The translations under genes and the position numbers were made by a program. The notes under the pieces are model-generated. The model searched no databases. It was not told the DNA's origin and was given only the letters and a program-made list of their open reading frames with translations. DNA of 64,000 bases from Pelagibacteraceae bacterium AG-426-I15 (GTDB lineage Bacteria > Pseudomonadota > Alphaproteobacteria > Pelagibacterales > Pelagibacteraceae): positions 124,001-188,000 of the forward strand of contig QCNT01000001.1 of NCBI GenBank assembly GCA_003213135.1, given 5' to 3'. Each line of letters begins with the position of its first letter. Within the stretch, counting starts at the first letter, position 1. Of this stretch, positions 1 to 64,000 are shown in pieces.

Positions 1-675
1 TTCGAGAGCAATTTCATAACCTTGTTTTCCACTTGACTCATTAGTTATGTATCTTATGGGGTCCAAATATTCCCTTGTAGGTCCAGAAGTTACTACTGCC
101 TTAATTTTTTTCTTTATCAAATAATTTTTATTTTTAAAAAATTTTTCTATAAATGATAAAATCTGTCTTGGACTAGACATTTTTCCTTTTCCAAATTCAC
201 CGCATGCCATCGTACCTTCTTCCGGACCTATAAATTTATAACCATACTCAATTAAAGTTTTTATATTTTTTTGAGTAGCTTTATGTAACCACATTCTAAC
301 ATTCATAGCGGGAGATAAAAAAGTTTCTTTGTTTGATGCTAAAATTACAGTTGATGCAAGATCATCGGCTCCACCTCTGCTCAATTTAGATATTAAATTT
401 GCAGTTGCTGGCATCACTAGAACTAAGTCTGCCCATCTGGACAAAGCGATGTGATCGATCTTTCCTTTTGTTTTTTCGTCGAATGTGTCTTCAAAAACTC
501 TATTCTTAAGAAGAGAAGAAATAGATAGACTAGTTACAAATTTTTTTCCACTTTTAGTTAAAATTACTTTTATAGACCACTTTTTTCTTTGCAATAATCT
601 AATTAAATCTAAGGATTTATAAGCCGATATTCCGCCGCCAACTATAAGTAAAATTTTTTTATTTTCTAAGCTCAT
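1..675 (-). CDS. coaBC: CoaBC, bifunctional phosphopantothenoylcysteine synthetase/decarboxylase (partial, C-terminus off window)
   Basis: Not in the ORF track because it runs off the left edge; I translated 225 codons from ATG at 675. CoaBC makes 4'-phosphopantetheine for coenzyme A from phosphopantothenate and cysteine in the cytoplasm. The visible part is the flavin-dependent CoaC decarboxylase: an N-terminal GGGISAYKS nucleotide loop, the active-site His in [13 protein letters not shown], the flavin motif PATAN, the signature PAMNVRMW and the active-site Cys in [10 protein letters not shown]. At about residue 195 the CoaB synthetase begins ([16 protein letters not shown], then SSGKQG). 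It is the last gene of a ubiE-ubiB-coaBC leftward operon, starting 6 bases after the ubiB stop. Identification is firm; only the CoaB half is unseen. Confidence 0.95.
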
Positions 676-681
676 TATTAA

Positions 682-2247
682 TTAAAATACTATAAACAAT
701 CCTATTACAACCCCTAAAGATATTATAATTATATTGTTTCTCATATTTTTCATTTTTAATTCTTCAAGCTCAATATTTTTGCTTCCATCAACATATAAAT
801 TCAGTTTCCCTTCAGCTAGCATTTGAAGAGCTATATTAGCCTTATCCATCACATTAGGTAGATCTGGTATTTTTTCCAAAACTTCTTTTGAAATATTAAT
901 TGTTTCTTTAATTTTGGCCTCAGGACCTTTTTCTTTTTTTATCCACTCCTCTAATATAGGTCTTGATATTTCCCAAATATTAGCTTCAGGGTCAAGACTT
1001 CTTGCGACCCCTTCTACCGAGACCATAGTTTTTTGAAGTAAAAGTAGCTGAGTTTGGGTTTGCATATTAAATTTTTCAGTAATATCAAATAATTGTGCAA
1101 GCAAATTACCACCGGAAATATCTTTAACTGATTGACCAAATATAGGCTCTCCAATTGATCTTAAAGCTTGAGCAAGCTCATCCTTAGACGTATTTGCAGG
1201 AACGAGACCAGCTAAAAAATGAACATGTGCAACTTTATTATAATCTCTTTGAATAAAACCAAACAGTATTTCTGCTAAATATTTTTTATTTTTTTTATCA
1301 AGACGACCCATAATTCCAAAATCAATCGGAATTATATTGCCTTGAACATCCACAAATAAATTTCCTTGATGCATATCAGCATGAAAAAAACCATCTCTAA
1401 CAGCTTGTTTTAAAAAAAGTTGAATTAAATTCCTTGATAATTTTTTTAGATCTATATTTGCTTTTTTTAAAGAGTCTAAATCTCTTATAGAAATTGAGTC
1501 TACCTTATCCAAAGCTAATGTTTGTTTTGAAGTTAAATTCCAGTAAATTTTAGGAACTTTAATAAAGTTATCTTTTTTAGTATTTTCGTAAAGTTCACTA
1601 GCAGCTGCAGCCTCAAATCTTAGATCCATTTCAACATTAGTGATTTCTTTTAACAAAAAAATAACCTCAACTAACTTTAATCTCTTAGTTTTTTTAAATA
1701 GATTTTCAATTAAATAAGCAAGAAACATCAAAGCATCGAGTTCTTCATTTACAATTTTATGAATATTTGGTCTTAAAATTTTTATAGCTAACTCTTTTTC
1801 ATTGTTCTTAATTTTAACTTTTGCAAAATGTACTTGCGCAATTGATGCGGCAGCAACTGGTTCATCTATAGAAATAATATCTCTTGATGATCTTTCACCT
1901 ATCTCATTTTTAATTATTTCCTTGGCGTAACGTGTATCAAATGCGGGAAGCTTATCTTGTAATTTTTCTAAGTTCTTAGCTGTTTCATTTCCTATTATAT
2001 CTGGTCTAGTTGCCAAAAATTGCCCAAGTTTAATAAACGTTGTACCCATACCTTGAAGGGCTGTACAAAGTTTTTCCCCAGAACTTTTTTCAACTTTTTC
2101 AGTTTTAATATTTGAACCTAAGGAAAATATAAAAAAAACTAATTTTATAATTTTAGGTAGAGGCTTAATTTGATCTATTACTTCAACCGCGCCTGAAACT
2201 GATAATTTTCTAATAATTTTTAGTAAATTATAAATTTTTTTTATCAT
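682..2247 (-). CDS. ubiB: UbiB, ABC1-family atypical kinase/ATPase for ubiquinone synthesis
   Basis: UbiB is a membrane-associated ATPase needed for efficient ubiquinone biosynthesis. Family motifs are all visible: the K-x-G-Q motif in FIKLGQFLATRPD, the Ala-rich loop AAASIAQVH that replaces a normal kinase P-loop, the catalytic HADMHQGN and the metal-binding DFG in PIDFGIMG. The C-terminus carries a hydrophobic anchor (NNIIIISLGVVIGLFIVF), as in other UbiB proteins. The track starts at a TTG (2262) that overlaps ubiE. I prefer the ATG at 2247, two bases after the ubiE stop, giving 521 aa beginning MIKKIYNL. It lies between ubiE and coaBC in one leftward operon, a standard alphaproteobacterial arrangement. 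Confidence 0.95.
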   Translation of the reverse strand: MIKKIYNLLKIIRKLSVSGAVEVIDQIKPLPKIIKLVFFIFSLGSNIKTEKVEKSSGEKLCTALQGMGTTFIKLGQFLATRPDIIGNETAKNLEKLQDKLPAFDTRYAKEIIKNEIGERSSRDIISIDEPVAAASIAQVHFAKVKIKNNEKELAIKILRPNIHKIVNEELDALMFLAYLIENLFKKTKRLKLVEVIFLLKEITNVEMDLRFEAAAASELYENTKKDNFIKVPKIYWNLTSKQTLALDKVDSISIRDLDSLKKANIDLKKLSRNLIQLFLKQAVRDGFFHADMHQGNLFVDVQGNIIPIDFGIMGRLDKKNKKYLAEILFGFIQRDYNKVAHVHFLAGLVPANTSKDELAQALRSIGEPIFGQSVKDISGGNLLAQLFDITEKFNMQTQTQLLLLQKTMVSVEGVARSLDPEANIWEISRPILEEWIKKEKGPEAKIKETINISKEVLEKIPDLPNVMDKANIALQMLAEGKLNLYVDGSKNIELEELKMKNMRNNIIIISLGVVIGLFIVF

Positions 2248-2249
2248 AT

Positions 2250-2954
2250 TTATATTTTCCAACCTGAGTGAATTGCTACAATTCCACCTGATAAATTTCT
2301 ATACTCAACTTCTGAAAATCCATTTTTTCTCAATATCCCAGATAATTCATCTTGTGAATAAAAATCTTCAATACTTTTCACCAAGTAATCATAAGGCGCA
2401 GAGTCCCCAACCAAATATTTTCCCAAGTAAGGTATTGTCTTAGAGTAAATTCTGTAAACTTTTTCTAATAATTCATTTTCAACTTTAGAAAATTCTAAAC
2501 AAATAAACCTTCCACCTGGTTTTAAAACTCGTAAAGCTTCATTCAAAGATTTGTTAATATCTTGAAAATTTCTTATACCAAAACTTACAGCATAAAAGTC
2601 AAATGTTTCATTTTCCAAAGGTATTTTTTCTGCAGGCGAACATACCCACTTAATATTTTTAAAACCTTTAAGTCTTTTCTTTCCAGCGCTTATCATGTTT
2701 ATATTTGGTTCTACACATGTAACCTCACCTTCAAAATTTACTCTTTGCATAAACTCTCTTGCTAAATCTCCTGTACCAGAGCTCATATCTAAAAAATTGT
2801 TATTTATGGATGGATTAATCCAATCTATTAATTTTTTTTTCCACAATCTATGAATGCCCAGAGACATTAAATCATTCATCAGATCATATTTGTCAAATAC
2901 ACTATTGAATACTTTATTTACTCTGGTATTTTTTGATTGATTTAAATTTTTCAT
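2250..2954 (-). CDS. ubiE: UbiE, ubiquinone C-methyltransferase
   Basis: A 234-aa class I SAM-dependent methyltransferase that adds the ring C-methyl group in ubiquinone (and, where present, menaquinone) synthesis. The N-terminal family signature VFDKYDLMNDLMSLGIHRLW is diagnostic. The SAM-binding motif I reads FLDMSSGTGDLA, followed by the acidic strand CVEP and a C-terminal FCxEFSK-type segment (ICLEFSKVE). It heads the ubiE-ubiB-coaBC operon. Its start codon is only 15 bases from the divergent mutM start, so its promoter must overlap the spacer and mutM. No sign of truncation. Confidence 0.96.
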   Translation of the reverse strand: MKNLNQSKNTRVNKVFNSVFDKYDLMNDLMSLGIHRLWKKKLIDWINPSINNNFLDMSSGTGDLAREFMQRVNFEGEVTCVEPNINMISAGKKRLKGFKNIKWVCSPAEKIPLENETFDFYAVSFGIRNFQDINKSLNEALRVLKPGGRFICLEFSKVENELLEKVYRIYSKTIPYLGKYLVGDSAPYDYLVKSIEDFYSQDELSGILRKNGFSEVEYRNLSGGIVAIHSGWKI

Positions 2955-2969
2955 TTTTTATAAAGTTAT

Positions 2970-3833
2970 ATGCCAGAATTGCCCGAAGTTGAAGTTGTTA
3001 GAAGATCGCTTTCAAAATTTATAAATGGACAAAAGATAAAGAAAGTACATATTTTCAATAGAAATCTACGTTATAAAATTGATAAAAATCTTAAAATTTT
3101 TGTAGAAAACCAAAAAGTAATATCCACTAAAAGAAAATCTAAATATTTGCTCATAGAATTGAGCAATAATTATATAATACTATTGCATTTAGGAATGACA
3201 GGAAAGATTTTTATCCTTGAAAAAAATACAACACATAAAACAAGCTTTTACTATGACAATTTTTTTCTAAAAAAACATAATCATTTTTCTTTTGAATTTA
3301 ATAAATCAAAAAAGATAATTTATAATGATGTTAGAAAATTTGGATTTGTAAAAATTTTGAAAAAAAGTGAGGTTAAATCTTCTTCACATTTGCGTTTTTT
3401 AGGACCAGACCCTTTAAGTGGTAAATTTAAAAATGAATATTTGAAAAATAAATTATCGAAGACAAAAAAAAGTGTAAAAAATTTTTTCATGGATCAAAAA
3501 TACGTATCTGGAATTGGCAACATCTATGCTAATGAGATACTTCATTTAAGTTCAATTAATCCGCGAAAAAAAACATTTAAAATTAAAAAAAAATTAATAC
3601 CTTATTTGGTTAAAAACACTAAATTGATTTTAAAAAAGTCTATAAAATATGGTGGCTCCAGTATTAAAGATTTTAAGGGAATTTCGGGTAAAAAGGGAGA
3701 TTTCCAGGAAGAATTTAAAGTATATGAAAGAGAAGGATTGGAATGTAAAAAAAGAGGTTGTAATGGTAAAATAAAAAAAATTTATATTTCTAACCGATCC
3801 TCCTTTTTTTGCCCTAAATGTCAAAGTAATTAA
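2970..3833 (+). CDS. mutM: MutM (Fpg), formamidopyrimidine-DNA glycosylase
   Basis: Bifunctional DNA glycosylase/AP lyase that removes 8-oxoguanine and formamidopyrimidines. The mature N-terminus PELPEVEVVRRSL contains the catalytic Pro2 and Glu3. The H2TH region is seen in DQKYVSGIGNIYANEIL, and a C-terminal zinc finger has four Cys (CKKRGC and CPKC). At 287 aa it has normal length. It starts rightward 15 bases from ubiE and is followed 40 bases later by rpsT, matching the common alphaproteobacterial order ubiE-mutM-rpsT-dnaA. The protein is very Lys/Asn-rich, as expected for the base composition. Confidence 0.96.
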   Translation: MPELPEVEVVRRSLSKFINGQKIKKVHIFNRNLRYKIDKNLKIFVENQKVISTKRKSKYLLIELSNNYIILLHLGMTGKIFILEKNTTHKTSFYYDNFFLKKHNHFSFEFNKSKKIIYNDVRKFGFVKILKKSEVKSSSHLRFLGPDPLSGKFKNEYLKNKLSKTKKSVKNFFMDQKYVSGIGNIYANEILHLSSINPRKKTFKIKKKLIPYLVKNTKLILKKSIKYGGSSIKDFKGISGKKGDFQEEFKVYEREGLECKKRGCNGKIKKIYISNRSSFFCPKCQSN

Positions 3834-3873
3834 ACATTGACCCAAATATTTCAAAGAGATATATCTTCTTTTC

Positions 3874-4140
3874 ATGCCAAATACAAAATCAGCTAAAAGA
3901 AAAGTTAAATTAGTAGCTAGACAAACTACTTTGAATAAACTTTGGAAAAGAAGGTGCAAAATAGCGATTAAAAAGATGGACGGAATACTAAAAAAAAATA
4001 GTAAAAAAGAAATTGAGTCATTCTATCCTAAGTTTCAATCAGAGTTAATGAAGGCCGCCAAAAAAGGCGTTATTAAAAAGAAAAATGCATCAAGAAAAAT
4101 TTCTCGTGTATCTAAAAAATTAAAGAATCTCAAGAAATAG
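3874..4140 (+). CDS. rpsT: 30S ribosomal protein S20
   Basis: An 88-aa basic protein that binds 16S rRNA in the small subunit. The N-terminus MPNTKSAKRKVKLVARQT and the Ala/Lys-rich C-terminus (KAAKKGVIKKKNASRKISR) match S20 throughout, and the length is typical. It lies between mutM and dnaA, its usual neighbour in Alphaproteobacteria. The reverse-strand 109-aa track ORF covering it is a shadow. Confidence 0.97.
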   Translation: MPNTKSAKRKVKLVARQTTLNKLWKRRCKIAIKKMDGILKKNSKKEIESFYPKFQSELMKAAKKGVIKKKNASRKISRVSKKLKNLKK

Positions 4141-4356
4141 TTGCAATCAACAATTAGAAGTTGTTCTAAATCCAAATATTAAATTTTTACCTAAATCTAG
4201 AAAAATTACATTTGCAGTTGAATTATAATTTTTTTTTCTATTTGCACGTTAATAATACAACTTAAAATTTTTTTTTATTTTTTTTTAAAATACAACCCAT
4301 AGAGATTGAATTAAAAAAAAATAACATATAAAAAAAAACTTCTTTTAAGAAAAATC
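4141..4356 (+). other. rpsT-dnaA spacer, no gene seen
   Basis: The longest non-coding gap in the window (216 bases), extremely A/T-rich with several T8-T9 and A8-A9 tracts. I looked for DnaA boxes (TTATCCACA-like), tRNA-like folds and a strong terminator and found none; the best stem is a 5-bp AACAA/TTGTT just after rpsT. It should hold the dnaA promoter, and could act in replication initiation, but nothing in the sequence shows an origin here. Confidence 0.5.
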
Positions 4357-5745
4357 ATGGAAAAAAAATCTAATAAAATTTTAGACCAAGCTTTACCAGA
4401 GGAAAATCTTTTAGATTGGAGCAAGGTTCAGACAAATCTTAAAGACACTCTAGGATTGCAAATTTATACGAGTTGGCTAAAGAATATTAAGCTACTGAAG
4501 GAATATAATCATTACGTTATTCTTGGTGTTCAGACGAGGTTTTTCAGAGACTGGATAACATCTAGATACGCTGACAAGATTTTAGATGCTATTAAAAAGT
4601 CTAAACTGAGTATTAATAGAATTGAATTTAAAATTCAGGAAGAGAATATAGATAGCAAAACTGTATATTCACAATCCTTTAACAATAATGTTGCGGAAAT
4701 TAAAGATTCCGTTTTAAATTATAATAGATTAAACCCAAATTTAAATTTTGATAATTTTATCGTAGGCGAAAGTAATAAACTTGCTTACTTGTCTTCCAAA
4801 AAAATTTGTAGTCAATTTTCTAGATATAATCCACTTTTTATTTATGGAGGAGTAGGTTTGGGTAAAACTCACCTAATTAACTCTATTGGCTTGGAATTAC
4901 AGAAAGATAACAACGTGATGTTTATTTCTGCAGAAAGATTTATGTATCAATTTATTAAATCAATAAAAAAAAATGAGATGGTTAGTTTTAAAGATTTTTT
5001 CAGAAAAGCTAATGTTTTTATCATAGACGATATTCAATTCATAAGAGGCAAAGAGGGGCTTCAAGAGGAATTTTTTCACACTTTCAATAGCTTGTTCGAT
5101 AAAAGCTCTCAAATTGTAATATCTTCTGATCGTGCCCCAAATAAACTTGATAGAGTTCAAGACAGAATAAAGTCACGTTTATCAGGAGGATTGGTAGTAG
5201 ATATTGGAACACCAGAATATGAGTTAAAATTAAAAATTTTAAAAAAGAAAATAACAGAGTTCGAGAATACTTTTAAAGAATATCCCAATCTAAACGAAAG
5301 TGTTATTGATTTTTTAGCAAAAGACTCCAATTCAAACATAAGAGAGCTTATAGGAGTTTTTAATAGAATCGTTGCTTTTAGCAAAATGAGTAAAAAACAG
5401 CTCGATGTTAATGACTGTAAAATAATATTAAAAGATGTTTACAGAAACAGTAAAATTATAACTATAGAAAAAATTCAAAATGTAACCTCCAATTTTTATA
5501 GTTTAAACCTTGAAGAAATGCTTTCTCAAAGAAGGTCAAGACCTTTAGCAAGACCTAGACAAGTGGCAATGTATCTTGCAAAAAAATTAACAACTAGATC
5601 TTTGCCTGAAATAGGAAGAAAGTTTGCCAATAGAGATCATACTACAGTTATACACGCTGTTAAAACGATAGAGAAACTTTGCCAAAATACATCAGAAATG
5701 AAAAAAAATGTCGAGGATATTAAATCCATCATTTTAAGCGATTAA
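4357..5745 (+). CDS. dnaA: DnaA, chromosomal replication initiator
   Basis: AAA+ ATPase that binds DnaA boxes and melts the origin. Domain I spans roughly the first 100 residues (LQIYTSWLKNIKLL). The AAA+ core has Walker A GGVGLGKTH near residue 165 and Walker B FIIDDIQF near 220, with sensor/arginine-finger region RIKSRLSGGL. Domain IV carries the helix-turn-helix DnaA signature NRDHTTVIHAVKTIE near residue 430. Length (462 aa) is normal. The stop abuts the dnaN ATG with no spacer, so the two are co-transcribed and probably translationally coupled. Confidence 0.98.
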   Translation: MEKKSNKILDQALPEENLLDWSKVQTNLKDTLGLQIYTSWLKNIKLLKEYNHYVILGVQTRFFRDWITSRYADKILDAIKKSKLSINRIEFKIQEENIDSKTVYSQSFNNNVAEIKDSVLNYNRLNPNLNFDNFIVGESNKLAYLSSKKICSQFSRYNPLFIYGGVGLGKTHLINSIGLELQKDNNVMFISAERFMYQFIKSIKKNEMVSFKDFFRKANVFIIDDIQFIRGKEGLQEEFFHTFNSLFDKSSQIVISSDRAPNKLDRVQDRIKSRLSGGLVVDIGTPEYELKLKILKKKITEFENTFKEYPNLNESVIDFLAKDSNSNIRELIGVFNRIVAFSKMSKKQLDVNDCKIILKDVYRNSKIITIEKIQNVTSNFYSLNLEEMLSQRRSRPLARPRQVAMYLAKKLTTRSLPEIGRKFANRDHTTVIHAVKTIEKLCQNTSEMKKNVEDIKSIILSD

Positions 5746-6864
5746 ATGCAATTTCAGATTAAAAGAGATACACTACTAAAGTCACTTAATTACGCGCACA
5801 ATATAATAGAAAGAAAAAATACTCTACCGATTTTATCAAACGTTCTTTTAGAAATTAAACAAGGAAAACTTAGTGTTGTTGCTACTGATTTAGATCTGGT
5901 ATTTCAAGACGAAATTACTGATTTAAAAATTATACAAGACGGAAGCACCACAACATCCGCCACTGTCCTTCATGATTTACTAAGAAAACTACCATCTAAT
6001 TTGGATGTAATATTTAGTTTAAAAGATGAAAACAGATTAAATATTACAGCAGAAAGTTCAAAATTTAACCTGCTTTGCTTACCCGTCGACAATTTTCCAA
6101 ATTTTTCAAACAATTTTAGCAAAGATGCAATAACTTTAAATAAAAAAAATTTCTTATCACTTTTAAATAAAACTAAAATTTCTATGTCAAATGACGAAAC
6201 AAGGCATTATTTGAACGGCATATATATTCATAATATTGAAAGTAAAGGCAAAATTTATCTTACTGGAGTAGCAACTGATAGTCACAGATTATCATCGAGC
6301 AGTATGCTTTTAGAAAAAACAAATGAATTAAAATCATTTATCTTACCAAAAAAAACAGTTTTTCAATTAAGTAATTTATTGGAAGATAATGGAAGTGAGC
6401 AAATTACACTCTATTCTAGTGATACAAAGATCCAATTTAAAGTAGGAAATTCCAAGATAACTTCAAAAATTATAGATGGTAAATTTCCAGACTATAAAAA
6501 AGTGGTTCCTTCAAATAATCAAAAAATTCTATCAGTAAATGTAAAAGATTTAATAAATTCTGTTGAAAGAGTAATTACAGTTTCTATTGATAGAAAAGAG
6601 GGTGTCAAAATTACTTTAGATAAAGATAATATACAATTCTTCGTTAATAGCTCATCTTCAGGAGAAGGAAAAGAAACACTTAAAGCAAATTATAGCTCAG
6701 AACCACTTACAATCAGTTTTAACTCAAGGTATCTACTTGATATTGCGTCAGCTATAGAAGACGATATAATCACAATCAAACTGAGCGATGCTGTTTCCCC
6801 AGTTTTGATACAAGATAATTCTGACAAATTAAGTTATTATGTAATTATGCCAATGAAAATATGA
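5746..6864 (+). CDS. dnaN: DnaN, DNA polymerase III sliding clamp (beta)
   Basis: The 372-aa ring-forming processivity clamp that tethers polymerase III to DNA. The N-terminal MQFQIKRDTLLKSLNYAHNI, the middle TGVATDSHRLS segment and the C-terminal SPVLIQD...YVIMPMKI are characteristic of the three-domain clamp. Its ATG directly follows the dnaA stop. In many bacteria recF follows dnaN; here gyrB comes next after 131 bases and recF is absent from the window. Confidence 0.98.
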   Translation: MQFQIKRDTLLKSLNYAHNIIERKNTLPILSNVLLEIKQGKLSVVATDLDLVFQDEITDLKIIQDGSTTTSATVLHDLLRKLPSNLDVIFSLKDENRLNITAESSKFNLLCLPVDNFPNFSNNFSKDAITLNKKNFLSLLNKTKISMSNDETRHYLNGIYIHNIESKGKIYLTGVATDSHRLSSSSMLLEKTNELKSFILPKKTVFQLSNLLEDNGSEQITLYSSDTKIQFKVGNSKITSKIIDGKFPDYKKVVPSNNQKILSVNVKDLINSVERVITVSIDRKEGVKITLDKDNIQFFVNSSSSGEGKETLKANYSSEPLTISFNSRYLLDIASAIEDDIITIKLSDAVSPVLIQDNSDKLSYYVIMPMKI

Positions 6865-6974
6865 AATTTAGCCAGTTTATAAAATAAATTTTATTTATCT
6901 TCTATTATCCTTGTCCCTCAATGCTTATTTGATAAGCGACGTTACAGCGATTTTATATGCTACTAAAAAAATGA

Positions 6975-6980
6975 TATAAT
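6975..6980 (+). promoter_or_regulatory. candidate gyrB -10 element
   Basis: A perfect TATAAT lies 15 bases upstream of the gyrB ATG in the dnaN-gyrB spacer. The -35 region at the expected distance (TTTATA around 6952) is poor, and transcription would leave a leader of only about 9 bases. Upstream is a 6-bp inverted repeat GCTTAT-TTG-ATAAGC at 6923-6937 with no following T-tract; its role is unknown. Confidence 0.4.
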
Positions 6981-6995
6981 AATTTTTTCAAATTA

Positions 6996-9062
6996 ATGAC
7001 AGATACTCAAAAAAACTCAAACCAAAGTTACAAGGCAGACTCAATTAAAGTACTAAAAGGATTAGAGGCTGTTCGAAAAAGACCAGGGATGTACATAGGT
7101 GACACAGACGATGGCTCCGGTCTACATCATATGGTTTTTGAGGTAGTGGATAATTCAATCGATGAAGCCATAGTTGGTTTTTGTAAAAATATAACTGTAA
7201 CTATGCACAAAGATAATTCTATTACAGTAGAAGACGATGGTAGAGGAATTCCAGTTGATATGCACAAAGGTGAAAAAAAATCTGCAGCCGAAGTTATAAT
7301 GACCCAATTACATGCCGGAGGTAAATTTGACCAAAATTCTTACAAAGTTTCAGGGGGACTTCATGGAGTTGGAGTTTCTGTTGTAAACGCTTTATCAGAA
7401 AAACTTGACCTCACTATATATAGAGATGGAAAAGAATATTTTATTTCTTTCAAAAATGGAAAAGCTCTTAATTCTATTAAATTCCAAAAAAAAACCAAAC
7501 AATCAGGAACTAAAATAAATTTTATTCCTTCTAAAGACATTTTTTCCAACATAAAATTTAGTGTTGCTACTCTACAAAAAAAAATGAGAGAACTGGCATT
7601 TTTAAACAAAGGATTAAAAATAAGCTTAATTGATGAGACTCATGCTAAAACAAAGATCTACGAGCATAAATATGATGGAGGAATAGCTGAATTTGTAACC
7701 TTTCTTGATCAAAAAAAGTCATTATTAATAAATAAAAATGAAAAGGCGGTATTCAAAAAACCCATATATTTAAGAGGTGAGAAAAAAGATGTCATTGTAG
7801 ACTGCTCTTTCCAATGGAATGCTAGCTATTCAGAAGAAGTGATGGCCTTTACAAATAATATTCATCAAAAAGATGGAGGTACACACCTTCTTGGTTTTAG
7901 AAGCGGACTCACAAGAATAATAAATAAATATGCATCTGAAAAAAATTTAAACAAGAAAAACAAAGTCGTTATAAGTGGAGAAGATATCAAAGAAGGTCTC
8001 ACGGCAATTTTATCAGTTAAAATGCCAGATCCAAAATTCTCTTCTCAAACAAAGGATAAACTTGTAACTTCTGAAATAAGAAACATTGTAGAGTCAATAG
8101 TTACTGAAAAGGTTACTGTTTGGTTTGATCAAAATCCTTCAATTGTTCGTTTAGTTTTAGACAAGGTTTTACAAGCAGCAATAGCAAGAGATCTTGCAAG
8201 AAAGGCAAGAGATAGCGTTAGAAGAAAAGGATCACTAGAACTATCAGGTCTTCCAGGTAAATTAGCAGATTGCCAAATTTCATCAATGGAGGGTACAGAA
8301 TTATTTATAGTTGAGGGAGATTCAGCCGGAGGATCTGCTAAGCAAGGACGAAAAAGGGAATTTCAAGCTGTACTACCACTTAGAGGTAAAATTTTAAACA
8401 CTTATGTAAATGAAAATAAAAAAAGAAATGGAGCAAATGGTGCTCACGAAAACAAAACTTTATCGAAGATGATGTCGTCAAATGAAATTGTTACCTTAAT
8501 AAATGCTCTCGGAACTGGCTCCACAAATTTTAATATTGAAGATTTGAGATATGAAAAAATTATTATTATGACTGATGCGGATGTCGATGGTTCACATATT
8601 AGAACCTTACTTTTAACTCTATTCAATAACAAACCTTTTAATGAATTAATCGAAAAAGGGCATTTATATTTAGCACAACCCCCTTTATTTAAAGTAACCA
8701 AAGGATCAAAAAGTTCTTATATAAAAAATGAAAAAGATCTAGAAAAATACATTCTTAAATCTGCAGAAAATGGATCAAAAAAATTAAATAAATCAGAATT
8801 AGAAAAATTTATTAGCCAAGAAAAACAAAAATTAAATATACAAAGATTTAAAGGACTTGGAGAAATGAACCCAGAAGAACTTTGGGAGACAACCTTAAAT
8901 CCAGAAAATAGAACTTTGTTAAGAGTTGAATATTCCAAAGGAACAAAAGAAAAATCAAAAGAAGATCAAAATATTATTAAAATACTAATGGGGGACGAAG
9001 TAGCTCCAAGAAAAGACTTTATAACCGAAAAAGCTCTTGAAGTAGAAAACCTAGATATTTAA
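6996..9062 (+). CDS. gyrB: GyrB, DNA gyrase subunit B (short form)
   Basis: ATPase subunit of DNA gyrase, which introduces negative supercoils. The GHKL ATPase domain has LEAVRKRPGMYIGDT, the ATP-binding VDNSIDEA and GGLHGVGVSVVNAL. The TOPRIM domain has EGDSAGGSA (about residue 438) and DADVDGSHI (about 526). The C-terminus ends MGDEVAPRKDFI...LEVENLDI, typical of GyrB rather than ParE. At 688 aa it lacks the roughly 100-150-aa insertion near the C-terminus present in many proteobacterial GyrB proteins. That is consistent with streamlining, not truncation. Confidence 0.95.
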   Translation: MTDTQKNSNQSYKADSIKVLKGLEAVRKRPGMYIGDTDDGSGLHHMVFEVVDNSIDEAIVGFCKNITVTMHKDNSITVEDDGRGIPVDMHKGEKKSAAEVIMTQLHAGGKFDQNSYKVSGGLHGVGVSVVNALSEKLDLTIYRDGKEYFISFKNGKALNSIKFQKKTKQSGTKINFIPSKDIFSNIKFSVATLQKKMRELAFLNKGLKISLIDETHAKTKIYEHKYDGGIAEFVTFLDQKKSLLINKNEKAVFKKPIYLRGEKKDVIVDCSFQWNASYSEEVMAFTNNIHQKDGGTHLLGFRSGLTRIINKYASEKNLNKKNKVVISGEDIKEGLTAILSVKMPDPKFSSQTKDKLVTSEIRNIVESIVTEKVTVWFDQNPSIVRLVLDKVLQAAIARDLARKARDSVRRKGSLELSGLPGKLADCQISSMEGTELFIVEGDSAGGSAKQGRKREFQAVLPLRGKILNTYVNENKKRNGANGAHENKTLSKMMSSNEIVTLINALGTGSTNFNIEDLRYEKIIIMTDADVDGSHIRTLLLTLFNNKPFNELIEKGHLYLAQPPLFKVTKGSKSSYIKNEKDLEKYILKSAENGSKKLNKSELEKFISQEKQKLNIQRFKGLGEMNPEELWETTLNPENRTLLRVEYSKGTKEKSKEDQNIIKILMGDEVAPRKDFITEKALEVENLDI

Positions 9063-9066
9063 ATAA

Positions 9067-10353
9067 ATGAAATTTTCCGATCTCCTCAAATATGATGAGG
9101 ACTTGCAGTTAGAGAAAAATACGGTAATAATTTTAAGATGGATTGCTCTAATTGGGCAATTAATAACAATATATATAGTACATTTTTACATAAAATTTGA
9201 TCTCCCATTAATTTTTTGTTCCCTAACAATTTTTTTTGGAGGAGTTACAAACATATTTGTACAATTTGGAATTAATAAAAATCAATTAAATAATACAGAG
9301 TCAACGATACTTTTATTTTATGATGTTTTACAATTAGCAGTATTACTTTATTTAACTGGGGGTGTAACAAATCCTTTTATAGTTTTCCTTATCGTACCAG
9401 CTATAATATCATCAACATTATTAAACTTATCTAGTACTTTTTTCTTATCATTTATAACTGCAATAGCCTTATTATTACTCACATTTAATTATTTACCTTT
9501 ACCAAGTTATGGAAATCTTCATTTTCATGTACCTGATTATTATATTTTATCGATTCCAGTATCTCTTACTATTGTACTAATTTTCTTAAACTATTTTGGT
9601 TTTCGTTTTGGATATGAAGCAAGAAAAAGAGGTAATGCCCTTAATAGGTTAGAACTTATTTTAGCAAAAGAGCAAGAACTAGAGTCAATTGGCCACCATG
9701 CAGCTGCTGCAGCACATTCACTAGGCACGCCTTTATCAACCATAACTGTTATTGCGAGAGAACTAAAAAAAGAAAATAATAAAAACAAACAATTTAATGA
9801 AGATATTGATACCTTATTAAATCAAGCTAAAAAATGTGGAGAAATATTAAAAAAAATTTCCCAAAATAAAATAGTCGACGATGATTATATGACAAACATA
9901 TCTTTGCAGGATTTGCTTAATGAGATAACGAGATCATTTGAAGAAATTTCAGAAAAGCAAATAAATTTAAATTTTACTAGTACAAATTCAAAAATTCCTA
10001 TCAAAAGATCTCCCGAAATAACCTATGGAATTAGAAACTTTGTAGGCAACGCAGTTAAATTTTCAAGAAAAAAAATTGATATCAATTTAATTAGTGAAGA
10101 TAATCAAACAACAATTGAAATTTTAGATGATGGTCCTGGATTTCCAGATGATATAGCTAAAATTATAGGTCAACCTTATATCGCTTCAAAATCAAAAAAA
10201 CTTAAATCTAAATCTGGTTTAGGATTAGGAACTTTTATTGGTAAGACTTTATTAGAAAGAAAAAAAGCAGAAATTGAATTCTCCAGATCTAAACTTGGCG
10301 GAGCTCGAGTAGAAATAATTTGGAAAAATTCTGATTTAATAAGCAGATTATAA
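9067..10353 (+). CDS. regB: RegB/PrrB-type redox sensor histidine kinase
   Basis: A 428-aa membrane histidine kinase. Six hydrophobic segments occupy about residues 20-195. A loop carries GGVTNPF, equivalent to the quinone-sensing GGxxNPF motif of RegB. The phosphoacceptor box reads HHAAAAAHSLGTPLSTI, the RegB-specific form (HxLGTPL). A Cys in QAKKCGEIL sits where RegB has its redox-active Cys. The ATPase domain shows the N box (RNFVGNAVKFS), DDGPGF and GLGLG. Its partner regA is not adjacent: four polyamine genes on the opposite strand lie between. Known RegB/RegA systems control respiration and carbon/nitrogen metabolism by redox state; the targets here are unknown. It starts 4 bases after gyrB. 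Confidence 0.93.
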   Translation: MKFSDLLKYDEDLQLEKNTVIILRWIALIGQLITIYIVHFYIKFDLPLIFCSLTIFFGGVTNIFVQFGINKNQLNNTESTILLFYDVLQLAVLLYLTGGVTNPFIVFLIVPAIISSTLLNLSSTFFLSFITAIALLLLTFNYLPLPSYGNLHFHVPDYYILSIPVSLTIVLIFLNYFGFRFGYEARKRGNALNRLELILAKEQELESIGHHAAAAAHSLGTPLSTITVIARELKKENNKNKQFNEDIDTLLNQAKKCGEILKKISQNKIVDDDYMTNISLQDLLNEITRSFEEISEKQINLNFTSTNSKIPIKRSPEITYGIRNFVGNAVKFSRKKIDINLISEDNQTTIEILDDGPGFPDDIAKIIGQPYIASKSKKLKSKSGLGLGTFIGKTLLERKKAEIEFSRSKLGGARVEIIWKNSDLISRL

Positions 10354-11406
10354 CTATTTCGGTTCCTGCTGAGTCAAGCAATGAATTGTTCCAAAGCCCC
10401 ATACTAAAACTGAACTATCTATTAGAACAACTTGCCTATTTTTAAAATGTTTTCTAAATATTTTCAAAACAATTTTATCTTTTGGATCATTAAATGATGG
10501 AACAAGAACAATTTTATTAGCAATATAAAAATTAAGATAACTTGCAGGTAGCCGAATACCATCCATAAACTTCGGCTTAGGCATAGGTACATAAATAATT
10601 TTAAATTTTTCTTCATTTTTTCTCTTAAATTTTTTAATTATTTCAATATTCTCTTTTAAATTTTTGAAATTTTTATCTTTTTTATTTTTTTCTGTTGCCA
10701 TGAATATTTTGTTTTTACCCACAAACCTTGCTATATCATCCACATGTCCATGCGTATCATCTCCCTGTATCCCCTTATTAAGCCATATTATTTTTCTTGT
10801 TCCAAAAAATTTATTAAAAATTTTATTGTAGTCATTCTTTTTAAATCCCTTATTCCTTTGTTGAACTTTACTCAATAGACATTGCATAGTAGTTAAAATA
10901 AGACCGCTTCCATTAACATCAATAGAACCACCCTCAAGAACAATTTTCTTTTTTCTATATTTTGGTTTTATAACTTTAAATTTTTTAGATTTATTTACCT
11001 TCAAAAAAGCTTTATTGTCATTTTTAAAATTTTTGTATTTTGCCCAACCATTAAATTCCCATTTAGATAGTATGTTTCTTTTCATTCTATCTTTAACAAA
11101 TATCGGTAAAAAATCCCTTGTCCAAGCTCTATCAGTTTTGCAGATTAAAAGTCTTATATTTTTAATTTTGGCACCAGAAACTCTTAGAAACAATTTTGCT
11201 TTTTTTAAGTCGACCTTATCTTTGACTAAAATATTGACTGATTGAACTTTTGAAAGTTTAGTAATTATTTTGCTAAAAACCCATGGTATTTCACTAAATT
11301 TACCTGGCCAATCCATATGATTGTGGGGCCATGCTATCCAGGTTGACTTCTGCGGCTCCCACTCTGCAGGCATCCTATACATGCCATTTACTTCCTTACT
11401 AGGCAT
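10354..11406 (-). CDS. aguA: AguA-type agmatine deiminase
   Basis: A 350-aa guanidino-group hydrolase of the peptidyl-arginine-deiminase/agmatine-deiminase fold, converting agmatine to N-carbamoylputrescine plus ammonia. Seen: N-terminal MPAEWEPQKSTWIAWPHN, the substrate motif WTRDFLP, EGGSIDVNG, the catalytic His region GDDTHGHVDDIARF, and the C-terminal catalytic Cys in GFGTIHCLTQQEP. It is last in a four-gene leftward polyamine cluster and overlaps aguB by 8 bases. Its stop abuts the regB stop with no spacer. The nearby aguB makes agmatine the most likely substrate. Confidence 0.93.
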   Translation of the reverse strand: MPSKEVNGMYRMPAEWEPQKSTWIAWPHNHMDWPGKFSEIPWVFSKIITKLSKVQSVNILVKDKVDLKKAKLFLRVSGAKIKNIRLLICKTDRAWTRDFLPIFVKDRMKRNILSKWEFNGWAKYKNFKNDNKAFLKVNKSKKFKVIKPKYRKKKIVLEGGSIDVNGSGLILTTMQCLLSKVQQRNKGFKKNDYNKIFNKFFGTRKIIWLNKGIQGDDTHGHVDDIARFVGKNKIFMATEKNKKDKNFKNLKENIEIIKKFKRKNEEKFKIIYVPMPKPKFMDGIRLPASYLNFYIANKIVLVPSFNDPKDKIVLKIFRKHFKNRQVVLIDSSVLVWGFGTIHCLTQQEPK

Positions 11407-12274
11407 CTCTAGGGTTGCTTAATATGCCTTTATAATAGTCAATTCTTCTATCTCTAAAAAAAGGCCAATGTCTTCTTACATTTTCAACTTTTTTAAAATC
11501 AATATCACAAATTAAAACTTTCTCATTTTGTTTGGCGCTAGCAATTATATTACCACTCGGATCAAAAACAGTAGTGTTTCCCCAAAATTCTAATTTTTTA
11601 GAGCCCTGTCTTTCGACCCCAACCCTGTTAACAGCCGCAACATAAACCCCGTTTGCTATCGCATGCGCCCTTTGTATTGATATCCAAGAATTAAGTTGAG
11701 ATTTTCCAAATTTCTTTTTTTCCTTCGGGTGCCAGCCAATCGCAGTTGGATAAAAGAGTATTTCTGCACCTTGTAAGGAAGTTAGTCTTGCTGCCTCTGG
11801 AAACCATTGATCCCAACAAATTAGAGTTCCAACTTTACCATAATTAGTTTTAAAGGATCTAAACCCAAGATCACCAGGAGTAAAATAAAATTTTTCATAA
11901 TATTGAGGATCATCTGGTATGTGCATTTTTCTATATTTTCCAATTATTTTACCTTTTTCATTAATCACCACTAAGCTGTTATGATATATACCAGCAGTTT
12001 TTTTCTCAAAAATTGGCAAAATAATTACGATTTTTAGCTCTTTGGCTAATGAAGAAAAAATTTTTGTTGTTTTTCCCGGTATCTTCTCTGCTAAATTAAA
12101 ATTTGAGTGTTTTTCTTTTTGGCAAAAATAATTTGATAAAAATAATTCTGGCAAACAAACTATTTTGGCTCTCTTTTTACTGGCTTCTTTTATTTTTTTA
12201 ATAGCGGAACTCATATTTTTTTGAGTTTCAGACGACATCTTCATCTGTATAAGAGCTATTTTTGTTTTTGTCAT
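11399..12274 (-). CDS. aguB: AguB-type N-carbamoylputrescine amidohydrolase
   Basis: Carbon-nitrogen hydrolase (nitrilase superfamily) converting N-carbamoylputrescine to putrescine, CO2 and ammonia. The Glu-Lys-Cys triad is visible: Glu in CLPELFLSNYF, Lys in YRKMHIPDDPQYYEKFYF and Cys in GTLICWDQWFPE. The track ORF begins 25 codons too early at 12349 and would overlap the upstream gene by 71 bases. I use the ATG at 12274 (MTKTKIALIQ), which fits the family start and lies 4 bases after that gene's stop. Length is then 291 aa, as expected. It overlaps aguA by 8 bases, so the two steps are translated together. Confidence 0.93.
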   Translation of the reverse strand: MTKTKIALIQMKMSSETQKNMSSAIKKIKEASKKRAKIVCLPELFLSNYFCQKEKHSNFNLAEKIPGKTTKIFSSLAKELKIVIILPIFEKKTAGIYHNSLVVINEKGKIIGKYRKMHIPDDPQYYEKFYFTPGDLGFRSFKTNYGKVGTLICWDQWFPEAARLTSLQGAEILFYPTAIGWHPKEKKKFGKSQLNSWISIQRAHAIANGVYVAAVNRVGVERQGSKKLEFWGNTTVFDPSGNIIASAKQNEKVLICDIDFKKVENVRRHWPFFRDRRIDYYKGILSNPRDA

Positions 12275-12278
12275 TTTA

Positions 12279-13322
12279 CTAAAATAATTTTTGGAAATTT
12301 CTTCTTTCCCTATTTTTCCAATTTTGACGGTGATATGCATCACTAGCAATTAAGGGCAAAACGCTAGTAGCCTCCGCAAAAACCATTTGTTCTTTTGTAG
12401 TATCCACCTTTCCCCAAGAACTTGCTTCTTTTAAAGTTGAACTACTGCATGCGCCATCCCTTGTATCTGCAACAGTTATTTGTATTGCGTATTTATGCAT
12501 ATCAACTTTTTTACCTAAAAGTTCAGCACAAACAACTGTATCTTGAACAAAGTTTTTTGGGACTCCACCACCTACCATCAATAAACCAGATGAATTCGAT
12601 TTAAGCTTTATTTCTGTGAGCTCCCTAAATTCTCTAACAGAGTCAATCGTGATATGTTTACTGGGATTTTGTTCTTGATGCATTACAAGTCCAAAACCAG
12701 CTGAACTATCGGTAAAAGCAGGACAAAAAATAGGAACATTGTTATCGTAAGCTAATTCAATCAAGGAGCCTTTTTTCTTTGCGTTTTTCTTTAAATATTT
12801 CCCCATTTCTTTTATGAATTCCCTTGAAGTGTAGGATTTAGGAGGCAAAGCATTTGCTATTTCACATATCTTTTTATCACATGCTTGTAATTGCTCCTCA
12901 TCGATATAAGTATCATATATTCTGTCTATATAGTTCTCTCTCAATATTTTATCGTCTTGAAACTGATTACCTTGATAATGTTTAAAACCTAAAGCCTCAA
13001 AAAAATCCATATCAACTATAGAAGCTCCAGTAGCTACAATAGCATCAACCATGTTGTATTTGACCAAATCAGAATAGAGTTGCATACACCCCCCAGCTGA
13101 TGTTGAACCAGCAATTGTTAAAAATATAGAACAATTTTTATCCCTTATCATTTCATTATATATTTCAGCAGCTTTAGCAGTATCCCTAGATGTAAATGAC
13201 ATCTTATTCATGGACTCTATTATTTTTCTCGCGTCAAAAGACGTTATGTCTATATGCTTTACTTCAGATTTTAAAAGGGAATTTTTATTATGTCCTAAGG
13301 ATGGACCTTTTTTTTTATTCAT
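12279..13322 (-). CDS. Deoxyhypusine-synthase-like aminobutyl/aminopropyl transferase (homospermidine synthase candidate)
   Basis: A 347-aa NAD-dependent enzyme of the deoxyhypusine synthase (DHS) family. Bacteria lack eIF5A, the substrate of true DHS; bacterial relatives are proposed or shown to make polyamines such as sym-homospermidine. Seen: the NAD-binding stretches LTIAGSTSAGGCMQLYSDLV and VATGASIVDMDFFEAL, PIFCPAFTDSSAGF, and SSWGKV, where the Lys corresponds to the catalytic Lys that forms the imine intermediate in DHS. So it is probably active. It lies between a basic amino acid decarboxylase (1-base overlap) and aguB (4-base gap), which ties it to putrescine metabolism. Product unproven; homospermidine from putrescine is my leading guess, with an agmatine-derived adduct as alternative. 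Confidence 0.85.
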   Translation of the reverse strand: MNKKKGPSLGHNKNSLLKSEVKHIDITSFDARKIIESMNKMSFTSRDTAKAAEIYNEMIRDKNCSIFLTIAGSTSAGGCMQLYSDLVKYNMVDAIVATGASIVDMDFFEALGFKHYQGNQFQDDKILRENYIDRIYDTYIDEEQLQACDKKICEIANALPPKSYTSREFIKEMGKYLKKNAKKKGSLIELAYDNNVPIFCPAFTDSSAGFGLVMHQEQNPSKHITIDSVREFRELTEIKLKSNSSGLLMVGGGVPKNFVQDTVVCAELLGKKVDMHKYAIQITVADTRDGACSSSTLKEASSWGKVDTTKEQMVFAEATSVLPLIASDAYHRQNWKNRERRNFQKLF

Positions 13323-14500
13323 TAAGCAACCAAGTAATTGACTTTATCTTTACGATCGTACATCGAAAGAATAGGTTTGTCATCTACTTGATAAATCGCA
13401 TCTGAATAAAAACCATTAAATTTTGTTCTAAAAGTTGTTCCGTATGCTCCAAGCTGACCAAGTTCGATATAATCGCCCTCTTTTATATTGTTTGGAAGAA
13501 GAAAAGGCCCCTTCATATAGTCAAGACTATCACAAGTAGGACCATAAAAATTAAACGCAGTTAGTTTTTTAGAAAGAGCTCTACCATTTTTTATCATTCT
13601 TGATGGCAATACAAAGTTTGGAACTCCTGCATCGAATAAAGATCCATAGGTTCCATCATTAATATATAACTTATTTTTTTTACGTAATAAAACTCTAACA
13701 ATTGTTGATCCAGCTTCAGCTACAAGTGCACGGCCGGGTTCACAATATATCTCTGGCATTTTCTCTAATTTTAATTTTTTAAGACTTTCATTAATTTCAC
13801 TCATATAATTTTCTAACGGCTCAGGTATAAGGTCTGGATATACAGAAGGAAATCCACCCCCGATATTAATTACATCTGGATTAATCTTTGTTTTTTTAAT
13901 TATATTACCAATTTCAGAGATCCCTTTTGAAAAGGAAATTTTATGCATACATTGGGATCCTACATGAAAACTTAGACCAACTTTTTTACCATGTTCTTTA
14001 CATAATCTTAGAAGCCCTAAAGCCTCGCTTGGCGAAGCCCCAAATTTTCTTGAAAGATCAATTTCTGCATGTTCATTAGACACAGCTGTTCTTACATATA
14101 AATTTAAATCTTTAGCATTACCTGTTGCCTCCAGAATTTTGAGTAATTCATCCTTACTGTCCAGAGCAAAATCTTTAACATTATATTGATAATATGCCTC
14201 CCTAATACTTTCTTTACTTTTAACTGTATGCATAAAATAAATTTTTACTTTATCATCAATTTTTTTAATTAGTTTTATTTCATTAATCGAAGCCACATCG
14301 AAATTATTTATTCCATTATTAATAATGATTTTAATTATTTTTTCCTGAGGATTTGTCTTTACTGCGTAAAGGACTCTGCCAGGAAAATTATTTTTGAAAA
14401 ATTCCACCGACTTTTTTATTGAGTTAGGTCTGATGCAATAGACCGGATTTTCAGGTTTTAAAGTATTGATTAACTCGTCAACACCACCAAATTTTCGCAT
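13322..14500 (-). CDS. Ornithine/lysine/arginine-type PLP decarboxylase (fold III)
   Basis: A 392-aa alanine-racemase-fold (group IV) decarboxylase. Seen: the PLP Lys in YAVKTNP, the His/Arg barrel segments (SFHVGSQC), the phosphate-binding GGGFPSVYPD, CEPGRALVAEAGS and the active-site Cys loop YGPTCDSLDYM. The GPTCDSxD form is typical of eukaryotic-like ornithine decarboxylases and lysine/ornithine decarboxylases. It heads the leftward polyamine operon; a GGGGGA stretch 13 bases upstream of the ATG may be the ribosome site. Neighbouring agmatine deiminase would need agmatine, so arginine is a possible substrate alongside ornithine. Substrate cannot be settled by reading. Confidence 0.88.
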   Translation of the reverse strand: MRKFGGVDELINTLKPENPVYCIRPNSIKKSVEFFKNNFPGRVLYAVKTNPQEKIIKIIINNGINNFDVASINEIKLIKKIDDKVKIYFMHTVKSKESIREAYYQYNVKDFALDSKDELLKILEATGNAKDLNLYVRTAVSNEHAEIDLSRKFGASPSEALGLLRLCKEHGKKVGLSFHVGSQCMHKISFSKGISEIGNIIKKTKINPDVINIGGGFPSVYPDLIPEPLENYMSEINESLKKLKLEKMPEIYCEPGRALVAEAGSTIVRVLLRKKNKLYINDGTYGSLFDAGVPNFVLPSRMIKNGRALSKKLTAFNFYGPTCDSLDYMKGPFLLPNNIKEGDYIELGQLGAYGTTFRTKFNGFYSDAIYQVDDKPILSMYDRKDKVNYLVA

Positions 14501-14649
14501 CGTTTATGTGTCCCCCATATTTAATTACACATTATGCTTCACAAAAATTTATTAAAAGAAGCTCTATAAATTTTGTATATAAGGCTTTTTCACTTTATGT
14601 AAAGCTAATAATGACTTGAAAATTTAAAATTGGTGCATACATATAAGGT
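14501..14649. promoter_or_regulatory. divergent spacer between the polyamine operon and regA
   Basis: A 149-base spacer with no gene. It must hold the promoters of both the leftward polyamine operon and rightward regA. On the regA side a TTGAAA at about 14615 could be a -35, with an ATATAA close to the start codon, but spacing is long. I saw no clear operator. Co-regulation of the two transcripts is possible, unproven. Confidence 0.35.
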
Positions 14650-15222
14650 ATGAGAAAAACGAATTTAACACCCCCAAGTTTAAAGATTTCCGAGTTTGAG
14701 GATAAGTCGCTACTTATAGTAGACGATGATGACCCTTTTCGTGAAAGACTGGGCCGAGCCATGGAAAAGAAGGGATTCACGGTAAGCACCTCAAAAACAA
14801 CTGAAAATGCCATCAATTTAGTGAAAACTAAGGCCCCTCAGTTCGCCGTAGTTGACTTGAGACTTGATGATGGAAACGGCATTGATGTAGTAAAAGAGAT
14901 AAAAACAACAGGCAAAGATAGTAGAATCGTGATGTTAACAGGATACGGCAATCTCCCAACAGCTGTAGCGGCTATAAAGGCGGGAGCGATAGATTATATG
15001 GCAAAACCGGTGGATGCAGACGATGTAGAGGCCGCTCTATTATCTGATCCCAATTCTAAAGCCAAACCACCGGAAAATCCCATGTCCGCGGATAGGGTAA
15101 AATGGGAGCATATAAATAGGGTATTTGAACTTTGCAATAGAAACGTTTCAGAAACAGCTAGACGTTTAAAAATGCACAGAAGAACCCTTCAAAGAATTCT
15201 TTCCAAACGGTCTCCACGTTAA
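14650..15222 (+). CDS. regA: RegA/PrrA/ActR-type response regulator
   Basis: A 190-aa two-domain regulator. The receiver has the acidic pocket VDDDDPF, the phosphoacceptor Asp69 in AVVDLRL, Thr in MLTGYG and Lys in YMAKPVDADD. A short Pro-containing linker (AKPPENPMSADRV) leads to a Fis-like helix-turn-helix, NVSETARRLKMHRRTLQRIL, which is strongly conserved in RegA homologues. It is the expected partner of RegB at 9067, 4.3 kb upstream beyond the polyamine genes. It shares a 4-base TTAA stop overlap with bioY on the other strand. DNA targets are unknown. Confidence 0.94.
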   Translation: MRKTNLTPPSLKISEFEDKSLLIVDDDDPFRERLGRAMEKKGFTVSTSKTTENAINLVKTKAPQFAVVDLRLDDGNGIDVVKEIKTTGKDSRIVMLTGYGNLPTAVAAIKAGAIDYMAKPVDADDVEAALLSDPNSKAKPPENPMSADRVKWEHINRVFELCNRNVSETARRLKMHRRTLQRILSKRSPR

Positions 15223-15770
15223 AATTTGGTTTTTCTGAAATTTAATATTTTTGGAATTAGAATTGTTAAAAGAATTATTTTGAATAATTCTGCTAACAGA
15301 AAAGGCTGTACACCAACTAAAAAAACCTTTTCCCATCCTGTGAATTTAGCTAACCAAATTATACCTGATAGATAAATTGTACTTACTGCAAAAATTAACT
15401 TAAAAAAATTTAAAATATAATTATTACCAAATTTTAAAAAACCTGATAAAAATACTGCAAATAAAAAACCTAGCAAATAACCCATGGTAGGCCCCACCAA
15501 ATAAACAAGACCGACTCCTTTTTCTGGGGTTCCAGCAAACACAGGAAGTCCAATAGCACCTTCTGCTATATAAAGTCCCACAGTAAATATACCCAACCTC
15601 CACCCAAAATATAATCCTATAAACAAAACAACAAATGTTTGCATTGTCATTGGTATTGGATAAAAAGGAATTTTTATTTTAGCAGAAACCGCAAGTATTA
15701 TAGTTGCAAGAATAGCTAAAAATAAATTTTTAAATATTGTGTATTCTTTTAAGTTTTTAATAAGTTCCAT
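15219..15770 (-). CDS. bioY: BioY, biotin transporter substrate-binding membrane protein
   Basis: A 183-aa polytopic membrane protein (about six hydrophobic segments) matching BioY. The segment IPFYPIPMTMQTFVVLFIGL and the following LYIAEGAIGLPVFAG are family hallmarks. BioY is the S-component of ECF biotin transporters and can act alone or with BioM/BioN. No BioN-like permease is nearby; the adjacent upstream ABC ATPase (33 bases away) looks like an ABC-2 exporter subunit rather than BioM. Presence suggests biotin uptake from seawater. Its stop overlaps that of regA in a TTAA. Confidence 0.93.
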   Translation of the reverse strand: MELIKNLKEYTIFKNLFLAILATIILAVSAKIKIPFYPIPMTMQTFVVLFIGLYFGWRLGIFTVGLYIAEGAIGLPVFAGTPEKGVGLVYLVGPTMGYLLGFLFAVFLSGFLKFGNNYILNFFKLIFAVSTIYLSGIIWLAKFTGWEKVFLVGVQPFLLAELFKIILLTILIPKILNFRKTKF

Positions 15771-15803
15771 ATTTGTATTTTTACTTTTATTTTATAAAAA
15801 AAG

Positions 15804-16730
15804 CTAGTTATTTGTAAGCTTTATAAATATATCCTCTAAATCTCCATCATCAGTGTAAATATCAATTATTTCTGCATTTTCCTTAACTACGTTTATTATT
15901 TCATCAAATTTAAACTTATTCTTATCGTAGATTGCAGTAATACCCGAATCACTTTTTATAAATTTTACTCCTTCTAATTTTATTTTTTCCAAATTTACTA
16001 AGTTTTTTATCTTAAATTTAATTTTTTTACTTTCTATTCTTTGCAAAAGCTTTTCGGTTGTATCTAATGCTACAAGACTGCCTCTATTTATTATTGCAAT
16101 ACGGTTACACATTTCCTCGGCCTCATACAGCTGATGTGTTGTAAGAACTATAGTAACACCAAGTTTATTTAAATCTTTAACATTTGACCAAAGGTTCTTT
16201 CTTAATTCTACATCAACGCCTGCTGTAGGCTCATCCAGAATTAAAATTGGGGGTTGGTGAACCATAGCTTTTGCTATTAAAAGTCTTCTTTTCATACCTC
16301 CTGACAAAGATCTTGCATATGAGTTTGCTTGTTTATCTAAGGACACCATCTTAAGAATAGTTTCTGTAATTCTATCTTCTACCTTTACTCCGTAAAGCCC
16401 AGCCTGAAGTTCAAGTAATTTTTTTGGACTAAAAAAAGCATCTAAATTAACTTCTTGAGGCACAATGCCCAATGAAGCTCTAACTTGTCTTGGATTAGTG
16501 TCTAAATCAAAGCCCCAAACATTCACATCCCCAGAATTTTTAACAACAAGGCCTCCCAAAATATTTATAAAAGTTGTTTTACCCGCGCCATTTGGGCCCA
16601 ATAAGCCAAAAATTTCACCTTGTTTAACTTCAAGATTAAGTTTGTTTAAAGCTAAAACAGGTTTGTTTGATCCTTTGATTTTTTGATAAACTTTAGTTAA
16701 ATTTCTAGCTCTTAATGCAATTTTGTTCAT
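15804..16730 (-). CDS. ABC-2-type transporter ATP-binding protein
   Basis: A 308-aa ATPase subunit. Walker A is GPNGAGKTT, the Q-loop is GIVPQEVNLD, the signature is RSLSGGMKRRLLIAKAM, Walker B is ILILDEPTAGVD and the switch is TTHQL. A C-terminal regulatory extension of about 80 residues follows, as in DrrA/YadG-like exporter ATPases. No ABC-2 permease is in the window, so the substrate is unknown and the partner must be elsewhere. It is divergent from polA with 47 bases between, containing a perfect palindrome. Co-direction with bioY may be only accidental. Confidence 0.9.
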   Translation of the reverse strand: MNKIALRARNLTKVYQKIKGSNKPVLALNKLNLEVKQGEIFGLLGPNGAGKTTFINILGGLVVKNSGDVNVWGFDLDTNPRQVRASLGIVPQEVNLDAFFSPKKLLELQAGLYGVKVEDRITETILKMVSLDKQANSYARSLSGGMKRRLLIAKAMVHQPPILILDEPTAGVDVELRKNLWSNVKDLNKLGVTIVLTTHQLYEAEEMCNRIAIINRGSLVALDTTEKLLQRIESKKIKFKIKNLVNLEKIKLEGVKFIKSDSGITAIYDKNKFKFDEIINVVKENAEIIDIYTDDGDLEDIFIKLTNN

Positions 16731-16733
16731 AAT

Positions 16734-16748
16734 CTAATATCATATTAG
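16734..16748. repeat. perfect palindrome CTAATAT-C-ATATTAG
   Basis: A 7-bp inverted repeat around a single central base, in the 47-base spacer between the divergent ABC ATPase and polA genes, starting 4 bases before the ATPase start codon. It could be an operator or just A/T-rich coincidence. No terminator-like T-tract follows. Confidence 0.35.
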
Positions 16749-16777
16749 CATTATAAAAATTAATATATCATTAATTA

Positions 16778-19546
16778 ATGAACAAAATTAAAAAAACGGA
16801 TCATTTTTATTTAGTTGATGGGTCAGGTTATATTTTCAGAGCCTATTATGCTCTGCCACCATTATCTAGAAAAAGTGATGGACTGCCCACAGGTGCAGTA
16901 ATTGGTTTCTGCAATATGCTCTTCAAGCTTTTAGAGGACTCCAGATCAGATGACAGCAAACAAAAGCCCACTCATTTTGCAGTCATATTTGACTCCGCCA
17001 GAAAAAATTTTAGGAATGAGATATATAAAGATTATAAAGCAAATAGGTCGGAAGCCCCAGATGACCTTGCTCCACAGTTCGAATACATAAGGAAAGCAGT
17101 TAAAGCTTTTAATTTGCCTTCGATTGAGCAAATAAACTATGAAGCAGACGATCTTCTTGCTACTTATGCTCAACAGATAATTAAACTCGGAGCTAAAGTT
17201 ACGATAATTTCTTCAGATAAAGACCTTATGCAATTGGTATCTAAAGATGTGAGACTTTTTGATCCGATGAAAAGTAAAGTGATTGGAAAAAAAGAAGTTG
17301 AAGAAAAATTTGGAGTTAAACCAGAACAGGTTGTAGATGTCCAGTCTTTGGCAGGCGACTCCTCCGATAATATTCCTGGAGTGCCGGGAATTGGAATTAA
17401 AACTGCATCCGAACTTATCAAAAAGTATAAAACTCTAGATAATTTATTAAACAAAGCAGAGGAGATCTCTCAACAAAAAAGAAGGCAAACCTTAATTGAA
17501 AATAAAGACTCTGCTTTATTAAGCAGAAAACTTGTAACTTTAAAAAATGATGTTCCAGTAAAGGACAAAATAGAAAACTTTTTAATTAAAGATGTAGAAA
17601 AAAATAAACTATACGATTTTTTAAGAGAAATGGAATTTAATAGGTTGCTTAGCCAAGCAATTAGCTTCTATGGTGAACCAACAGGAAAAGAACTTGGTAC
17701 CGAAAAAAATAAAAAATCTAATAAAATTGATATTCAAAAATATGAAACCATTATTGACGAAACAAGACTTGATCATTGGATATCTATTCTTAAAAATAAA
17801 GATATTATAGCTGTTGATACTGAAACAAGCTCTCTAAACCCGATAGATGCAGATTTAGTTGGAATTTCATTTTGTCACTCTCCCAATAATGCATGTTATA
17901 TTCCACTTAAACACATCAACCAGAAATGTTTGGAAAAAAGCCTTGTTCTAAACAAAGTTAAAAAAATTCTTGAAGATAGAAGTATTAAAAAAATTGGTCA
18001 AAATATTAAATTTGACGATATAATTTTAAAAAAAAACAACGTTAATCTAGATCCACTAGAAGATACTATGCTTGCTTCTTATACTTTAGATGCTGGTATT
18101 AATAGACATAATCTTGATACTCTATCGTCTATACATTTAAATCATAAAACTATTTCTTTTAAAGACTTAGTTGGAACTGGAAAAAAACAAATTAAATTTG
18201 CGGATGTTGATTTAAAAAAAGCAACAGAATATGCTGGCGAAGATGCTGATGTAACATTTAGATTATACGAGCTTCTTAAACAAAGGTTAGATAAAGAAAA
18301 ACTTAACAAAATTTACGAGTTATTTGAGATACCATTAATAAAAATACTTTCTGATATGGAAGTTAATGGAATTAAAGTCGATAGCATATATTTAAAAAAA
18401 CTTTCAAAAAAATTCGAGGATAAAATCAAAACAATTGAACAGGAGATTTATAAATTAGCAAAAAAGAAATTTAATATCGCCTCAACTAAGCAGCTTGGAG
18501 ATATTATTTACAATCAGTTAAAGATCAGAAATTTAAAAAGAACGAAAAAGGGAAGCCTAGCTACTAGCGCCTCAATATTAGAGGAACTTGCATTTAAAGG
18601 TCACAAATTTCCACGTTTAGTTTTAGATTGGAGACAATTATCAAAACTTAAAAACACTTATACAGATGCTTTACAAGAACATATAAATTTAAAAACAAAA
18701 AGAGTACATACATCTTTTCTGTTGGCAGCAACAAATACTGGCAGATTAGCTTCGAGCGATCCAAATTTACAAAATATTCCGATAAAGAGTGATGATGGCA
18801 GAGAAATAAGAAAAGCCTTCATTGCTGAAAAAAATAATATTTTGATTTCTGCAGATTATAATCAAATTGAAATGAGAATTTTAGCAGATATGGCAGATGT
18901 TAAAGCATTAAAAAAAGCTTTCATAAATAAGGAGGATATTCATAGTTTAACCGCCAGCCAAGTTTTTAACGTTCCATTAAAAAAAGTTGATACAAATCTT
19001 AGAAGAAAAGCAAAAACTATAAATTTTGGTATAATCTATGGAATAACACAATACGGACTTGCTAAACAAATATCAGTTTCAAATGAGGAAGCACTAGAAT
19101 TTATAAATTCATACTTTAAAAAATTTCCTGAGATTAAAGATTATATGCAGACCACAGTAAAGTTTTGTAGGTCAAAAGGATATGTAAATAATATTTTTGG
19201 AAGAAGAATACATTTAAGAGGTATAAATGATAAAAATTTTAGCGTAAGAAGCTTTCAAGAAAGAGCTGCAATTAATGCTCCTATTCAGAGTTCAGCAGCA
19301 GATATTATAAGGATCGCAATGATAAAATTGAAAGAAGTGGAAAAATCTAAAAAGACTTTTGATGCAAAAATGCTTCTCCAAATCCACGACGAGCTAGTAT
19401 TTGAATGCCCTGTAAAGAGTCAAAATAATATTGAAAAAATTGTCAAAAATACAATGGAGTCAATTTCTAGCTCTGAATATCATATGTTCTCAATTCCATT
19501 GGATGTAAACGTTAAATCAGGTAATAATTGGGACGAAGCACACTGA
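16778..19546 (+). CDS. polA: DNA polymerase I
   Basis: A 922-aa full-length Pol I for Okazaki-fragment maturation and repair. The 5'-3' exonuclease domain (about 1-290) has FDSARKNFRNEIYKDYKANR, YEADDLLATYA and GDSSDNIPGVPGIG. The 3'-5' proofreading domain (about 325-510) keeps its acidic residues: AVDTETSSL, NIKFDDIIL and YAGEDADVT, so proofreading is probably intact. Polymerase motifs: A ADYNQIEMRILA (about 691), B RRKAKTINFGIIYG (about 741), C QIHDELVFE (about 868). It is monocistronic, divergent from the ABC ATPase. Confidence 0.97.
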   Translation: MNKIKKTDHFYLVDGSGYIFRAYYALPPLSRKSDGLPTGAVIGFCNMLFKLLEDSRSDDSKQKPTHFAVIFDSARKNFRNEIYKDYKANRSEAPDDLAPQFEYIRKAVKAFNLPSIEQINYEADDLLATYAQQIIKLGAKVTIISSDKDLMQLVSKDVRLFDPMKSKVIGKKEVEEKFGVKPEQVVDVQSLAGDSSDNIPGVPGIGIKTASELIKKYKTLDNLLNKAEEISQQKRRQTLIENKDSALLSRKLVTLKNDVPVKDKIENFLIKDVEKNKLYDFLREMEFNRLLSQAISFYGEPTGKELGTEKNKKSNKIDIQKYETIIDETRLDHWISILKNKDIIAVDTETSSLNPIDADLVGISFCHSPNNACYIPLKHINQKCLEKSLVLNKVKKILEDRSIKKIGQNIKFDDIILKKNNVNLDPLEDTMLASYTLDAGINRHNLDTLSSIHLNHKTISFKDLVGTGKKQIKFADVDLKKATEYAGEDADVTFRLYELLKQRLDKEKLNKIYELFEIPLIKILSDMEVNGIKVDSIYLKKLSKKFEDKIKTIEQEIYKLAKKKFNIASTKQLGDIIYNQLKIRNLKRTKKGSLATSASILEELAFKGHKFPRLVLDWRQLSKLKNTYTDALQEHINLKTKRVHTSFLLAATNTGRLASSDPNLQNIPIKSDDGREIRKAFIAEKNNILISADYNQIEMRILADMADVKALKKAFINKEDIHSLTASQVFNVPLKKVDTNLRRKAKTINFGIIYGITQYGLAKQISVSNEEALEFINSYFKKFPEIKDYMQTTVKFCRSKGYVNNIFGRRIHLRGINDKNFSVRSFQERAAINAPIQSSAADIIRIAMIKLKEVEKSKKTFDAKMLLQIHDELVFECPVKSQNNIEKIVKNTMESISSSEYHMFSIPLDVNVKSGNNWDEAH

Positions 19547-19556
19547 TGCCTAAATT

Positions 19557-19584
19557 TTGACAATTTATTTTAAACTATTATAAA
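19557..19584 (+). promoter_or_regulatory. candidate chvI promoter
   Basis: A perfect -35 TTGACA (19557-19562) and a -10 TATAAA (19579-19584) with a 16-base spacer, just after polA. A Shine-Dalgarno-like AAAGGA at 19588-19593 lies 7 bases before the chvI ATG. This is the best sigma-70-like promoter I found in the window. Confidence 0.65.
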
Positions 19585-19600
19585 TTTAAAGGAACTAATT

Positions 19601-20299
19601 ATGTCAAAAACTATTGCTCTTGTTGATGATGATAGAAATATTTTAACGAGTATTAGCATGGCACTCGAGAGAGAAGGATATAAGGTACAGACTTATATTG
19701 ACGGGCAAAGTGCTTTAGCAGGCCTATCAAGAAATCCCCCTGATTTAGCAGTGGTAGATTTAAAAATGCCTAAACTCACTGGGGAGGAGTTATTACAAAA
19801 AATAAGAAAAAAAATGTCAATACCAATTATATTTTTGACTTCAAAAGAAGAGGAGGTTGATGAACTTTTGGGCTTAAAATTAGGAGCAGACGACTATATT
19901 AAAAAGTCAGGCGGTTTTTCAATAAAAGTTTTAATAGAAAGAATAAGAGTTCAATTAAGAAAAAAAACTGGGCCACAAGAAGAGTCAAAAAGTTTGATTG
20001 TTCATGGAAAGCTTAAACTTGATCCAAATCAACTAGAATGTGAATGGAACGGACAATCTTTACCAGAAAAGTTAACTACTACAGAATTTTTAATCGTTAA
20101 AGAATTAGCCAAAAGACCGGGGGTTATAAAAGAGCGGGCTCATTTAATGGACATAGCTTATAAAGAAAATACTGATATCGAGGACAGAACAATTGATAGT
20201 CATATCAAGAGAATAAGAAAAAAATTTAAAAAAGTTGATGAAAAATTTTCATCTATTGAAACTCGTTATGGCAGCGGTTATAGATGGAATATTAATTAA
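19601..20299 (+). CDS. chvI: ChvI-type OmpR-family response regulator
   Basis: A 232-aa regulator with a receiver domain (VDDDRNIL, phosphoacceptor Asp53 in AVVDLKMP, TSKEEEVDELLGLKLGADDYIKK) and a C-terminal winged helix (LTTTEFLIVKELAKRPGVIKERAHLMD, then DRTIDSHIKRIRKKF). The GADDYI and SKEEE stretch resembles ChvI/ExoR-linked regulators. ChvI controls envelope and surface genes in Alphaproteobacteria. The partner kinase follows immediately with a 1-base TAATG overlap. A clean promoter lies upstream. Confidence 0.9.
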   Translation: MSKTIALVDDDRNILTSISMALEREGYKVQTYIDGQSALAGLSRNPPDLAVVDLKMPKLTGEELLQKIRKKMSIPIIFLTSKEEEVDELLGLKLGADDYIKKSGGFSIKVLIERIRVQLRKKTGPQEESKSLIVHGKLKLDPNQLECEWNGQSLPEKLTTTEFLIVKELAKRPGVIKERAHLMDIAYKENTDIEDRTIDSHIKRIRKKFKKVDEKFSSIETRYGSGYRWNIN

Positions 20300-21843
20300 T
20301 GAAAATTAAAAAAAAATCATCATCGATACTTAATAGATTTTTAATATTTAATTTCTTTGTTTTCATTATTTTAGGCCTCTTTACTTTTTTTTATTTAAAA
20401 GCAATTCAGCCTAATCTTGTAAAACAGCGAACTGAAAAACATAATGTTATAATCAACAATACGGCTAATCATATAGAGAGACTCCAAGTAAGTTTTGAAC
20501 AAAATTCTATTAAAGATTTTTTACTTTCTACAAGGTTTCTTTTTCAAAATCTTGAAAGGGTCCAGTTTTACGATTTGAATGGTATTTTGTTAGCCGATAC
20601 TAATGTTATAGACCTAGATCAAAATGTTTTTACAAAGTCTGATAAAATTTTTCAAGAAAACTTAAATACCGATCAGTCTTTAATTGAAAAAAATACTGAC
20701 CAAGAAAAATCTTTACAAGAAGAAAAACAAAAAAAAGTTGGGGAGATTGATAATTTAATATCAAATAAAAAACCAAAACAAGAAGTAACAATACAAATTA
20801 AAGAAAATAATAATTTTTACGTGAAAACATTAAATGATGTAATTATTAATGGAGAAATTTTGGGATATATAATAGTTACAGAACAAGCAAATGAAATACT
20901 TGTTGCTGTAGATGAAAGAAAAAATTTTATTTTAAGAACAGTACTCATTATTGCGCTTGTAATTGCAATTTTTTCTATTTTTCTAAACAGATATGTTTTA
21001 AAGCCAATAGGAACGCTTGTTGAGTACACTAGGTCAATCAAAGCAAAAGATGAGCCCTATGGCCGTATAGAAAAATTTTTGTATAGAAGTGACGAAGTTG
21101 GACTTTTATCTAGATCTCTTAGCGAAATGACACAAAATTTACAAAATAGAACTAAAAATGCTGAGGATTCTTCAGCAGATCTTGCGCACGAAATCAGAAA
21201 CCCTTTGGCCTCACTAAAAGGTGCTTCAGAACTTTTAGATAATACTAGTGATAAAGAGGAAAGAAAAAAATTAATCAGTATTTTAAGTCATGATGTTGAA
21301 AGAATAGATCGATTAATTACCGATTATTCAAAAATGTTAAAAGATGAAGCTTCATTATCTAGAGAAAAAATGAAAGTCTTAAATTTAATTGATCTAGTAA
21401 AAGATGTAACCGAAGAATTTAATAATAATAAATCTGTGATTGAGAAAAATATAAGATTTAAAATTATCAAAGAGAAACCAAATGGACATCCATTTAGCGT
21501 TTCTGGTGTAAGGAGCAGGTTAGAACAAGTTATGGCTAATTTAATTGATAATGCTATATCATTTAGCCCTAAAGGTGGACAAATTAGCATAAATCTCAAA
21601 AGTACTAAAGATACAGTCAGTTTAACAATTAAAGACCAGGGACCAGGCTTTAAAGAGACAAATACTGAAAGAATTTTTAAAAGATTTTATAGTAATCGGC
21701 CAGAAAAATTTGGTGAACATTCTGGATTAGGTTTAAATATTGTTAAAAATATAATAGAAATGCATGACGGTGAAATAAATGCTTCAAATAGAAAAGATAA
21801 CGAAAGAGGCGCACAAGTAAAAGTGACTTTACCAACAAGATAA
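20299..21843 (+). CDS. chvG: ChvG-type sensor histidine kinase
   Basis: A 514-aa kinase. TM1 spans about residues 14-37 and TM2 about 212-232, enclosing a periplasmic sensor region with a Gln/Lys-rich low-complexity stretch ([12 protein letters not shown]). HAMP follows, then the H-box [16 protein letters not shown], the N-box [17 protein letters not shown] and [10 protein letters not shown]. It is shorter than many ChvG proteins, mainly in the sensor. It overlaps chvI by one base. The gene downstream is ahcY after 4 bases; in many Alphaproteobacteria hprK and PTS genes lie between them. Confidence 0.9.
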
Positions 21844-21847
21844 TTTT

Positions 21848-23137
21848 ATGACTAATGATTTTAAAGTAAAAGATTTAAATCAAGCAGAATTTGGTAGAAA
21901 GGAAATCTCTCTAGCAGAAACGGAAATGCCTGGCTTAATGGCTCTCAGAAAAGAATTTAAAGAAAAAAAACCACTAAAGGGAGCTAAGATTTTAGGCTGT
22001 TTGCATATGACTATACAAACAGCTGTTCTAATTGAAACTTTAGTTGCATTAGGAGCAGAAGTGAGATGGTCATCCTGTAATATATTTTCTACCCAGGATC
22101 ATGCCGCTGCAGCAATTGCAAAAGCAGGCATACCAGTTTTTGCGTGGAAAGGTGAGACAGAGGAGGAATATTGGTGGTGTGTTAAACAAACAATTGAAGG
22201 CAAGAAAGAATGGAAACCAAATATGATTTTAGATGATGGAGGGGATCTTACCGCACTAATGCATAAAGATTATAAAGAGTTATTAAAAAATGTAAAAGGT
22301 GTTTCAGAAGAAACAACTACAGGTGTGCTAGCTTTGAAAAAAATGGAAACTAATAAAAAATTATTAATACCCGCAATAAATGTAAATGACTCTGTGACAA
22401 AATCAAAATTTGATAATTTGTATGGCTGCAGAGAAAGTCTAGTTGATGGCATTAAAAGAGCAACAGATGTTATGATGTCAGGAAAAGTAGCAATAGTTGC
22501 TGGTTTCGGTGATGTTGGTAAGGGTAGCGCAGCATCGTTAAGACAAGCAGGAGCAAGAGTTATGGTAACAGAAACAGATCCGATATGTGCTTTACAGGCA
22601 GCTATGGAGGGATACGAAGTAGTTTTAATGGATAAAGCAATAAAAGATGCCGATATAGTAGTCACAGCCACAGGAAATAAAGATATAGTTACAGCAGATC
22701 ATATGAGAGACATGAAAGACAGAGCTATATTGTGTAATATCGGTCACTTTGATAACGAAATTCAGGTAGAGGCTTTAAAAAATTACAAATGGAATGAGAT
22801 TAAACCTCAAGTTCACGAGATAGAGTTACCAAGTAAAAAAAGAATAATATTATTAGCCGAAGGTAGATTAGTAAATTTAGGATGCGCTACTGGCCACCCA
22901 AGTTTTGTAATGAGTGCATCTTTTACAAATCAGGTAATCGCACAAATTGAATTGTGGAATAATTCAGAAAAATATGAAAAAAAAGTTTATGTTTTACCAA
23001 AACATTTAGATGAAAAGGTAGCCATGTTGCATTTGGACAAAGTTGGAGCAAAATTAACTAAAATGTCAAAAGAACAGGCAGACTATATCAGCGTTAAACA
23101 ATCAGGACCGTTCAAACCAGATACTTATCGCTACTAA
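21848..23137 (+). CDS. ahcY: AhcY, S-adenosylhomocysteine hydrolase
   Basis: NAD-dependent enzyme splitting S-adenosylhomocysteine into adenosine and homocysteine, which removes the inhibitor of SAM methylation. Seen: the substrate-binding [38 protein letters not shown], the NAD-binding [10 protein letters not shown] and the C-terminal [10 protein letters not shown] and KPDTYRY. At 429 aa it is of the short form, without the roughly 40-residue insertion of many bacterial enzymes. No SAH or SAM riboswitch can fit in the 4-base spacer from chvG, so expression probably follows the chvIG transcript. Confidence 0.97.
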
Positions 23138-23148
23138 AATAGTAGCCA

Positions 23149-23604
23149 ATGCTAAAATATAATTTATCTCAAATCGACAGTATTTCAAAAAAGATTTCAG
23201 CTAATTTGTCAAAATCAGATTGTATATTTTTATATGGAGAACTAGGATCTGGAAAAACAACTTTTGTAAGAAGCTTAATTCATCAACTACAAAAAGAAAA
23301 TAAAGTTAGTAAAACAGATGTTTTAAGTCCGACATACAATCTTCTTTATGAATATGAGATAAAATCATTAAAAGTAATGCATTACGATCTTTTTAGGTTA
23401 AAAAAAAATAAGGAGATAGAACAATTAGGTATTTTTCAGGATTACGAAAATAATATAAAAATAATCGAATGGCCAGAAAAAATGAAAACGAATATAAAAA
23501 ATAGATTAGAAATTACATTTTACCATCTTTCTGAAAATGAGAATAGAAAAATTAAAATACGAGGTTTTGGAAGATGGAAAAAATTTAAAATTAATGCAAT
23601 TTAA
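23149..23604 (+). CDS. tsaE: TsaE, tRNA t6A synthesis ATPase
   Basis: A 151-aa P-loop ATPase that supports TsaB/TsaD in making the t6A37 modification of ANN-reading tRNAs. Walker A is GELGSGKTTFVR. Other family stretches are SPTYNLLYEYE, the acidic HYDLFRL and IIEWPEKM. The start is 11 bases after ahcY. A short hairpin (CTACT/AGTAG, 23131-23145) spans the ahcY stop just before it. It overlaps the next gene slightly, and tsaE-amgK-murU is a conserved alphaproteobacterial order. Confidence 0.94.
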   Translation: MLKYNLSQIDSISKKISANLSKSDCIFLYGELGSGKTTFVRSLIHQLQKENKVSKTDVLSPTYNLLYEYEIKSLKVMHYDLFRLKKNKEIEQLGIFQDYENNIKIIEWPEKMKTNIKNRLEITFYHLSENENRKIKIRGFGRWKKFKINAI

Positions 23605-24559
23605 ACTTAAAAAAATTACAAGCGACGCATCATTTAGGGAGTTTTTTAGACTTTACAAAGGAAAAAAAACCTCAATTATAGTTACAGCTAAAAAAGAAGT
23701 TTTTAAAAATCTTATTTTATACTTAGCAATTAATAAATTTCTTCAAAAAAATGGAATTTATACCCCGAAGTTAATAAGCCAACATTTCAAGGAAGGGATT
23801 GTTGAGATAGAAGATCTTGGAAATAATACACTTTTACATTTTGTCAAAAAATCAAAAAATAAATTTAGCATCTATAAGAAGTGTGTTGATGTAATATTAA
23901 AAATTCAAAAAATAAAACCAATAAAAAAAATTAAACTTCGATCAAATAAATATTATAAATTAAAAAGTTATAATACAAACAACTTGCACAGAGAATCAAA
24001 CTTATTTCTTGATTGGTATCTTCCAGGGGTTATTGGTAAAAAAAAATCTTTAAAATATAAAAAAATTATAAAGAAAGAATTAAATAAACTATACAAAAAA
24101 ATTTCTTTTAAAAATCAATTCATTGTACACAGAGATTTTCATGTATCTAATATTATTCCAACAAAAAAAAAATTAGGTATTATTGATACACAAGATACAA
24201 TTTTAGGAAATCCTATGTACGATCTTGCGTCATTAATTGACGATGTAAGAGTTAAAGTTCCTCACCAAATTAAAAAGAAAACATTTCAATATTATTTAAA
24301 AAATTGTTCAATGAAAAAAAAAGAAATTAACTTATTAAAAAATGATTTCGATATTTTATCAATCCAAAGAAATTTAAAAATATTAGGAATTTTTTATAGA
24401 CTTTTCAAAAGAGATAACAAGCCTCAATATTTAAAATATTTACCCTATACATGGAATTTAATTGAGTTAAGAATAAAAAATAAAATTTTTGATAATTTAA
24501 AAGCAATACTTCAAAAAACTGTTAATAAAAAATTAAGAAAAAAAACTAATTTTAAATGA
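23594..24559 (+). CDS. amgK: AmgK-like anomeric sugar kinase (aminoglycoside phosphotransferase fold)
   Basis: A kinase-like protein of the APH family, COG3178. AmgK phosphorylates MurNAc/GlcNAc at the anomeric carbon in cell-wall recycling. The track starts at 23537 inside tsaE. I use ATG 23594, which puts the family signature DASFREFFRL near the N-terminus and leaves an 11-base overlap; length is 321 aa. Other motifs: the catalytic loop FIVHRDFHVSNII, metal-binding LGIIDTQDTILGNPMYDLASLIDD. It overlaps murU by 4 bases (ATGA). The murU pairing supports the assignment; the protein is very Lys-rich and divergent. Confidence 0.85.
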   Translation: MQFKLKKITSDASFREFFRLYKGKKTSIIVTAKKEVFKNLILYLAINKFLQKNGIYTPKLISQHFKEGIVEIEDLGNNTLLHFVKKSKNKFSIYKKCVDVILKIQKIKPIKKIKLRSNKYYKLKSYNTNNLHRESNLFLDWYLPGVIGKKKSLKYKKIIKKELNKLYKKISFKNQFIVHRDFHVSNIIPTKKKLGIIDTQDTILGNPMYDLASLIDDVRVKVPHQIKKKTFQYYLKNCSMKKKEINLLKNDFDILSIQRNLKILGIFYRLFKRDNKPQYLKYLPYTWNLIELRIKNKIFDNLKAILQKTVNKKLRKKTNFK

Positions 24560-25254
24560 AAATAAAAAAAGCAATAATTTTAGGAGCAGGTTTCGGAAAA
24601 AGGATGCGTCCAATTACAAAAAAAATTCCAAAACCTCTTATAAAAATCAGAGGTATAACTTTATTGGAAAATAGTATTAATTTTCTAAATTCATTAGGAA
24701 TTAATCATATTATTATTAATTCACATCATCTTCACAAAGATATTATTAGCTTTGTGAAAAAAAAGAAATTTAATCCAAGAATTAATGTGGTGGTTGAGAA
24801 AGGAAAAATATTAAATACTGGCGGAGGCATATTAAATGCTTCAAAAAAATTTAAAAAAAAAATATTTTTAGTTTTAAATCCAGATACTATTTGGGGAAAA
24901 AAATATAAGAAGGAAATTAAAAAACTTGAAAAATTATATTTTCAAAATAAAAAACCAACAATGCTTTTGGTTCCAAAAAATAAAAGTTATGACAGATCGT
25001 TTAAAGGTGATTTTAATTTAAATTCTAAAAATCAAATTTTAAGAGAAAAGAATAACAAATTTATTTTTACTGGAGCTCAAATTATTAGCAGGCTAGTTTT
25101 TAAGAAAAGAAAAATTAGATCCTTTTCAATAAACAAAGTATGGGATGATTTAATAAAGAATAAAGAACTTTTTGGAGTTATAAGTAGACAAAAATTTTTT
25201 CATATAAATAATTATAAAATTTATAAAAAATTGAATAAAAAAATTATTGATTAG
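24556..25254 (+). CDS. murU: MurU-like sugar-1-phosphate nucleotidyltransferase
   Basis: A 232-aa nucleotidyltransferase that would convert MurNAc-alpha-1-phosphate to UDP-MurNAc. The N-terminal AIILGAGFGKRMRPITKKIPKPLI is the classic nucleotide-binding loop; VEKGKILNTGGGI and LNPDTIW carry the substrate and metal sites. Upstream amgK supplies the substrate in this recycling route. The C-terminus overlaps gpmA on the other strand by 11 bases. In related bacteria addB-addA-trxA follow; here the order breaks. The exact sugar is inferred from the pairing. Confidence 0.85.
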   Translation: MKIKKAIILGAGFGKRMRPITKKIPKPLIKIRGITLLENSINFLNSLGINHIIINSHHLHKDIISFVKKKKFNPRINVVVEKGKILNTGGGILNASKKFKKKIFLVLNPDTIWGKKYKKEIKKLEKLYFQNKKPTMLLVPKNKSYDRSFKGDFNLNSKNQILREKNNKFIFTGAQIISRLVFKKRKIRSFSINKVWDDLIKNKELFGVISRQKFFHINNYKIYKKLNKKIID

Positions 25255-25957
25255 ATATTATTTCATTCTTTCTGGAAGTGTCCAAATATTTTGCATTTAA
25301 AAACTTACCTGAATTATCGAAATCAATTACCAAAGGGTTTCCCGTTGGTATTTCAAGCATATTAATTTTTTCATTAGATATCTTGAAAATTTTTTTTCCA
25401 AGAGCTCTAATAGTATTTCCATGTGCTGAAAGAATAACATTTTTATTTTGTTTGAGATGTTTTTCTATATATTTCTCAAAATACGGCACGACTCGATCAT
25501 AAGTATTTTTTAAAGACTCAGTATTAGGTATATTTTTTAAATTTTTATATAGCGGGTCTTTGTGTGAACTGTATTCAGAATCTTTATCAAGTCTTGGTGG
25601 AGGAGTATCCCAAGACCTCCTATATTTTTTAAAACTTTCTTCACCAAGTTTTTTTTTCATTTCAGTTTTATTTAGTCCAGTTAAAGATCCATAATGTCTC
25701 TCATTAAGCTCCCAAGCTTTGGTATAATTCATATCTTTCTCAGCTATCTCAAGTACTATTTCTAAGGTCTTAATTGCTCGTTTTAAGTAAGAAGTAAAAC
25801 ATATGTCAAAACTTATATTTAACTCTTTCAATAATTTTCCAGATTTCTCTGCTTCTTGAATGCCTTTTTCTGAGAGATCGACGTCAACCCAGCCTGTAAA
25901 ACGATTTTCTGCATTCCAAGTACTCTGTCCATGTCTAATTGCTATGAGTTTGCCCAT
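25244..25957 (-). CDS. gpmA: GpmA, 2,3-bisphosphoglycerate-dependent phosphoglycerate mutase
   Basis: A 237-aa glycolytic/gluconeogenic enzyme interconverting 3- and 2-phosphoglycerate. The catalytic histidine sits in AIRHGQSTWNAENRFTGW, with ELNERHYGSLTG (acid/base Glu) and the second His in LSAHGNTIRAL. Length is typical. It stands alone leftward, divergent from cutA with a 35-base, purely A/T spacer that contains an 8-bp inverted repeat (25964-25982). It is the first gene of the 24-kb segment where addAB would be expected. Confidence 0.95.
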   Translation of the reverse strand: MGKLIAIRHGQSTWNAENRFTGWVDVDLSEKGIQEAEKSGKLLKELNISFDICFTSYLKRAIKTLEIVLEIAEKDMNYTKAWELNERHYGSLTGLNKTEMKKKLGEESFKKYRRSWDTPPPRLDKDSEYSSHKDPLYKNLKNIPNTESLKNTYDRVVPYFEKYIEKHLKQNKNVILSAHGNTIRALGKKIFKISNEKINMLEIPTGNPLVIDFDNSGKFLNAKYLDTSRKNEIISNQ

Positions 25958-25963
25958 TGAATA

Positions 25964-25982
25964 TAATATATTTAATATATTA
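25964..25982. repeat. A/T inverted repeat TAATATAT-TTA-ATATATTA
   Basis: Perfect 8-bp arms with a 3-base spacer between the divergent gpmA and cutA starts. Entirely A/T, so chance is a real possibility. It is placed where an operator or a bidirectional -10 region would be. Confidence 0.3.
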
Positions 25983-25992
25983 AATTATTTGT

Positions 25993-26307
25993 ATGAAGGG
26001 TATTAAATTCTTTTACATTACTTGTCCTAAAAAAAATGAAGCTCACAAAATAGCTACATTTCTTGTAAAAAAGAAACTGGTGGCCTGTGCAAATATTATT
26101 TACAACGTCGACTCCATATTTAATTGGAAAGGCAAGGTAACAAAGGCCAAAGAGATTTTGGTTGTTGGTAAGACAATGAACAAAAATATTCAAAAAGTTA
26201 TAAAAAGCGTAAAAAAATTTCATAGCTACGATGTGCCTTGTGTTATTTTTTTTGATATAAAAAATGGAAATACAGATTTTTTAAAATGGATAATAAAATC
26301 CGTATAA
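25993..26307 (+). CDS. cutA: CutA1 divalent-cation tolerance-like protein
   Basis: A 104-aa trimeric PII-like protein. Family stretches are ITCPKKNEAHKIATFLVKKKLVACANI, then SIFNWKGKV and HSYDVPCVIFFDI. CutA is linked to metal tolerance in some bacteria, but its biochemical role is unsettled. It begins a rightward chain of five tightly packed genes, overlapping the next by 22 bases. Confidence 0.93.
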   Translation: MKGIKFFYITCPKKNEAHKIATFLVKKKLVACANIIYNVDSIFNWKGKVTKAKEILVVGKTMNKNIQKVIKSVKKFHSYDVPCVIFFDIKNGNTDFLKWIIKSV

Positions 26308-26684
26308 CTCGTTATATTTATTATTTTTCTCTTTTAGGTTTATTAATTTTATATCTTTTTCCAGGTAGTTTAGTTGGTTATTTTTTTTATGGCGACTTTG
26401 GAAGGCAACCCGATTTGATCCCAAATCCATTGGGAACATCAATTAATCACGCTTTAGCTTTTTTTTATTTATCCATACTCGGCTTAATGAGCTACGTTAG
26501 GGGATTTGAATTTAAAAAAACTTTAATTTTTTTAATAATACTTTCATCATTGTTAGAATTATCTCATATATTTATACCAAATAGATCATTCCAATATTTA
26601 GATCTTTTTGCAAATTTGCTTGGAACATTATTAGGTATTGTTATAATGATTTTATATAAAAAATTTAAATATGGAAAAATTTGA
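26286..26684 (+). CDS. VanZ-like family membrane protein
   Basis: A 132-aa protein with four hydrophobic segments (about 9-27, 50-67, 75-92 and 104-125). The pattern IPNPLGTSINHALAFF in the middle and ELSHIFIPNRSFQYLDLFANLLGTLLG at the end matches VanZ-like proteins, where an acidic residue, a basic Arg and DxxAN recur. Function is unknown; the namesake gives low-level teicoplanin resistance. It overlaps cutA by 22 bases and the next gene by 14, implying coupled translation. Confidence 0.8.
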   Translation: MDNKIRITRYIYYFSLLGLLILYLFPGSLVGYFFYGDFGRQPDLIPNPLGTSINHALAFFYLSILGLMSYVRGFEFKKTLIFLIILSSLLELSHIFIPNRSFQYLDLFANLLGTLLGIVIMILYKKFKYGKI

Positions 26685-26979
26685 CGAACGAAAAAAATCC
26701 TTTGAAAAAAAATTTGCTCACGATGAAGAGTTGAAATTCAAAGTTGCCTCAAGAAGGAATAAATACCTTGGTCAATGGGTATCTCAAAAACTTGGTTATG
26801 GTGTTGAGAAAGAAAAAGAATATATTCAATCAGTTATAAAAGCAGATTTTCAAGAAGCAGGCGATGAAGATGTTTTTAGAAAAATAAAAGCAGATTTAAA
26901 AGATCATAGTGTTTCAGATGAAGATATAAGAAACAAAATGAAAGAACTTGATGAAAAAGCTAAGTCTGATTTTATTTAG
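26671..26979 (+). CDS. DUF1476 protein, alphaproteobacterial F1-ATPase inhibitor zeta subunit
   Basis: A 102-aa soluble helical protein matching DUF1476: FDERKKSFEKKFAHDEELKFKVASRRNK at the start, then LGQWVSQKLG and ADFQEAGDEDVFRKI. In Paracoccus the homologue (zeta) is a natural inhibitor of F1-ATPase, with the inhibitory part at the N-terminus. The family is essentially alphaproteobacterial, which supports the taxonomic call. Inhibitory activity varies among species, so it is not assured here. It lies within the cutA chain and overlaps the nuclease gene by 29 bases. Confidence 0.9.
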   Translation: MEKFDERKKSFEKKFAHDEELKFKVASRRNKYLGQWVSQKLGYGVEKEKEYIQSVIKADFQEAGDEDVFRKIKADLKDHSVSDEDIRNKMKELDEKAKSDFI

Positions 26980-27502
26980 TTTAATATTATTTTTAAAATC
27001 TTTTGCAAGTGCTGGAGAATTCATTCATGGAAAATTAAGAATTGTAGATGGCGATTCAATTGTAATTAATAATCAAAAAATTAGATTATGGGGAATTGAT
27101 GCGCCAGAAATGAAACAAATTTGTAAAAATGAATTTAAAAAAAATTATAATTGTGGGATAGAAAGTAAAAAGTCATTAGAAAGGGCAATTTTAGAAAAAC
27201 TGCCTAAGCCAAAAAATCTTAATGTAAAATATGAACCCAATAATGAAGTTTGGTGCATTACAAAAGGAAAAGATAGATATAAAAGAATATTAGGTATATG
27301 TGCCGTCGAACAAAATGATTTACTAATGCCAATCAATGATTATACATTAAATGCATGGATGGTAAGGTTTGGGCATGCTGTTGCATATATTAGATATTCT
27401 AAATTATATAAAGAATTTGAGGAAGAAGCCAAAACAAATAAACGTGGAGTGTGGCGAGGTGAATTTGAAAGACCAGAACAATGGAGAAGAAAAAATAAAT
27501 AA
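26951..27502 (+). CDS. Secreted thermonuclease-like (SNase-fold) protein
   Basis: A staphylococcal-nuclease-fold protein with an N-terminal signal peptide (KKLSLILFSLILFLKSFASA). The track uses TTG 26948; the next codon is ATG 26951, which I prefer (183 aa). Seen: VDGDSIVI (calcium-site Asp), IRLWGIDAPE (catalytic Arg and Glu region) and RYKRILGIC (second Arg region). It is probably exported and might degrade nucleic acids in the periplasm, though nuclease activity is not shown. A conserved tail KRGVWRGEFERPEQWR is typical of this family. Confidence 0.85.
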   Translation: MKKLSLILFSLILFLKSFASAGEFIHGKLRIVDGDSIVINNQKIRLWGIDAPEMKQICKNEFKKNYNCGIESKKSLERAILEKLPKPKNLNVKYEPNNEVWCITKGKDRYKRILGICAVEQNDLLMPINDYTLNAWMVRFGHAVAYIRYSKLYKEFEEEAKTNKRGVWRGEFERPEQWRRKNK

Positions 27503-27516
27503 TTTATAATGTTTAG

Positions 27517-28116
27517 GTGATTCGAAAAACAAATCTTTATTTATTAACTTTATTATTCTTTCTCGCTGCTTGTTCATCTGTTCCCAAAAACACTAAAAAT
27601 AGTTGTGCAATCTTTGAAGATCGATATTTGTGGTATAAGCACACCAAGAAAGTCGAAGAAAAGTGGGGCGTTCCAGTTTATATTCAGTTAGCTTTTGTAA
27701 AAAAAGAAAGTGATTTCAATTGGCTTGCAAAACCACCTCGTCACAAATTATTCAAAGTAATCCCGTATAAACGTAAATCTAGCTCTTTTGGATATTCCCA
27801 AGCTGTTAAAGGTACCTGGAAGCAATATAAAAACGAAACGGGAAACAAGTTGGCAACTAGGGCAAGATTTAAAGACTCTGTAGATTTTATCGGATGGTAT
27901 GTAAACAAATCTCACAAAATGCTTAGGATACCCAAGAACGATGCTTACCGACAATATTTGGCTTACTACAAGGGCTGGGGAGATTATAAGAACTATTCAA
28001 AGGATAGAAAAGCAATCATCTACGCAAGATCTACAAAGGATATAGCTAACGAGTATAGAAAACAGCTTACGAGATGTAAGGATAAGCTAAGTAGAAAAAA
28101 ATATATTATTTACTAA
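27517..28116 (+). CDS. Lytic-transglycosylase-like (SLT fold) lipoprotein
   Basis: A 199-aa protein starting at GTG. A lipobox LFFLAAC at about residues 13-19 predicts a lipid-anchored periplasmic protein. The mature part has a goose-lysozyme/SLT pattern: VPVYIQLAFVKKESDFNW with the presumed catalytic Glu, then SSSFGYSQAVKGTWKQYK and AYYKGWGDY. This would cleave peptidoglycan glycan strands. The match is by motif only. It ends the cutA chain and its 3' end overlaps the opposing RND pump gene by 11 bases. Confidence 0.8.
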   Translation: MIRKTNLYLLTLLFFLAACSSVPKNTKNSCAIFEDRYLWYKHTKKVEEKWGVPVYIQLAFVKKESDFNWLAKPPRHKLFKVIPYKRKSSSFGYSQAVKGTWKQYKNETGNKLATRARFKDSVDFIGWYVNKSHKMLRIPKNDAYRQYLAYYKGWGDYKNYSKDRKAIIYARSTKDIANEYRKQLTRCKDKLSRKKYIIY

Positions 28117-31100
28117 ATTCTTTATTCAATTGAATGTCAACTTCATCTAATCTTTTAGAATTTTTACAAAGTAATAAATAAAATACTGGAGTAGTAAATA
28201 AAGTTAGAAAAGTACTAATCAGCATTCCACCAAATATTGTACAGCCTACAGCCAGCCTTATTCCTTCCCCAGCCCCTGGGCCTATATTTCCAATAATTAG
28301 AGGCACCATTGCGATAAGGGTTGATAAACTTGTCATCATAATAGGCCTAAATCTTCTTAAACAAGACTCTATAATAGCATTTTCAACACTTTTGCCTTTT
28401 ACTCTCAGCTGGTTTGCCCAATCAACTATTAGAATACTGTTCTTAGTTGCTATACCAATCAATACAATCAGAGCAATTTGTGAAAAAATATTTATAGTAC
28501 TATTAAATAAAAGAATAAATATTAATCCACCTAAAGCTGCCAAAGGCACAGTTAACATAACCACAAAAGGTTGGCGCCACGCATTAAAAGTACCAGCCAT
28601 TACTAGATATGCGCTAACTAAAGCTAAACAAAAAATTATTACCAATTCACTGGATGCTTCTTTTAAGTCTAATGATTTACCTTTATAAAAAATTCCAGCT
28701 GAAGGGGCTTTTTTATCAATAGTTTTCTCAATAAAATTCAATGCTTCATTCAAAGTATATCCTCCTGTTAGCCTAGCTGTTAACGTTATAGATTTTGATC
28801 TTTGAAAACGTGTCAATAATTTCGGCGAACCTTTCTCTTGAAAACTTACTACATTTGCTAAAGAGACTAATTTTCCCGTAGTATCAGAACGCACATAAAT
28901 TTTACTTAAACTTTCAGTCTTTCTCCTATCTTCGAGATCTGCCTGCAAAATTATTGGATATTCTTTACCATCTTCATTTAGCGAAGTAACAGTTTTTCCT
29001 GAAAATAATGTTTCTATAGATTTTCCAATTGCTTGAATAGATAAACCAAGATCTTTTGCTTTATTTTCGTCTACGATCAACTGTACCTCAGGTTTATTTT
29101 TTGTATAGTCAGAGGTTATATCTGCCAAACCTCTGTTTTTTCTTAATTCTTTCATTACGGAGTTTTGCCATTTGTAAAGACTTTCGTAGGAAGGCCCTGT
29201 CATAGTTACCACGACAGGTTTTTGATAATTGCTTACACGAACAGAATTCGGTGTAAGCGGAAATGCCATTGTTCCTGGAACTGTTACAATTTTGCCTATA
29301 GCTTTTCTGACAATTACTTGCGCACTATCTTTTCTGTCTTTCCAGTTGTCTAATAGGGCTATAATGATAAAACTATTATAAGACTGAGACGATCTACCAA
29401 ATCCAGGTACTCTCATAATTAATTTTTGATAAGACTCTTTTTCATCTTGTAAAAGAGGTAATAGTCTTTTTTCAACTTTTTCTGCTTTGTCAACTGTATA
29501 TTCAAAAGATGAGGACTCGTCAGTTTTTCCAAAAACTAAATAAACTCCTCTATCTGGATTTCTTTCAAGTAATGTTTTTGGTGTAATTTCAAATAGAAAA
29601 GCAGCAAATCCAACTACGAAAACCATAAACCAAACAATTGTCTTTGGTTTTTTTATCCAATATCTTAATGTCTCGTAGTAAAATTCTCCAAAAGAATCAA
29701 ACAACCTCTCAAACTTTATAAGTATCTTTGATGTGCGTTTCTTTTTGTTGAGCAATTTTGAACCCAACATAGGAGCAATCGAAAGAGCTGTGAATGTGCT
29801 TATTACAATTGTTATAGAAAGTGTAATTGCCATTTCTCTGAATAAAGTACCGCTTATACCCCCAATAAATAATAAAGGAGCAAATGTTGCTAAAAGTATT
29901 ATACTTGTTGACAAAATTGCAAAAATAACATTTTTAGATCCTGTTGCTGCAGCACTTAGAGAAGAGTCTCCTTGTTCAACTCTATGGTAAATTGATTCAG
30001 TCATAACAACACTGTCATCGGTTACAATTGCAACACTTAAAATTATTGCTAAAAGAGTAAAAACATTAATTGTAAGACCAAAAATCCATAAACCAAGACA
30101 TGCTCCAATTAGACTAACAGGAAGTGTTATTGCAGGAACAATGGTCGCTCTTATATTTCCTAAAAAAAGATAAATAATTCCCACAACCAAACAAAGTGCC
30201 AAGATAATTGACTGATAGCACATTTGTATAGCCTCTTTAATATAAGTTGCCCTATCAAAACTAACTGATATTTTAAGACCATCCGGCAATGTTCTGTTTA
30301 ACTCTTTCATTTTATTTCTAATATTTTTTGATAGTGTTACTGTACTTTCATTAGTTCTTGCATAAATACCAATCCCAACTGTGTTTTCATTCAAAGCATC
30401 AGGACTTTGGGCTTTGAATAATGTTTTCTCTGAAACAGGACCATATTTTACGTCACCCAAATCTCCCAGAGTTAAAGTTTTTCCCTTAATTTTTTTTATA
30501 GGCAATTTTTTTATTGATTGAATATCAGTGTAGGTTTTTCCAAGATCAAGTGTAAGGTCTACATTGTTAGATTCAATTGTGCCTGCGGGAACTGCAACAT
30601 TATTTTTTCTTATCGAGCTTTCAACTTCTCTTATATCTAAATCATTAGCACTAAGTTTTACTGGGTTTAGATAAACTCTAACTGCTTTTTCATTTATTCC
30701 TCCAACAATAACTCTGCCAGTACCAGGAACAGAGCTAAATGCATCTACTAAGTTTCTTTTTACATAATCACCAATATCTAGAGAGTCCCATGATGTACTA
30801 CTTACTGATATCCACATGCTTGTAGAAAAACCAGCTGATGCCTTTCTCACTTCTGGAGCTTTGCTATCTTCAGGCAGGTTGTCAATAATTCTAGCTATTC
30901 TCTCACGAATATCATTCGCAGCATCATCAATATCTATTGATGTAAAAAATTCTATTTTTATTGTGCTTCTACCAATTTCAGAGAGTGTATCAATTGATTT
31001 AATGCCTTCTGCCCCACCAACTGCTAATTCAATTGGTTCAGATATTTCCGAGGCAATAATTGAAGGGCTTGCACCTGTATATTTTGTAGAAATAACAACT

Positions 31101-31237
31101 TCTGGTGGCTGAAGGTTTTTCGGTAACTCTCTAGTACTCAGTTCAAAAAAAGTATATAGGCCAAAAATTACAAGCAAAAGAGAAAACACAGCGCTTAAAA
31201 CTGGTCTTTTTATATTTAACAAACAAAAATTGTGCAT
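28106..31237 (-). CDS. RND-family efflux transporter permease (HAE1/AcrB-like)
   Basis: A 1043-aa inner-membrane proton-driven exporter. N-terminal TM1 (RPVLSAVFSLLLVIFGLYTF) is followed by a large periplasmic domain, a TM block, a second periplasmic domain and a final TM block, the usual 12-TM duplicated layout. The proton-relay Asp pair is present in TM4 (VAIVTDDSVVMTESI). Internal matches include the C-terminal GIATKNSILIVDWANQ and RRFRPIMMTSL. A membrane-fusion protein is encoded 1 base upstream. No TolC-like gene is in the window. Substrate unknown. Confidence 0.94.
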   Translation of the reverse strand: MHNFCLLNIKRPVLSAVFSLLLVIFGLYTFFELSTRELPKNLQPPEVVISTKYTGASPSIIASEISEPIELAVGGAEGIKSIDTLSEIGRSTIKIEFFTSIDIDDAANDIRERIARIIDNLPEDSKAPEVRKASAGFSTSMWISVSSTSWDSLDIGDYVKRNLVDAFSSVPGTGRVIVGGINEKAVRVYLNPVKLSANDLDIREVESSIRKNNVAVPAGTIESNNVDLTLDLGKTYTDIQSIKKLPIKKIKGKTLTLGDLGDVKYGPVSEKTLFKAQSPDALNENTVGIGIYARTNESTVTLSKNIRNKMKELNRTLPDGLKISVSFDRATYIKEAIQMCYQSIILALCLVVGIIYLFLGNIRATIVPAITLPVSLIGACLGLWIFGLTINVFTLLAIILSVAIVTDDSVVMTESIYHRVEQGDSSLSAAATGSKNVIFAILSTSIILLATFAPLLFIGGISGTLFREMAITLSITIVISTFTALSIAPMLGSKLLNKKKRTSKILIKFERLFDSFGEFYYETLRYWIKKPKTIVWFMVFVVGFAAFLFEITPKTLLERNPDRGVYLVFGKTDESSSFEYTVDKAEKVEKRLLPLLQDEKESYQKLIMRVPGFGRSSQSYNSFIIIALLDNWKDRKDSAQVIVRKAIGKIVTVPGTMAFPLTPNSVRVSNYQKPVVVTMTGPSYESLYKWQNSVMKELRKNRGLADITSDYTKNKPEVQLIVDENKAKDLGLSIQAIGKSIETLFSGKTVTSLNEDGKEYPIILQADLEDRRKTESLSKIYVRSDTTGKLVSLANVVSFQEKGSPKLLTRFQRSKSITLTARLTGGYTLNEALNFIEKTIDKKAPSAGIFYKGKSLDLKEASSELVIIFCLALVSAYLVMAGTFNAWRQPFVVMLTVPLAALGGLIFILLFNSTINIFSQIALIVLIGIATKNSILIVDWANQLRVKGKSVENAIIESCLRRFRPIMMTSLSTLIAMVPLIIGNIGPGAGEGIRLAVGCTIFGGMLISTFLTLFTTPVFYLLLCKNSKRLDEVDIQLNKEFSK

Positions 31238-31238
31238 G

Positions 31239-32102
31239 TTATTTAATCAGAGGTTTAATTGTCATACCATCAGCCAATCTTGCCAAACCTTCTTTTACGA
31301 TTTTATCATTTACGCTTAGGCCCTCTAATATCTCTAAGTTTCCACTTTTTCTAATTCCTGTTTTAACTTCGGTCTTTTTAATCTTATTATTATCTAAAAT
31401 TTTATAAACATATTTCTTTTTATCCTCAAAAATTATACTTGTGTCTGCAACAGAAAGTGCATCTTTTTCATTATACAAAACCTCTATGTCTAATAACGAT
31501 CCTGGTAAAATCTCTAAATTTTCATTGCCGATCTGTGCTCTGGCTAATATACTACGTGTTTGAGCATCAACTCTAGACGCATGGGAAATAACAATACCTT
31601 TATATATTTTATTTTTATAAGCTAAAAATTTTGCGCTAACCTTCAAATTTTTTTTCAAAACAGAGGCAAAAACTTCAGGAATTTGCAAATCGCACAATAT
31701 TTTTTTTGAATCATCGAGAGTAACAATTATAGAATCCGTTCCTAATATTGAGGAGCTTATGCCACGAGTACCTACCGTTCCTGCAAAAGGCGCTGTAATT
31801 GTTTTGTTTTGGAGTTTTGCTATTATTTCACCTTTTTTAATTGCCTGAAATCTAATTGGTTCTAAAAGCTCGCTTTTTTTTATTTTAAAAGATGTCGTTT
31901 TACTACTCAAAGCAGTACAATAGCTTTCAATTGTCTTACTAAATTTTTTTTGCGAAACTATTTCAACTACTACTCCTGGGGGCGGTCGTTTCCCGAATTT
32001 TTTTTTAAAATAGACGCCCATAGCAGTTCTTCCACCAATTACAGTAGCAATTATGATAAAAAATATTATTATACCGATAGTTACTTTTTTGGATCTTTTC
32101 AT
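31239..32102 (-). CDS. RND efflux periplasmic adaptor (membrane fusion protein)
   Basis: A HlyD/AcrA-family adaptor bridging the RND pump to an outer-membrane channel. An N-terminal membrane anchor (VTIGIIIFFIIIATVIGG) precedes short lipoyl/hairpin and beta-barrel regions (KGEIIAKLQNKTITAPFAGTVG, then LLDIEVLYNE). The track start at 32123 is too early. ATG 32102 (MKRSKKV) gives a classic ATGA overlap with sseA and 287 aa. It is short for the family because the coiled-coil hairpin is nearly absent. Paired with the downstream pump gene. Confidence 0.9.
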   Translation of the reverse strand: MKRSKKVTIGIIIFFIIIATVIGGRTAMGVYFKKKFGKRPPPGVVVEIVSQKKFSKTIESYCTALSSKTTSFKIKKSELLEPIRFQAIKKGEIIAKLQNKTITAPFAGTVGTRGISSSILGTDSIIVTLDDSKKILCDLQIPEVFASVLKKNLKVSAKFLAYKNKIYKGIVISHASRVDAQTRSILARAQIGNENLEILPGSLLDIEVLYNEKDALSVADTSIIFEDKKKYVYKILDNNKIKKTEVKTGIRKSGNLEILEGLSVNDKIVKEGLARLADGMTIKPLIK

Positions 32103-32938
32103 TTCATTCCGTATTCTGACCACGAGCCATCATAAATCACAGCATTTTTACCACTTATGATAGAATATGCTAGGCCTAAAACACAAGCTGTAATTCCGGA
32201 ACCACAAGTAAAAACTATAGGCTTAGAAATATCCACCTTGTTTTGGCTGAAAATTTTGCTTAATTCATCCTTTGTCTTGAAAGTATTTGTCTCGGGGTTA
32301 ATACAATCTTTAAATGGAATATTTTTTGAACCTATAATACAGCCTTTCTTTAAACCGGGACGTGGTTCATCCACTTTTCCCTCAAATCGATCACGACCTC
32401 TGGCATCAACAGTTTGAAAAGAACTCTTTTTAATATTTTCCTCTATTTGTTTTTTATTCTTAATCCATCCAGTATTTTCACTCACTTTATATCTACTTTT
32501 GGGATTTAATTTATTTATGTTGCTAAACTTCCCGGGATCCTTATCTGCCTCATGAGTAGTAGGCTTATTTTCCTTTAACCACTTTTTCATACCTCCGTCC
32601 AAAACAGAAACTTTTTGATGGCCAAAATATTTTAAAGCAAACCACAATCTACACGAGCTGTAGGTATCGCTATAATCATAAATAATAATATGGTCATCGT
32701 TTCGGATTCCAAAAGAACCAAGCATTTTAGCCCAATAATCCGAATTACTCATCATATGAGGGTACGGCGAGTTTTTATCAGAGTGTTCATCAACATCCCA
32801 AAAGATAGCTCCTTCAATATGTTTTTCCATATATTCTTTTTTTGCGCTTCTTTTAGATGAAGGCATATGCCAACTAGCATCAAATACTTTTGTTTTATTT
32901 AAATTTTTTTCAAGCCACTCTGTAGTTACTAAATTCAT
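32099..32938 (-). CDS. sseA: SseA-like 3-mercaptopyruvate/thiosulfate sulfurtransferase
   Basis: A 279-aa tandem-rhodanese protein. The first, inactive rhodanese carries FDASWHMPSSKR and GAIFWDVDEHSD. The second carries the active-site loop TCGSGITACVLGLA; CGSG(I/V)TA is the mercaptopyruvate-type loop. It would move sulfane sulfur to cyanide or thiol acceptors. It abuts msrA (no spacer) and overlaps the adaptor gene by 4 bases, so sulfur and efflux genes form one leftward transcript. Confidence 0.93.
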   Translation of the reverse strand: MNLVTTEWLEKNLNKTKVFDASWHMPSSKRSAKKEYMEKHIEGAIFWDVDEHSDKNSPYPHMMSNSDYWAKMLGSFGIRNDDHIIIYDYSDTYSSCRLWFALKYFGHQKVSVLDGGMKKWLKENKPTTHEADKDPGKFSNINKLNPKSRYKVSENTGWIKNKKQIEENIKKSSFQTVDARGRDRFEGKVDEPRPGLKKGCIIGSKNIPFKDCINPETNTFKTKDELSKIFSQNKVDISKPIVFTCGSGITACVLGLAYSIISGKNAVIYDGSWSEYGMK

Positions 32939-33385
32939 TTAATATTTTTTTTTTAAATAATATTGATGATACTCTTCTGCTGGTTGATATAGTTTTTCTT
33001 TTGATATATTTGTGACTATATTTCCGTTAAATTTTTTATTAAACTCATCTTTAATTCTTTCAGCAACCTTCTTTTGATTTTCATCTTTGTAGAAAATTTC
33101 AGATCTATATTGACTTCCAATATCTGGGCCTTGCATATTCAGCTGGGTAGGATCATGAATTTGAAAAAAAAATTTAACAAGTTCCTCGTAAGAAACTATA
33201 TTATCATCGAACTCAACTTTTACAGTTTCCGCATGGTTTGTTGAACCAGAGCAAACTTTTTCATAGGTTGTATTTGGATCGTCTCCACCACAATATCCAA
33301 CCTCGGTATTCTTGACGCCTTTAATTTTTTCAAATTTTAACTGAGGTCCCCAAAAACATCCAAGAGAAAAAAAAGCAATTTTCAT
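32939..33385 (-). CDS. msrA: MsrA, peptide methionine-(S)-sulfoxide reductase
   Basis: A 148-aa repair enzyme reducing S-methionine sulfoxide in proteins. The catalytic Cys is in the GCFWG motif (FFSLGCFWGPQLKFEKIKG), followed by VGYCGGDDPNTTYEKVCSGSTNHAETV and the conserved Glu/Tyr residues (YHQYYL at the end). This is a compact MsrA without long extensions. It heads the msrA-sseA-adaptor-pump run and is divergent from a DMT permease. Confidence 0.95.
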   Translation of the reverse strand: MKIAFFSLGCFWGPQLKFEKIKGVKNTEVGYCGGDDPNTTYEKVCSGSTNHAETVKVEFDDNIVSYEELVKFFFQIHDPTQLNMQGPDIGSQYRSEIFYKDENQKKVAERIKDEFNKKFNGNIVTNISKEKLYQPAEEYHQYYLKKKY

Positions 33386-33432
33386 TGTTTTAAAATTCTA
33401 ATATGTTATTCCATTTAATTAAAGGTGGTAAT

Positions 33433-34317
33433 ATGCTCACAAAATCGCAATTAGCAATTCTTTATATGATCGCAAGCGTCGCTTGCTTCAGTATTATGGA
33501 CATAATTGTTAAATATCTTAAAGATGTGCCATTTGGGCAAGTACTTTTTATGCGTTTTGCATTTGGCATGATACCTATAGTTCTGCTAATACCGAGAGAA
33601 AAAATTTTTACTTTCTATAAAACAAGAAGACCTGGCCTCCATGCTTGGAGAGCATGTTGGGGCGCAATAGCTATTGTAGCATTGTTCATAGGACTTAGAA
33701 ATGTTGAGTTAGCCGACTGCATCTCTTTAACTTTTCTTGGACCAGTTTTTGTAACAGTTTTATCCGCTCTCTTTCTTGGTGAAAAAATAAGAATGACTAG
33801 AATCTCTGCAATTATTTTAGGGGTAATTGGTGGATTAATAATTATAAGGCCAACTTTTGAAGAATTTAATTTATTTTATTTTATGCCTCTAATTTTTGCA
33901 TTTGGATTTGCACAAGTTGCTTTATCAATTAAATCTTTATCAAAAACTGAACCAAATTATTTAATAGCTTTTTATTTCTCCCTACTATCGATGCTAATCG
34001 GCCTAGCAACTATTATTAATGGTTGGATTTGGCCAAGTTTATTTGAAGCTTTTTTATTTGTTGTTCTGGGATTGGCAGGAGGTTATGCCAATATACTTCT
34101 AACACAATCACTACGTATGGCAGACACAAGTCTTGTAACTCCGATAAAATACTTATCATTGGTTTTTGCAGCAACAGCCGGATATTTTATTTTTGGCGAA
34201 ACGCTCAAGTTAACAACCTTAATTGGTGCCGCATTTATTGTTGCTGGTTCCTATATTATCTTCCGAAGAGAGGAAACTTTAAAAAAACAAGTTGTCCCAA
34301 CAAGATATGAAACCTAA
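33433..34317 (+). CDS. DMT/EamA-family permease
   Basis: A ten-TM drug/metabolite transporter with two EamA repeats (about residues 8-140 and 155-285). The track start (33403) is less likely than ATG 33433, which has a good Shine-Dalgarno AAAGGTGG just upstream and starts at the first TM (MLTKSQLAILYMIASVACFS); length 294 aa. The second repeat ends in GETLKLTTLIGAAFIVAGSYII. Substrate is unknown; DMT members export amino acids and metabolites. It overlaps the alkA-like gene by 11 bases. Confidence 0.9.
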   Translation: MLTKSQLAILYMIASVACFSIMDIIVKYLKDVPFGQVLFMRFAFGMIPIVLLIPREKIFTFYKTRRPGLHAWRACWGAIAIVALFIGLRNVELADCISLTFLGPVFVTVLSALFLGEKIRMTRISAIILGVIGGLIIIRPTFEEFNLFYFMPLIFAFGFAQVALSIKSLSKTEPNYLIAFYFSLLSMLIGLATIINGWIWPSLFEAFLFVVLGLAGGYANILLTQSLRMADTSLVTPIKYLSLVFAATAGYFIFGETLKLTTLIGAAFIVAGSYIIFRREETLKKQVVPTRYET

Positions 34318-34924
34318 ATGGTGGAATAAAGGAAAAAGGCATCTCTCCAACAGAGATAAAGTTATGCGAAAACTTATTGAGGCATACAAAGGACATCTCA
34401 CAACAAGAAAAAATTTCTTTTATTCATTAAGTAGGTCAATAATTTCTCAGCAAATATCAGTCTCTGCTGCAGACTCAGTTTTTTCTAAATTTCAAAAAAA
34501 ATGTAAAGGAAAAATAAGACCAAAAACGGTTTCAAGGTTATCAATATCAGATTTAAGAAAATGTGGTCTTAGCAGAATGAAGGCTAAAGGAATTAAAAGT
34601 TTAGCAAAAAAAATATTAAATAAATCATTTGATCCTAAATTAATAAAAAAAATGTCAGATGAGGATGCAATAAATTACTTATCTTCCTTAAGACAAATAG
34701 GAAGATGGTCAAGCGAAATGGTTTTAATATTCTTTTATAATAGACCAAATATTTGGCCAGTTCAGGATATAGGTTTATTGAGAGCAATTTCAAACAATTA
34801 TAAAAAGAAATATTTTCCTCCAAATTCTTTTATTAAAAAACTTCAAAAAAAATTTTCTCCATTTTGTACTTTAGCTGTTATGGCCTTATGGTATTCAGTT
34901 GATAATGAGCCAGTTCAATATTAA
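34307..34924 (+). CDS. AlkA-like DNA-3-methyladenine glycosylase II (HhH-GPD)
   Basis: A base-excision repair glycosylase for alkylated bases. I start at ATG 34307 rather than the track TTG 34292, giving 205 aa and an 11-base overlap with the permease. The HhH-GPD core shows SIISQQISVSAADSVFSKF, then the hairpin LRQIGRWSSEMVLIF and catalytic Asp in WPVQDIGLLRAI. It lacks the N-terminal domain of E. coli AlkA, like many short homologues. Precise substrate range cannot be read off. Confidence 0.88.
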   Translation: MKPKWWNKGKRHLSNRDKVMRKLIEAYKGHLTTRKNFFYSLSRSIISQQISVSAADSVFSKFQKKCKGKIRPKTVSRLSISDLRKCGLSRMKAKGIKSLAKKILNKSFDPKLIKKMSDEDAINYLSSLRQIGRWSSEMVLIFFYNRPNIWPVQDIGLLRAISNNYKKKYFPPNSFIKKLQKKFSPFCTLAVMALWYSVDNEPVQY

Positions 34925-34963
34925 ATTTATTTACATCTTCTTAAAAATGATTTAATTTTTTCT

Positions 34964-35491
34964 ATGGCTGAAAAACTTTTTATATCCTGGGACGAATACA
35001 ACGCTACTGTTGAAAAATTAGCTATACAAATTCATGAAAATTATAAACCCGATCTTATAATCGGAATAATGAGAGGTGCCGCACCTATCATAGACGTTTT
35101 AAGTCGTATATTTAAATTGAAGTGCGCTTATCTTGCTGTTGAGTCTTACTCAGGAAAAGGAATAGAAGATCAACAAGGAAAGTTAACTTTTTCAAGAGAA
35201 ATGAGTTCTACAGTTCAAAACTTGGGAGGCAATTTGCTTTTGTGTGACGATCTTTCTGACACAGGAGTTACTTTAAATAGAAGTATTGAATGGTTAAAAA
35301 AGTATCCTCCTTTAAAAGGTAAAATTAAATCAATAAAAACTGCAGTGTTATGGAAAAAAGCCAAATCAAGTTTCACTCCAGATTTTTGCGCGATAACACT
35401 CAAAAATAATCCATGGATTGTTCAGCCTTTCGAACGTTATGAAGAGATTAGAATAGAGGAGCTTGAAAAAAAACACAAAAACAAGGGTTAA
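34964..35491 (+). CDS. Purine-type phosphoribosyltransferase
   Basis: A 175-aa type I phosphoribosyltransferase. The PRPP-binding motif is LLLCDDLSDTGVTL, preceded by IIGIMRGAAPIIDVLSRIF. The overall layout resembles Gpt-like xanthine/guanine/hypoxanthine enzymes. A purine permease of the NCS2 family faces it across a shared terminator, which supports purine salvage. The base it uses is not determined. Confidence 0.83.
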   Translation: MAEKLFISWDEYNATVEKLAIQIHENYKPDLIIGIMRGAAPIIDVLSRIFKLKCAYLAVESYSGKGIEDQQGKLTFSREMSSTVQNLGGNLLLCDDLSDTGVTLNRSIEWLKKYPPLKGKIKSIKTAVLWKKAKSSFTPDFCAITLKNNPWIVQPFERYEEIRIEELEKKHKNKG

Positions 35492-35514
35492 ATTAATATC
35501 CAACCCTTGTTTTT
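35477..35514. terminator. bidirectional intrinsic terminator
   Basis: A perfect 13-bp inverted repeat (AAAAACAAGGGTT ... AACCCTTGTTTTT) with a 12-base loop, between the convergent phosphoribosyltransferase and NCS2 permease genes. A-tract and T-tract flanks let it work in both directions. Its left arm includes the last codons of the phosphoribosyltransferase gene. It is the only strong terminator hairpin I found in the window. Confidence 0.85.
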
Positions 35515-35524
35515 AAAAAAACTT

Positions 35525-36895
35525 TTAAAGTGAAAAACTTACAACACTTAATACTGCTACTAGCCAAATTGCTGGAGATGTTTTAGAAGCCTCTCCACTA
35601 AATATCTTAATCAAAGCGTAAGCTATAAACGCTAAGGCAATACCATTGCTAATGCTGTATGTTAAAGGCATTGTAATCATAGCCAAAACTGCTGGAGCGG
35701 ACTCAGAAATGTCTTTCCACTCAATATCAACAATATTACGCACGAAAAGGACGGCAACATAAACTAATGCAGCGCCATCAATTTCTTTTGGCAAACTAGT
35801 TGCTAATGGTGCAAAACCTAAACAAAGAAGAAAAAGTATCCCAATAACTAAAGAGGTCATACCTGTCCGACCTCCAGCTTTAACTCCGGCGCCAGATTCA
35901 ACGTAACTTGTTACTGTTGTAGTTCCCAATAGACTCCCTGCTACTGTGCCAACGCTGTCAGATAACATTGCTTTCTCAATATCTTGAACTCTTCCTTTGC
36001 TATCTACTTTTCCGGAAACATTAGCTACAGAAGTTAAAGTTCCAGCAGTGTCAAAAAAGTCAATAAAGAAAAGTGTAAATATAACTGTTAATCCACTAGC
36101 CGTAAAAACTTTTCCAGTGCTAAAACCATCAATAGCATCAAACAAATAACTCATTGAAGGAGGCGCTGATAGTATTCCATTAAATTTTGCAAGTGATGCA
36201 CTTCCTTTTATTGATGCTCCAGTCCATTCCCAAATTGGAAGCCAGGCCAACAAACTAAAGACTAAAATTCCAATAATTATATTTGCTCTGCTTATAAATC
36301 CTGCATTAATTTTTTCTAGTACAATCATTGTTACAAAAGCAAGACATCCCATTAATACAATTGGCGATTTTATATCACCCAGTGTTACTAATGTTACCGG
36401 ATGATCTGCTACTACGCCCATTATTTCTAAACCAATTATTGCAAGAAATAATCCAATACCCGCACCTATTCCAAATTTTAAACTTCTAGGAATAGAATTA
36501 ATTATCCAAGCTCTTATGGGCGTCAGTGAAATTACCAAAAACAATATACCGGAAAGTAACACTGCTGCTAAAGCCTCAGCAGTTGTATACTTCATTCCAC
36601 CAACCACTCCAAAAGCCACAAACGCATTGATTCCCATTCCTGGTGCCAAACCAACTGGCCATGTCTTGCCGGCAAATGCCATTATAAAACAAGCAATTGC
36701 AGTTGCTACTATTGTAGCGGTATAAACTCCTCCAAAATCAAAAAAACCTTTCTCAGGTCCCGCAAACTCTCCGGAAAGAATAAAGGGATTTAAAAACATT
36801 ATGTAAGCCATTGTCAAAAATGTTGTAACCCCAGCAACTACTTCTGTTTTAAAATTAGTTTTATGCTTCCTGTACTCAAAATATTTATTCATCAT
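35525..36895 (-). CDS. NCS2-family (AzgA-like) purine permease
   Basis: A 456-aa polytopic transporter. Seen: the N-terminal KTNFKTEVVAGVTTFLTMAYIMFLNP, substrate-site stretch GLAPGMGINAFVAF, FIDFFDTAGTLTSVANVSG and TSYVESGAGVKAGGRTGMT, all typical of AzgA-type adenine/guanine/hypoxanthine importers. A Shine-Dalgarno AGGAG precedes the start by about 9 bases. It is convergent with the purine-type phosphoribosyltransferase, forming a salvage pair. No purine riboswitch was seen in the 127-base leader. Confidence 0.92.
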   Translation of the reverse strand: MMNKYFEYRKHKTNFKTEVVAGVTTFLTMAYIMFLNPFILSGEFAGPEKGFFDFGGVYTATIVATAIACFIMAFAGKTWPVGLAPGMGINAFVAFGVVGGMKYTTAEALAAVLLSGILFLVISLTPIRAWIINSIPRSLKFGIGAGIGLFLAIIGLEIMGVVADHPVTLVTLGDIKSPIVLMGCLAFVTMIVLEKINAGFISRANIIIGILVFSLLAWLPIWEWTGASIKGSASLAKFNGILSAPPSMSYLFDAIDGFSTGKVFTASGLTVIFTLFFIDFFDTAGTLTSVANVSGKVDSKGRVQDIEKAMLSDSVGTVAGSLLGTTTVTSYVESGAGVKAGGRTGMTSLVIGILFLLCLGFAPLATSLPKEIDGAALVYVAVLFVRNIVDIEWKDISESAPAVLAMITMPLTYSISNGIALAFIAYALIKIFSGEASKTSPAIWLVAVLSVVSFSL

Positions 36896-37008
36896 AATTT
36901 TTTACTCCTGTTTGTATTCACTAATATATATTTATCTAATTTTTAAAAAAGTTCAAAATGGGTAAAGATATCTATTTAAAGTTGTATTTCTGTTTATAAC
37001 TATACTGA

Positions 37009-37014
37009 TATAAT
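37009..37014 (+). promoter_or_regulatory. candidate -10 element before the small lipoprotein
   Basis: A perfect TATAAT ends 8 bases before the ATG of the 98-aa lipoprotein, so the transcript would be nearly leaderless. No good -35 is seen at 16-18 bases. Confidence 0.35.
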
Positions 37015-37022
37015 TAAAAGCC

Positions 37023-37319
37023 ATGAAAAAAATTTTAAATATTTTCATTTTCTTTATCTTCCTAACGTCCTGTCAAACTATTGGAAATAAAGTAGATAAA
37101 GCCACAAAAAAAGAAGAAGAAAGATTAGGAAAATTTCTCTCAAAAACCGAGAGCGAATTAAAAATAGAATTTGGGAAACCAGATTTAGTTGAAATTGCAG
37201 ACAATCAGAGCAGAATACTTACTTATTTTGACACTAAATTCAAAATAAAATGCGAAAGAAGATTTGAGATCGATAAAACAAATAAGGTTATTGGTTTTAG
37301 CAGTAAAAACTGTTTTTAA
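37023..37319 (+). CDS. Small lipoprotein, SmpA/BamE-like candidate
   Basis: A 98-aa protein with a lipobox FLTSC (signal MKKILNIFIFFIFLTSC), so it should be a lipid-anchored envelope protein. The mature part contains GKFLSKTESELKIEFGKPDLVEI, a pattern reminiscent of the SmpA/OmlA fold (small two-helix plus sheet), and a C-terminal Cys pair (CERRF, KNCF). Family assignment is tentative. Its stop overlaps the opposing oligopeptidase gene in a TTAA. Confidence 0.75.
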   Translation: MKKILNIFIFFIFLTSCQTIGNKVDKATKKEEERLGKFLSKTESELKIEFGKPDLVEIADNQSRILTYFDTKFKIKCERRFEIDKTNKVIGFSSKNCF

Positions 37320-39382
37320 TCAAATTTTCCTGAAATTTTAAGTGCAAAGGCGTAATCAAAAGCTATCTCTTCAATTGCTGCGGTTCTCCCGGACTTTCCT
37401 GAATGCCCCGCATCCATTTCACATTTAAGAAGGAGTAAATTTTTATCAGTTTTATGTTCTCGCAATTTAGCACAGTATTTTGTTGGTTCATCGAACAATA
37501 CTCTTGAGTCTGCTAGAGAAGTCGTAATTAAAATGTGAGGATAATCTTTTTTTTCAATGTTATCGTAGGGGGCGTACGAACGAATATATTCAAAATGTTC
37601 TTTATTATTTTTTGCATCACCAAATTCTAAAAGCTCTCCTTTTGTCAAAGGTAACGAATGATCCATATTTGTTGTTAGGTTATCTAAAAATGGAACAGCC
37701 ATTATAGCACCAAGAAATAAGTCTGGCTCTTGATTTATAACATTTCCAATCAGCAATCCTCCAGCACTACCTCCGTAAGCAATAATTTTTTTTTGGCTAG
37801 AATATTTATTTTTAATTAAAAACTTTGCACAACTTAAAAAATCTGAGAATGTATTTTTTTTATTTAACATTTTCCCTTCTTTCCACCAATGAAAGCCTCT
37901 CTCAAAGCCACCGCGAATATGACATGTTGCCCATATTATATTTCTATTAATTAGTGAAAATTTTGATGATGAGAAACTTGGTATCATAGCACTTCCATAA
38001 CTTCCGTATCCATAAAGAAATAAATAAGAGCTTCCATCCAGTTTTGTATTTTTATGATAAGTGATTGTTATAGGAATTTGTCGACCATCATGACTAGGGC
38101 AATTTAGCCTTTCAACGATGTAATCATCTCTGTTATGGCCAGACGGAATTTCGTTTTCCTTCACCAATTTTTTGTTTTTAGTTTTAATATTATATTCAAA
38201 AACTCGAGCAGGGGTTTTAGGTGATTCATATGTCAATCTAATTAAATCTGTATCCTTATCCTTCTGAATTAAAGAAATACCTGGAGAGATTACTTTTTCA
38301 TCGGCAAAAATTAATTGCTCTTCAATGTTTGTTTTTATATTTCTTACAAAAATTTTTGAAAGTGCATCAGAGATTTCTGATCTAATAATCCACTCTTTTA
38401 AAAAATTAAGGCCACCTATCACTACACCCTTTTTTGCAGGTATAAAATCTTTCCACTCATTAAATTTATCATACTCACATCGTGAAACTTTAAAATCTTC
38501 CGCATTTTTATTTGTATGTAAGTACCAATATCCATTATAGCTATCTATATCGTAAATAATTCCTTTTTCTCTTTGCATAAACAGTTTTGGTTGAAATATC
38601 TTTTCATCCTTATGAAAATAATAGACCTCACTGGTAGTATGTTCGCTTGTTTCAATTAAATAGAACTGTTCACATGATGTCACATCAATTGAACAAGTAA
38701 ATCTTTCATCTTTTTCTTCAAAGATTAATTTATCTTTTGAAACAGGTGTACCCAAAATATGTTGCAGTATTTTTCTCGGTCTTTTTTGAGTATCATGTTT
38801 TCTGTAAAAAAAAGATTTATCATCAAAAGCCCACAAACATCCTCCCGCAGTATCTTCGATTTTATCAATTATTTTACCATCAGATATTCTCCTCACAAAA
38901 ATTGTAAAGTATTCACTTCCTTTCTCATCTACTGAATAGATCAAGCTCTCGTCATTATGCGATACTGTAAGATCTCCGCAATTAAAGAATTTTTTCCCTT
39001 TTGCCTCTTGATCGGCATCGAAGTAGCACTCAATTTTATTTTTACCAATTTTTTTTCTCAGTTTTTTAAAATAGTTTCCTTCTTTTGTTGTTTTGGTCCA
39101 GTAATCATATTGTTTATCACGATAGGGTAGGCCTTCATCATCTAATTTGATCCTTCCCTTGATCTCCTCAAAAAGTTTCTTTTGTAATTTTTCGGTATCT
39201 TTAAGATTTTTATTTGTATAATTATTCTCCTGTTCTAGATACTTTCTTACCTCTTTATTAAGTTTATTTGGATCTTTAAGAATATCCAAACAATTGTCCT
39301 GGTGTATCCATGAATATTCATCTACCCAGCTGTAACCATGACAACTTTTCTTTTCAGGTTGCTTCCTTAATCGTGGTATCAT
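37316..39382 (-). CDS. ptrB: Oligopeptidase B-like prolyl oligopeptidase family protein
   Basis: A 688-aa S9A serine peptidase. The beta-propeller (about 70-390) precedes the alpha/beta-hydrolase domain. The oxyanion/active-site region shows LYGYGSYGSAMIPSFS, CHIRGGFERGFHWW, catalytic Ser in GGSAGGLLIG, Asp in TSLADSRVLFDEP and His in DAGHSGKSGR. It cleaves short peptides after basic residues in known homologues. No signal peptide, so cytoplasmic. Its start is only 6 bases from the divergent dnaJ-like gene. Confidence 0.93.
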   Translation of the reverse strand: MIPRLRKQPEKKSCHGYSWVDEYSWIHQDNCLDILKDPNKLNKEVRKYLEQENNYTNKNLKDTEKLQKKLFEEIKGRIKLDDEGLPYRDKQYDYWTKTTKEGNYFKKLRKKIGKNKIECYFDADQEAKGKKFFNCGDLTVSHNDESLIYSVDEKGSEYFTIFVRRISDGKIIDKIEDTAGGCLWAFDDKSFFYRKHDTQKRPRKILQHILGTPVSKDKLIFEEKDERFTCSIDVTSCEQFYLIETSEHTTSEVYYFHKDEKIFQPKLFMQREKGIIYDIDSYNGYWYLHTNKNAEDFKVSRCEYDKFNEWKDFIPAKKGVVIGGLNFLKEWIIRSEISDALSKIFVRNIKTNIEEQLIFADEKVISPGISLIQKDKDTDLIRLTYESPKTPARVFEYNIKTKNKKLVKENEIPSGHNRDDYIVERLNCPSHDGRQIPITITYHKNTKLDGSSYLFLYGYGSYGSAMIPSFSSSKFSLINRNIIWATCHIRGGFERGFHWWKEGKMLNKKNTFSDFLSCAKFLIKNKYSSQKKIIAYGGSAGGLLIGNVINQEPDLFLGAIMAVPFLDNLTTNMDHSLPLTKGELLEFGDAKNNKEHFEYIRSYAPYDNIEKKDYPHILITTSLADSRVLFDEPTKYCAKLREHKTDKNLLLLKCEMDAGHSGKSGRTAAIEEIAFDYAFALKISGKFD

Positions 39383-39388
39383 ATTTTT

Positions 39389-39901
39389 ATGAATTTATTT
39401 TTAATCATTGGAATTTTTCTTGTTGTACTATATCTTTTATTGAATTTTTTTATTAAAGCAAGTAGCAAAAAAATCGCAAAAGGTATTAGATATTTAATTT
39501 TTACCACAGGGATTATTTTAGCTATAATCCTTTTTTTTGTTGGTAGATACGCCTTTAGTATACCGATTTTAATTTTCCTATTGCCTCTTCTGAAATTAAA
39601 AGGAGGCATTGGTTTATTTCAACTTTTCCAACTTTGGAGATTAATAAATTATTTACGTCAAACAGGTAGATATTCTTTTAGATCAGGCACGAACTATTCT
39701 AAGGCTTCTTCCAATATTTCCTTAGATGACGCCTATAATATATTAGGTTGCAAAAAAGGATGCACAAGATCTGAGGTAATATCAAAGTATAAAAAAATAA
39801 TGGCCAAACTTCATCCGGACAAAAATGATACAGACACTACAAAGCTAGCACAAATGGTTTCGGAAGCTAAAGAGACGATAATAAAGAATGATTTTAATTA
39901 A
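39389..39901 (+). CDS. Membrane-anchored DnaJ-domain protein
   Basis: A 170-aa protein with two N-terminal hydrophobic segments (about 3-22 and 36-66) and a C-terminal J-domain: DDAYNILGCKKGCTRSEV, then the signature HPDK in MAKLHPDKNDT. This layout is common in Alphaproteobacteria and resembles mitochondrial Tim14/Pam18. It should recruit DnaK to the membrane. It overlaps the opposing glycosyltransferase gene by a TTAA stop. The partner process is unknown. Confidence 0.88.
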   Translation: MNLFLIIGIFLVVLYLLLNFFIKASSKKIAKGIRYLIFTTGIILAIILFFVGRYAFSIPILIFLLPLLKLKGGIGLFQLFQLWRLINYLRQTGRYSFRSGTNYSKASSNISLDDAYNILGCKKGCTRSEVISKYKKIMAKLHPDKNDTDTTKLAQMVSEAKETIIKNDFN

Positions 39902-40818
39902 GATAATATTTCATTAGCTTTAGACAGTACTTCTTCAAACGAAATTTTATCTTTACCTAAAGTGTTATGGGTTGTTGTATTGTTTTCTCCTTTAGGCTCG
40001 ACGACTTTAATTCTACTAGAATATTTGCCGTATGCTTTTACTGGACTATCCATAAATAATGCAAGAGACTTTATTCCTAAAGCAACTGCTAAATGCATAA
40101 AACCAGTATCATTTCCTATATAACAATTACAATTTTTTATTATTGGCAAAGTCTCTTTGATACTAAGTTTTTCAAAAGATATACAGTTTTTATTATGGAA
40201 AGAGTTTTTAAATCTGTTTATTAATTCAGCATCATTTAATCCTCCAGCTAAATAAAATTTGCATTTATTTTTTTCTGCTAATTCTTTACAAAGTTTTATA
40301 TAATTATCTATAGCCCATCTTTTTGTTGGACCCGAAGCTGAAATACCTAGACAAATGTGTTTAAAATTTTTGTCAAAATTTTTATCTTTATTTTTTATTT
40401 TCAAATTAGGTTCAGTAGAGACAACTTGATGGATTTTATCCTCAATAAAATTCTTAGCACTATGAACAATATTATCTTTTGATCTAAAGAGAGGGTATTG
40501 ATATATCGATTTTATACCAGCGAATCTTGCAATTAAGTTATATCTTAAAGAGCTATTAAAAATAAACACTTTATCAAAATTTCTTTTTTTAAGCTCTTTT
40601 TTTAATTTAAAAAAACCACTTAACCCGTCTTTATTTTTATCTAAAATAATTATTTCATCTATGGAGCTATCATCTTCTAAAATATCTTTTGCTTTTGAAG
40701 TCTCCTTAGCCAGCAAGCTAACCGGAGAATTGAACTTTTTTGAAATTGCTTGAATATAAGGTAAAAAAATTACCATATCTCCAATTCCATACCTTTGTTG
40801 AACAATAAGAATTTTCAT
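39898..40818 (-). CDS. Glycosyltransferase family 9 (heptosyltransferase-like)
   Basis: A 306-aa GT-B-fold transferase. The N-terminus ILIVQQRYGIGDMVIFLPYIQAI has the GIGD motif of ADP-heptose transferases. The C-terminal GNDTGFMHLAVALGIKSLALF is the nucleotide-sugar-binding signature. The likely role is lipopolysaccharide-core assembly, but the sugar donor is not known. No other LPS-core gene is adjacent. Confidence 0.87.
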   Translation of the reverse strand: MKILIVQQRYGIGDMVIFLPYIQAISKKFNSPVSLLAKETSKAKDILEDDSSIDEIIILDKNKDGLSGFFKLKKELKKRNFDKVFIFNSSLRYNLIARFAGIKSIYQYPLFRSKDNIVHSAKNFIEDKIHQVVSTEPNLKIKNKDKNFDKNFKHICLGISASGPTKRWAIDNYIKLCKELAEKNKCKFYLAGGLNDAELINRFKNSFHNKNCISFEKLSIKETLPIIKNCNCYIGNDTGFMHLAVALGIKSLALFMDSPVKAYGKYSSRIKVVEPKGENNTTTHNTLGKDKISFEEVLSKANEILS

Positions 40819-40864
40819 TCTTTTTTAATTTATAGTACGTTTATATACAAAATTAGGTAAAAAA

Positions 40865-41755
40865 ATGTCGGAAAAATTAAAAGGTGTTTTTGCAGCTTCA
40901 ATGTCAGTTTTCAAAGCTGATTTAAGCTTAGATATTAAAGAAACTCTAAATCATGCAAAGAAAAATCTTGATGAGAATGGGGTTGGCTCCGCTTTTTTTG
41001 GTAGTACCGGATGCGGACAACTGATTTCAATTTCAGAAAAAAAAATGTTTATTGATGCTTTATCCAAGGAAAATTTTAAAGAAAAAATTTTAATAGGCAC
41101 TTCATGCAATAGTTTAAAAGATACAATAAATTTAATGAAGCATTCATCAAAGGCGGGTTTTAAATATTTTCTAATTATGAATGTTGCTTATTATAAAAAT
41201 GAAGATAATGGAGTTTATAATTTTTATAAGAACATAATTAAATCTGTACCCGAGTCTAAAATTGTGCTTTATAACTTTTCAAAATTAAGCGGATATACAT
41301 TTAGCCCAGAAGTTACAATAAGATTAATAAAAGATTTCCCAAAAAATATAATAGGAATGAAAGATAGTACCGGCAATCTTTGGAATAATTTTAAAGAGAA
41401 GAATTTTTCAATGTTTGTTGGGAGCGAAAAAAAATTACTTGACGGTCTCAAAGTAGGTGCCGCCGGTTGTATTTCAGCCACAACAAATTTAACAGGTTTA
41501 TTAGCAAAAAAAGTTTTCGATGATTTTCATAAAGATGGTAATTCAGCCAGCGACATAAAACTGAAAGCTTTAAGAACAGTTTTTGATGATACAGGTAATT
41601 TGATTTCCGCATTACATACTTTAAAAAGCTTAGAAAATGAAATTTATAAAAATATGCTTCCACCTCTTGAAATTTTGAGTGAAGAGAAAAAAAAAGAAAT
41701 GTTAAAAAAACTCAAAGAATTAAATTTTTTATCAAACAAAAATATTGCAGCATAA
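40865..41755 (+). CDS. DapA/NAL-superfamily aldolase
   Basis: A 296-aa TIM-barrel class I aldolase/lyase related to dihydrodipicolinate synthase and N-acetylneuraminate lyase. Seen: the pyruvate-binding loop FFGSTGCGQLISIS, the catalytic Tyr in IVLYNFS and Schiff-base Lys in IIGMKDSTGN. The GSTGCG loop differs from the GTTGE(S/G) of true DapA, so it may work on a different 2-oxo acid. A cfa gene follows 4 bases later. Substrate unknown. Confidence 0.88.
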   Translation: MSEKLKGVFAASMSVFKADLSLDIKETLNHAKKNLDENGVGSAFFGSTGCGQLISISEKKMFIDALSKENFKEKILIGTSCNSLKDTINLMKHSSKAGFKYFLIMNVAYYKNEDNGVYNFYKNIIKSVPESKIVLYNFSKLSGYTFSPEVTIRLIKDFPKNIIGMKDSTGNLWNNFKEKNFSMFVGSEKKLLDGLKVGAAGCISATTNLTGLLAKKVFDDFHKDGNSASDIKLKALRTVFDDTGNLISALHTLKSLENEIYKNMLPPLEILSEEKKKEMLKKLKELNFLSNKNIAA

Positions 41756-41758
41756 AAT

Positions 41759-42949
41759 ATGTTATTAGTTAGATTTTTAAACAACTTAATTAAAAAAGAT
41801 GGTTTCGTATTAGAGGATGCCAATAACAAAAGCCATTTAATTGGAAAACCAAATTCAGAAAACCCAATTAAAATGAAAATACATGATAAACAATTACACT
41901 ATAAGTTACTTTTATATCCCGATCTTTATTTTGGAGAGGCATATACTGAAGGAAAAATTTCATTTAAAAATGGGACTATAAGTGATTTTTTAGATCTTGC
42001 ACTACAAAATATTGGAAGAGAGAAAACAAATACCATAAGTGAATTTATAAATTCAATAAGAGGCTCTTATCGTTATTTAACAAATTTTAATTTTATCAAA
42101 AAATCTAAAATGAATGTTGCCCATCATTATGATATTTCAGATGAACTGTATTTCCTTTTTTTGGATCCTCTTAAACAATATTCATGCGCATATTTCAAAA
42201 AAGAAAGTGATACTTTGGAAGAGGCGCAGAAAAATAAAATAAACCATATTATAAAAAAACTTAATATTAAGGAAAACTCAAAAGTTTTAGATATTGGAAG
42301 TGGATGGGGGCATTTATCAATTGAAATTGCTAAACAAGCAAAATGTCAAGTGACAGGAGTAACTTTGTCTGAAAATCAGTATAATTACAGCTGCGCTAAA
42401 GTTAAAGAGCAAAATTTAGGAAATCAAGTTGAATTTAAATTAATGGATTACAGAGAAGTAAAAGAAAAGTATGATCGAATAGTCTCCGTGGGAATGTTCG
42501 AGCATGTTGGTAGAAAATTTTATAAAACTTTTTTTAATAAAGTTTTTGAAATTTTAAAAGATGATGGATTAGCCCTTTTACACACCATAGGTTCAATTAA
42601 TGCACCCAGAAGCCCTCAACCTTGGATTACAAAGTATATTTTTCCTGGTGGTTACACCCCAAGTCTTAGCGAAGTAGCCAACCCAGTGGAAAAATCAGGT
42701 TTAATCTTGTCTGATATTGAGGTTTTGAGGATGCATTATGCTCATACTTTAAGGAATTGGAAAGCAAGATTTAGAAAAAACAAAGATAAAGTTCTACAGA
42801 TGTTTGATGAAAGGTTTTTTCGAATGTTCGAATTTTACCTAGCTTCCTGTGAAATGGCATTTAAGCATGGAGATCAGGTTGTATATCAGCTTCAATTAAC
42901 TAAAAAATTAAACACAGCTCCCTCTACGAGAGACTATATTTATTCTTAA
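41759..42949 (+). CDS. cfa: Cyclopropane-fatty-acyl-phospholipid synthase family
   Basis: A 396-aa SAM-dependent enzyme that adds a methylene bridge to unsaturated fatty acyl chains of membrane lipids. The N-terminal lipid-binding part is followed by NVAHHYDISDELYFLFLDP and YSCAYFKKESDTLEEAQ. SAM-binding motif: LDIGSGWGHLSIEIA. The C-terminal RNWKARFRKN is typical. Related enzymes can make other methylated lipids. It is 4 bases from the aldolase gene and 25 bases before the unknown Lys-rich gene. Confidence 0.93.
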   Translation: MLLVRFLNNLIKKDGFVLEDANNKSHLIGKPNSENPIKMKIHDKQLHYKLLLYPDLYFGEAYTEGKISFKNGTISDFLDLALQNIGREKTNTISEFINSIRGSYRYLTNFNFIKKSKMNVAHHYDISDELYFLFLDPLKQYSCAYFKKESDTLEEAQKNKINHIIKKLNIKENSKVLDIGSGWGHLSIEIAKQAKCQVTGVTLSENQYNYSCAKVKEQNLGNQVEFKLMDYREVKEKYDRIVSVGMFEHVGRKFYKTFFNKVFEILKDDGLALLHTIGSINAPRSPQPWITKYIFPGGYTPSLSEVANPVEKSGLILSDIEVLRMHYAHTLRNWKARFRKNKDKVLQMFDERFFRMFEFYLASCEMAFKHGDQVVYQLQLTKKLNTAPSTRDYIYS

Positions 42950-42955
42950 GTTGCT

Positions 42956-42972
42956 GCTATTAGTAAAATAGC
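42956..42972 (+). other. short hairpin GCTATT-AGTAA-AATAGC before a start codon
   Basis: A 6-bp stem with a 5-base loop ending 2 bases before the ATG of the Lys-rich gene. A similar CTACT/AGTAG stem precedes tsaE and both run into GCCAATG. It may affect translation, or be coincidence. Confidence 0.3.
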
Positions 42973-42974
42973 CA

Positions 42975-44117
42975 ATGAAAAAGAGAAAAAAACAAAAAAA
43001 AACTTTTAAAAAAAGATCAAAACAAAGATCTTTCAAAAAAAGAAAAAAAATTAAAAAAGCGAAAAGACAGTTTAAGAAAAAAATTACCAAGAAACGAATA
43101 AAGAAAAAGAAAATAAAAATTAAATCAGGGAAGAAGAAACAGCAAATCGAATTATTTAAAATTTTTTCAAAGATCAGACCACCTAGTTTCGAAAGCATTT
43201 TTTCATATGTAAGCAGACCTGTTTTTGAGGCTTATTATAATTTTCAAAGAGATAGAAAGAGAAAACTTTTAAAAGCTCAAGAAGCCAAAGAAAAAGAGCA
43301 AGAAAGGATAAAAAAAGAAAAATTCGAACTTATTAGAAAGATGAAAGAAGAACAGTTAAAGGAGGAGGCTTACTATTCTAAAGAGCTCAAAAAGGATATG
43401 CGAATCTTTTTAAGAGAACAAGAAAGAGAGACAAGAAAACAAAAAGCGAAACAACAACAAGAGATTATTAACAACCTTAAGCTGAACAAACAAATAGCTG
43501 CGTTTGAGCTTAGACAAAATAAAGAGATAGCTGAACTTGAAAAGACTGCTTTCAAAGCTGAAAAAGAGGATTATCAGGAGGTGCTCGACCGTATTTCAGC
43601 AATAAGATTAAAATATAAAAATTTACGTTTAGAAAGTTATAGAAAAAAATTACAGGATCTTGGAATAGAAGTTAAAGGCGATGAAGATAAATCTGCTTTA
43701 CTTGAAAAAGAGAGAAAACTTTTATTACAAAAAACAGAAATTGAAAATACTTTAATGCCTTTCACAAGATCATTAAGATCTATATCTTTTTTCTGTAATC
43801 GGTCTCATATTTTAGGAAAACATTTGTCACCTCTAAAAATTATTGACTCTTCTCATGATACTGGGGAAGTATACTTAAAATGGTTAGATCTATCGGACTC
43901 TGAAGATTTTCTTTTACTATGCTACTTAAAAGATAATTCAATCGAAAGTAACAAGATAGTTTTAGAAATGAAAACTGATCCAGAAAAACATCTTAGTATT
44001 GAATTTGATATTAAATCAATTTTTCAATTCCAAGAAACTGCTATTGATAATGTTGTCAAAATGATTGAAAAAGAGAGAAATTCAAAAAAATCTTCAGAAC
44101 AAAAAAAAGCTAGTTGA
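42975..44117 (+). CDS. Uncharacterised Lys/Arg-rich coiled-coil protein
   Basis: I do not recognise this 380-aa protein. The first 58 residues are overwhelmingly Lys/Arg (KKRKKQKKTFKKRSKQRSFK and on), suggestive of nucleic-acid, ribosome or membrane-surface binding. Residues about 80-260 are Glu/Lys/Gln-rich, heptad-like and probably a long coiled coil (KAQEAKEKEQERIKKEKFEL). Residues about 270-365 look globular (SRSISFFCN-like region RSLRSISFFCNRSHILGKHL, then SEDFLLLCYLKDNSIE). There is no signal peptide or TM segment. It follows cfa by 25 bases, and its 3' end overlaps the opposing MBL gene by 8 bases. The ORF is long and distinct from its reverse-frame shadows. It could be nucleoid-associated or a scaffold; this is a guess. 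Confidence 0.75.
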   Translation: MKKRKKQKKTFKKRSKQRSFKKRKKIKKAKRQFKKKITKKRIKKKKIKIKSGKKKQQIELFKIFSKIRPPSFESIFSYVSRPVFEAYYNFQRDRKRKLLKAQEAKEKEQERIKKEKFELIRKMKEEQLKEEAYYSKELKKDMRIFLREQERETRKQKAKQQQEIINNLKLNKQIAAFELRQNKEIAELEKTAFKAEKEDYQEVLDRISAIRLKYKNLRLESYRKKLQDLGIEVKGDEDKSALLEKERKLLLQKTEIENTLMPFTRSLRSISFFCNRSHILGKHLSPLKIIDSSHDTGEVYLKWLDLSDSEDFLLLCYLKDNSIESNKIVLEMKTDPEKHLSIEFDIKSIFQFQETAIDNVVKMIEKERNSKKSSEQKKAS

Positions 44118-45195
44118 TAAGTTCATCTAGTTTCTTAATTTCTCCAATTTTAAATATTATCGCGTCTTCTTTTTTAAAACCAAGTTTCTCAGCATTAGCC
44201 TTAAATCTAACCGGAGGTTCCCAAATTGGTTCCAAACTTAAAATCGAAGTACCCCAGTGCATTCCCACTACTTTTTTCACTTTTAAGTCTTTCATTAACG
44301 ACAAAAGTTCCTCAGGATTTGCATGAGCTGTAGATTTGTCTTTGACGTTAACAATAGGAAAGAAATTGTAAGCACCAATATTTCCAAAACCTAAATCTAT
44401 TGGACCAAATTTTTCCCCTAAATCTTTATAAAAAGGCGCAGGCCCAGTATCACAGGCAAAAAAGATTTTCTTACCTTTGTACTCGATTAAAAAACTCCCC
44501 CAAAGACTTCTATTTGTATTTCCATCTCCCCAAATCCAACGTTTGCTCCAATGTTGAGCGGGTAGCATTGTCACTGAGATTTCATTATTAATTTTAATTT
44601 TATCAAACCAATCCATTTCTCTAACATTATCTTTTTTATAACCATTTCTTGTAAAATATTTTTTAAGTTTTAAGGGAACGAGTACTTTAATATTTTTATC
44701 AGGGAAATTTTTTATCGTTCTAATGCTCATATGATCGTAATGATTATGGGTAAGTAAAAATAAATCCATTTTTGGAATTTCCTTAAGTGAAAGCGGTGAC
44801 TCTATATATTTTTTGGGACCAAACCATAAAGGGCCATAATTTTTTTCAAAAACTGGATCTGTAATAATTGTAGTATTTCCAAGCTTTATAATAAAACTCG
44901 CATGATCAATCCACATAACATACGAATCTGATTTATGTTTTTGAAGGTTTTTTAAAACTATTTGCTTATCAATTACATGTTCAGGAGGATAATTAATCTC
45001 AAGTTTCTTTTTTTCTTCTCTAAAAACTTTCCAGTTCCATTTAAAATTAGGATCTCTTTGGGGTCCACCCTCTGGGTTTCTAAAAGCAAATAGCTTCCCG
45101 TCTTTTATAATATGATGATAAGGTGGTTTTTCCATTGAATTAAGATTATTAAAAGAAAAAAGAAAAACTACAAATAGTAAAAGTTTATTCACCAC
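44110..45195 (-). CDS. Secreted MBL-fold metallohydrolase (NAPE-PLD-like)
   Basis: A 361-aa metallo-beta-lactamase-fold hydrolase starting with GTG. The N-terminal signal (KLLLFVVFLFSFNNLNS) predicts export. Metal ligands: LTHNHYDHMS, AQHW, FACDTGPAP and VGMHWGTS. The stretch WIDHASFIIKLGNTTIITDP and GPLWFGPKKY resembles N-acyl-phosphatidylethanolamine phospholipase D. It may act on envelope lipids. It is last in a leftward run behind two small envelope genes; overlaps a 33-aa ORF by 11 bases upstream and the Lys-rich gene by 8 downstream. Confidence 0.88.
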   Translation of the reverse strand: MVNKLLLFVVFLFSFNNLNSMEKPPYHHIIKDGKLFAFRNPEGGPQRDPNFKWNWKVFREEKKKLEINYPPEHVIDKQIVLKNLQKHKSDSYVMWIDHASFIIKLGNTTIITDPVFEKNYGPLWFGPKKYIESPLSLKEIPKMDLFLLTHNHYDHMSIRTIKNFPDKNIKVLVPLKLKKYFTRNGYKKDNVREMDWFDKIKINNEISVTMLPAQHWSKRWIWGDGNTNRSLWGSFLIEYKGKKIFFACDTGPAPFYKDLGEKFGPIDLGFGNIGAYNFFPIVNVKDKSTAHANPEELLSLMKDLKVKKVVGMHWGTSILSLEPIWEPPVRFKANAEKLGFKKEDAIIFKIGEIKKLDELIN

Positions 45196-45286
45196 CTTTT
45201 TTATCGCTTTTGGAGTTAAAATTCTTCAAAATTAATGCGACAAAAAAGGCTGCGAATAAAATTAGAGTAATGCCGATTACAATCAT
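45185..45286 (-). CDS. Small single-TM protein (33 aa), not in ORF track
   Basis: A short ORF read by me: MIVIGITLILFAAFFVALIL then KNFNSKSDKKGGE and stop TAA. It has one hydrophobic helix followed by a charged tail, so would be an inner-membrane miniprotein with a cytoplasmic C-terminus. It fits neatly between the 69-aa lipoprotein (21-base gap) and the MBL gene (11-base overlap), which supports it being real, since gaps of this size are otherwise rare here. No clear ribosome site. Function unknown. Confidence 0.5.
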   Translation of the reverse strand: MIVIGITLILFAAFFVALILKNFNSKSDKKGGE

Positions 45287-45307
45287 ATTTTTTTAGGTTT
45301 TAAAAAA

Positions 45308-45517
45308 TTATGATTTTTTAAGCTTTTTAGGACAATAATCTGCTGACACCCTATTTTTAAACTCTTTCTCAGATATCAGATTAGACTTGAACCAAACCAG
45401 GCTTTTCTCATAACTCCCTGCTTTACTCATCTTTGTACACTTGGGTCCCAAAGTTACTTTGCTTGTACAATTTATCAAAAGTAACGAACAAACAGTAATT
45501 AATATAATATTTTTCAT
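45308..45517 (-). CDS. Small lipoprotein of unknown function
   Basis: A 69-aa protein with a lipobox (ITVCSLLLINC, Cys17) and a short Lys-rich mature part, with further Cys in GPKCTKMS and ADYCPKKL that might pair. It should be envelope-anchored. It lies in the leftward run between the TauD-like gene (53-base gap) and the 33-aa ORF. I recognise no family. Confidence 0.7.
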   Translation of the reverse strand: MKNIILITVCSLLLINCTSKVTLGPKCTKMSKAGSYEKSLVWFKSNLISEKEFKNRVSADYCPKKLKKS

Positions 45518-45570
45518 TTGTTAATATTATTTATTGTTTTTGTTTTAAGAGGGGCACAATTTTGTTTTTT

Positions 45571-46368
45571 TTATGCGTCCAAAATAATTCTGTGCATTAA
45601 TCTTCTTCCTTGAAAGGGCGTTGCTGAATGAATAACCGAGTGATTATCCCAGATGACTATAGTGTTTTTTTCCCAAGAAAAACTAGTTTGAAACTCTTTT
45701 TTCGTTTGATGGTTGAACAAAAAATTTAAAAGATTTTTAGATTCTTCTTCACTTAGATTTTTTATGGCAATTGTGTGGCCTGGACTTAAATAAAGTGTTT
45801 TTCTACTACCAACTTTTTTTACAATTGAGTGTTCAGCTAAAAAATCTTTTGATTTTCCAGTTCCTCGCTCAGCTTCTCTCTCAAGTCTTGTTATTGATAT
45901 TGGTCCCGCTGAACTAAAAACACCAATAAGACTTTCAATTTTATCTTTAGTTTTTTGATCTAATGCTTCGTAAGATGCTAATTGAGAGGCAAAAAGAGTT
46001 TGACCTTGGTCTTTCTTAACTACTTTCCCCATAAGGCAAGTGTATTTAGGGGTTTTACTTAAATAACTGCTATCCGTATGCCATCCTTCACCGTAAGATT
46101 TTCCTTTATCGTTCTCTTTCCTTTCAACAACGGTGATACCTTTGTGGTTTTCTAAATCTTTTAACATTGGATATTCTTTAATTTTTCCAAGCTGATTAGC
46201 GAACTTTAAATATTCTGCTGGCTCCAAATTTTGGTCTCTGAAGCACACAAAACCGTAGTTATTAAGAGCTTCTTTGATTTGATTAATATTTTTTGGCTCT
46301 ATTAATTTAATATTAAACGAGATTGAAGCCCCGATATTGTTTTTAAACGGTTCTATTTTTATATTCAT
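45571..46368 (-). CDS. TauD/TfdA-family Fe(II)/2-oxoglutarate dioxygenase
   Basis: A 265-aa oxygenase of the TauD family. The metal ligands are His and Asp in GWHTDSSYL and the distal His in WDNHSVIHSATPF; the 2-oxoglutarate-binding Arg is in GRRLMHRI. Family members oxidise sulfonates, quaternary amines or aromatic ethers. The start overlaps the stop of the upstream DUF3047-like gene by one base (TAATG), so the two are probably translated together. No sulfonate transporter is nearby; substrate unknown. Confidence 0.9.
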   Translation of the reverse strand: MNIKIEPFKNNIGASISFNIKLIEPKNINQIKEALNNYGFVCFRDQNLEPAEYLKFANQLGKIKEYPMLKDLENHKGITVVERKENDKGKSYGEGWHTDSSYLSKTPKYTCLMGKVVKKDQGQTLFASQLASYEALDQKTKDKIESLIGVFSSAGPISITRLEREAERGTGKSKDFLAEHSIVKKVGSRKTLYLSPGHTIAIKNLSEEESKNLLNFLFNHQTKKEFQTSFSWEKNTIVIWDNHSVIHSATPFQGRRLMHRIILDA

Positions 46369-46985
46369 TACTCACTACTAAAATAGATATCTCTATAATA
46401 TGCAATAATTTTTTGTTTGGAATTATTTGAGTCAGAAAATATGGCAATAAAGTTTGTGAAAGAAATACCGTGTGTTTTTTCAAGCAATTCCCTTACATTT
46501 ATTTTTCGAGTATGCCATTCTCCACTTTTGTCACTTGAAATGACATAATCTCTACTTCCTTTTGTCCAAGGGCTTTGTTGAAGATAACCTTCCTCCAAAA
46601 AGGATGAGTGAGCCAAGCTCATTAGTTTTGAACCAATTTTTTTTCCATAGCCGACCATTACTCTTGCCGTCCAGTCATGTCCCTTTTTAGTTTTTTGGTC
46701 AATTTTTTTAAAATCTTTTTCAATTTTAAATGAAATATTTAAAAAGGGCATTTCTTTAAGAAGGTCTTTATCTATTTCCATACCTAGACCCGTTGCGCTA
46801 TCCTCAGCCTCTGCTTTTAAATACCAACCTTTTTCATCCTTATCATTTGTATAAATAGTTTTTTTACCAAACCCTCTTTTTGTTAGAAGCTTCATTCCTT
46901 CATCGCTAAAATCGATTCGGAATTCTTTTGAATTAGCAGCGGTAAAAATTAGCAATGCGGACAAAAAATATGCAAAAAATCTCAT
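46368..46985 (-). CDS. DUF3047-like exported protein
   Basis: A 205-aa protein with an N-terminal signal peptide (FFAYFLSALLIFTAANS). The mature part has KGWYLKAEAEDSATGLGMEID, KGHDWTARVMVGYG and YRDIYFSSE, which fit a DUF3047-type beta-sandwich lectin-like domain. It is co-transcribed with the TauD-like gene. Function unknown. It is divergent from rmuC with 58 bases between. Confidence 0.75.
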   Translation of the reverse strand: MRFFAYFLSALLIFTAANSKEFRIDFSDEGMKLLTKRGFGKKTIYTNDKDEKGWYLKAEAEDSATGLGMEIDKDLLKEMPFLNISFKIEKDFKKIDQKTKKGHDWTARVMVGYGKKIGSKLMSLAHSSFLEEGYLQQSPWTKGSRDYVISSDKSGEWHTRKINVRELLEKTHGISFTNFIAIFSDSNNSKQKIIAYYRDIYFSSE

Positions 46986-47008
46986 GAATTACATTATTTA
47001 AATTAAAA

Positions 47009-47037
47009 TTTGTAATTTGGCAAATACACCGTATATA
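47009..47037 (+). promoter_or_regulatory. candidate rmuC promoter
   Basis: TTTGTA (47009-47014) and TATATA (47032-47037) are separated by 17 bases in the 58-base spacer between the DUF3047-like gene and rmuC. Match to the -35 consensus is modest. Confidence 0.35.
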
Positions 47038-47043
47038 TAAATT

Positions 47044-48075
47044 ATGGATACATTACTTATTACACTTGTGGTTGTTTTATTAGTTTTAAACATTGTTGTG
47101 ATATTTTTCCTATTAAGCAATAAACAACAAAAAGACGATGATCCTACTCAGACATTTAAAGATGAATTTAATTCTTTTAAAGAGTCTTTTAGCCAATCTT
47201 TTGGTCACATGTCCAAAGATATTGCAAAAGATATGTCTGGTGCTTTAACAAGAGTCGATGAGAAAGTGGGAGTATTTAATAAACAAGTGGAGTCCTTAAA
47301 TAAGAGCCAAGATAACTTTAGTCGAATTCTTGCAGGAGTAAAACAATATGGAGTTTTAGCAGAATTTTCTCTAGCATCACTTTTAAAAGATTTATTGCCA
47401 GCCTCTCAATATATCGAAAACGTAAAAATGAAACCAGATGAAACAAGTGACACAGTAGAATTTGCGATAAAACTTCAAGATGTTCTTGTTCCGGTAGATA
47501 GTCATTGGCCAATTGAAAAATTTAAAGAGATAGATAATGCATATCAGGCAAAGGATAAAGAAGCATTAGCTGAGGCTAGAAAAGATTTGGCTACAGCTTT
47601 TAGAAATAAAGCAAAAATAGTAAGTTCAAAATATATTGCACCTCCAAAAACAACTGATTTTGCAATTGTTTATGCTCCAACCGAAGGATTGTTCGCTGAA
47701 CTTTCAAGTTATCGCGATCCTAAGACCAAAGAGCTTTTACTTGAAGAACTTAGAACAAAATACAAAATTACAATTGCAGGACCTAATACGCTGTCTGCTC
47801 TTTTACAATCTTATCATCTTGGTTTTCAAACACTCAAAGTTCAAAAGCATGCAACTCATATTTACAATGATTTAAAACTAATCTCTAGAAGATTTGAAAA
47901 GCATTTTGATGGAATTGTAGATTTAAGAAAAAAATTAGAACAAGCTATGACTACAACCGACAGTTTTGGTAGAGATGCCCGTTCTATAATGAATACTCTT
48001 AACAACATCAAAGATCCCGGAACAGTAAAAGAGACAGTCGAAGAAAATTCTGATAAAATTAAAGTCTTTAAGTAA
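47044..48075 (+). CDS. rmuC: RmuC-family DNA recombination protein
   Basis: A 343-aa protein with an N-terminal TM segment (LLITLVVVLLVLNIVVIFFLL), a coiled-coil linker and a nuclease-like core. Family stretches are KQYGVLAEFSLASLLKDLL, VEFAIKLQD and the conserved PVDSHWPIEKF, corresponding to canonical (L/V)P(I/V)DSKFP; the usual Lys is His here. RmuC limits inversions at short repeats in E. coli. It is followed 13 bases later by an exonuclease I-like gene, then trxA, in the place where addAB is expected. Confidence 0.85.
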   Translation: MDTLLITLVVVLLVLNIVVIFFLLSNKQQKDDDPTQTFKDEFNSFKESFSQSFGHMSKDIAKDMSGALTRVDEKVGVFNKQVESLNKSQDNFSRILAGVKQYGVLAEFSLASLLKDLLPASQYIENVKMKPDETSDTVEFAIKLQDVLVPVDSHWPIEKFKEIDNAYQAKDKEALAEARKDLATAFRNKAKIVSSKYIAPPKTTDFAIVYAPTEGLFAELSSYRDPKTKELLLEELRTKYKITIAGPNTLSALLQSYHLGFQTLKVQKHATHIYNDLKLISRRFEKHFDGIVDLRKKLEQAMTTTDSFGRDARSIMNTLNNIKDPGTVKETVEENSDKIKVFK

Positions 48076-48088
48076 GTTAATTTCCTAA

Positions 48089-49513
48089 ATGCCAAATTTT
48101 GTATTTTATGATTTTGAAACAAGTTCATCCAATAAACAATGGGGTCAAATTATTGAAATCGGTGCAATCCTAGCCGATGACGAACTCAATGAGTTAGATA
48201 GATTCGAGTCTAGATGTAGACTATCCCCCGGAATAATTCCAGAAGCAATGTCATTAATTGTAACCAATACTTCACCAAAAAAATTAAAAGAAATTAACCT
48301 ATCGCATTATGGAATGGTAAGACAATTTGTTGAAAAATTAAAAAGTTGGGGCAAAGTCACATACATAGGTTGGAACAATATTGAATTTGATCAGATTTTT
48401 TGGAGAAATACTCTGTTTCAAAATCTTGAGTATCCTTTTACATCTACAACAAATGGAAATAGGGAGGGAGATTTACTGAACCTCGCAAGGGCTGCCAATC
48501 TCTATTACCCAAATACACTTAAAAATGCGATTAATGCAAAAGGAAATTTAGAATACAAACTAGATACAATGGCCCCACTCAATGGAATTAAGCATATAGC
48601 TCACAGGGCAATAGGAGATTGTGGTGCAACATTAGAGGTTGCAAGAATAATTAAGAAGAAAGCCCCCAGTGTTTGGAATAGTAGCCTTCTTACTTTAGGT
48701 AAAGATGAAAGTTTAAAAATTATTAAAAGTGAAAAACTTTTTTGTGCTAATGAATTTTACTATGGAAAGGTTGTGCCTTTCGTTCAAACCTTTGTTTGCC
48801 AGCATCCTATATATCAATGGCCAAAAACATTTGATTTAAAACATGATCCAAGTGTTTATATGAATATGCCAGTTGAAGTTTTAAAAACAGAACTTAAAAA
48901 AGCCCCTAAAGTTCTAAGAACCTGTCGACACAATAAACATCCCATAGTAATGAACCCCTCTTATATTGACCATTTTGAGGAATATAAAATGATTGGAATA
49001 AATAAATTAACTGAAAGAGCCGAAATTGTAAGAAAAAATAAAAAATTTTCAGAAAAAGTAGAATTAATTTTAAGAGATGAGGCTCAAGAAAAAGTAGAAA
49101 CTAAATCACAAGAAGATATTTGTGAAGAGGAAAGTTTATACAATTTTTCACCTCAACAAAGTGAAGATAATAAAATTTTATCAGGTTTCCACGAAGCAGA
49201 ATGGGATAGAAAACTTTCATATTTACAGAAATTTAAAGATAAAAGATTTCACTATTTTGGAAAAAAACTAATTTATCAAGAAAAACCAGATCTTTTACCC
49301 AAAGAAGACTACGACGAAATTCACAGCACAATTTTAAAAAGAGTTCTTTCAACAACTGACGACAAAAAATGGAATACAATACCTAGAACATATAAAGAGA
49401 TTGATGATTTAAGAGCAAAGTTTGAAAAAAGTAAGGAAACTGAAAAACTTAAAATGCTTGAAGAGATTAACGTATACGTTGAAGAGCTTGAAAAATCTTA
49501 CACTACCGCGTAG
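48089..49513 (+). CDS. Exonuclease I (SbcB)-like 3'-5' exodeoxyribonuclease
   Basis: A 474-aa DnaQ-fold exonuclease. Catalytic acids: FYDFETSSS (ExoI), YIGWNNIEFDQIFW (ExoII) and HRAIGDCGATLEVARII (ExoIII). The middle and C-terminal parts resemble the SH3-like and helical extensions of SbcB (ending in a Glu/Lys-rich coil). SbcB degrades 3' single strands in repair and recombination. Start is 13 bases after rmuC. No sbcD or recJ is in the window. The clustering with rmuC beside trxA is discussed in findings. Confidence 0.85.
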   Translation: MPNFVFYDFETSSSNKQWGQIIEIGAILADDELNELDRFESRCRLSPGIIPEAMSLIVTNTSPKKLKEINLSHYGMVRQFVEKLKSWGKVTYIGWNNIEFDQIFWRNTLFQNLEYPFTSTTNGNREGDLLNLARAANLYYPNTLKNAINAKGNLEYKLDTMAPLNGIKHIAHRAIGDCGATLEVARIIKKKAPSVWNSSLLTLGKDESLKIIKSEKLFCANEFYYGKVVPFVQTFVCQHPIYQWPKTFDLKHDPSVYMNMPVEVLKTELKKAPKVLRTCRHNKHPIVMNPSYIDHFEEYKMIGINKLTERAEIVRKNKKFSEKVELILRDEAQEKVETKSQEDICEEESLYNFSPQQSEDNKILSGFHEAEWDRKLSYLQKFKDKRFHYFGKKLIYQEKPDLLPKEDYDEIHSTILKRVLSTTDDKKWNTIPRTYKEIDDLRAKFEKSKETEKLKMLEEINVYVEELEKSYTTA

Positions 49514-49548
49514 TTGACTTTTTTTAAAAAAACTCTAATTATAATTTT

Positions 49549-49869
49549 ATGGCCACAAAAAAAGTAACAGATGAAAGTTTTGAGTCAGACGTTATTAAGT
49601 CACAGAAACCAACCATTGTAGACTTTTGGGCAGAATGGTGTGGGCCATGTAAACAGATTGGCCCAATTTTAGAAGAGATTTCAAATGAAATGTCAAATGA
49701 GGTTGTGATTGCCAAACACAACATCGACGAACAACCAAATACACCAACAAAATATGGAATTAGGGGTATTCCTACGATGCTTTTATTTAAAGCAGGCGAA
49801 CTTAAAGCTACCAAAGTCGGAGCCACAACAAAATCAAATATTGTGTCTTGGATAAAAGAAAATATTTAG
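49549..49869 (+). CDS. trxA: Thioredoxin
   Basis: A 106-aa thioredoxin with the active site WAEWCGPCKQIGP and the cis-Pro loop RGIPTMLLF. It donates electrons to reductases such as MsrA and ribonucleotide reductase. Its 3' end overlaps folC on the opposite strand through a TTAG stop. In other Alphaproteobacteria trxA sits between addA and folC in the same direction; here it is convergent with folC, so the local order was rearranged. Confidence 0.96.
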   Translation: MATKKVTDESFESDVIKSQKPTIVDFWAEWCGPCKQIGPILEEISNEMSNEVVIAKHNIDEQPNTPTKYGIRGIPTMLLFKAGELKATKVGATTKSNIVSWIKENI

Positions 49870-51122
49870 TTCATACTTAAAACCTTGCCAACTAAATATA
49901 AGCTACCAAAAATCACAATAATTTTTTTATCTTTTTTAGGAATTTTTTTTAGGGCATCTTTAATATTTTTAGATTCTACAGTTTGAAATCCATTTTCTTT
50001 TGCTATTTTGTAAAGTTTATTTGAACTCATTGCGCTTGGTTCATTGGGAATTTTCACAGTAATAATTTTTTTAAAAATTCCCTTAAAATTCTTGATTAGT
50101 TTTTTTGGATTTTTATTTCTTAAGCTTCCCCAAATGCTAAAAATAGGAATTTTAATATTTTTTAAAAAACGGGCTAAATTTTTAGTAGATTCATCGCTAT
50201 GACAACCATCTACAAGAATTTTAGTTTTTTTAAGATTTTTAGTTAATCGACCTTTGATAAATTGAACACGACCTTCAAATTTAATTTTTGGTATAGTCTT
50301 TCTTATAGTTTCACTGCTTATTCCTAGGTCCAGAGCCATTTTAATTGCTAAACCTACGTTTTCCCATAATCCTTCTGAGTGAATATTTTTAGAATTTAGA
50401 CGAATTAAATTACTATTTTCTTTGTAATATTTTTTATTTTTCTCATTTATAATTTTCCAAGATCTGTGTGTTATTTTTGTACTTGGGTTTTTTTTTAAAA
50501 TTTTATTTATTATTTTAAATGTTTTTGTTTTTTGCTTTCCTATATAGATAATTGTATTCTTACTCAGATATCCTACTTTTTGTCTGCAAATTTCATTAAT
50601 AGTTTTTGGTTTTACCCACTCTTGATGTTGGAAATTAATATTAGTAACAACTTGTGCCAAGGGATTAGACCATAGATTTGTTCCATCAAGTTTGAACAAC
50701 AATCCACTTTCTACTAAATTGAACGAGTCAGAGTTTGTTTTACAAGCTGCTAAAATATAAATACAAGTCAGCAGTTCAAATAGCGTCAGTCTCTCCCTGG
50801 TGTTTTCTATGATCTTTTTATATTTTTCTATCTCATTTATAGTAATAAATCTGTTTCCTAACCAAAATCTTTGTCTTACATCGTACAAATGAGGGCTTGT
50901 GAATGTATTAACTTTCTGTTTGTTTGCTTCTAGAAAATATTTTAAAGATGTAAGAACACTATTTTTTCCATCACTTCCAATTATATTAATTACATTGTTG
51001 AGTTTTTCTTCAGGATTATCTAATTTTCTTAAAACTTTTTTTATTCTTTTAAGATCAAGATTGATCCTTTTGCTATACTGCTTTTGAAGTTTTTGGTAAA
51101 GCTTCTTGGATGTTTGTGACAT
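49866..51122 (-). CDS. folC: FolC, dihydrofolate/folylpolyglutamate synthase
   Basis: A 418-aa Mur-ligase-like enzyme adding glutamate to dihydropteroate and folates. The family layout is clear: YSKRINLDLKRIKKVLRKL, then P-loop GSDGKNS, TFTSPHLYDVRQRF, LFELLTCIY, LDGTNLWSN, TNINFQHQEWV. Key motifs are drifted: canonical GTNGKGS is GSDGKNS, and VGLGGRLDATN is SGLLFKLDGTN. The ATG overlaps the accD end by 50 bases; no other in-frame ATG fits because the family N-terminus begins only a few codons later. Probably functional but fast-evolving. Confidence 0.9.
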   Translation of the reverse strand: MSQTSKKLYQKLQKQYSKRINLDLKRIKKVLRKLDNPEEKLNNVINIIGSDGKNSVLTSLKYFLEANKQKVNTFTSPHLYDVRQRFWLGNRFITINEIEKYKKIIENTRERLTLFELLTCIYILAACKTNSDSFNLVESGLLFKLDGTNLWSNPLAQVVTNINFQHQEWVKPKTINEICRQKVGYLSKNTIIYIGKQKTKTFKIINKILKKNPSTKITHRSWKIINEKNKKYYKENSNLIRLNSKNIHSEGLWENVGLAIKMALDLGISSETIRKTIPKIKFEGRVQFIKGRLTKNLKKTKILVDGCHSDESTKNLARFLKNIKIPIFSIWGSLRNKNPKKLIKNFKGIFKKIITVKIPNEPSAMSSNKLYKIAKENGFQTVESKNIKDALKKIPKKDKKIIVIFGSLYLVGKVLSMN

Positions 51123-52002
51123 TATCTGTTTGAGATATAGGCTTAACTTCTTTTTTCTTAAGTAAAATTGTTAAAAGAGTAGAAATTGTTGATCTTAAAT
51201 ATTTTCTTTCTATAACCATATCCAGTCCACCATGTTCTTTTACAAATTCTGACATCTGAAAGTCTTCAGGTAATTGCTCTTTTACTGTATTTTCTATTAC
51301 ACGACGTCCTGCAAAAGCCACCGTAGCTTTTGGCTCAGCAATTAGAATATCTCCTAGCGAAGCAAAACTTCCAGTAACACCTCCTGCAGTTGGATTTGTC
51401 ATAACCACAACATATGGCAAATTATTTTTTTTTAATTCATTCACAGCCAGTACTGTCCTGCTCATTTGAGCTAAAGCTACAGCCGACTCCATTAAACGTT
51501 GACCACCGCTACAACTAAAAAATATGTATGGTGTTTTTTTATCAATTGCATTTTGTGCGCCATGAATAAAAGCTTCACCCGATGCTGCGCCGACCGATCC
51601 GCCAATAAAATCAAAATTTTGTGCTCCTACTGTTACTAGAATATTATTCAATTTTCCTTCAGCAATTAAAATTGCATCAGATTGATTAGTTTTTTCACGT
51701 GCAATTTTTAACCTATCAGCATACTTTTTGGTATCTGACCATTTCAAAGGATCATCTTTAGGAACAGGAGTCTTAATTAATTCATATATTTTATTATCAA
51801 AGAATATTTTAAATCTATCATCGGAACTTAGTTTGTGGTGAAAACCACATGTAGGACAAACACTGAGATTTTTGAAAAGATCATCTTTATAAATTAAATT
51901 TTTACATTCACAAGTTTTCCACAAAGCTTCTTTAGTATCAGACGATTTTTTTTTAAAAAGAGACTTAATTTTTGGTTTTATAAATTTTGTTATCCAATTC
52001 AT
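51073..52002 (-). CDS. accD: AccD, acetyl-CoA carboxylase carboxyltransferase beta
   Basis: A 309-aa subunit that, with AccA, transfers CO2 from biotin to acetyl-CoA. The crotonase-like core has GGSVGAASGEAFIHGA, PYIFFSCSGGQRLMESA, MTNPTAGGVTGSFASLGD and FAGRRVIENTV. The N-terminal zinc ribbon is CEC...CPTC: the first knuckle is C-x-C, one residue shorter than the usual C-x2-C. The ATG overlaps trpA by 4 bases (ATGA) and the 3' end overlaps folC by 50. It needs AccA and biotin protein, not in this window. Confidence 0.94.
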   Translation of the reverse strand: MNWITKFIKPKIKSLFKKKSSDTKEALWKTCECKNLIYKDDLFKNLSVCPTCGFHHKLSSDDRFKIFFDNKIYELIKTPVPKDDPLKWSDTKKYADRLKIAREKTNQSDAILIAEGKLNNILVTVGAQNFDFIGGSVGAASGEAFIHGAQNAIDKKTPYIFFSCSGGQRLMESAVALAQMSRTVLAVNELKKNNLPYVVVMTNPTAGGVTGSFASLGDILIAEPKATVAFAGRRVIENTVKEQLPEDFQMSEFVKEHGGLDMVIERKYLRSTISTLLTILLKKKEVKPISQTDNVTNIQEALPKTSKAV

Positions 52003-52799
52003 TTTATTTTGTTTCTCAAGCTTTTTACCATTTTATTTAATTTTATGACAGGATTTTGGCGATTTTCTAGTGAGTCACTAATTCCTTTGCATAATGCGCT
52101 TCCTACAACCAAACCATCAGCCTTTTTTAAACTAGCAATAGTTTTATTTGTTATTCCGAAACCAATTACAGTATTTTTTGACTTATTTATTCTCTTTATC
52201 TTATTGTAATTTTTTAAAATTTTTTTAGGAGAAACTTTTAATTTACCGCCTGTAGTCGATAACATACTTATATAATAAAGCATGTCATGAGAACTTGCTA
52301 TAATTTTTTTCATCCTTTCCTTAGAGGTTGTTGGAGACAACAATTGAACAAAAGTAATCGAATTTTTTTTACATAATTTTGAAAATTCCTTATTATCTGG
52401 GAAAGGAAGATCTACAATTATTAACCCATTTACACCAACCTGCTTACATTTTTTTACAAATTTTTTCTCCCCATACCTATACACCATTTGGTAATATCCC
52501 ATGAGAATACATGGTTTTGCATTTTTACTTTTCTTATAATTTTTAACTATTTGAAAAACATCTTTTAGTTTAATGCCTTTTTTTAAAGCTCTATAAGAAC
52601 TATTCTGAATTTGAGGTCCATCAGCTGTTGGCGCATTATGCGCAAAACCTAACTCAAGAATATCCGCATATTCAGATATTGATTTTAGAATTTCTAAGGA
52701 TCTCTTTTTAGTATTATCACCGGCTACTGTATAGGTTAGTAGGGCAGGTCTATTTTCTTTTCTACACTTTTGAAAAGCTAAATTAATTTCAGATTTCAT
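51999..52799 (-). CDS. trpA: Tryptophan synthase alpha chain
   Basis: A 266-aa TIM barrel that cleaves indole-3-glycerol phosphate to indole. The catalytic Glu and Asp are kept in ILELGFAHNAPTADGPQIQNS. The usual PFSDP loop before the Asp is AHNAP here. The loop normally reading GVTG is STTGGK; phosphate loops GFGI and GSAL remain. It overlaps trpB by 4 bases (ATGA). The lyase reaction is likely intact; the channel-loop changes match changes in the beta chain. Confidence 0.92.
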   Translation of the reverse strand: MKSEINLAFQKCRKENRPALLTYTVAGDNTKKRSLEILKSISEYADILELGFAHNAPTADGPQIQNSSYRALKKGIKLKDVFQIVKNYKKSKNAKPCILMGYYQMVYRYGEKKFVKKCKQVGVNGLIIVDLPFPDNKEFSKLCKKNSITFVQLLSPTTSKERMKKIIASSHDMLYYISMLSTTGGKLKVSPKKILKNYNKIKRINKSKNTVIGFGITNKTIASLKKADGLVVGSALCKGISDSLENRQNPVIKLNKMVKSLRNKIK

Positions 52800-54031
52800 C
52801 TTGAATAATTACCCAACTTTTTTTTAATAATATCTTTGTCTTTTATACTGTCTCCACAACTATCAACTACAATTATATTTGAGCTATCAAGCTTTGGAGC
52901 AATTTTTATTGCTTCCGCAAATGCATGAGCCGGCTCTAAGCTTGGAGAAATTTCTTCAAGTTCAGTTACTAATTTAAAAGCTTGTAAAGCTTCCTCGTCC
53001 GTAGCGTATGTGTATCTTGCTCTACCAGCATCCTTCAAAAGACAATGTATTGGACTTACAGAAGGATAATCCAGGCCACTACTAATAGATTCGGTTTTGT
53101 TAATTTGACCGTCTGAATTTTGTACACAATAAGCAGCCGCGCCATGAAGAATCCCTATCTTAGAGTTTTTACTTAAAGGTGCAGCATGAAGCTTACTTTT
53201 TGATGGACCTCCAGCCTCAACTCCTATGAGCTCTACTTGATTTTTTTTATAATCAATAAATTCACTCCAAAATCCATATGCGCTAGAACCACCGCCAACA
53301 CAGTTAATTAATTTTAGTTTATTTGGTATTTCTCCAAACTCTTCTTCTATTTGAATTTTAAGTTCTCTAGAAATTTGCTCAGTACTAAAACCACAAATCT
53401 TTACGAATATATTTGGACCGACCAAACTTCCAATGCCCATATGAACCTTATCACAATTTGCAACCCAATATCTAATACATTCACTAACAGCATCTACTAG
53501 AGTTTTACTACCAGAATTTACAGGAATAATTTCAGCGCCATTTTTTTTTATTGCATCACAGTTTGGTTTTTGTCTTTCAATATCCCGAGCCCCCATAAAA
53601 ACTTTACATCCAAGGCCAAATTTTTTTGCGACCATGGAAAACATTTTTCCATTGTATCCAGCGCCTGTGTCAGTGCAGATATATTTCTTTTTTGCTCGCT
53701 TACATAACATTGCATGAGTGATTGCATTGTAGCATTTATGCGCACCACCTTTACAATCAGATACCATCTTTGCATAAATCTGCGCGCCACCCAAATGATC
53801 TGAAAGATTTTGTAATTTGATAAATCTTGTAGGTGTTCCTATATAGTTTTCATATAAATCATCTCTCTCTTTTAAAAAATTTTTATCTTTTCTATACTTT
53901 TCAAACAATTTTGTTAAATCATCTATTGGTTTCTTTAGTGTTTCGGCTACAAAATTACCACCAAATTTTCCAGCATAAAAACCGTTTTTATCGTGTTGAT
54001 CAATTAAAGGTATTCCTTTTTTAATTTTCAT
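52796..54031 (-). CDS. trpB: Tryptophan synthase beta chain, divergent
   Basis: PLP fold II enzyme joining indole and serine. The track start (54121) lies inside pyrF; ATG 54031 (MKIKKGIPLIDQH) fits TrpB and lies 22 bases after pyrF, giving 411 aa. The PLP Lys is in GGAHKCYN. Other active-site motifs differ from the usual: KREDLxHxGAHK is KMVSDCKGGAHK; ETGAGQHG is DTGAGYNG, so the catalytic Glu is Asp; GGGSNA is GGGSSA; NLSGRGDKD is DSCGDSIKDKD. The fold is still clear (GLDYPSVSP, DEEALQAFKL). It may be a fast-evolving TrpB or a TrpB-like enzyme with altered specificity. Confidence 0.88.
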   Translation of the reverse strand: MKIKKGIPLIDQHDKNGFYAGKFGGNFVAETLKKPIDDLTKLFEKYRKDKNFLKERDDLYENYIGTPTRFIKLQNLSDHLGGAQIYAKMVSDCKGGAHKCYNAITHAMLCKRAKKKYICTDTGAGYNGKMFSMVAKKFGLGCKVFMGARDIERQKPNCDAIKKNGAEIIPVNSGSKTLVDAVSECIRYWVANCDKVHMGIGSLVGPNIFVKICGFSTEQISRELKIQIEEEFGEIPNKLKLINCVGGGSSAYGFWSEFIDYKKNQVELIGVEAGGPSKSKLHAAPLSKNSKIGILHGAAAYCVQNSDGQINKTESISSGLDYPSVSPIHCLLKDAGRARYTYATDEEALQAFKLVTELEEISPSLEPAHAFAEAIKIAPKLDSSNIIVVDSCGDSIKDKDIIKKKLGNYSR

Positions 54032-54053
54032 TCTTAAAATATGATTATTTTTG

Positions 54054-54728
54054 CTATTTAGCAGACTGTATAATCTTTTTGATGTTTTGAACAGGGTCGC
54101 CCTCGATAATTGGCCTTCCAATTACCGCAAAACATTTATCATCTTTGATTTTTGAGAACTCGGCATAACTCATAACCCTTTTTTGATCTTGTCTATTCTC
54201 GTCACCTCTTATTCCAGGACAAAATATCTTCAGATTTTTTGATAGAGATCTAACGAGAGAAATATCTTTTCCAGACGCAATAACTCCAGATATACCTGCA
54301 TCAACTGCTAATTTAATTAAAAGTTGCATCTGTTCATCTACTGAATTTTTTATACCAATTTCTTTAAGATTAGTCTCTGAAGTTAATACAGTTACTCCAA
54401 GTAAATCAATAGATCCGGAAGCAGCTTCTTGAGCAGCTTTTAACATTTCAACATTACCGCTTATATGAATAGTTAGATATTTTGTTGCTTTTAAATTGGC
54501 AATTGCAGTTATTGTTTTTTTTACTTGATTAGGTATATCATGAAGTTTTAAATCTAAAAAAATTTCTACTCCCATTTCTTTAAATTTTTTAAGACCTTCA
54601 ACTCCACAAACAGCATATAATTCTGTTCCAATCTTTACGCCTGCAATCTGGTTCTTGATTTTTTTGGTAACATCAATTGCTTTTTCTAAAGAATTATAAT
54701 CAAGCGCAACAAAAATATTTTTTTTCAA
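54054..54728 (-). CDS. pyrF: PyrF, orotidine-5'-phosphate decarboxylase
   Basis: A 224-aa TIM-barrel enzyme making UMP. The catalytic DxKxxD is seen in IFLDLKLHDIPNQVKKTI, the phosphate loop in IFCPGIRGDENRQDQKR and VIGRPI. It starts at TTG, overlapping the ihfB stop by 4 bases (TTGA). Usually trpF lies between pyrF and trpB in this alphaproteobacterial run; here the two are only 22 bases apart. Confidence 0.95.
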   Translation of the reverse strand: MKKNIFVALDYNSLEKAIDVTKKIKNQIAGVKIGTELYAVCGVEGLKKFKEMGVEIFLDLKLHDIPNQVKKTITAIANLKATKYLTIHISGNVEMLKAAQEAASGSIDLLGVTVLTSETNLKEIGIKNSVDEQMQLLIKLAVDAGISGVIASGKDISLVRSLSKNLKIFCPGIRGDENRQDQKRVMSYAEFSKIKDDKCFAVIGRPIIEGDPVQNIKKIIQSAK

Positions 54729-55024
54729 TTTATATTATTCCCATCATTAATTTTAATTCTTAATTCTTTCGACATTTTAAATGCTATTGATATTTTATTT
54801 TTTGTTTGAATTATTTCACCTGTACGCGGATTCCTGGCGTTCATTCTTTCCTTAATTTTTTTTTGAGAAAAACGTCCAAAATGTCTTATCTCAGTAGCTT
54901 TATGCAACTTAATTTTCTGTATTATTGTCTCAACTATTATATTAAGAATTTTTTCTATTTCAGCTTTTTTGATTTTCGGGCGAATTGTATCTGATAATTT
55001 TGAAACTATTTCAGATTTCACCAT
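54725..55024 (-). CDS. ihfB: Integration host factor beta (HU/IHF family)
   Basis: A 99-aa DNA-bending protein. The beta-arm reads IRHFGRFSQKKIKERMNARNPRTGEIIQ, with the intercalating Pro in RNPRTGE. Position after rpsA is the usual ihfB position, which favours IHF beta over HU. It overlaps pyrF by 4 bases and follows rpsA by 6. IHF should be a heterodimer; ihfA is not in the window, so a homodimer is possible. Confidence 0.92.
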   Translation of the reverse strand: MVKSEIVSKLSDTIRPKIKKAEIEKILNIIVETIIQKIKLHKATEIRHFGRFSQKKIKERMNARNPRTGEIIQTKNKISIAFKMSKELRIKINDGNNIN

Positions 55025-55030
55025 ATTTAA

Positions 55031-56755
55031 TCACTTCTTCTTCTTTTTTGAGCTAAATACTTTTCCTAAAATATCGCCTAATACCGCCCCACTCTTAGAA
55101 CCATCTTTACCGAATTTTTTGATATCTCTTTTCTCATTTTGTATCTCTAATTCTTTGATAGATAAATTTACCTTTCTTTTGTCAAACTCCAAATCAACTA
55201 TCATACAGTCTACTTTGTTACCTGGATTAAATACTTCGGGCCTACAGTTCTCTGGTTCTTTAGCTAAATTGCTCTTTTTTATAAGAATTTGTAATTTATC
55301 ATCATTTCCTGGCGATACTTTAATACCATTTTTAATTACAGACTGAACTTTAGCTGTAATAACTTCTCCATTTTTTCTATTTTTAAAGTAGTCGAAAGGA
55401 TCGTTTTCCAGCTGTCTAACACTTAATCTTATTTTTTCTTTTTCTCTATCTATTTCAATAATTTTTGTTTTGACAGTATCGTTTTTTTTGTATTTTTTTA
55501 AATCTTCCTCTCTCTCTTCCCATGAAATATCTTTGTAGTGTAACAAACCGTTTAAACCTGAATTTCCTATACTTAGAAAAACTCCAAAATCAGTAATATT
55601 TTTAACTTTGGCATTTACAACGGATCCTACTGGACTTTCCTTAACTAGTTTGTCCCATGGATTACCTAACACAGCTTTGTAGCTGAGAGAAATTCGTCTT
55701 TTCTCAGGATCTATTTCCATTATTTTAACTTTAATTTCTTGAGACGGAGATAAAACTTTACTTGGACTTATATTTTTTTTAGTCCAATCAAGTTCTGATG
55801 AATGAACAAGTCCCTCTAAGCCTTCGCTTATCCTAATAAATGAACCATATTCTAAATTACGGGTAACCGTACCAGTTACTATATCGCCCACCTTATATTT
55901 TTTATCTAAATTTTCATAAGGATCAGGATGCATTTGTTTAACACCGCAGCTTATTCTACTTGTCTCTTTGTCTATTTTAATAATTTTTACTTTAATTGTT
56001 TCACCCACCGATAAGAGATCTGAAGGTTTTTTTACTCTAGAATAACTTAGATCACTACAATGCAAAAGTGCATCAGCACCCGAAAGATCTATAAAAGCTC
56101 CCCAATCTAAAATTGATTTTACTTTCCCATCGACGATGTCACCTTCTTTAATTTTAGATAAAATATTTTTTAAATCTTGATTCCTTGTTTTTTCAAGTAT
56201 AGCTCTTCTTGAAACAACTATATTTCCTCTTACTTTATCCATTTTAACACACATGAATTTAAGAGGCGTATTAATCAAATCGTCAATTTCGGAATTTCTT
56301 AGCGGTTTAGTATCTATTTGTGAACCTGGAAGAAAGCATAAGCAAGAGTCAATATTGACAACCATTCCACCTTTGACTCTATTAGTTATTATTCCCTCAA
56401 CTTCTTCTTGATCATTAAAAGCCTTCTCCATTTTTTTCCAAGAATTCATTCTTCTTGCTTTTTCTCTGCTCACAACAAGCTCAAGATTAAATCCTTCGAT
56501 TCTTTCAACGTAAACTTCAATTTTGGACCCGACTTTTAAACTATCCAGCTCTTTGGCTATCTTAAATTCTTCCACTGGAATTATTCCTTCCGATTTTGCT
56601 TTAAGATCTACAAAAACGTATTTTTTTCCAATTTCGCTTACAGTAGCTTTGGCTATCCCACCTTCTTTTAAATCTCTTTTTTTGAAATCTTCCTTTAGCA
56701 GATTCTCAAATTCTTTTGATCCTTTGTTATTTTCTAAATTTGTTTCTAAAGCCAT
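55031..56755 (-). CDS. rpsA: 30S ribosomal protein S1
   Basis: A 574-aa protein with about six S1/OB repeats; the middle ones are clearest (SILDWGAFIDLSGADALLH, RNLEYGSFIRISEGLEGLVH, KNITDFGVFLSIGNSGLNGLLH). S1 binds mRNA leaders on the 30S subunit. It lies between cmk and ihfB, a standard order. The gene overlaps cmk by 29 bases. Many short-leader genes here suggest S1 dependence may differ, but nothing in S1 shows that. Confidence 0.96.
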   Translation of the reverse strand: MALETNLENNKGSKEFENLLKEDFKKRDLKEGGIAKATVSEIGKKYVFVDLKAKSEGIIPVEEFKIAKELDSLKVGSKIEVYVERIEGFNLELVVSREKARRMNSWKKMEKAFNDQEEVEGIITNRVKGGMVVNIDSCLCFLPGSQIDTKPLRNSEIDDLINTPLKFMCVKMDKVRGNIVVSRRAILEKTRNQDLKNILSKIKEGDIVDGKVKSILDWGAFIDLSGADALLHCSDLSYSRVKKPSDLLSVGETIKVKIIKIDKETSRISCGVKQMHPDPYENLDKKYKVGDIVTGTVTRNLEYGSFIRISEGLEGLVHSSELDWTKKNISPSKVLSPSQEIKVKIMEIDPEKRRISLSYKAVLGNPWDKLVKESPVGSVVNAKVKNITDFGVFLSIGNSGLNGLLHYKDISWEEREEDLKKYKKNDTVKTKIIEIDREKEKIRLSVRQLENDPFDYFKNRKNGEVITAKVQSVIKNGIKVSPGNDDKLQILIKKSNLAKEPENCRPEVFNPGNKVDCMIVDLEFDKRKVNLSIKELEIQNEKRDIKKFGKDGSKSGAVLGDILGKVFSSKKKKK

Positions 56756-57404
56756 ATTTTTGTTTTAATCTTATATTTACCATTTTTGACATTTTTTTTA
56801 CCATTTCAGATTTATTTAAAATATCGGATCGTATTACTACATGATCTTTTGCAAGAATCAATGGACTATGTTTCCTTGTAGTATCTGAATAATCACGTCT
56901 TTTAAGATCATTTTTAACTTCTTTGAAAGTAATTTTTCTATTTTTCTTTTTCAATTCACGAAATCTTCGTAAAGCTGCGGTATTTAAGTTTGCCTTTAAA
57001 TAAAATTTTACAAGAGCATTTGGAAAAATAAGATGGCTATCTCTACCTTCAATTACACAATATTTCTTATTTTGCTTTACCCAAGTTTTTTGAGTTTTTT
57101 TAATAATTTTACGTACAGCTAAAGTTTTGGCAATAATAGCTGAATATTTTGAAATATCAGGTTTGTGAAGATTAATTTTTTTAATTTTTTTATAATCAAA
57201 TCTTTTGAAGCACTTTCTTAAATAAGATACTTTATTTTTTGGTTTTTTATCGATTATTTTTTTTGCTCCCCATCTATAAAGTAGACCACTACTTAAATGA
57301 GGAATTTGAAATTTTCTGGATAATAACTTTGCAGCAGTCGATTTACCCGAACTACTTTTGCCATCAACGGTTAATATAAAATTATTAATTTCTCTTCTTT
57401 TCAA
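56727..57404 (-). CDS. cmk: Cytidylate kinase
   Basis: A P-loop kinase phosphorylating CMP and dCMP. Walker A is DGKSSSGKST, drifted from the usual GPAGSGKGT. Other motifs are LSSGLLYRWGAKK, the CMP-binding EGRDSHLIFP and RDYSDTTRKHSPL. The track start is a TTG at 57416. I prefer the TTG at 57404 because a full GGAGG lies 5 bases upstream, giving 225 aa. It overlaps aroA by 20 bases and rpsA by 29. Confidence 0.92.
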   Translation of the reverse strand: MKRREINNFILTVDGKSSSGKSTAAKLLSRKFQIPHLSSGLLYRWGAKKIIDKKPKNKVSYLRKCFKRFDYKKIKKINLHKPDISKYSAIIAKTLAVRKIIKKTQKTWVKQNKKYCVIEGRDSHLIFPNALVKFYLKANLNTAALRRFRELKKKNRKITFKEVKNDLKRRDYSDTTRKHSPLILAKDHVVIRSDILNKSEMVKKMSKMVNIRLKQKYGFRNKFRK

Positions 57405-58737
57405 ATTTTCCTCCAAGTTTTCGGATTATTTGTAAAAAATTTGGACAACTAGAATTTACTTGTTCAAAATTTTTTAGACTAGCTTTCACACCCGTTAGTA
57501 AACTCAAAATTGCAGCAGACATCAAGATTCTATGATCAAGAACACCTGATACGCTAATTTTTTTATTATTTAAATTAAATTTTGATTTTCCATAAATTTT
57601 CATTTCATTTTTAGATGCAGTTGTTTTGATTCCAATTTGTTTACAAATTTTTTGCATTTCCTTAATCCTATTGCTTTCTTTATTAACCAGGTCACCTATG
57701 CCTTTGAAAACTGAAGTCCCTGGCAAAAAACAAGCTAAAATTGTCATGATAGGTATTTCGTCCTGACAACTTGTAAAAAATTTTTCACTCACTTTCAAAG
57801 GTTTCATTTTACTACTTCTAACATGCACATCTGCAACAACTTCATTTCCTTGTTTTTTTTTATTTTTGAAACTTACTTTGCCACTATGTTTGCGGATTAT
57901 ATTAAAGAAACCAACACGCGTAGGATTAATTTGAACATCTTGTAGAATAATTTTAGAGTGTTTATTTAATAGACATAATGTTGCGTAAAAGCTCGCAGAT
58001 GACGGATCGCCTGGAACAGAAATATTTACTGGTTTTATACTCTCTTTTCCGATGATCTCGATCAGATTTGTTTTTCCTTTTTTAATTTTAATTGCATTTT
58101 TATTATGACTTAACATTCTTTCTGTATGATCTCGGCTTTTCGTTTTTTCAACTATTAAAGTTTTGCCAAATGAGTTTATCGAGGCAAGCATAACAGCAGA
58201 TTTAATCTGGCTTGAAATACCTGCTTCAAAATTAAATCCAACCGGCATTTCAGATGAAACTAATGTTAAAGGTAAATTAAACTTATTTTTCGGAAAGAAT
58301 TGAACACCAAAGCGCTCCATCGTTTTCATTATTTTATACATGTTTCTCTTACTCAAACTTTTGTCACCAGTCAATTTTACTTGAATATTTGGATTTGTTC
58401 CTAAAACACCAAAACCACAGATCCTTAAGGCGGTACCAGAATTTCCAAAATTTAGTACAGTATTTTTTTTACAATAAAGACTTCCTAATCCTTTACCATA
58501 AACTTCGTATTCTCCACTTTTTATTTTTTTTATTTTACAGTTTAATTTTTTTAAACAAGAAATTAGGCTAAATATATCATCAGACTCTAGTACATTTTTT
58601 AATTTTGAAACGCCTTCAGAAATTGAACCAATAATAAAACCTCTTTGAGAAATAGATTTATCGCTATCTACCTTTATCTTGTTTTTAAAACTCCCAATTC
58701 TATGATTGATTATTACAGAATAACTAGCCTCTGGCAT
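57385..58737 (-). CDS. aroA: AroA, 3-phosphoshikimate 1-carboxyvinyltransferase
   Basis: A 450-aa EPSP synthase of the shikimate pathway. Seen: DKSISQRGFIIGSISEG, FGNSGTALRICGFG, LTGDKSLSKRNMYKIM, SSQIKSAVMLAS, VPGDPSSASFY, DEIPIMTILACF, NKESNRIKEM and DHRILMSAAIL. Two Gly/Ala-type positions of the glyphosate-binding loop read NSGTAL, resembling class II enzymes. It heads the aroA-cmk-rpsA-ihfB block and follows lptB by 5 bases. The block junction with lptB differs from the usual rpoN neighbour of lptB. Confidence 0.95.
   Translation of the reverse strand: MPEASYSVIINHRIGSFKNKIKVDSDKSISQRGFIIGSISEGVSKLKNVLESDDIFSLISCLKKLNCKIKKIKSGEYEVYGKGLGSLYCKKNTVLNFGNSGTALRICGFGVLGTNPNIQVKLTGDKSLSKRNMYKIMKTMERFGVQFFPKNKFNLPLTLVSSEMPVGFNFEAGISSQIKSAVMLASINSFGKTLIVEKTKSRDHTERMLSHNKNAIKIKKGKTNLIEIIGKESIKPVNISVPGDPSSASFYATLCLLNKHSKIILQDVQINPTRVGFFNIIRKHSGKVSFKNKKKQGNEVVADVHVRSSKMKPLKVSEKFFTSCQDEIPIMTILACFLPGTSVFKGIGDLVNKESNRIKEMQKICKQIGIKTTASKNEMKIYGKSKFNLNNKKISVSGVLDHRILMSAAILSLLTGVKASLKNFEQVNSSCPNFLQIIRKLGGKFEKKRN
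57405..57415 (-). promoter_or_regulatory. strong Shine-Dalgarno deciding the cmk TTG start
   Basis: On the minus strand the sequence is TTGGAGGAAAATTTGAAAAG. A consensus GGAGG is followed by 5 bases and then TTG. It lies inside the 3' end of aroA and is one of the few consensus ribosome sites in the window. Confidence 0.6.
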
Positions 58738-58742
58738 ACTTC

Positions 58743-59495
58743 CTACTCGTAAGAACCAAAGTACAATTCTCTTGCTTTAGCTGATTGTAAAATTTCTTTT
58801 GGTTTACCTTCTGCTATTATAGTTTGTTCACCTATAACTATACATTTATCGACAACTTGAAGTAGATTTTGAATGTTGTGGTCTGTTACTATGACTCCCG
58901 TACCGTAAGATTGAAGTTTTAGAATATATTTCTGAATATCTTGAACAACGATTGGATCAAGAGCAGCCATTGGTTCATCAAGTAAAATAATTTTAGGATT
59001 ATTTATTAGAGTTCTCGCTATTTGCAATCTACGAACCTCACCACCAGATAGTAAGTTTGCATTGATATTTCTTAAATGCTGCAAATTAAATTCCGTTAAT
59101 AATTGCTCCACCATTGATCTTTGTCTCTCTGGCTTTTTTATTGTGAGCTGAACTACTGCAAGTAGATTATCGTAGGTCGACATAGAAAAAACAGATCTAT
59201 ATTGACTTAAATAGCCAATTCCTAATTTGGCTCTTTCATGAATAGGTAAAGAGGTAATATCTTTTTGATTTAAGTAAATTTTTCCTGAGTCCACTTTATA
59301 TCTTCCAAGTACACATCCATATAAACTTGTTTTTCCACATCCATTGGGCCCTAGTAAACCCAATATTTCTCCAGCATACAAATCTAAGTTAATTTTTTTT
59401 AGGATTGGCCTTCCCTCAAAACTTTTACTAACCCCTTTGACCTGTAGGACTGGTTTATTTTTTTTAAATTTGATTATCCTAAATCTTTTTTTCAT
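58743..59495 (-). CDS. lptB: LptB, LPS transport ATPase
   Basis: A 250-aa ABC ATPase powering extraction of LPS from the inner membrane with LptF/LptG. Walker A GPNGCGKTS, Q-loop GYLSQYRSVFS, signature NLLSGGEVRRLQIARTL, Walker B IILLDEPMAALDP, switch VTDHN. The VTDHNIQNLLQVVDK segment is an LptB hallmark. It overlaps lptC by 4 bases. lptA, normally between lptC and lptB, is absent here. Confidence 0.95.
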   Translation of the reverse strand: MKKRFRIIKFKKNKPVLQVKGVSKSFEGRPILKKINLDLYAGEILGLLGPNGCGKTSLYGCVLGRYKVDSGKIYLNQKDITSLPIHERAKLGIGYLSQYRSVFSMSTYDNLLAVVQLTIKKPERQRSMVEQLLTEFNLQHLRNINANLLSGGEVRRLQIARTLINNPKIILLDEPMAALDPIVVQDIQKYILKLQSYGTGVIVTDHNIQNLLQVVDKCIVIGEQTIIAEGKPKEILQSAKARELYFGSYE

Positions 59496-60094
59496 TTAAA
59501 TTTTGTTTTTATATTGACTTTATCCTCGTTATACATTGAAACTTTTAATTTTTTATCAATAAAATCGAAATTTACTACATCTGCCACAAGATTTCCACTT
59601 GGACTATCGGTTTTTACGTTGCCCTCGACAGTTAAACTATTTTTTGAATTATTAAATTCAGCTTTATTCGAATAGAGAGAGCTTTCTTTATAAAACATAT
59701 TTACATTTTCAGAAAAGCCCATATCAAGGGTAATATTATTATAAACACCTTTATCGCTTCTAATTTCTAATACGGTCTGATCTTTGAAGTAAAAATAACA
59801 AATAATGTTCTTCATATAAATTATTTCAGGTTTCTCTATTTCAAAACTAGAATTTTCTGAAAAAATTACAAATCTATTACCGTTATTGTCAATTCCTTTA
59901 TATTCTAAGCCTTCAAAAGTATTAATTCCATCTTTTTCTTGAGAAACATCCTCGGCTATTGAAATATCATTTGTTATTTTTTGGCTTTTATTTTTATTTG
60001 GTTGATTAAAGTATATTAAAAATATCAAAAGAGACCCTATTATAAAGAGCATTATTTGAAGTGCAGTTTTCTTTTTGATTTTATTCAATTCCAT
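59492..60094 (-). CDS. lptC: LptC-like LPS export protein
   Basis: A 200-aa bitopic protein from ATG 60094 (MELNKIKKK); the track start at 60157 lies inside kdsD. One TM helix (ALQIMLFIIGSLLIFLIYF) precedes a periplasmic OstA-fold domain (EGLEYKGIDNNGNRFVIFSE, YNNITLDMGFSENVNMFY, LTVEGNVKTDSPSGNLVAD). It passes LPS from LptBFG to LptA. Context kdsD-lptC-lptB supports the call; sequence alone is weak, as usual for LptC. It overlaps kdsD by 14 bases and lptB by 4. Confidence 0.85.
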   Translation of the reverse strand: MELNKIKKKTALQIMLFIIGSLLIFLIYFNQPNKNKSQKITNDISIAEDVSQEKDGINTFEGLEYKGIDNNGNRFVIFSENSSFEIEKPEIIYMKNIICYFYFKDQTVLEIRSDKGVYNNITLDMGFSENVNMFYKESSLYSNKAEFNNSKNSLTVEGNVKTDSPSGNLVADVVNFDFIDKKLKVSMYNEDKVNIKTKFK

Positions 60095-61040
60095 AAGATA
60101 GCAAGTGATGTATGTGACATATACCTTCTGCTTTGCCAGATTTCGAAGCAACAACAAGTGAGGTTATTTTTTTTTGATTCATTATCGAAAGAGCTTTGTG
60201 AGCAGTTATATTTGAATCAACTTTAAATGGATTTTTAGTTGCAATTTTTTCAATTTTATCTTTTTTTGAATAACGTCCCAAAGCTCGTCTAGCATCCCCA
60301 TCTGTACAAATTGAAAATACTTTGTTTTTTTTAGTTACAAGAACAAGGCCTAATTTTTTACCAGTTATTATTTTAACCGCCTGTTCTATTGTTTTTTTCC
60401 TATCTATAATAGGTATTTTTTTTCCAGTAACCATTACGTCTTTTACTAGAAGCAAGGTTTTGCCCAAACTCCCACCTTTATGATACCTTTTAAAAATTTC
60501 TTTTGAGAAATTCTTTTTTTGTTGAATTGCTGCACACAAACTATCTCCAAGAACCAAAGTGATTGTTGTACTTGTAGTTGGAACTATAGATGTTATGTCT
60601 GCTTCTTTTACCTTTGGAAGCAATAACTTAATATCACTAGCTTTAAGTAAAACGCTATCTTTTGAACTTGCTATACCAATTACTTTTACTCCAAATCTGT
60701 TTGCAAAATTTAGCATCTCTGCTAGCTCTTCAGAGTTCCCAGAATATGAAAAAATTAAAAGAATATCTTTTTTTTGTATCTGGCCCATATCCCCATGTCT
60801 TGCAGTTCCTGGATCACAAAAGAAACTTGAAACTCCAATACTTGAGAGTGTTGCCGAAACTTTTCTTGCAATCAAGCCAGATTTGCCTACACCAGCACAA
60901 ATTACTTTGCCCTTACAATTTGATAGTAGATCAACTGCTTTAACAAAGGATTTATTAAAAACTTTATTAATCTTTTTTAATTCCGCAATCTGAATTCCTG
61001 CAGACTTTTTTGCTACTTTTATATAATTTGTTTTAGCCAT
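60081..61040 (-). CDS. kdsD: KdsD/KpsF, arabinose-5-phosphate isomerase
   Basis: A 319-aa enzyme making arabinose 5-phosphate for Kdo, the inner-core LPS sugar. The N-terminal SIS domain shows KVICAGVGKSGLIARKVSATLSSIG, then FCDPGTARHGDMG and FSYSGNSEELAEML. Two CBS domains follow from about residue 200 (VKDVMVTGKKIPII, KNPFKVDSNITAHKAL). It overlaps rnd by one base (TAATG) and lptC by 14, linking Kdo supply with LPS transport. Confidence 0.95.
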   Translation of the reverse strand: MAKTNYIKVAKKSAGIQIAELKKINKVFNKSFVKAVDLLSNCKGKVICAGVGKSGLIARKVSATLSSIGVSSFFCDPGTARHGDMGQIQKKDILLIFSYSGNSEELAEMLNFANRFGVKVIGIASSKDSVLLKASDIKLLLPKVKEADITSIVPTTSTTITLVLGDSLCAAIQQKKNFSKEIFKRYHKGGSLGKTLLLVKDVMVTGKKIPIIDRKKTIEQAVKIITGKKLGLVLVTKKNKVFSICTDGDARRALGRYSKKDKIEKIATKNPFKVDSNITAHKALSIMNQKKITSLVVASKSGKAEGICHIHHLLSYGIE

Positions 61041-61666
61041 TAATGCTCAAATATATCAAATTTAAAACCAGCCTGATCTAACTTTATTCTCGTATCTAAA
61101 AATGTGATGCAATTTTTATAAAGATCCATTCGATTCTCTCTTTTTAGCATTTTTTCTAATTCATTTTTAATTTTGTGTAAAAAGATCACATCATTTGCTG
61201 CATATTCTAATTGCTTATCGCTAAGCTCATTTATATCTTTGTTCCAATCACTGCTACTAACTCTTTTGTCTAAGTTTTTATTACAAAATTCATATACCAA
61301 ATTTTTAAGACCATGTTGGTCGGTATAAGTCCTTACAACCTTACTAGCTATTTTAGTGTCAAAAATATTTTTAATTTTACACCTTAAAAAATACTCTAAA
61401 GCATTTTTATCAAATCTAAGAAAATGGCCGATTTTTAAAATTTTCTCATTTTCTAGAACAGAAACAAGATTTGGAGCTTTATAGTTTTTTCGGTCTGGTT
61501 GAACAATATAAACAATACCATTTTGATCGCAAATTTGAATTAGGCTTAATTTATCCCTTTCAGGAATCTGCAAACCTGTAGCCTCAGTATCAATGGCAAT
61601 AGAATCTTTAAACGACCTAAGTACTTCCTCTGTTATGTCTCCTTGAAATTTATGTATTTTTGCCAT
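61040..61666 (-). CDS. rnd: Ribonuclease D-like 3'-5' exonuclease
   Basis: A DnaQ-fold exonuclease. Catalytic acids: IAIDTEATGLQI, IGHFLRFDKNAL and YAANDVIFLHKI; TYTDQHGLKNLVYEF lies between. The track start 61708 is too early; ATG 61666 (MAKIHKFQGDI) gives 208 aa. This is the short alphaproteobacterial form without HRDC domains, probably in tRNA 3' processing. Its start is 17 bases from the divergent NDUFA9-like gene. It precedes kdsD, as in other Alphaproteobacteria. Confidence 0.93.
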   Translation of the reverse strand: MAKIHKFQGDITEEVLRSFKDSIAIDTEATGLQIPERDKLSLIQICDQNGIVYIVQPDRKNYKAPNLVSVLENEKILKIGHFLRFDKNALEYFLRCKIKNIFDTKIASKVVRTYTDQHGLKNLVYEFCNKNLDKRVSSSDWNKDINELSDKQLEYAANDVIFLHKIKNELEKMLKRENRMDLYKNCITFLDTRIKLDQAGFKFDIFEH

Positions 61667-61683
61667 ACCTATTCCTAAATACC

Positions 61684-62628
61684 ATGAATAATTACCCGAT
61701 AGCAACAATTCTAGGCGGTGGTGGCTTTATAGGACGTTATCTTGTCAGAAATTTGACCAAGAAGAACTATAGATGCATTATTCCAACGAGAAACCCTTTT
61801 TCAAAAGTATATTTAAAGACACAGGCTCCTCCTGGTGCAATAGAACTAATCAAATTTGGTCAAAATAATTTTGTAGAAATTAAAAATGCAATAGAAAACT
61901 CTGATGTGGTTATCAATCTTTGTGGAATATTATTTGAAAATAGAAAACAAAAATTTAATAGTATTCACGCAGACATTCCAGAAAGTATCGCAAAACTTTG
62001 TGCACAATTTAATGTAAAAAAATTTATTCATGTTTCTGCTATTGGCGCTAGTAAAGATTCAAAATCAAAATACCAGCAATCTAAATTTTTAGGCGAAGAA
62101 AAAGCTTTAAGTAATTTCGATAAAACAGTGATTATTAGACCAAGTGTTGTAATTGGTAATGAAGATAATTTTACAAATTTATTTGCTAAATTAAGCCTTT
62201 CGCCAATAATTCCCGTAGTGAATGTAAATTATAAATTTGAGCCTATTTTCGTAAATGATGTAGCAAGAGCAATTTTAAAAGCTATAGAGACAAAAAATAA
62301 TGAAGGAAAAATTTATGAACTAGGTGGTGGCAGGGTGATTAGTTTTGGCGATATGATAAAACTAATTTTAAGCACAATTGGAAAAAAAAGAATAGTTGCT
62401 GATGTGCCGATGACTTTAGCTAAAATTCAAAGTTCGCTTTTAAGTATTTTACCGATTGATCCAATCATAACAAAAGATCAATGTCTAATTCTTTCAGAAA
62501 AAGATAATGTAGTATCTGGTGATCACTTAACTTTAAAAGACTTAAATATCAAACCGACGGATATTGAAAAAGAAATGGAAAAGTGGCTGTGGCGTTACCG
62601 ATCAGGTGGAGAATTCGCAAAAGTCTAG
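61684..62628 (+). CDS. NDUFA9-like NAD(P)-binding epimerase/dehydrogenase
   Basis: A 314-aa atypical short-chain dehydrogenase from ATG 61684 (the track TTG 61660 is inside rnd). The nucleotide-binding loop is ILGGGGFIGRYLVRNL; others are VVINLCGILFE, FIHVSAIGASKDSKSKYQQSKFLGE and RPSVVIGNEDNFTN. This is the family of the complex I accessory subunit NDUFA9; bacterial members may also act in quinone or lipid metabolism. Its stop overlaps the lipid-kinase stop in a CTAG. Function uncertain. Confidence 0.9.
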   Translation: MNNYPIATILGGGGFIGRYLVRNLTKKNYRCIIPTRNPFSKVYLKTQAPPGAIELIKFGQNNFVEIKNAIENSDVVINLCGILFENRKQKFNSIHADIPESIAKLCAQFNVKKFIHVSAIGASKDSKSKYQQSKFLGEEKALSNFDKTVIIRPSVVIGNEDNFTNLFAKLSLSPIIPVVNVNYKFEPIFVNDVARAILKAIETKNNEGKIYELGGGRVISFGDMIKLILSTIGKKRIVADVPMTLAKIQSSLLSILPIDPIITKDQCLILSEKDNVVSGDHLTLKDLNIKPTDIEKEMEKWLWRYRSGGEFAKV

Positions 62629-63524
62629 GGTACTAACAAGTTAAAAGATTTATCACTTTTTCTAATTATTAATTTGTCTTCAAAACCAAAGTCCTCACCA
62701 TCTATTTGTGAGAGAACTTTATTTTCAAGTTTATCAATTTCTAACTTATCAAGCTCTTTAGTAATAATACTTTTTGCTCTACTTAAATCTCCTTTTGATA
62801 ATATTAGCCAAAGGTAATATAAAATTTTAATTCTTGAAAGATCTTCAAATATATAAGCAATAACTTTATTATCAAAAATATTTGTTTTTTTCGTAATAGA
62901 GTGTGGTCCTGCATAATATTTTGAATTTGTTACAAGTACCCAATCGGCTTTAATTATTTTTCCATCGACATTAACTTTCATCTTTTTATTTTTTAGAAAT
63001 ATAAAATGTTGCAGACCTTTAAGCGCAAAAATTATCTTACCTAAATATTTTTTAATTTGAGAGTCTATTGAATGCACAATCTCTGAGTCAAAACCAATCC
63101 CAGCCATAAGAAAGAAATATTTATCATTAATTTTTGCAAGATTAATTTTTTTGGTGTTTTCTGAAACAAGTACTTTATAAATTTCTTTAGCTTTTTTTTC
63201 TATTTGTGTTTCAATCTGAAGTATATTTGCTGTTCCTGCAGGTATGTAACCGATAATAGGCTTATCAATGTCTTTGTACTTATTTATGATCTGATTTATT
63301 CCAAAACATACTGAACCATCACCACCTGCAATTACGACTCTATCTGTGTTATTTTTTGATAATTCACTAAAAACTTTTTCAGCATCTTTTTCAGAGCTGG
63401 TTTTAAATAACTCTACCGAATGATCTATTTTAAGAAGCTCTATTACTTTGTTGATAAGCTTTAATTTTCTTCCACCTGCTGCGTTAGCATTAAAAATGAT
63501 GGAAAATTTTAATTTTTTAATCAT
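62625..63524 (-). CDS. Diacylglycerol-kinase-type lipid kinase
   Basis: A 299-aa DAGK_cat/YegS-like kinase. The N-terminus FSIIFNANAAGGRKLKLI and the ATP-binding VVIAGGDGSVCFGINQII match the family, followed by PIIGYIPAGTANILQ (GTANxxA-type) and GIGFDSEIV. Substrate could be diacylglycerol or a sphingoid base. It is divergent from a PlcP/LpxH-like phosphoesterase with a 60-base spacer. PlcP makes diacylglycerol, so a functional link is plausible. Confidence 0.9.
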   Translation of the reverse strand: MIKKLKFSIIFNANAAGGRKLKLINKVIELLKIDHSVELFKTSSEKDAEKVFSELSKNNTDRVVIAGGDGSVCFGINQIINKYKDIDKPIIGYIPAGTANILQIETQIEKKAKEIYKVLVSENTKKINLAKINDKYFFLMAGIGFDSEIVHSIDSQIKKYLGKIIFALKGLQHFIFLKNKKMKVNVDGKIIKADWVLVTNSKYYAGPHSITKKTNIFDNKVIAYIFEDLSRIKILYYLWLILSKGDLSRAKSIITKELDKLEIDKLENKVLSQIDGEDFGFEDKLIIRKSDKSFNLLVP

Positions 63525-63528
63525 TTTT

Positions 63529-63545
63529 TAACATTTCTGTAACAT
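63529..63545 (-). promoter_or_regulatory. PHO-box-like direct repeat
   Basis: On the minus strand ATGTTAC-AGAA-ATGTTAA-like sequence has two TGTnA half-sites exactly 11 bases apart, the spacing of PhoB boxes (CTGTCAT-n4-CTGTCAT). It lies between the lipid kinase start and the plcP-like start, 40-56 bases before the latter. The orientation is reversed for plcP and too close for the kinase gene, so I rank it a candidate only. Confidence 0.35.
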
Positions 63546-63584
63546 ATTTATGATTCAACTAAAAGAAGAGATTCGTTTTATAAA

Positions 63585-64000
63585 ATGAAACAAATAAAAT
63601 CTAGCGCCGAAGGAAAAATACTTACATTTAAAAGTATATTCATCTCAGATGTTCATCTAGGAACAGTTGGTTGCCAAGCAAATAAACTCTTAGAATTTTA
63701 TAAACACACAAGATCAGAAAATCTTTATTTGGTGGGAGACATCTTCGATATTTGGGCTCTCAAAAAAAGTTTTTTTTGGCCACAAGAACACAATGATGTC
63801 ATTCAAAAAACTCTTAGAAAGGCAAGACACGGTACAAAAGTAAAATATATTACAGGAAACCACGATGAGATTTTTAGAAAGTTTGTTCCAATAAATTTTG
63901 GTGATGTTGAGTTAATAAACAAATGTATACATGAAACAGTTGATAAAAAAAAATATGTGGTAATTCATGGAGACCAGTGGGATGGTGTTATGAAATATGC
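63585..64000 (+). CDS. PlcP/LpxH-like calcineurin-type phosphoesterase (partial)
   Basis: Translated by me from ATG 63585; cut by the right edge after about 138 codons. Metallophosphoesterase motifs: ISDVHLG, GDIFDIW, GNHDE and HGDQWD. The stretch GTVGCQANKLLEFYKHTRSE and WPQEHNDVIQKTLRKARHGTK match the COG2908 group that holds both UDP-2,3-diacylglucosamine hydrolases and the phospholipase C PlcP, used by marine bacteria to replace phospholipids under phosphate limitation. The HLGTxGCQA form fits the PlcP-like alphaproteobacterial group. The missing C-terminus prevents a firm choice. Confidence 0.85.
   Translation, partial: MKQIKSSAEGKILTFKSIFISDVHLGTVGCQANKLLEFYKHTRSENLYLVGDIFDIWALKKSFFWPQEHNDVIQKTLRKARHGTKVKYITGNHDEIFRKFVPINFGDVELINKCIHETVDKKKYVVIHGDQWDGVMKY

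Follow-up and report, generated by a model that had tools for sequence, protein, structure and literature searches.

The locus raises the question of what a SAR11 bacterium makes with an operon that contains a homologue of deoxyhypusine synthase (DHS), and in which order the enzymes of this operon act. It lies in a window of 64,000 nucleotides (positions 124,001 to 188,000 of contig QCNT01000001.1, Pelagibacteraceae bacterium AG-426-I15). The four genes for ADC, the DHS-like enzyme, AguB and AguA are read from the minus strand between 14500 and 10354 and overlap or abut, with spacings of -1, +4 and -8 bases in the order of transcription. Gene order, direction and spacing had been given correctly in the preliminary description (four leftward genes, spaced -8 to +4 bases), and the Pfam matches agree with the assignments. 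The features are as follows:

13322..14500, minus strand: ADC, short decarboxylase of the alanine-racemase fold (ODC-like), 392 aa; PF02784 5e-39, PF00278
12279..13322, minus strand: DHS-like enzyme of the CdmS type, predicted NAD-dependent 1,9-bis(guanidino)-5-azanonane synthase, 347 aa; PF01916 6.5e-97, NF002699
12693..12695, minus strand: codon of F210 in the DHS-like gene, replacing D243 of human DHS as in CdmS (F204)
12408..12410, minus strand: codon of the catalytic lysine K305 in the DHS-like gene, aligned with K329 of human DHS
11399..12274, minus strand: AguB, carbon-nitrogen hydrolase of the N-carbamoylputrescine amidase type, 291 aa; PF00795 6e-65
10354..11406, minus strand: AguA, agmatine-deiminase family, 350 aa; PF04371 6e-105
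10354..12278, minus strand: exchangeable slot, occupied by AguB-AguA here, whereas roughly half of the relatives have one SpeB (agmatinase family) instead, from the gene neighbourhoods of the relatives

The operon is flanked on one side by gyrB-regB-like genes and on the other by a regA-like gene and bioY, a setting which is kept in many relatives. The stop codon of aguA directly abuts that of the convergent regB-like gene (10353/10354, zero spacer). No regulatory RNA was matched around the operon in Rfam at the gathering threshold. The closest loci stem from Pelagibacteraceae (SAR11) single-cell genomes, with an identity of the DHS-like protein of at most 92%. We analyzed two samples, namely 80 SAR11 loci and a second set of 148 family genomes that was drawn separately. 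ADC is the upstream neighbour of the DHS-like gene in all 80 loci. In the genome draw the DHS-like gene was found 141 times and lies above the family cut-off in 140 of the 148 genomes; the operon is therefore not a chance arrangement.

The first enzyme is a fold III decarboxylase near LODC/ODC, as judged from Pfam, from the alignment to LODC and from its best PDB relatives, which are lysine/ornithine decarboxylases and an ODC-like arginine decarboxylase of a chlorovirus. In the alignment to LODC the substrate-binding aspartate of ODC is replaced by proline, and the ADC proteins examined have the stretch NDGxYG(S/A)LFDA in common. Two SAR11 homologues, from Pelagibacter and Fonsibacter, have been assayed and used arginine and neither ornithine nor lysine (PMC9992855). 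By analogy, ADC of this genome is predicted to be an arginine decarboxylase yielding agmatine. The earlier view of a polyamine operon that starts from arginine was thus right.

The second enzyme, the DHS-like protein, scores 578.7 bits with the caldomycin synthase model NF002699 (cut-off 500; 578.9 bits in the genome search) and only 186 bits with NF001980, the SpeY-type 'homospermidine biosynthesis protein' (cut-off 450); with those DHS models that it matched it stays below the cut-offs. A haloarchaeal DHS reaches only 134 bits with NF002699, so the three control genomes above the cut-off of this model are presumably bacteria, Thermus included. For Thermus CdmS seven residues of the agmatine site were proposed, S67, E136, D143, F204, L286, E293 and K299, on the basis of a docking model and not of mutants (PMC10981699). 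At a constant offset of +6 the DHS-like protein has S73, E142, D149, F210, C292, E299 and K305, hence six of the seven published CdmS positions are identical and L286 is a cysteine. The same columns in human DHS are N106, N173, E180, D243, D316, E323 and K329. At the five positions where CdmS and human DHS differ (N106, N173, E180, D243, D316) the DHS-like protein follows CdmS four times and is non-acidic at the fifth, and the archaeal DHS compared there do not match the CdmS residues. The protein thus lacks the two substrate-site aspartates of true DHS and keeps the two acidic residues proposed for the second agmatine. The pocket residues are invariant among 29 SAR11 proteins and nearly so in alphaproteobacterial relatives, one of which has methionine in place of F210. 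These residues, although indirect, are our main evidence that the DHS-like enzyme may couple agmatine in the manner of CdmS. A structure model of the protein (pLDDT 71, pTM 0.76) has DHS structures as its first matches; we did not use it for the pocket argument, as the active-site segments 252-273 and 285-319 are of low confidence. A divergent alphaproteobacterial DHS paralogue (L136, G304:C6, 6016-6981) is nearest to NF001980, far under the cut-off, and most CdmS residues are absent from it.

The two remaining enzymes belong to the expected families. The open reading frame of AguB opens at TTG 12349, but ATG 12274, which gives a protein of 291 aa and the gap of 4 bases, is the likelier start. 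Its Glu-Lys-Cys motifs are kept (residues 40-45, 113-118 and 151-157, counted from this ATG), and so are the Asp/Glu/His/Cys motifs of the family in AguA. While PF00795 and PF04371 are clearly matched, AguB reaches 307.3 bits with TIGR03381 (cut-off 410.25) and AguA 222.8 bits with TIGR03380 (cut-off 381.8). Scores below these agmatine-specific NCBIfam cut-offs would fit a substrate other than agmatine or a wider range of substrates, though they are no proof of either. AguA is closer to the PDB deiminase 1xkn (294 bits) than to the alphaproteobacterial AguA proteins encoded near CdmS-type genes (130-147 bits), and may therefore have an origin separate from the latter.

We also searched the genome for other polyamine genes. 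It encodes a SpeD-SpeE fusion of 346 aa (L138, G000:C2, 1848-2888), which stands apart from the operon and would supply spermidine. The fusion gene adjoins genes resembling methionine salvage. The preliminary description had named a separate spermidine pathway, together with a protein substrate of the DHS-like enzyme, as an argument against its reading; with the fusion the former half of this argument is in place. One further fold III decarboxylase is LysA-like, and no arginase-family gene was found in the assembly, which is about 88% complete. For this last reason we discarded the idea that an agmatinase at another locus makes AguA and AguB redundant. With LysA as the only other fold III decarboxylase and no arginase-family gene, agmatine is the expected precursor, and the SpeD-SpeE fusion makes it a branch point.

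What follows ADC-DHS differs between relatives, a point missed in the preliminary description. In the 80 SAR11 loci the slot holds AguB-AguA 33 times (in three of these the end of the contig cuts off AguA) and a single SpeB-type ureohydrolase 47 times; both versions together, or neither, were not seen in any of the 80. The slot SpeB passes the agmatinase model TIGR01230 (197 bits, cut-off 174). The genome draw gives the same picture. Judged by position, AguA adjoins the DHS-like gene in 70 and SpeB in 69 of the 141 genomes; of the two genomes with neither, one has AguB followed by the end of the contig and in the other the contig stops inside the DHS gene. Among the 140 readable slots there are thus 71 with Agu genes, 69 with SpeB and none with both; a step that removes guanidino groups is thus never missing, and the AguB-AguA pair is interchangeable with SpeB. 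In this draw, no AguA was found away from the slot in genomes without slot AguA. The fragmented genome G414 has two extra AguA copies on other contigs. Some genomes have a second, distant arginase-family gene elsewhere (about 26% identical in one example); in many genomes of the Pelagibacteraceae genus g3 such a second gene scores about 318 bits and is unlinked to the operon.

The slot has changed hands repeatedly. On a tree of ADC and DHS from 85 SAR11 rows (quick method, LG+G4) parsimony requires at least 12 changes of the slot state, and the starred branches alone force eight. In ADC+DHS protein the Agu loci L063 and L067 reach 97-98% identity with the SpeB locus L065. A DNA identity of 92% between L063 and L065 extends almost to the end of the DHS gene, with only its final bases affected, and resumes just past the slot, with unrelated genes in between; the breakpoints are clean and lie at gene ends. 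In L037 AguA is nearest to the clade of the window, yet ADC-DHS is nearest to the SpeB genome L015, whose SpeB in turn is nearest to that of L007, a member of the window's clade. These patterns would fit homologous recombination within the conserved flanking sequences as the means by which the slot is exchanged.

CdmS-type genes are not confined to the family. NF002699 was matched in 26 of 385 genomes of the class, 23 times above the cut-off. Of 18 alphaproteobacterial CdmS-type genes outside the family, 14 have the same type of ADC directly beside them and two more within 4 kb (in all 16 within 6 kb); SpeB is adjacent to nine of the 18 and AguA/AguB are close to three. Other surroundings occur as well. 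In L123 (G010:C5, 5932-9378) a CdmS-type DHS is followed, instead of ADC and SpeB/Agu, by dehydrogenase-like and decarboxylase-like reading frames which by eye resemble carboxyspermidine dehydrogenase and decarboxylase. On Trichormus variabilis plasmid A (L112, 4539-7041) and Nostoc edaphicum pNe_5 (L141, 3497-6041) a CdmS-type DHS comes right after rocD among genes for the transport of iron and siderophores, and an adjacent arginine decarboxylase is lacking; the Trichormus protein has 592 bits with NF002699. No copies of the DHS-like gene were found in annotated phages or viral contigs.

We suggest, with reasonable though not high confidence, that the product of the operon is sym-homospermidine, formed from arginine by coupling first and trimming later. 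The ODC-like ADC would convert arginine to agmatine, as assayed for the two SAR11 homologues. The DHS-like enzyme with NAD would then move the guanidinobutyl group of one agmatine, via a lysine-imine intermediate, onto another, giving 1,9-bis(guanidino)-5-azanonane (caldomycin); this reaction was shown for the Thermus homologue, and for the SAR11 enzyme the family score and the residues of the active site predict it. Finally AguA would deiminate both guanidino ends and AguB strip both carbamoyl groups, leaving homospermidine. In Thermus SpeB performs the step equivalent to the slot, from caldomycin to homospermidine (PMC10981699). The same AguA/AguB pair probably also makes putrescine for SpeD-SpeE; alternatively SpeE may take agmatine directly, like its Thermus counterpart. 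That the DHS-like enzyme modifies agmatine and AguA/AguB trim the product had been listed earlier as the second choice and is now the favoured one.

The first choice at that time, in which arginine is converted via agmatine and N-carbamoylputrescine to putrescine and the DHS-like enzyme, as SpeY, joins two putrescines to homospermidine, is the main competitor, and we now regard it as unlikely. AguA and AguB are named for exactly these steps. It is also the published assignment: the passages of Li et al. 2023 (PMC9992855) that deal with the cluster already show ADC-DHS in both Pelagibacter and Fonsibacter, accompanied by an arginase/agmatinase homologue or by AIH and NCPAH, and DHS is called SpeY and assumed, not assayed, to make homospermidine from putrescine. 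The genes, their order and both slot versions are the same as here, whereas those passages say nothing of a recurrent exchange at the slot. Anabaena SpeA-SpeB-SpeY likewise leads from arginine to homospermidine via a DHS homologue, and SpeY is reported there as a putrescine user (Burnat et al. 2018, as cited in later papers). The same four enzyme types were proposed for this conversion in Zymomonas (ZMO1020/ZMO1019 and ZMO1369/1370), in two separate operons and again with putrescine coupling assumed (PMC8594446). The content of the slot cannot decide on the order of reactions, because SpeB or AguA/AguB would be needed with putrescine coupling too. What speaks against it is the second enzyme itself. 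The DHS-like protein belongs to the CdmS model and lies far below the cut-off of the SpeY-type one, and it has the CdmS pocket. Thermus CdmS uses agmatine only, left putrescine untouched and shares no more than 33% identity with the DHS, HSS and SpeY enzymes compared (Kobayashi et al. 2024, PMC10981699).

Two further roles of the DHS-like enzyme appear much less probable. It could be a general aminobutyl transferase which breaks down or remodels imported spermidine and norspermidine. Promiscuity is possible in DHS enzymes, and this role was one possibility raised by Noell et al. 2021 (PMC8437039) for dys2, the DHS gene that they noted in two SAR11 strains in culture. However, that study preferred SpeE over Dys2 for the breakdown of spermidine, CdmS does not act on spermidine (PMC10981699), and the gene is firmly tied to that for arginine decarboxylase in one operon; we consider this role very unlikely. 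Hardly any weight can be given to a protein-modifying deoxyhypusine synthase with some bacterial protein as substrate. The fold is the same and the catalytic lysine, noted earlier in the motif SSWGKV, is indeed kept (K305), but D243, D316 and H288 of human DHS are F210, C292 and N257, the scores with the matched DHS models stay below the cut-offs and the gene is surrounded by a small-molecule pathway. The earlier proposal of a DHS homologue with a role other than hypusine formation is upheld by these replacements and scores.

The agmatine-first route differs from the caldomycin pathway of Thermus thermophilus (CdmS and SpeB), which it resembles in an agmatine-coupling DHS homologue with matching pocket and in the subsequent guanidino removal, in that this genome would use a deiminase and an amidase in place of one ureohydrolase; phylum and lifestyle differ as well. 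As native polyamines of SAR11, both spermidine and homospermidine were reported for HTCC1062, but only spermidine for untreated HTCC7211; homospermidine production was judged low, and guanidino-polyamines were not among the compounds sought (PMC8437039). In the literature searched we found no paper connecting CdmS with SAR11, no report of AguA/AguB acting on a bis-guanidino triamine and no description of a recurrent Agu/SpeB swap at one slot. The operon itself is thus already published, and what is revised is probably the order of its reactions.

SAR11 bacteria are among the most abundant cells of the ocean, and a large share of their nitrogen economy consists of taking up and turning over polyamines. 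We think it somewhat probable that SAR11 homospermidine arises via a bis-guanidino triamine, with the Agu pair trimming both ends in half of the lineage and at least eight swaps of the slot with a ureohydrolase. Should the coupling of agmatine come first, the intermediate would have escaped standard polyamine assays and the published polyamine maps of SAR11 would be misordered. The slot offers a clear natural example of the repeated non-homologous replacement of one strongly retained pathway step, and it is useful for asking why streamlined genomes alternate between one gene and two for this task.
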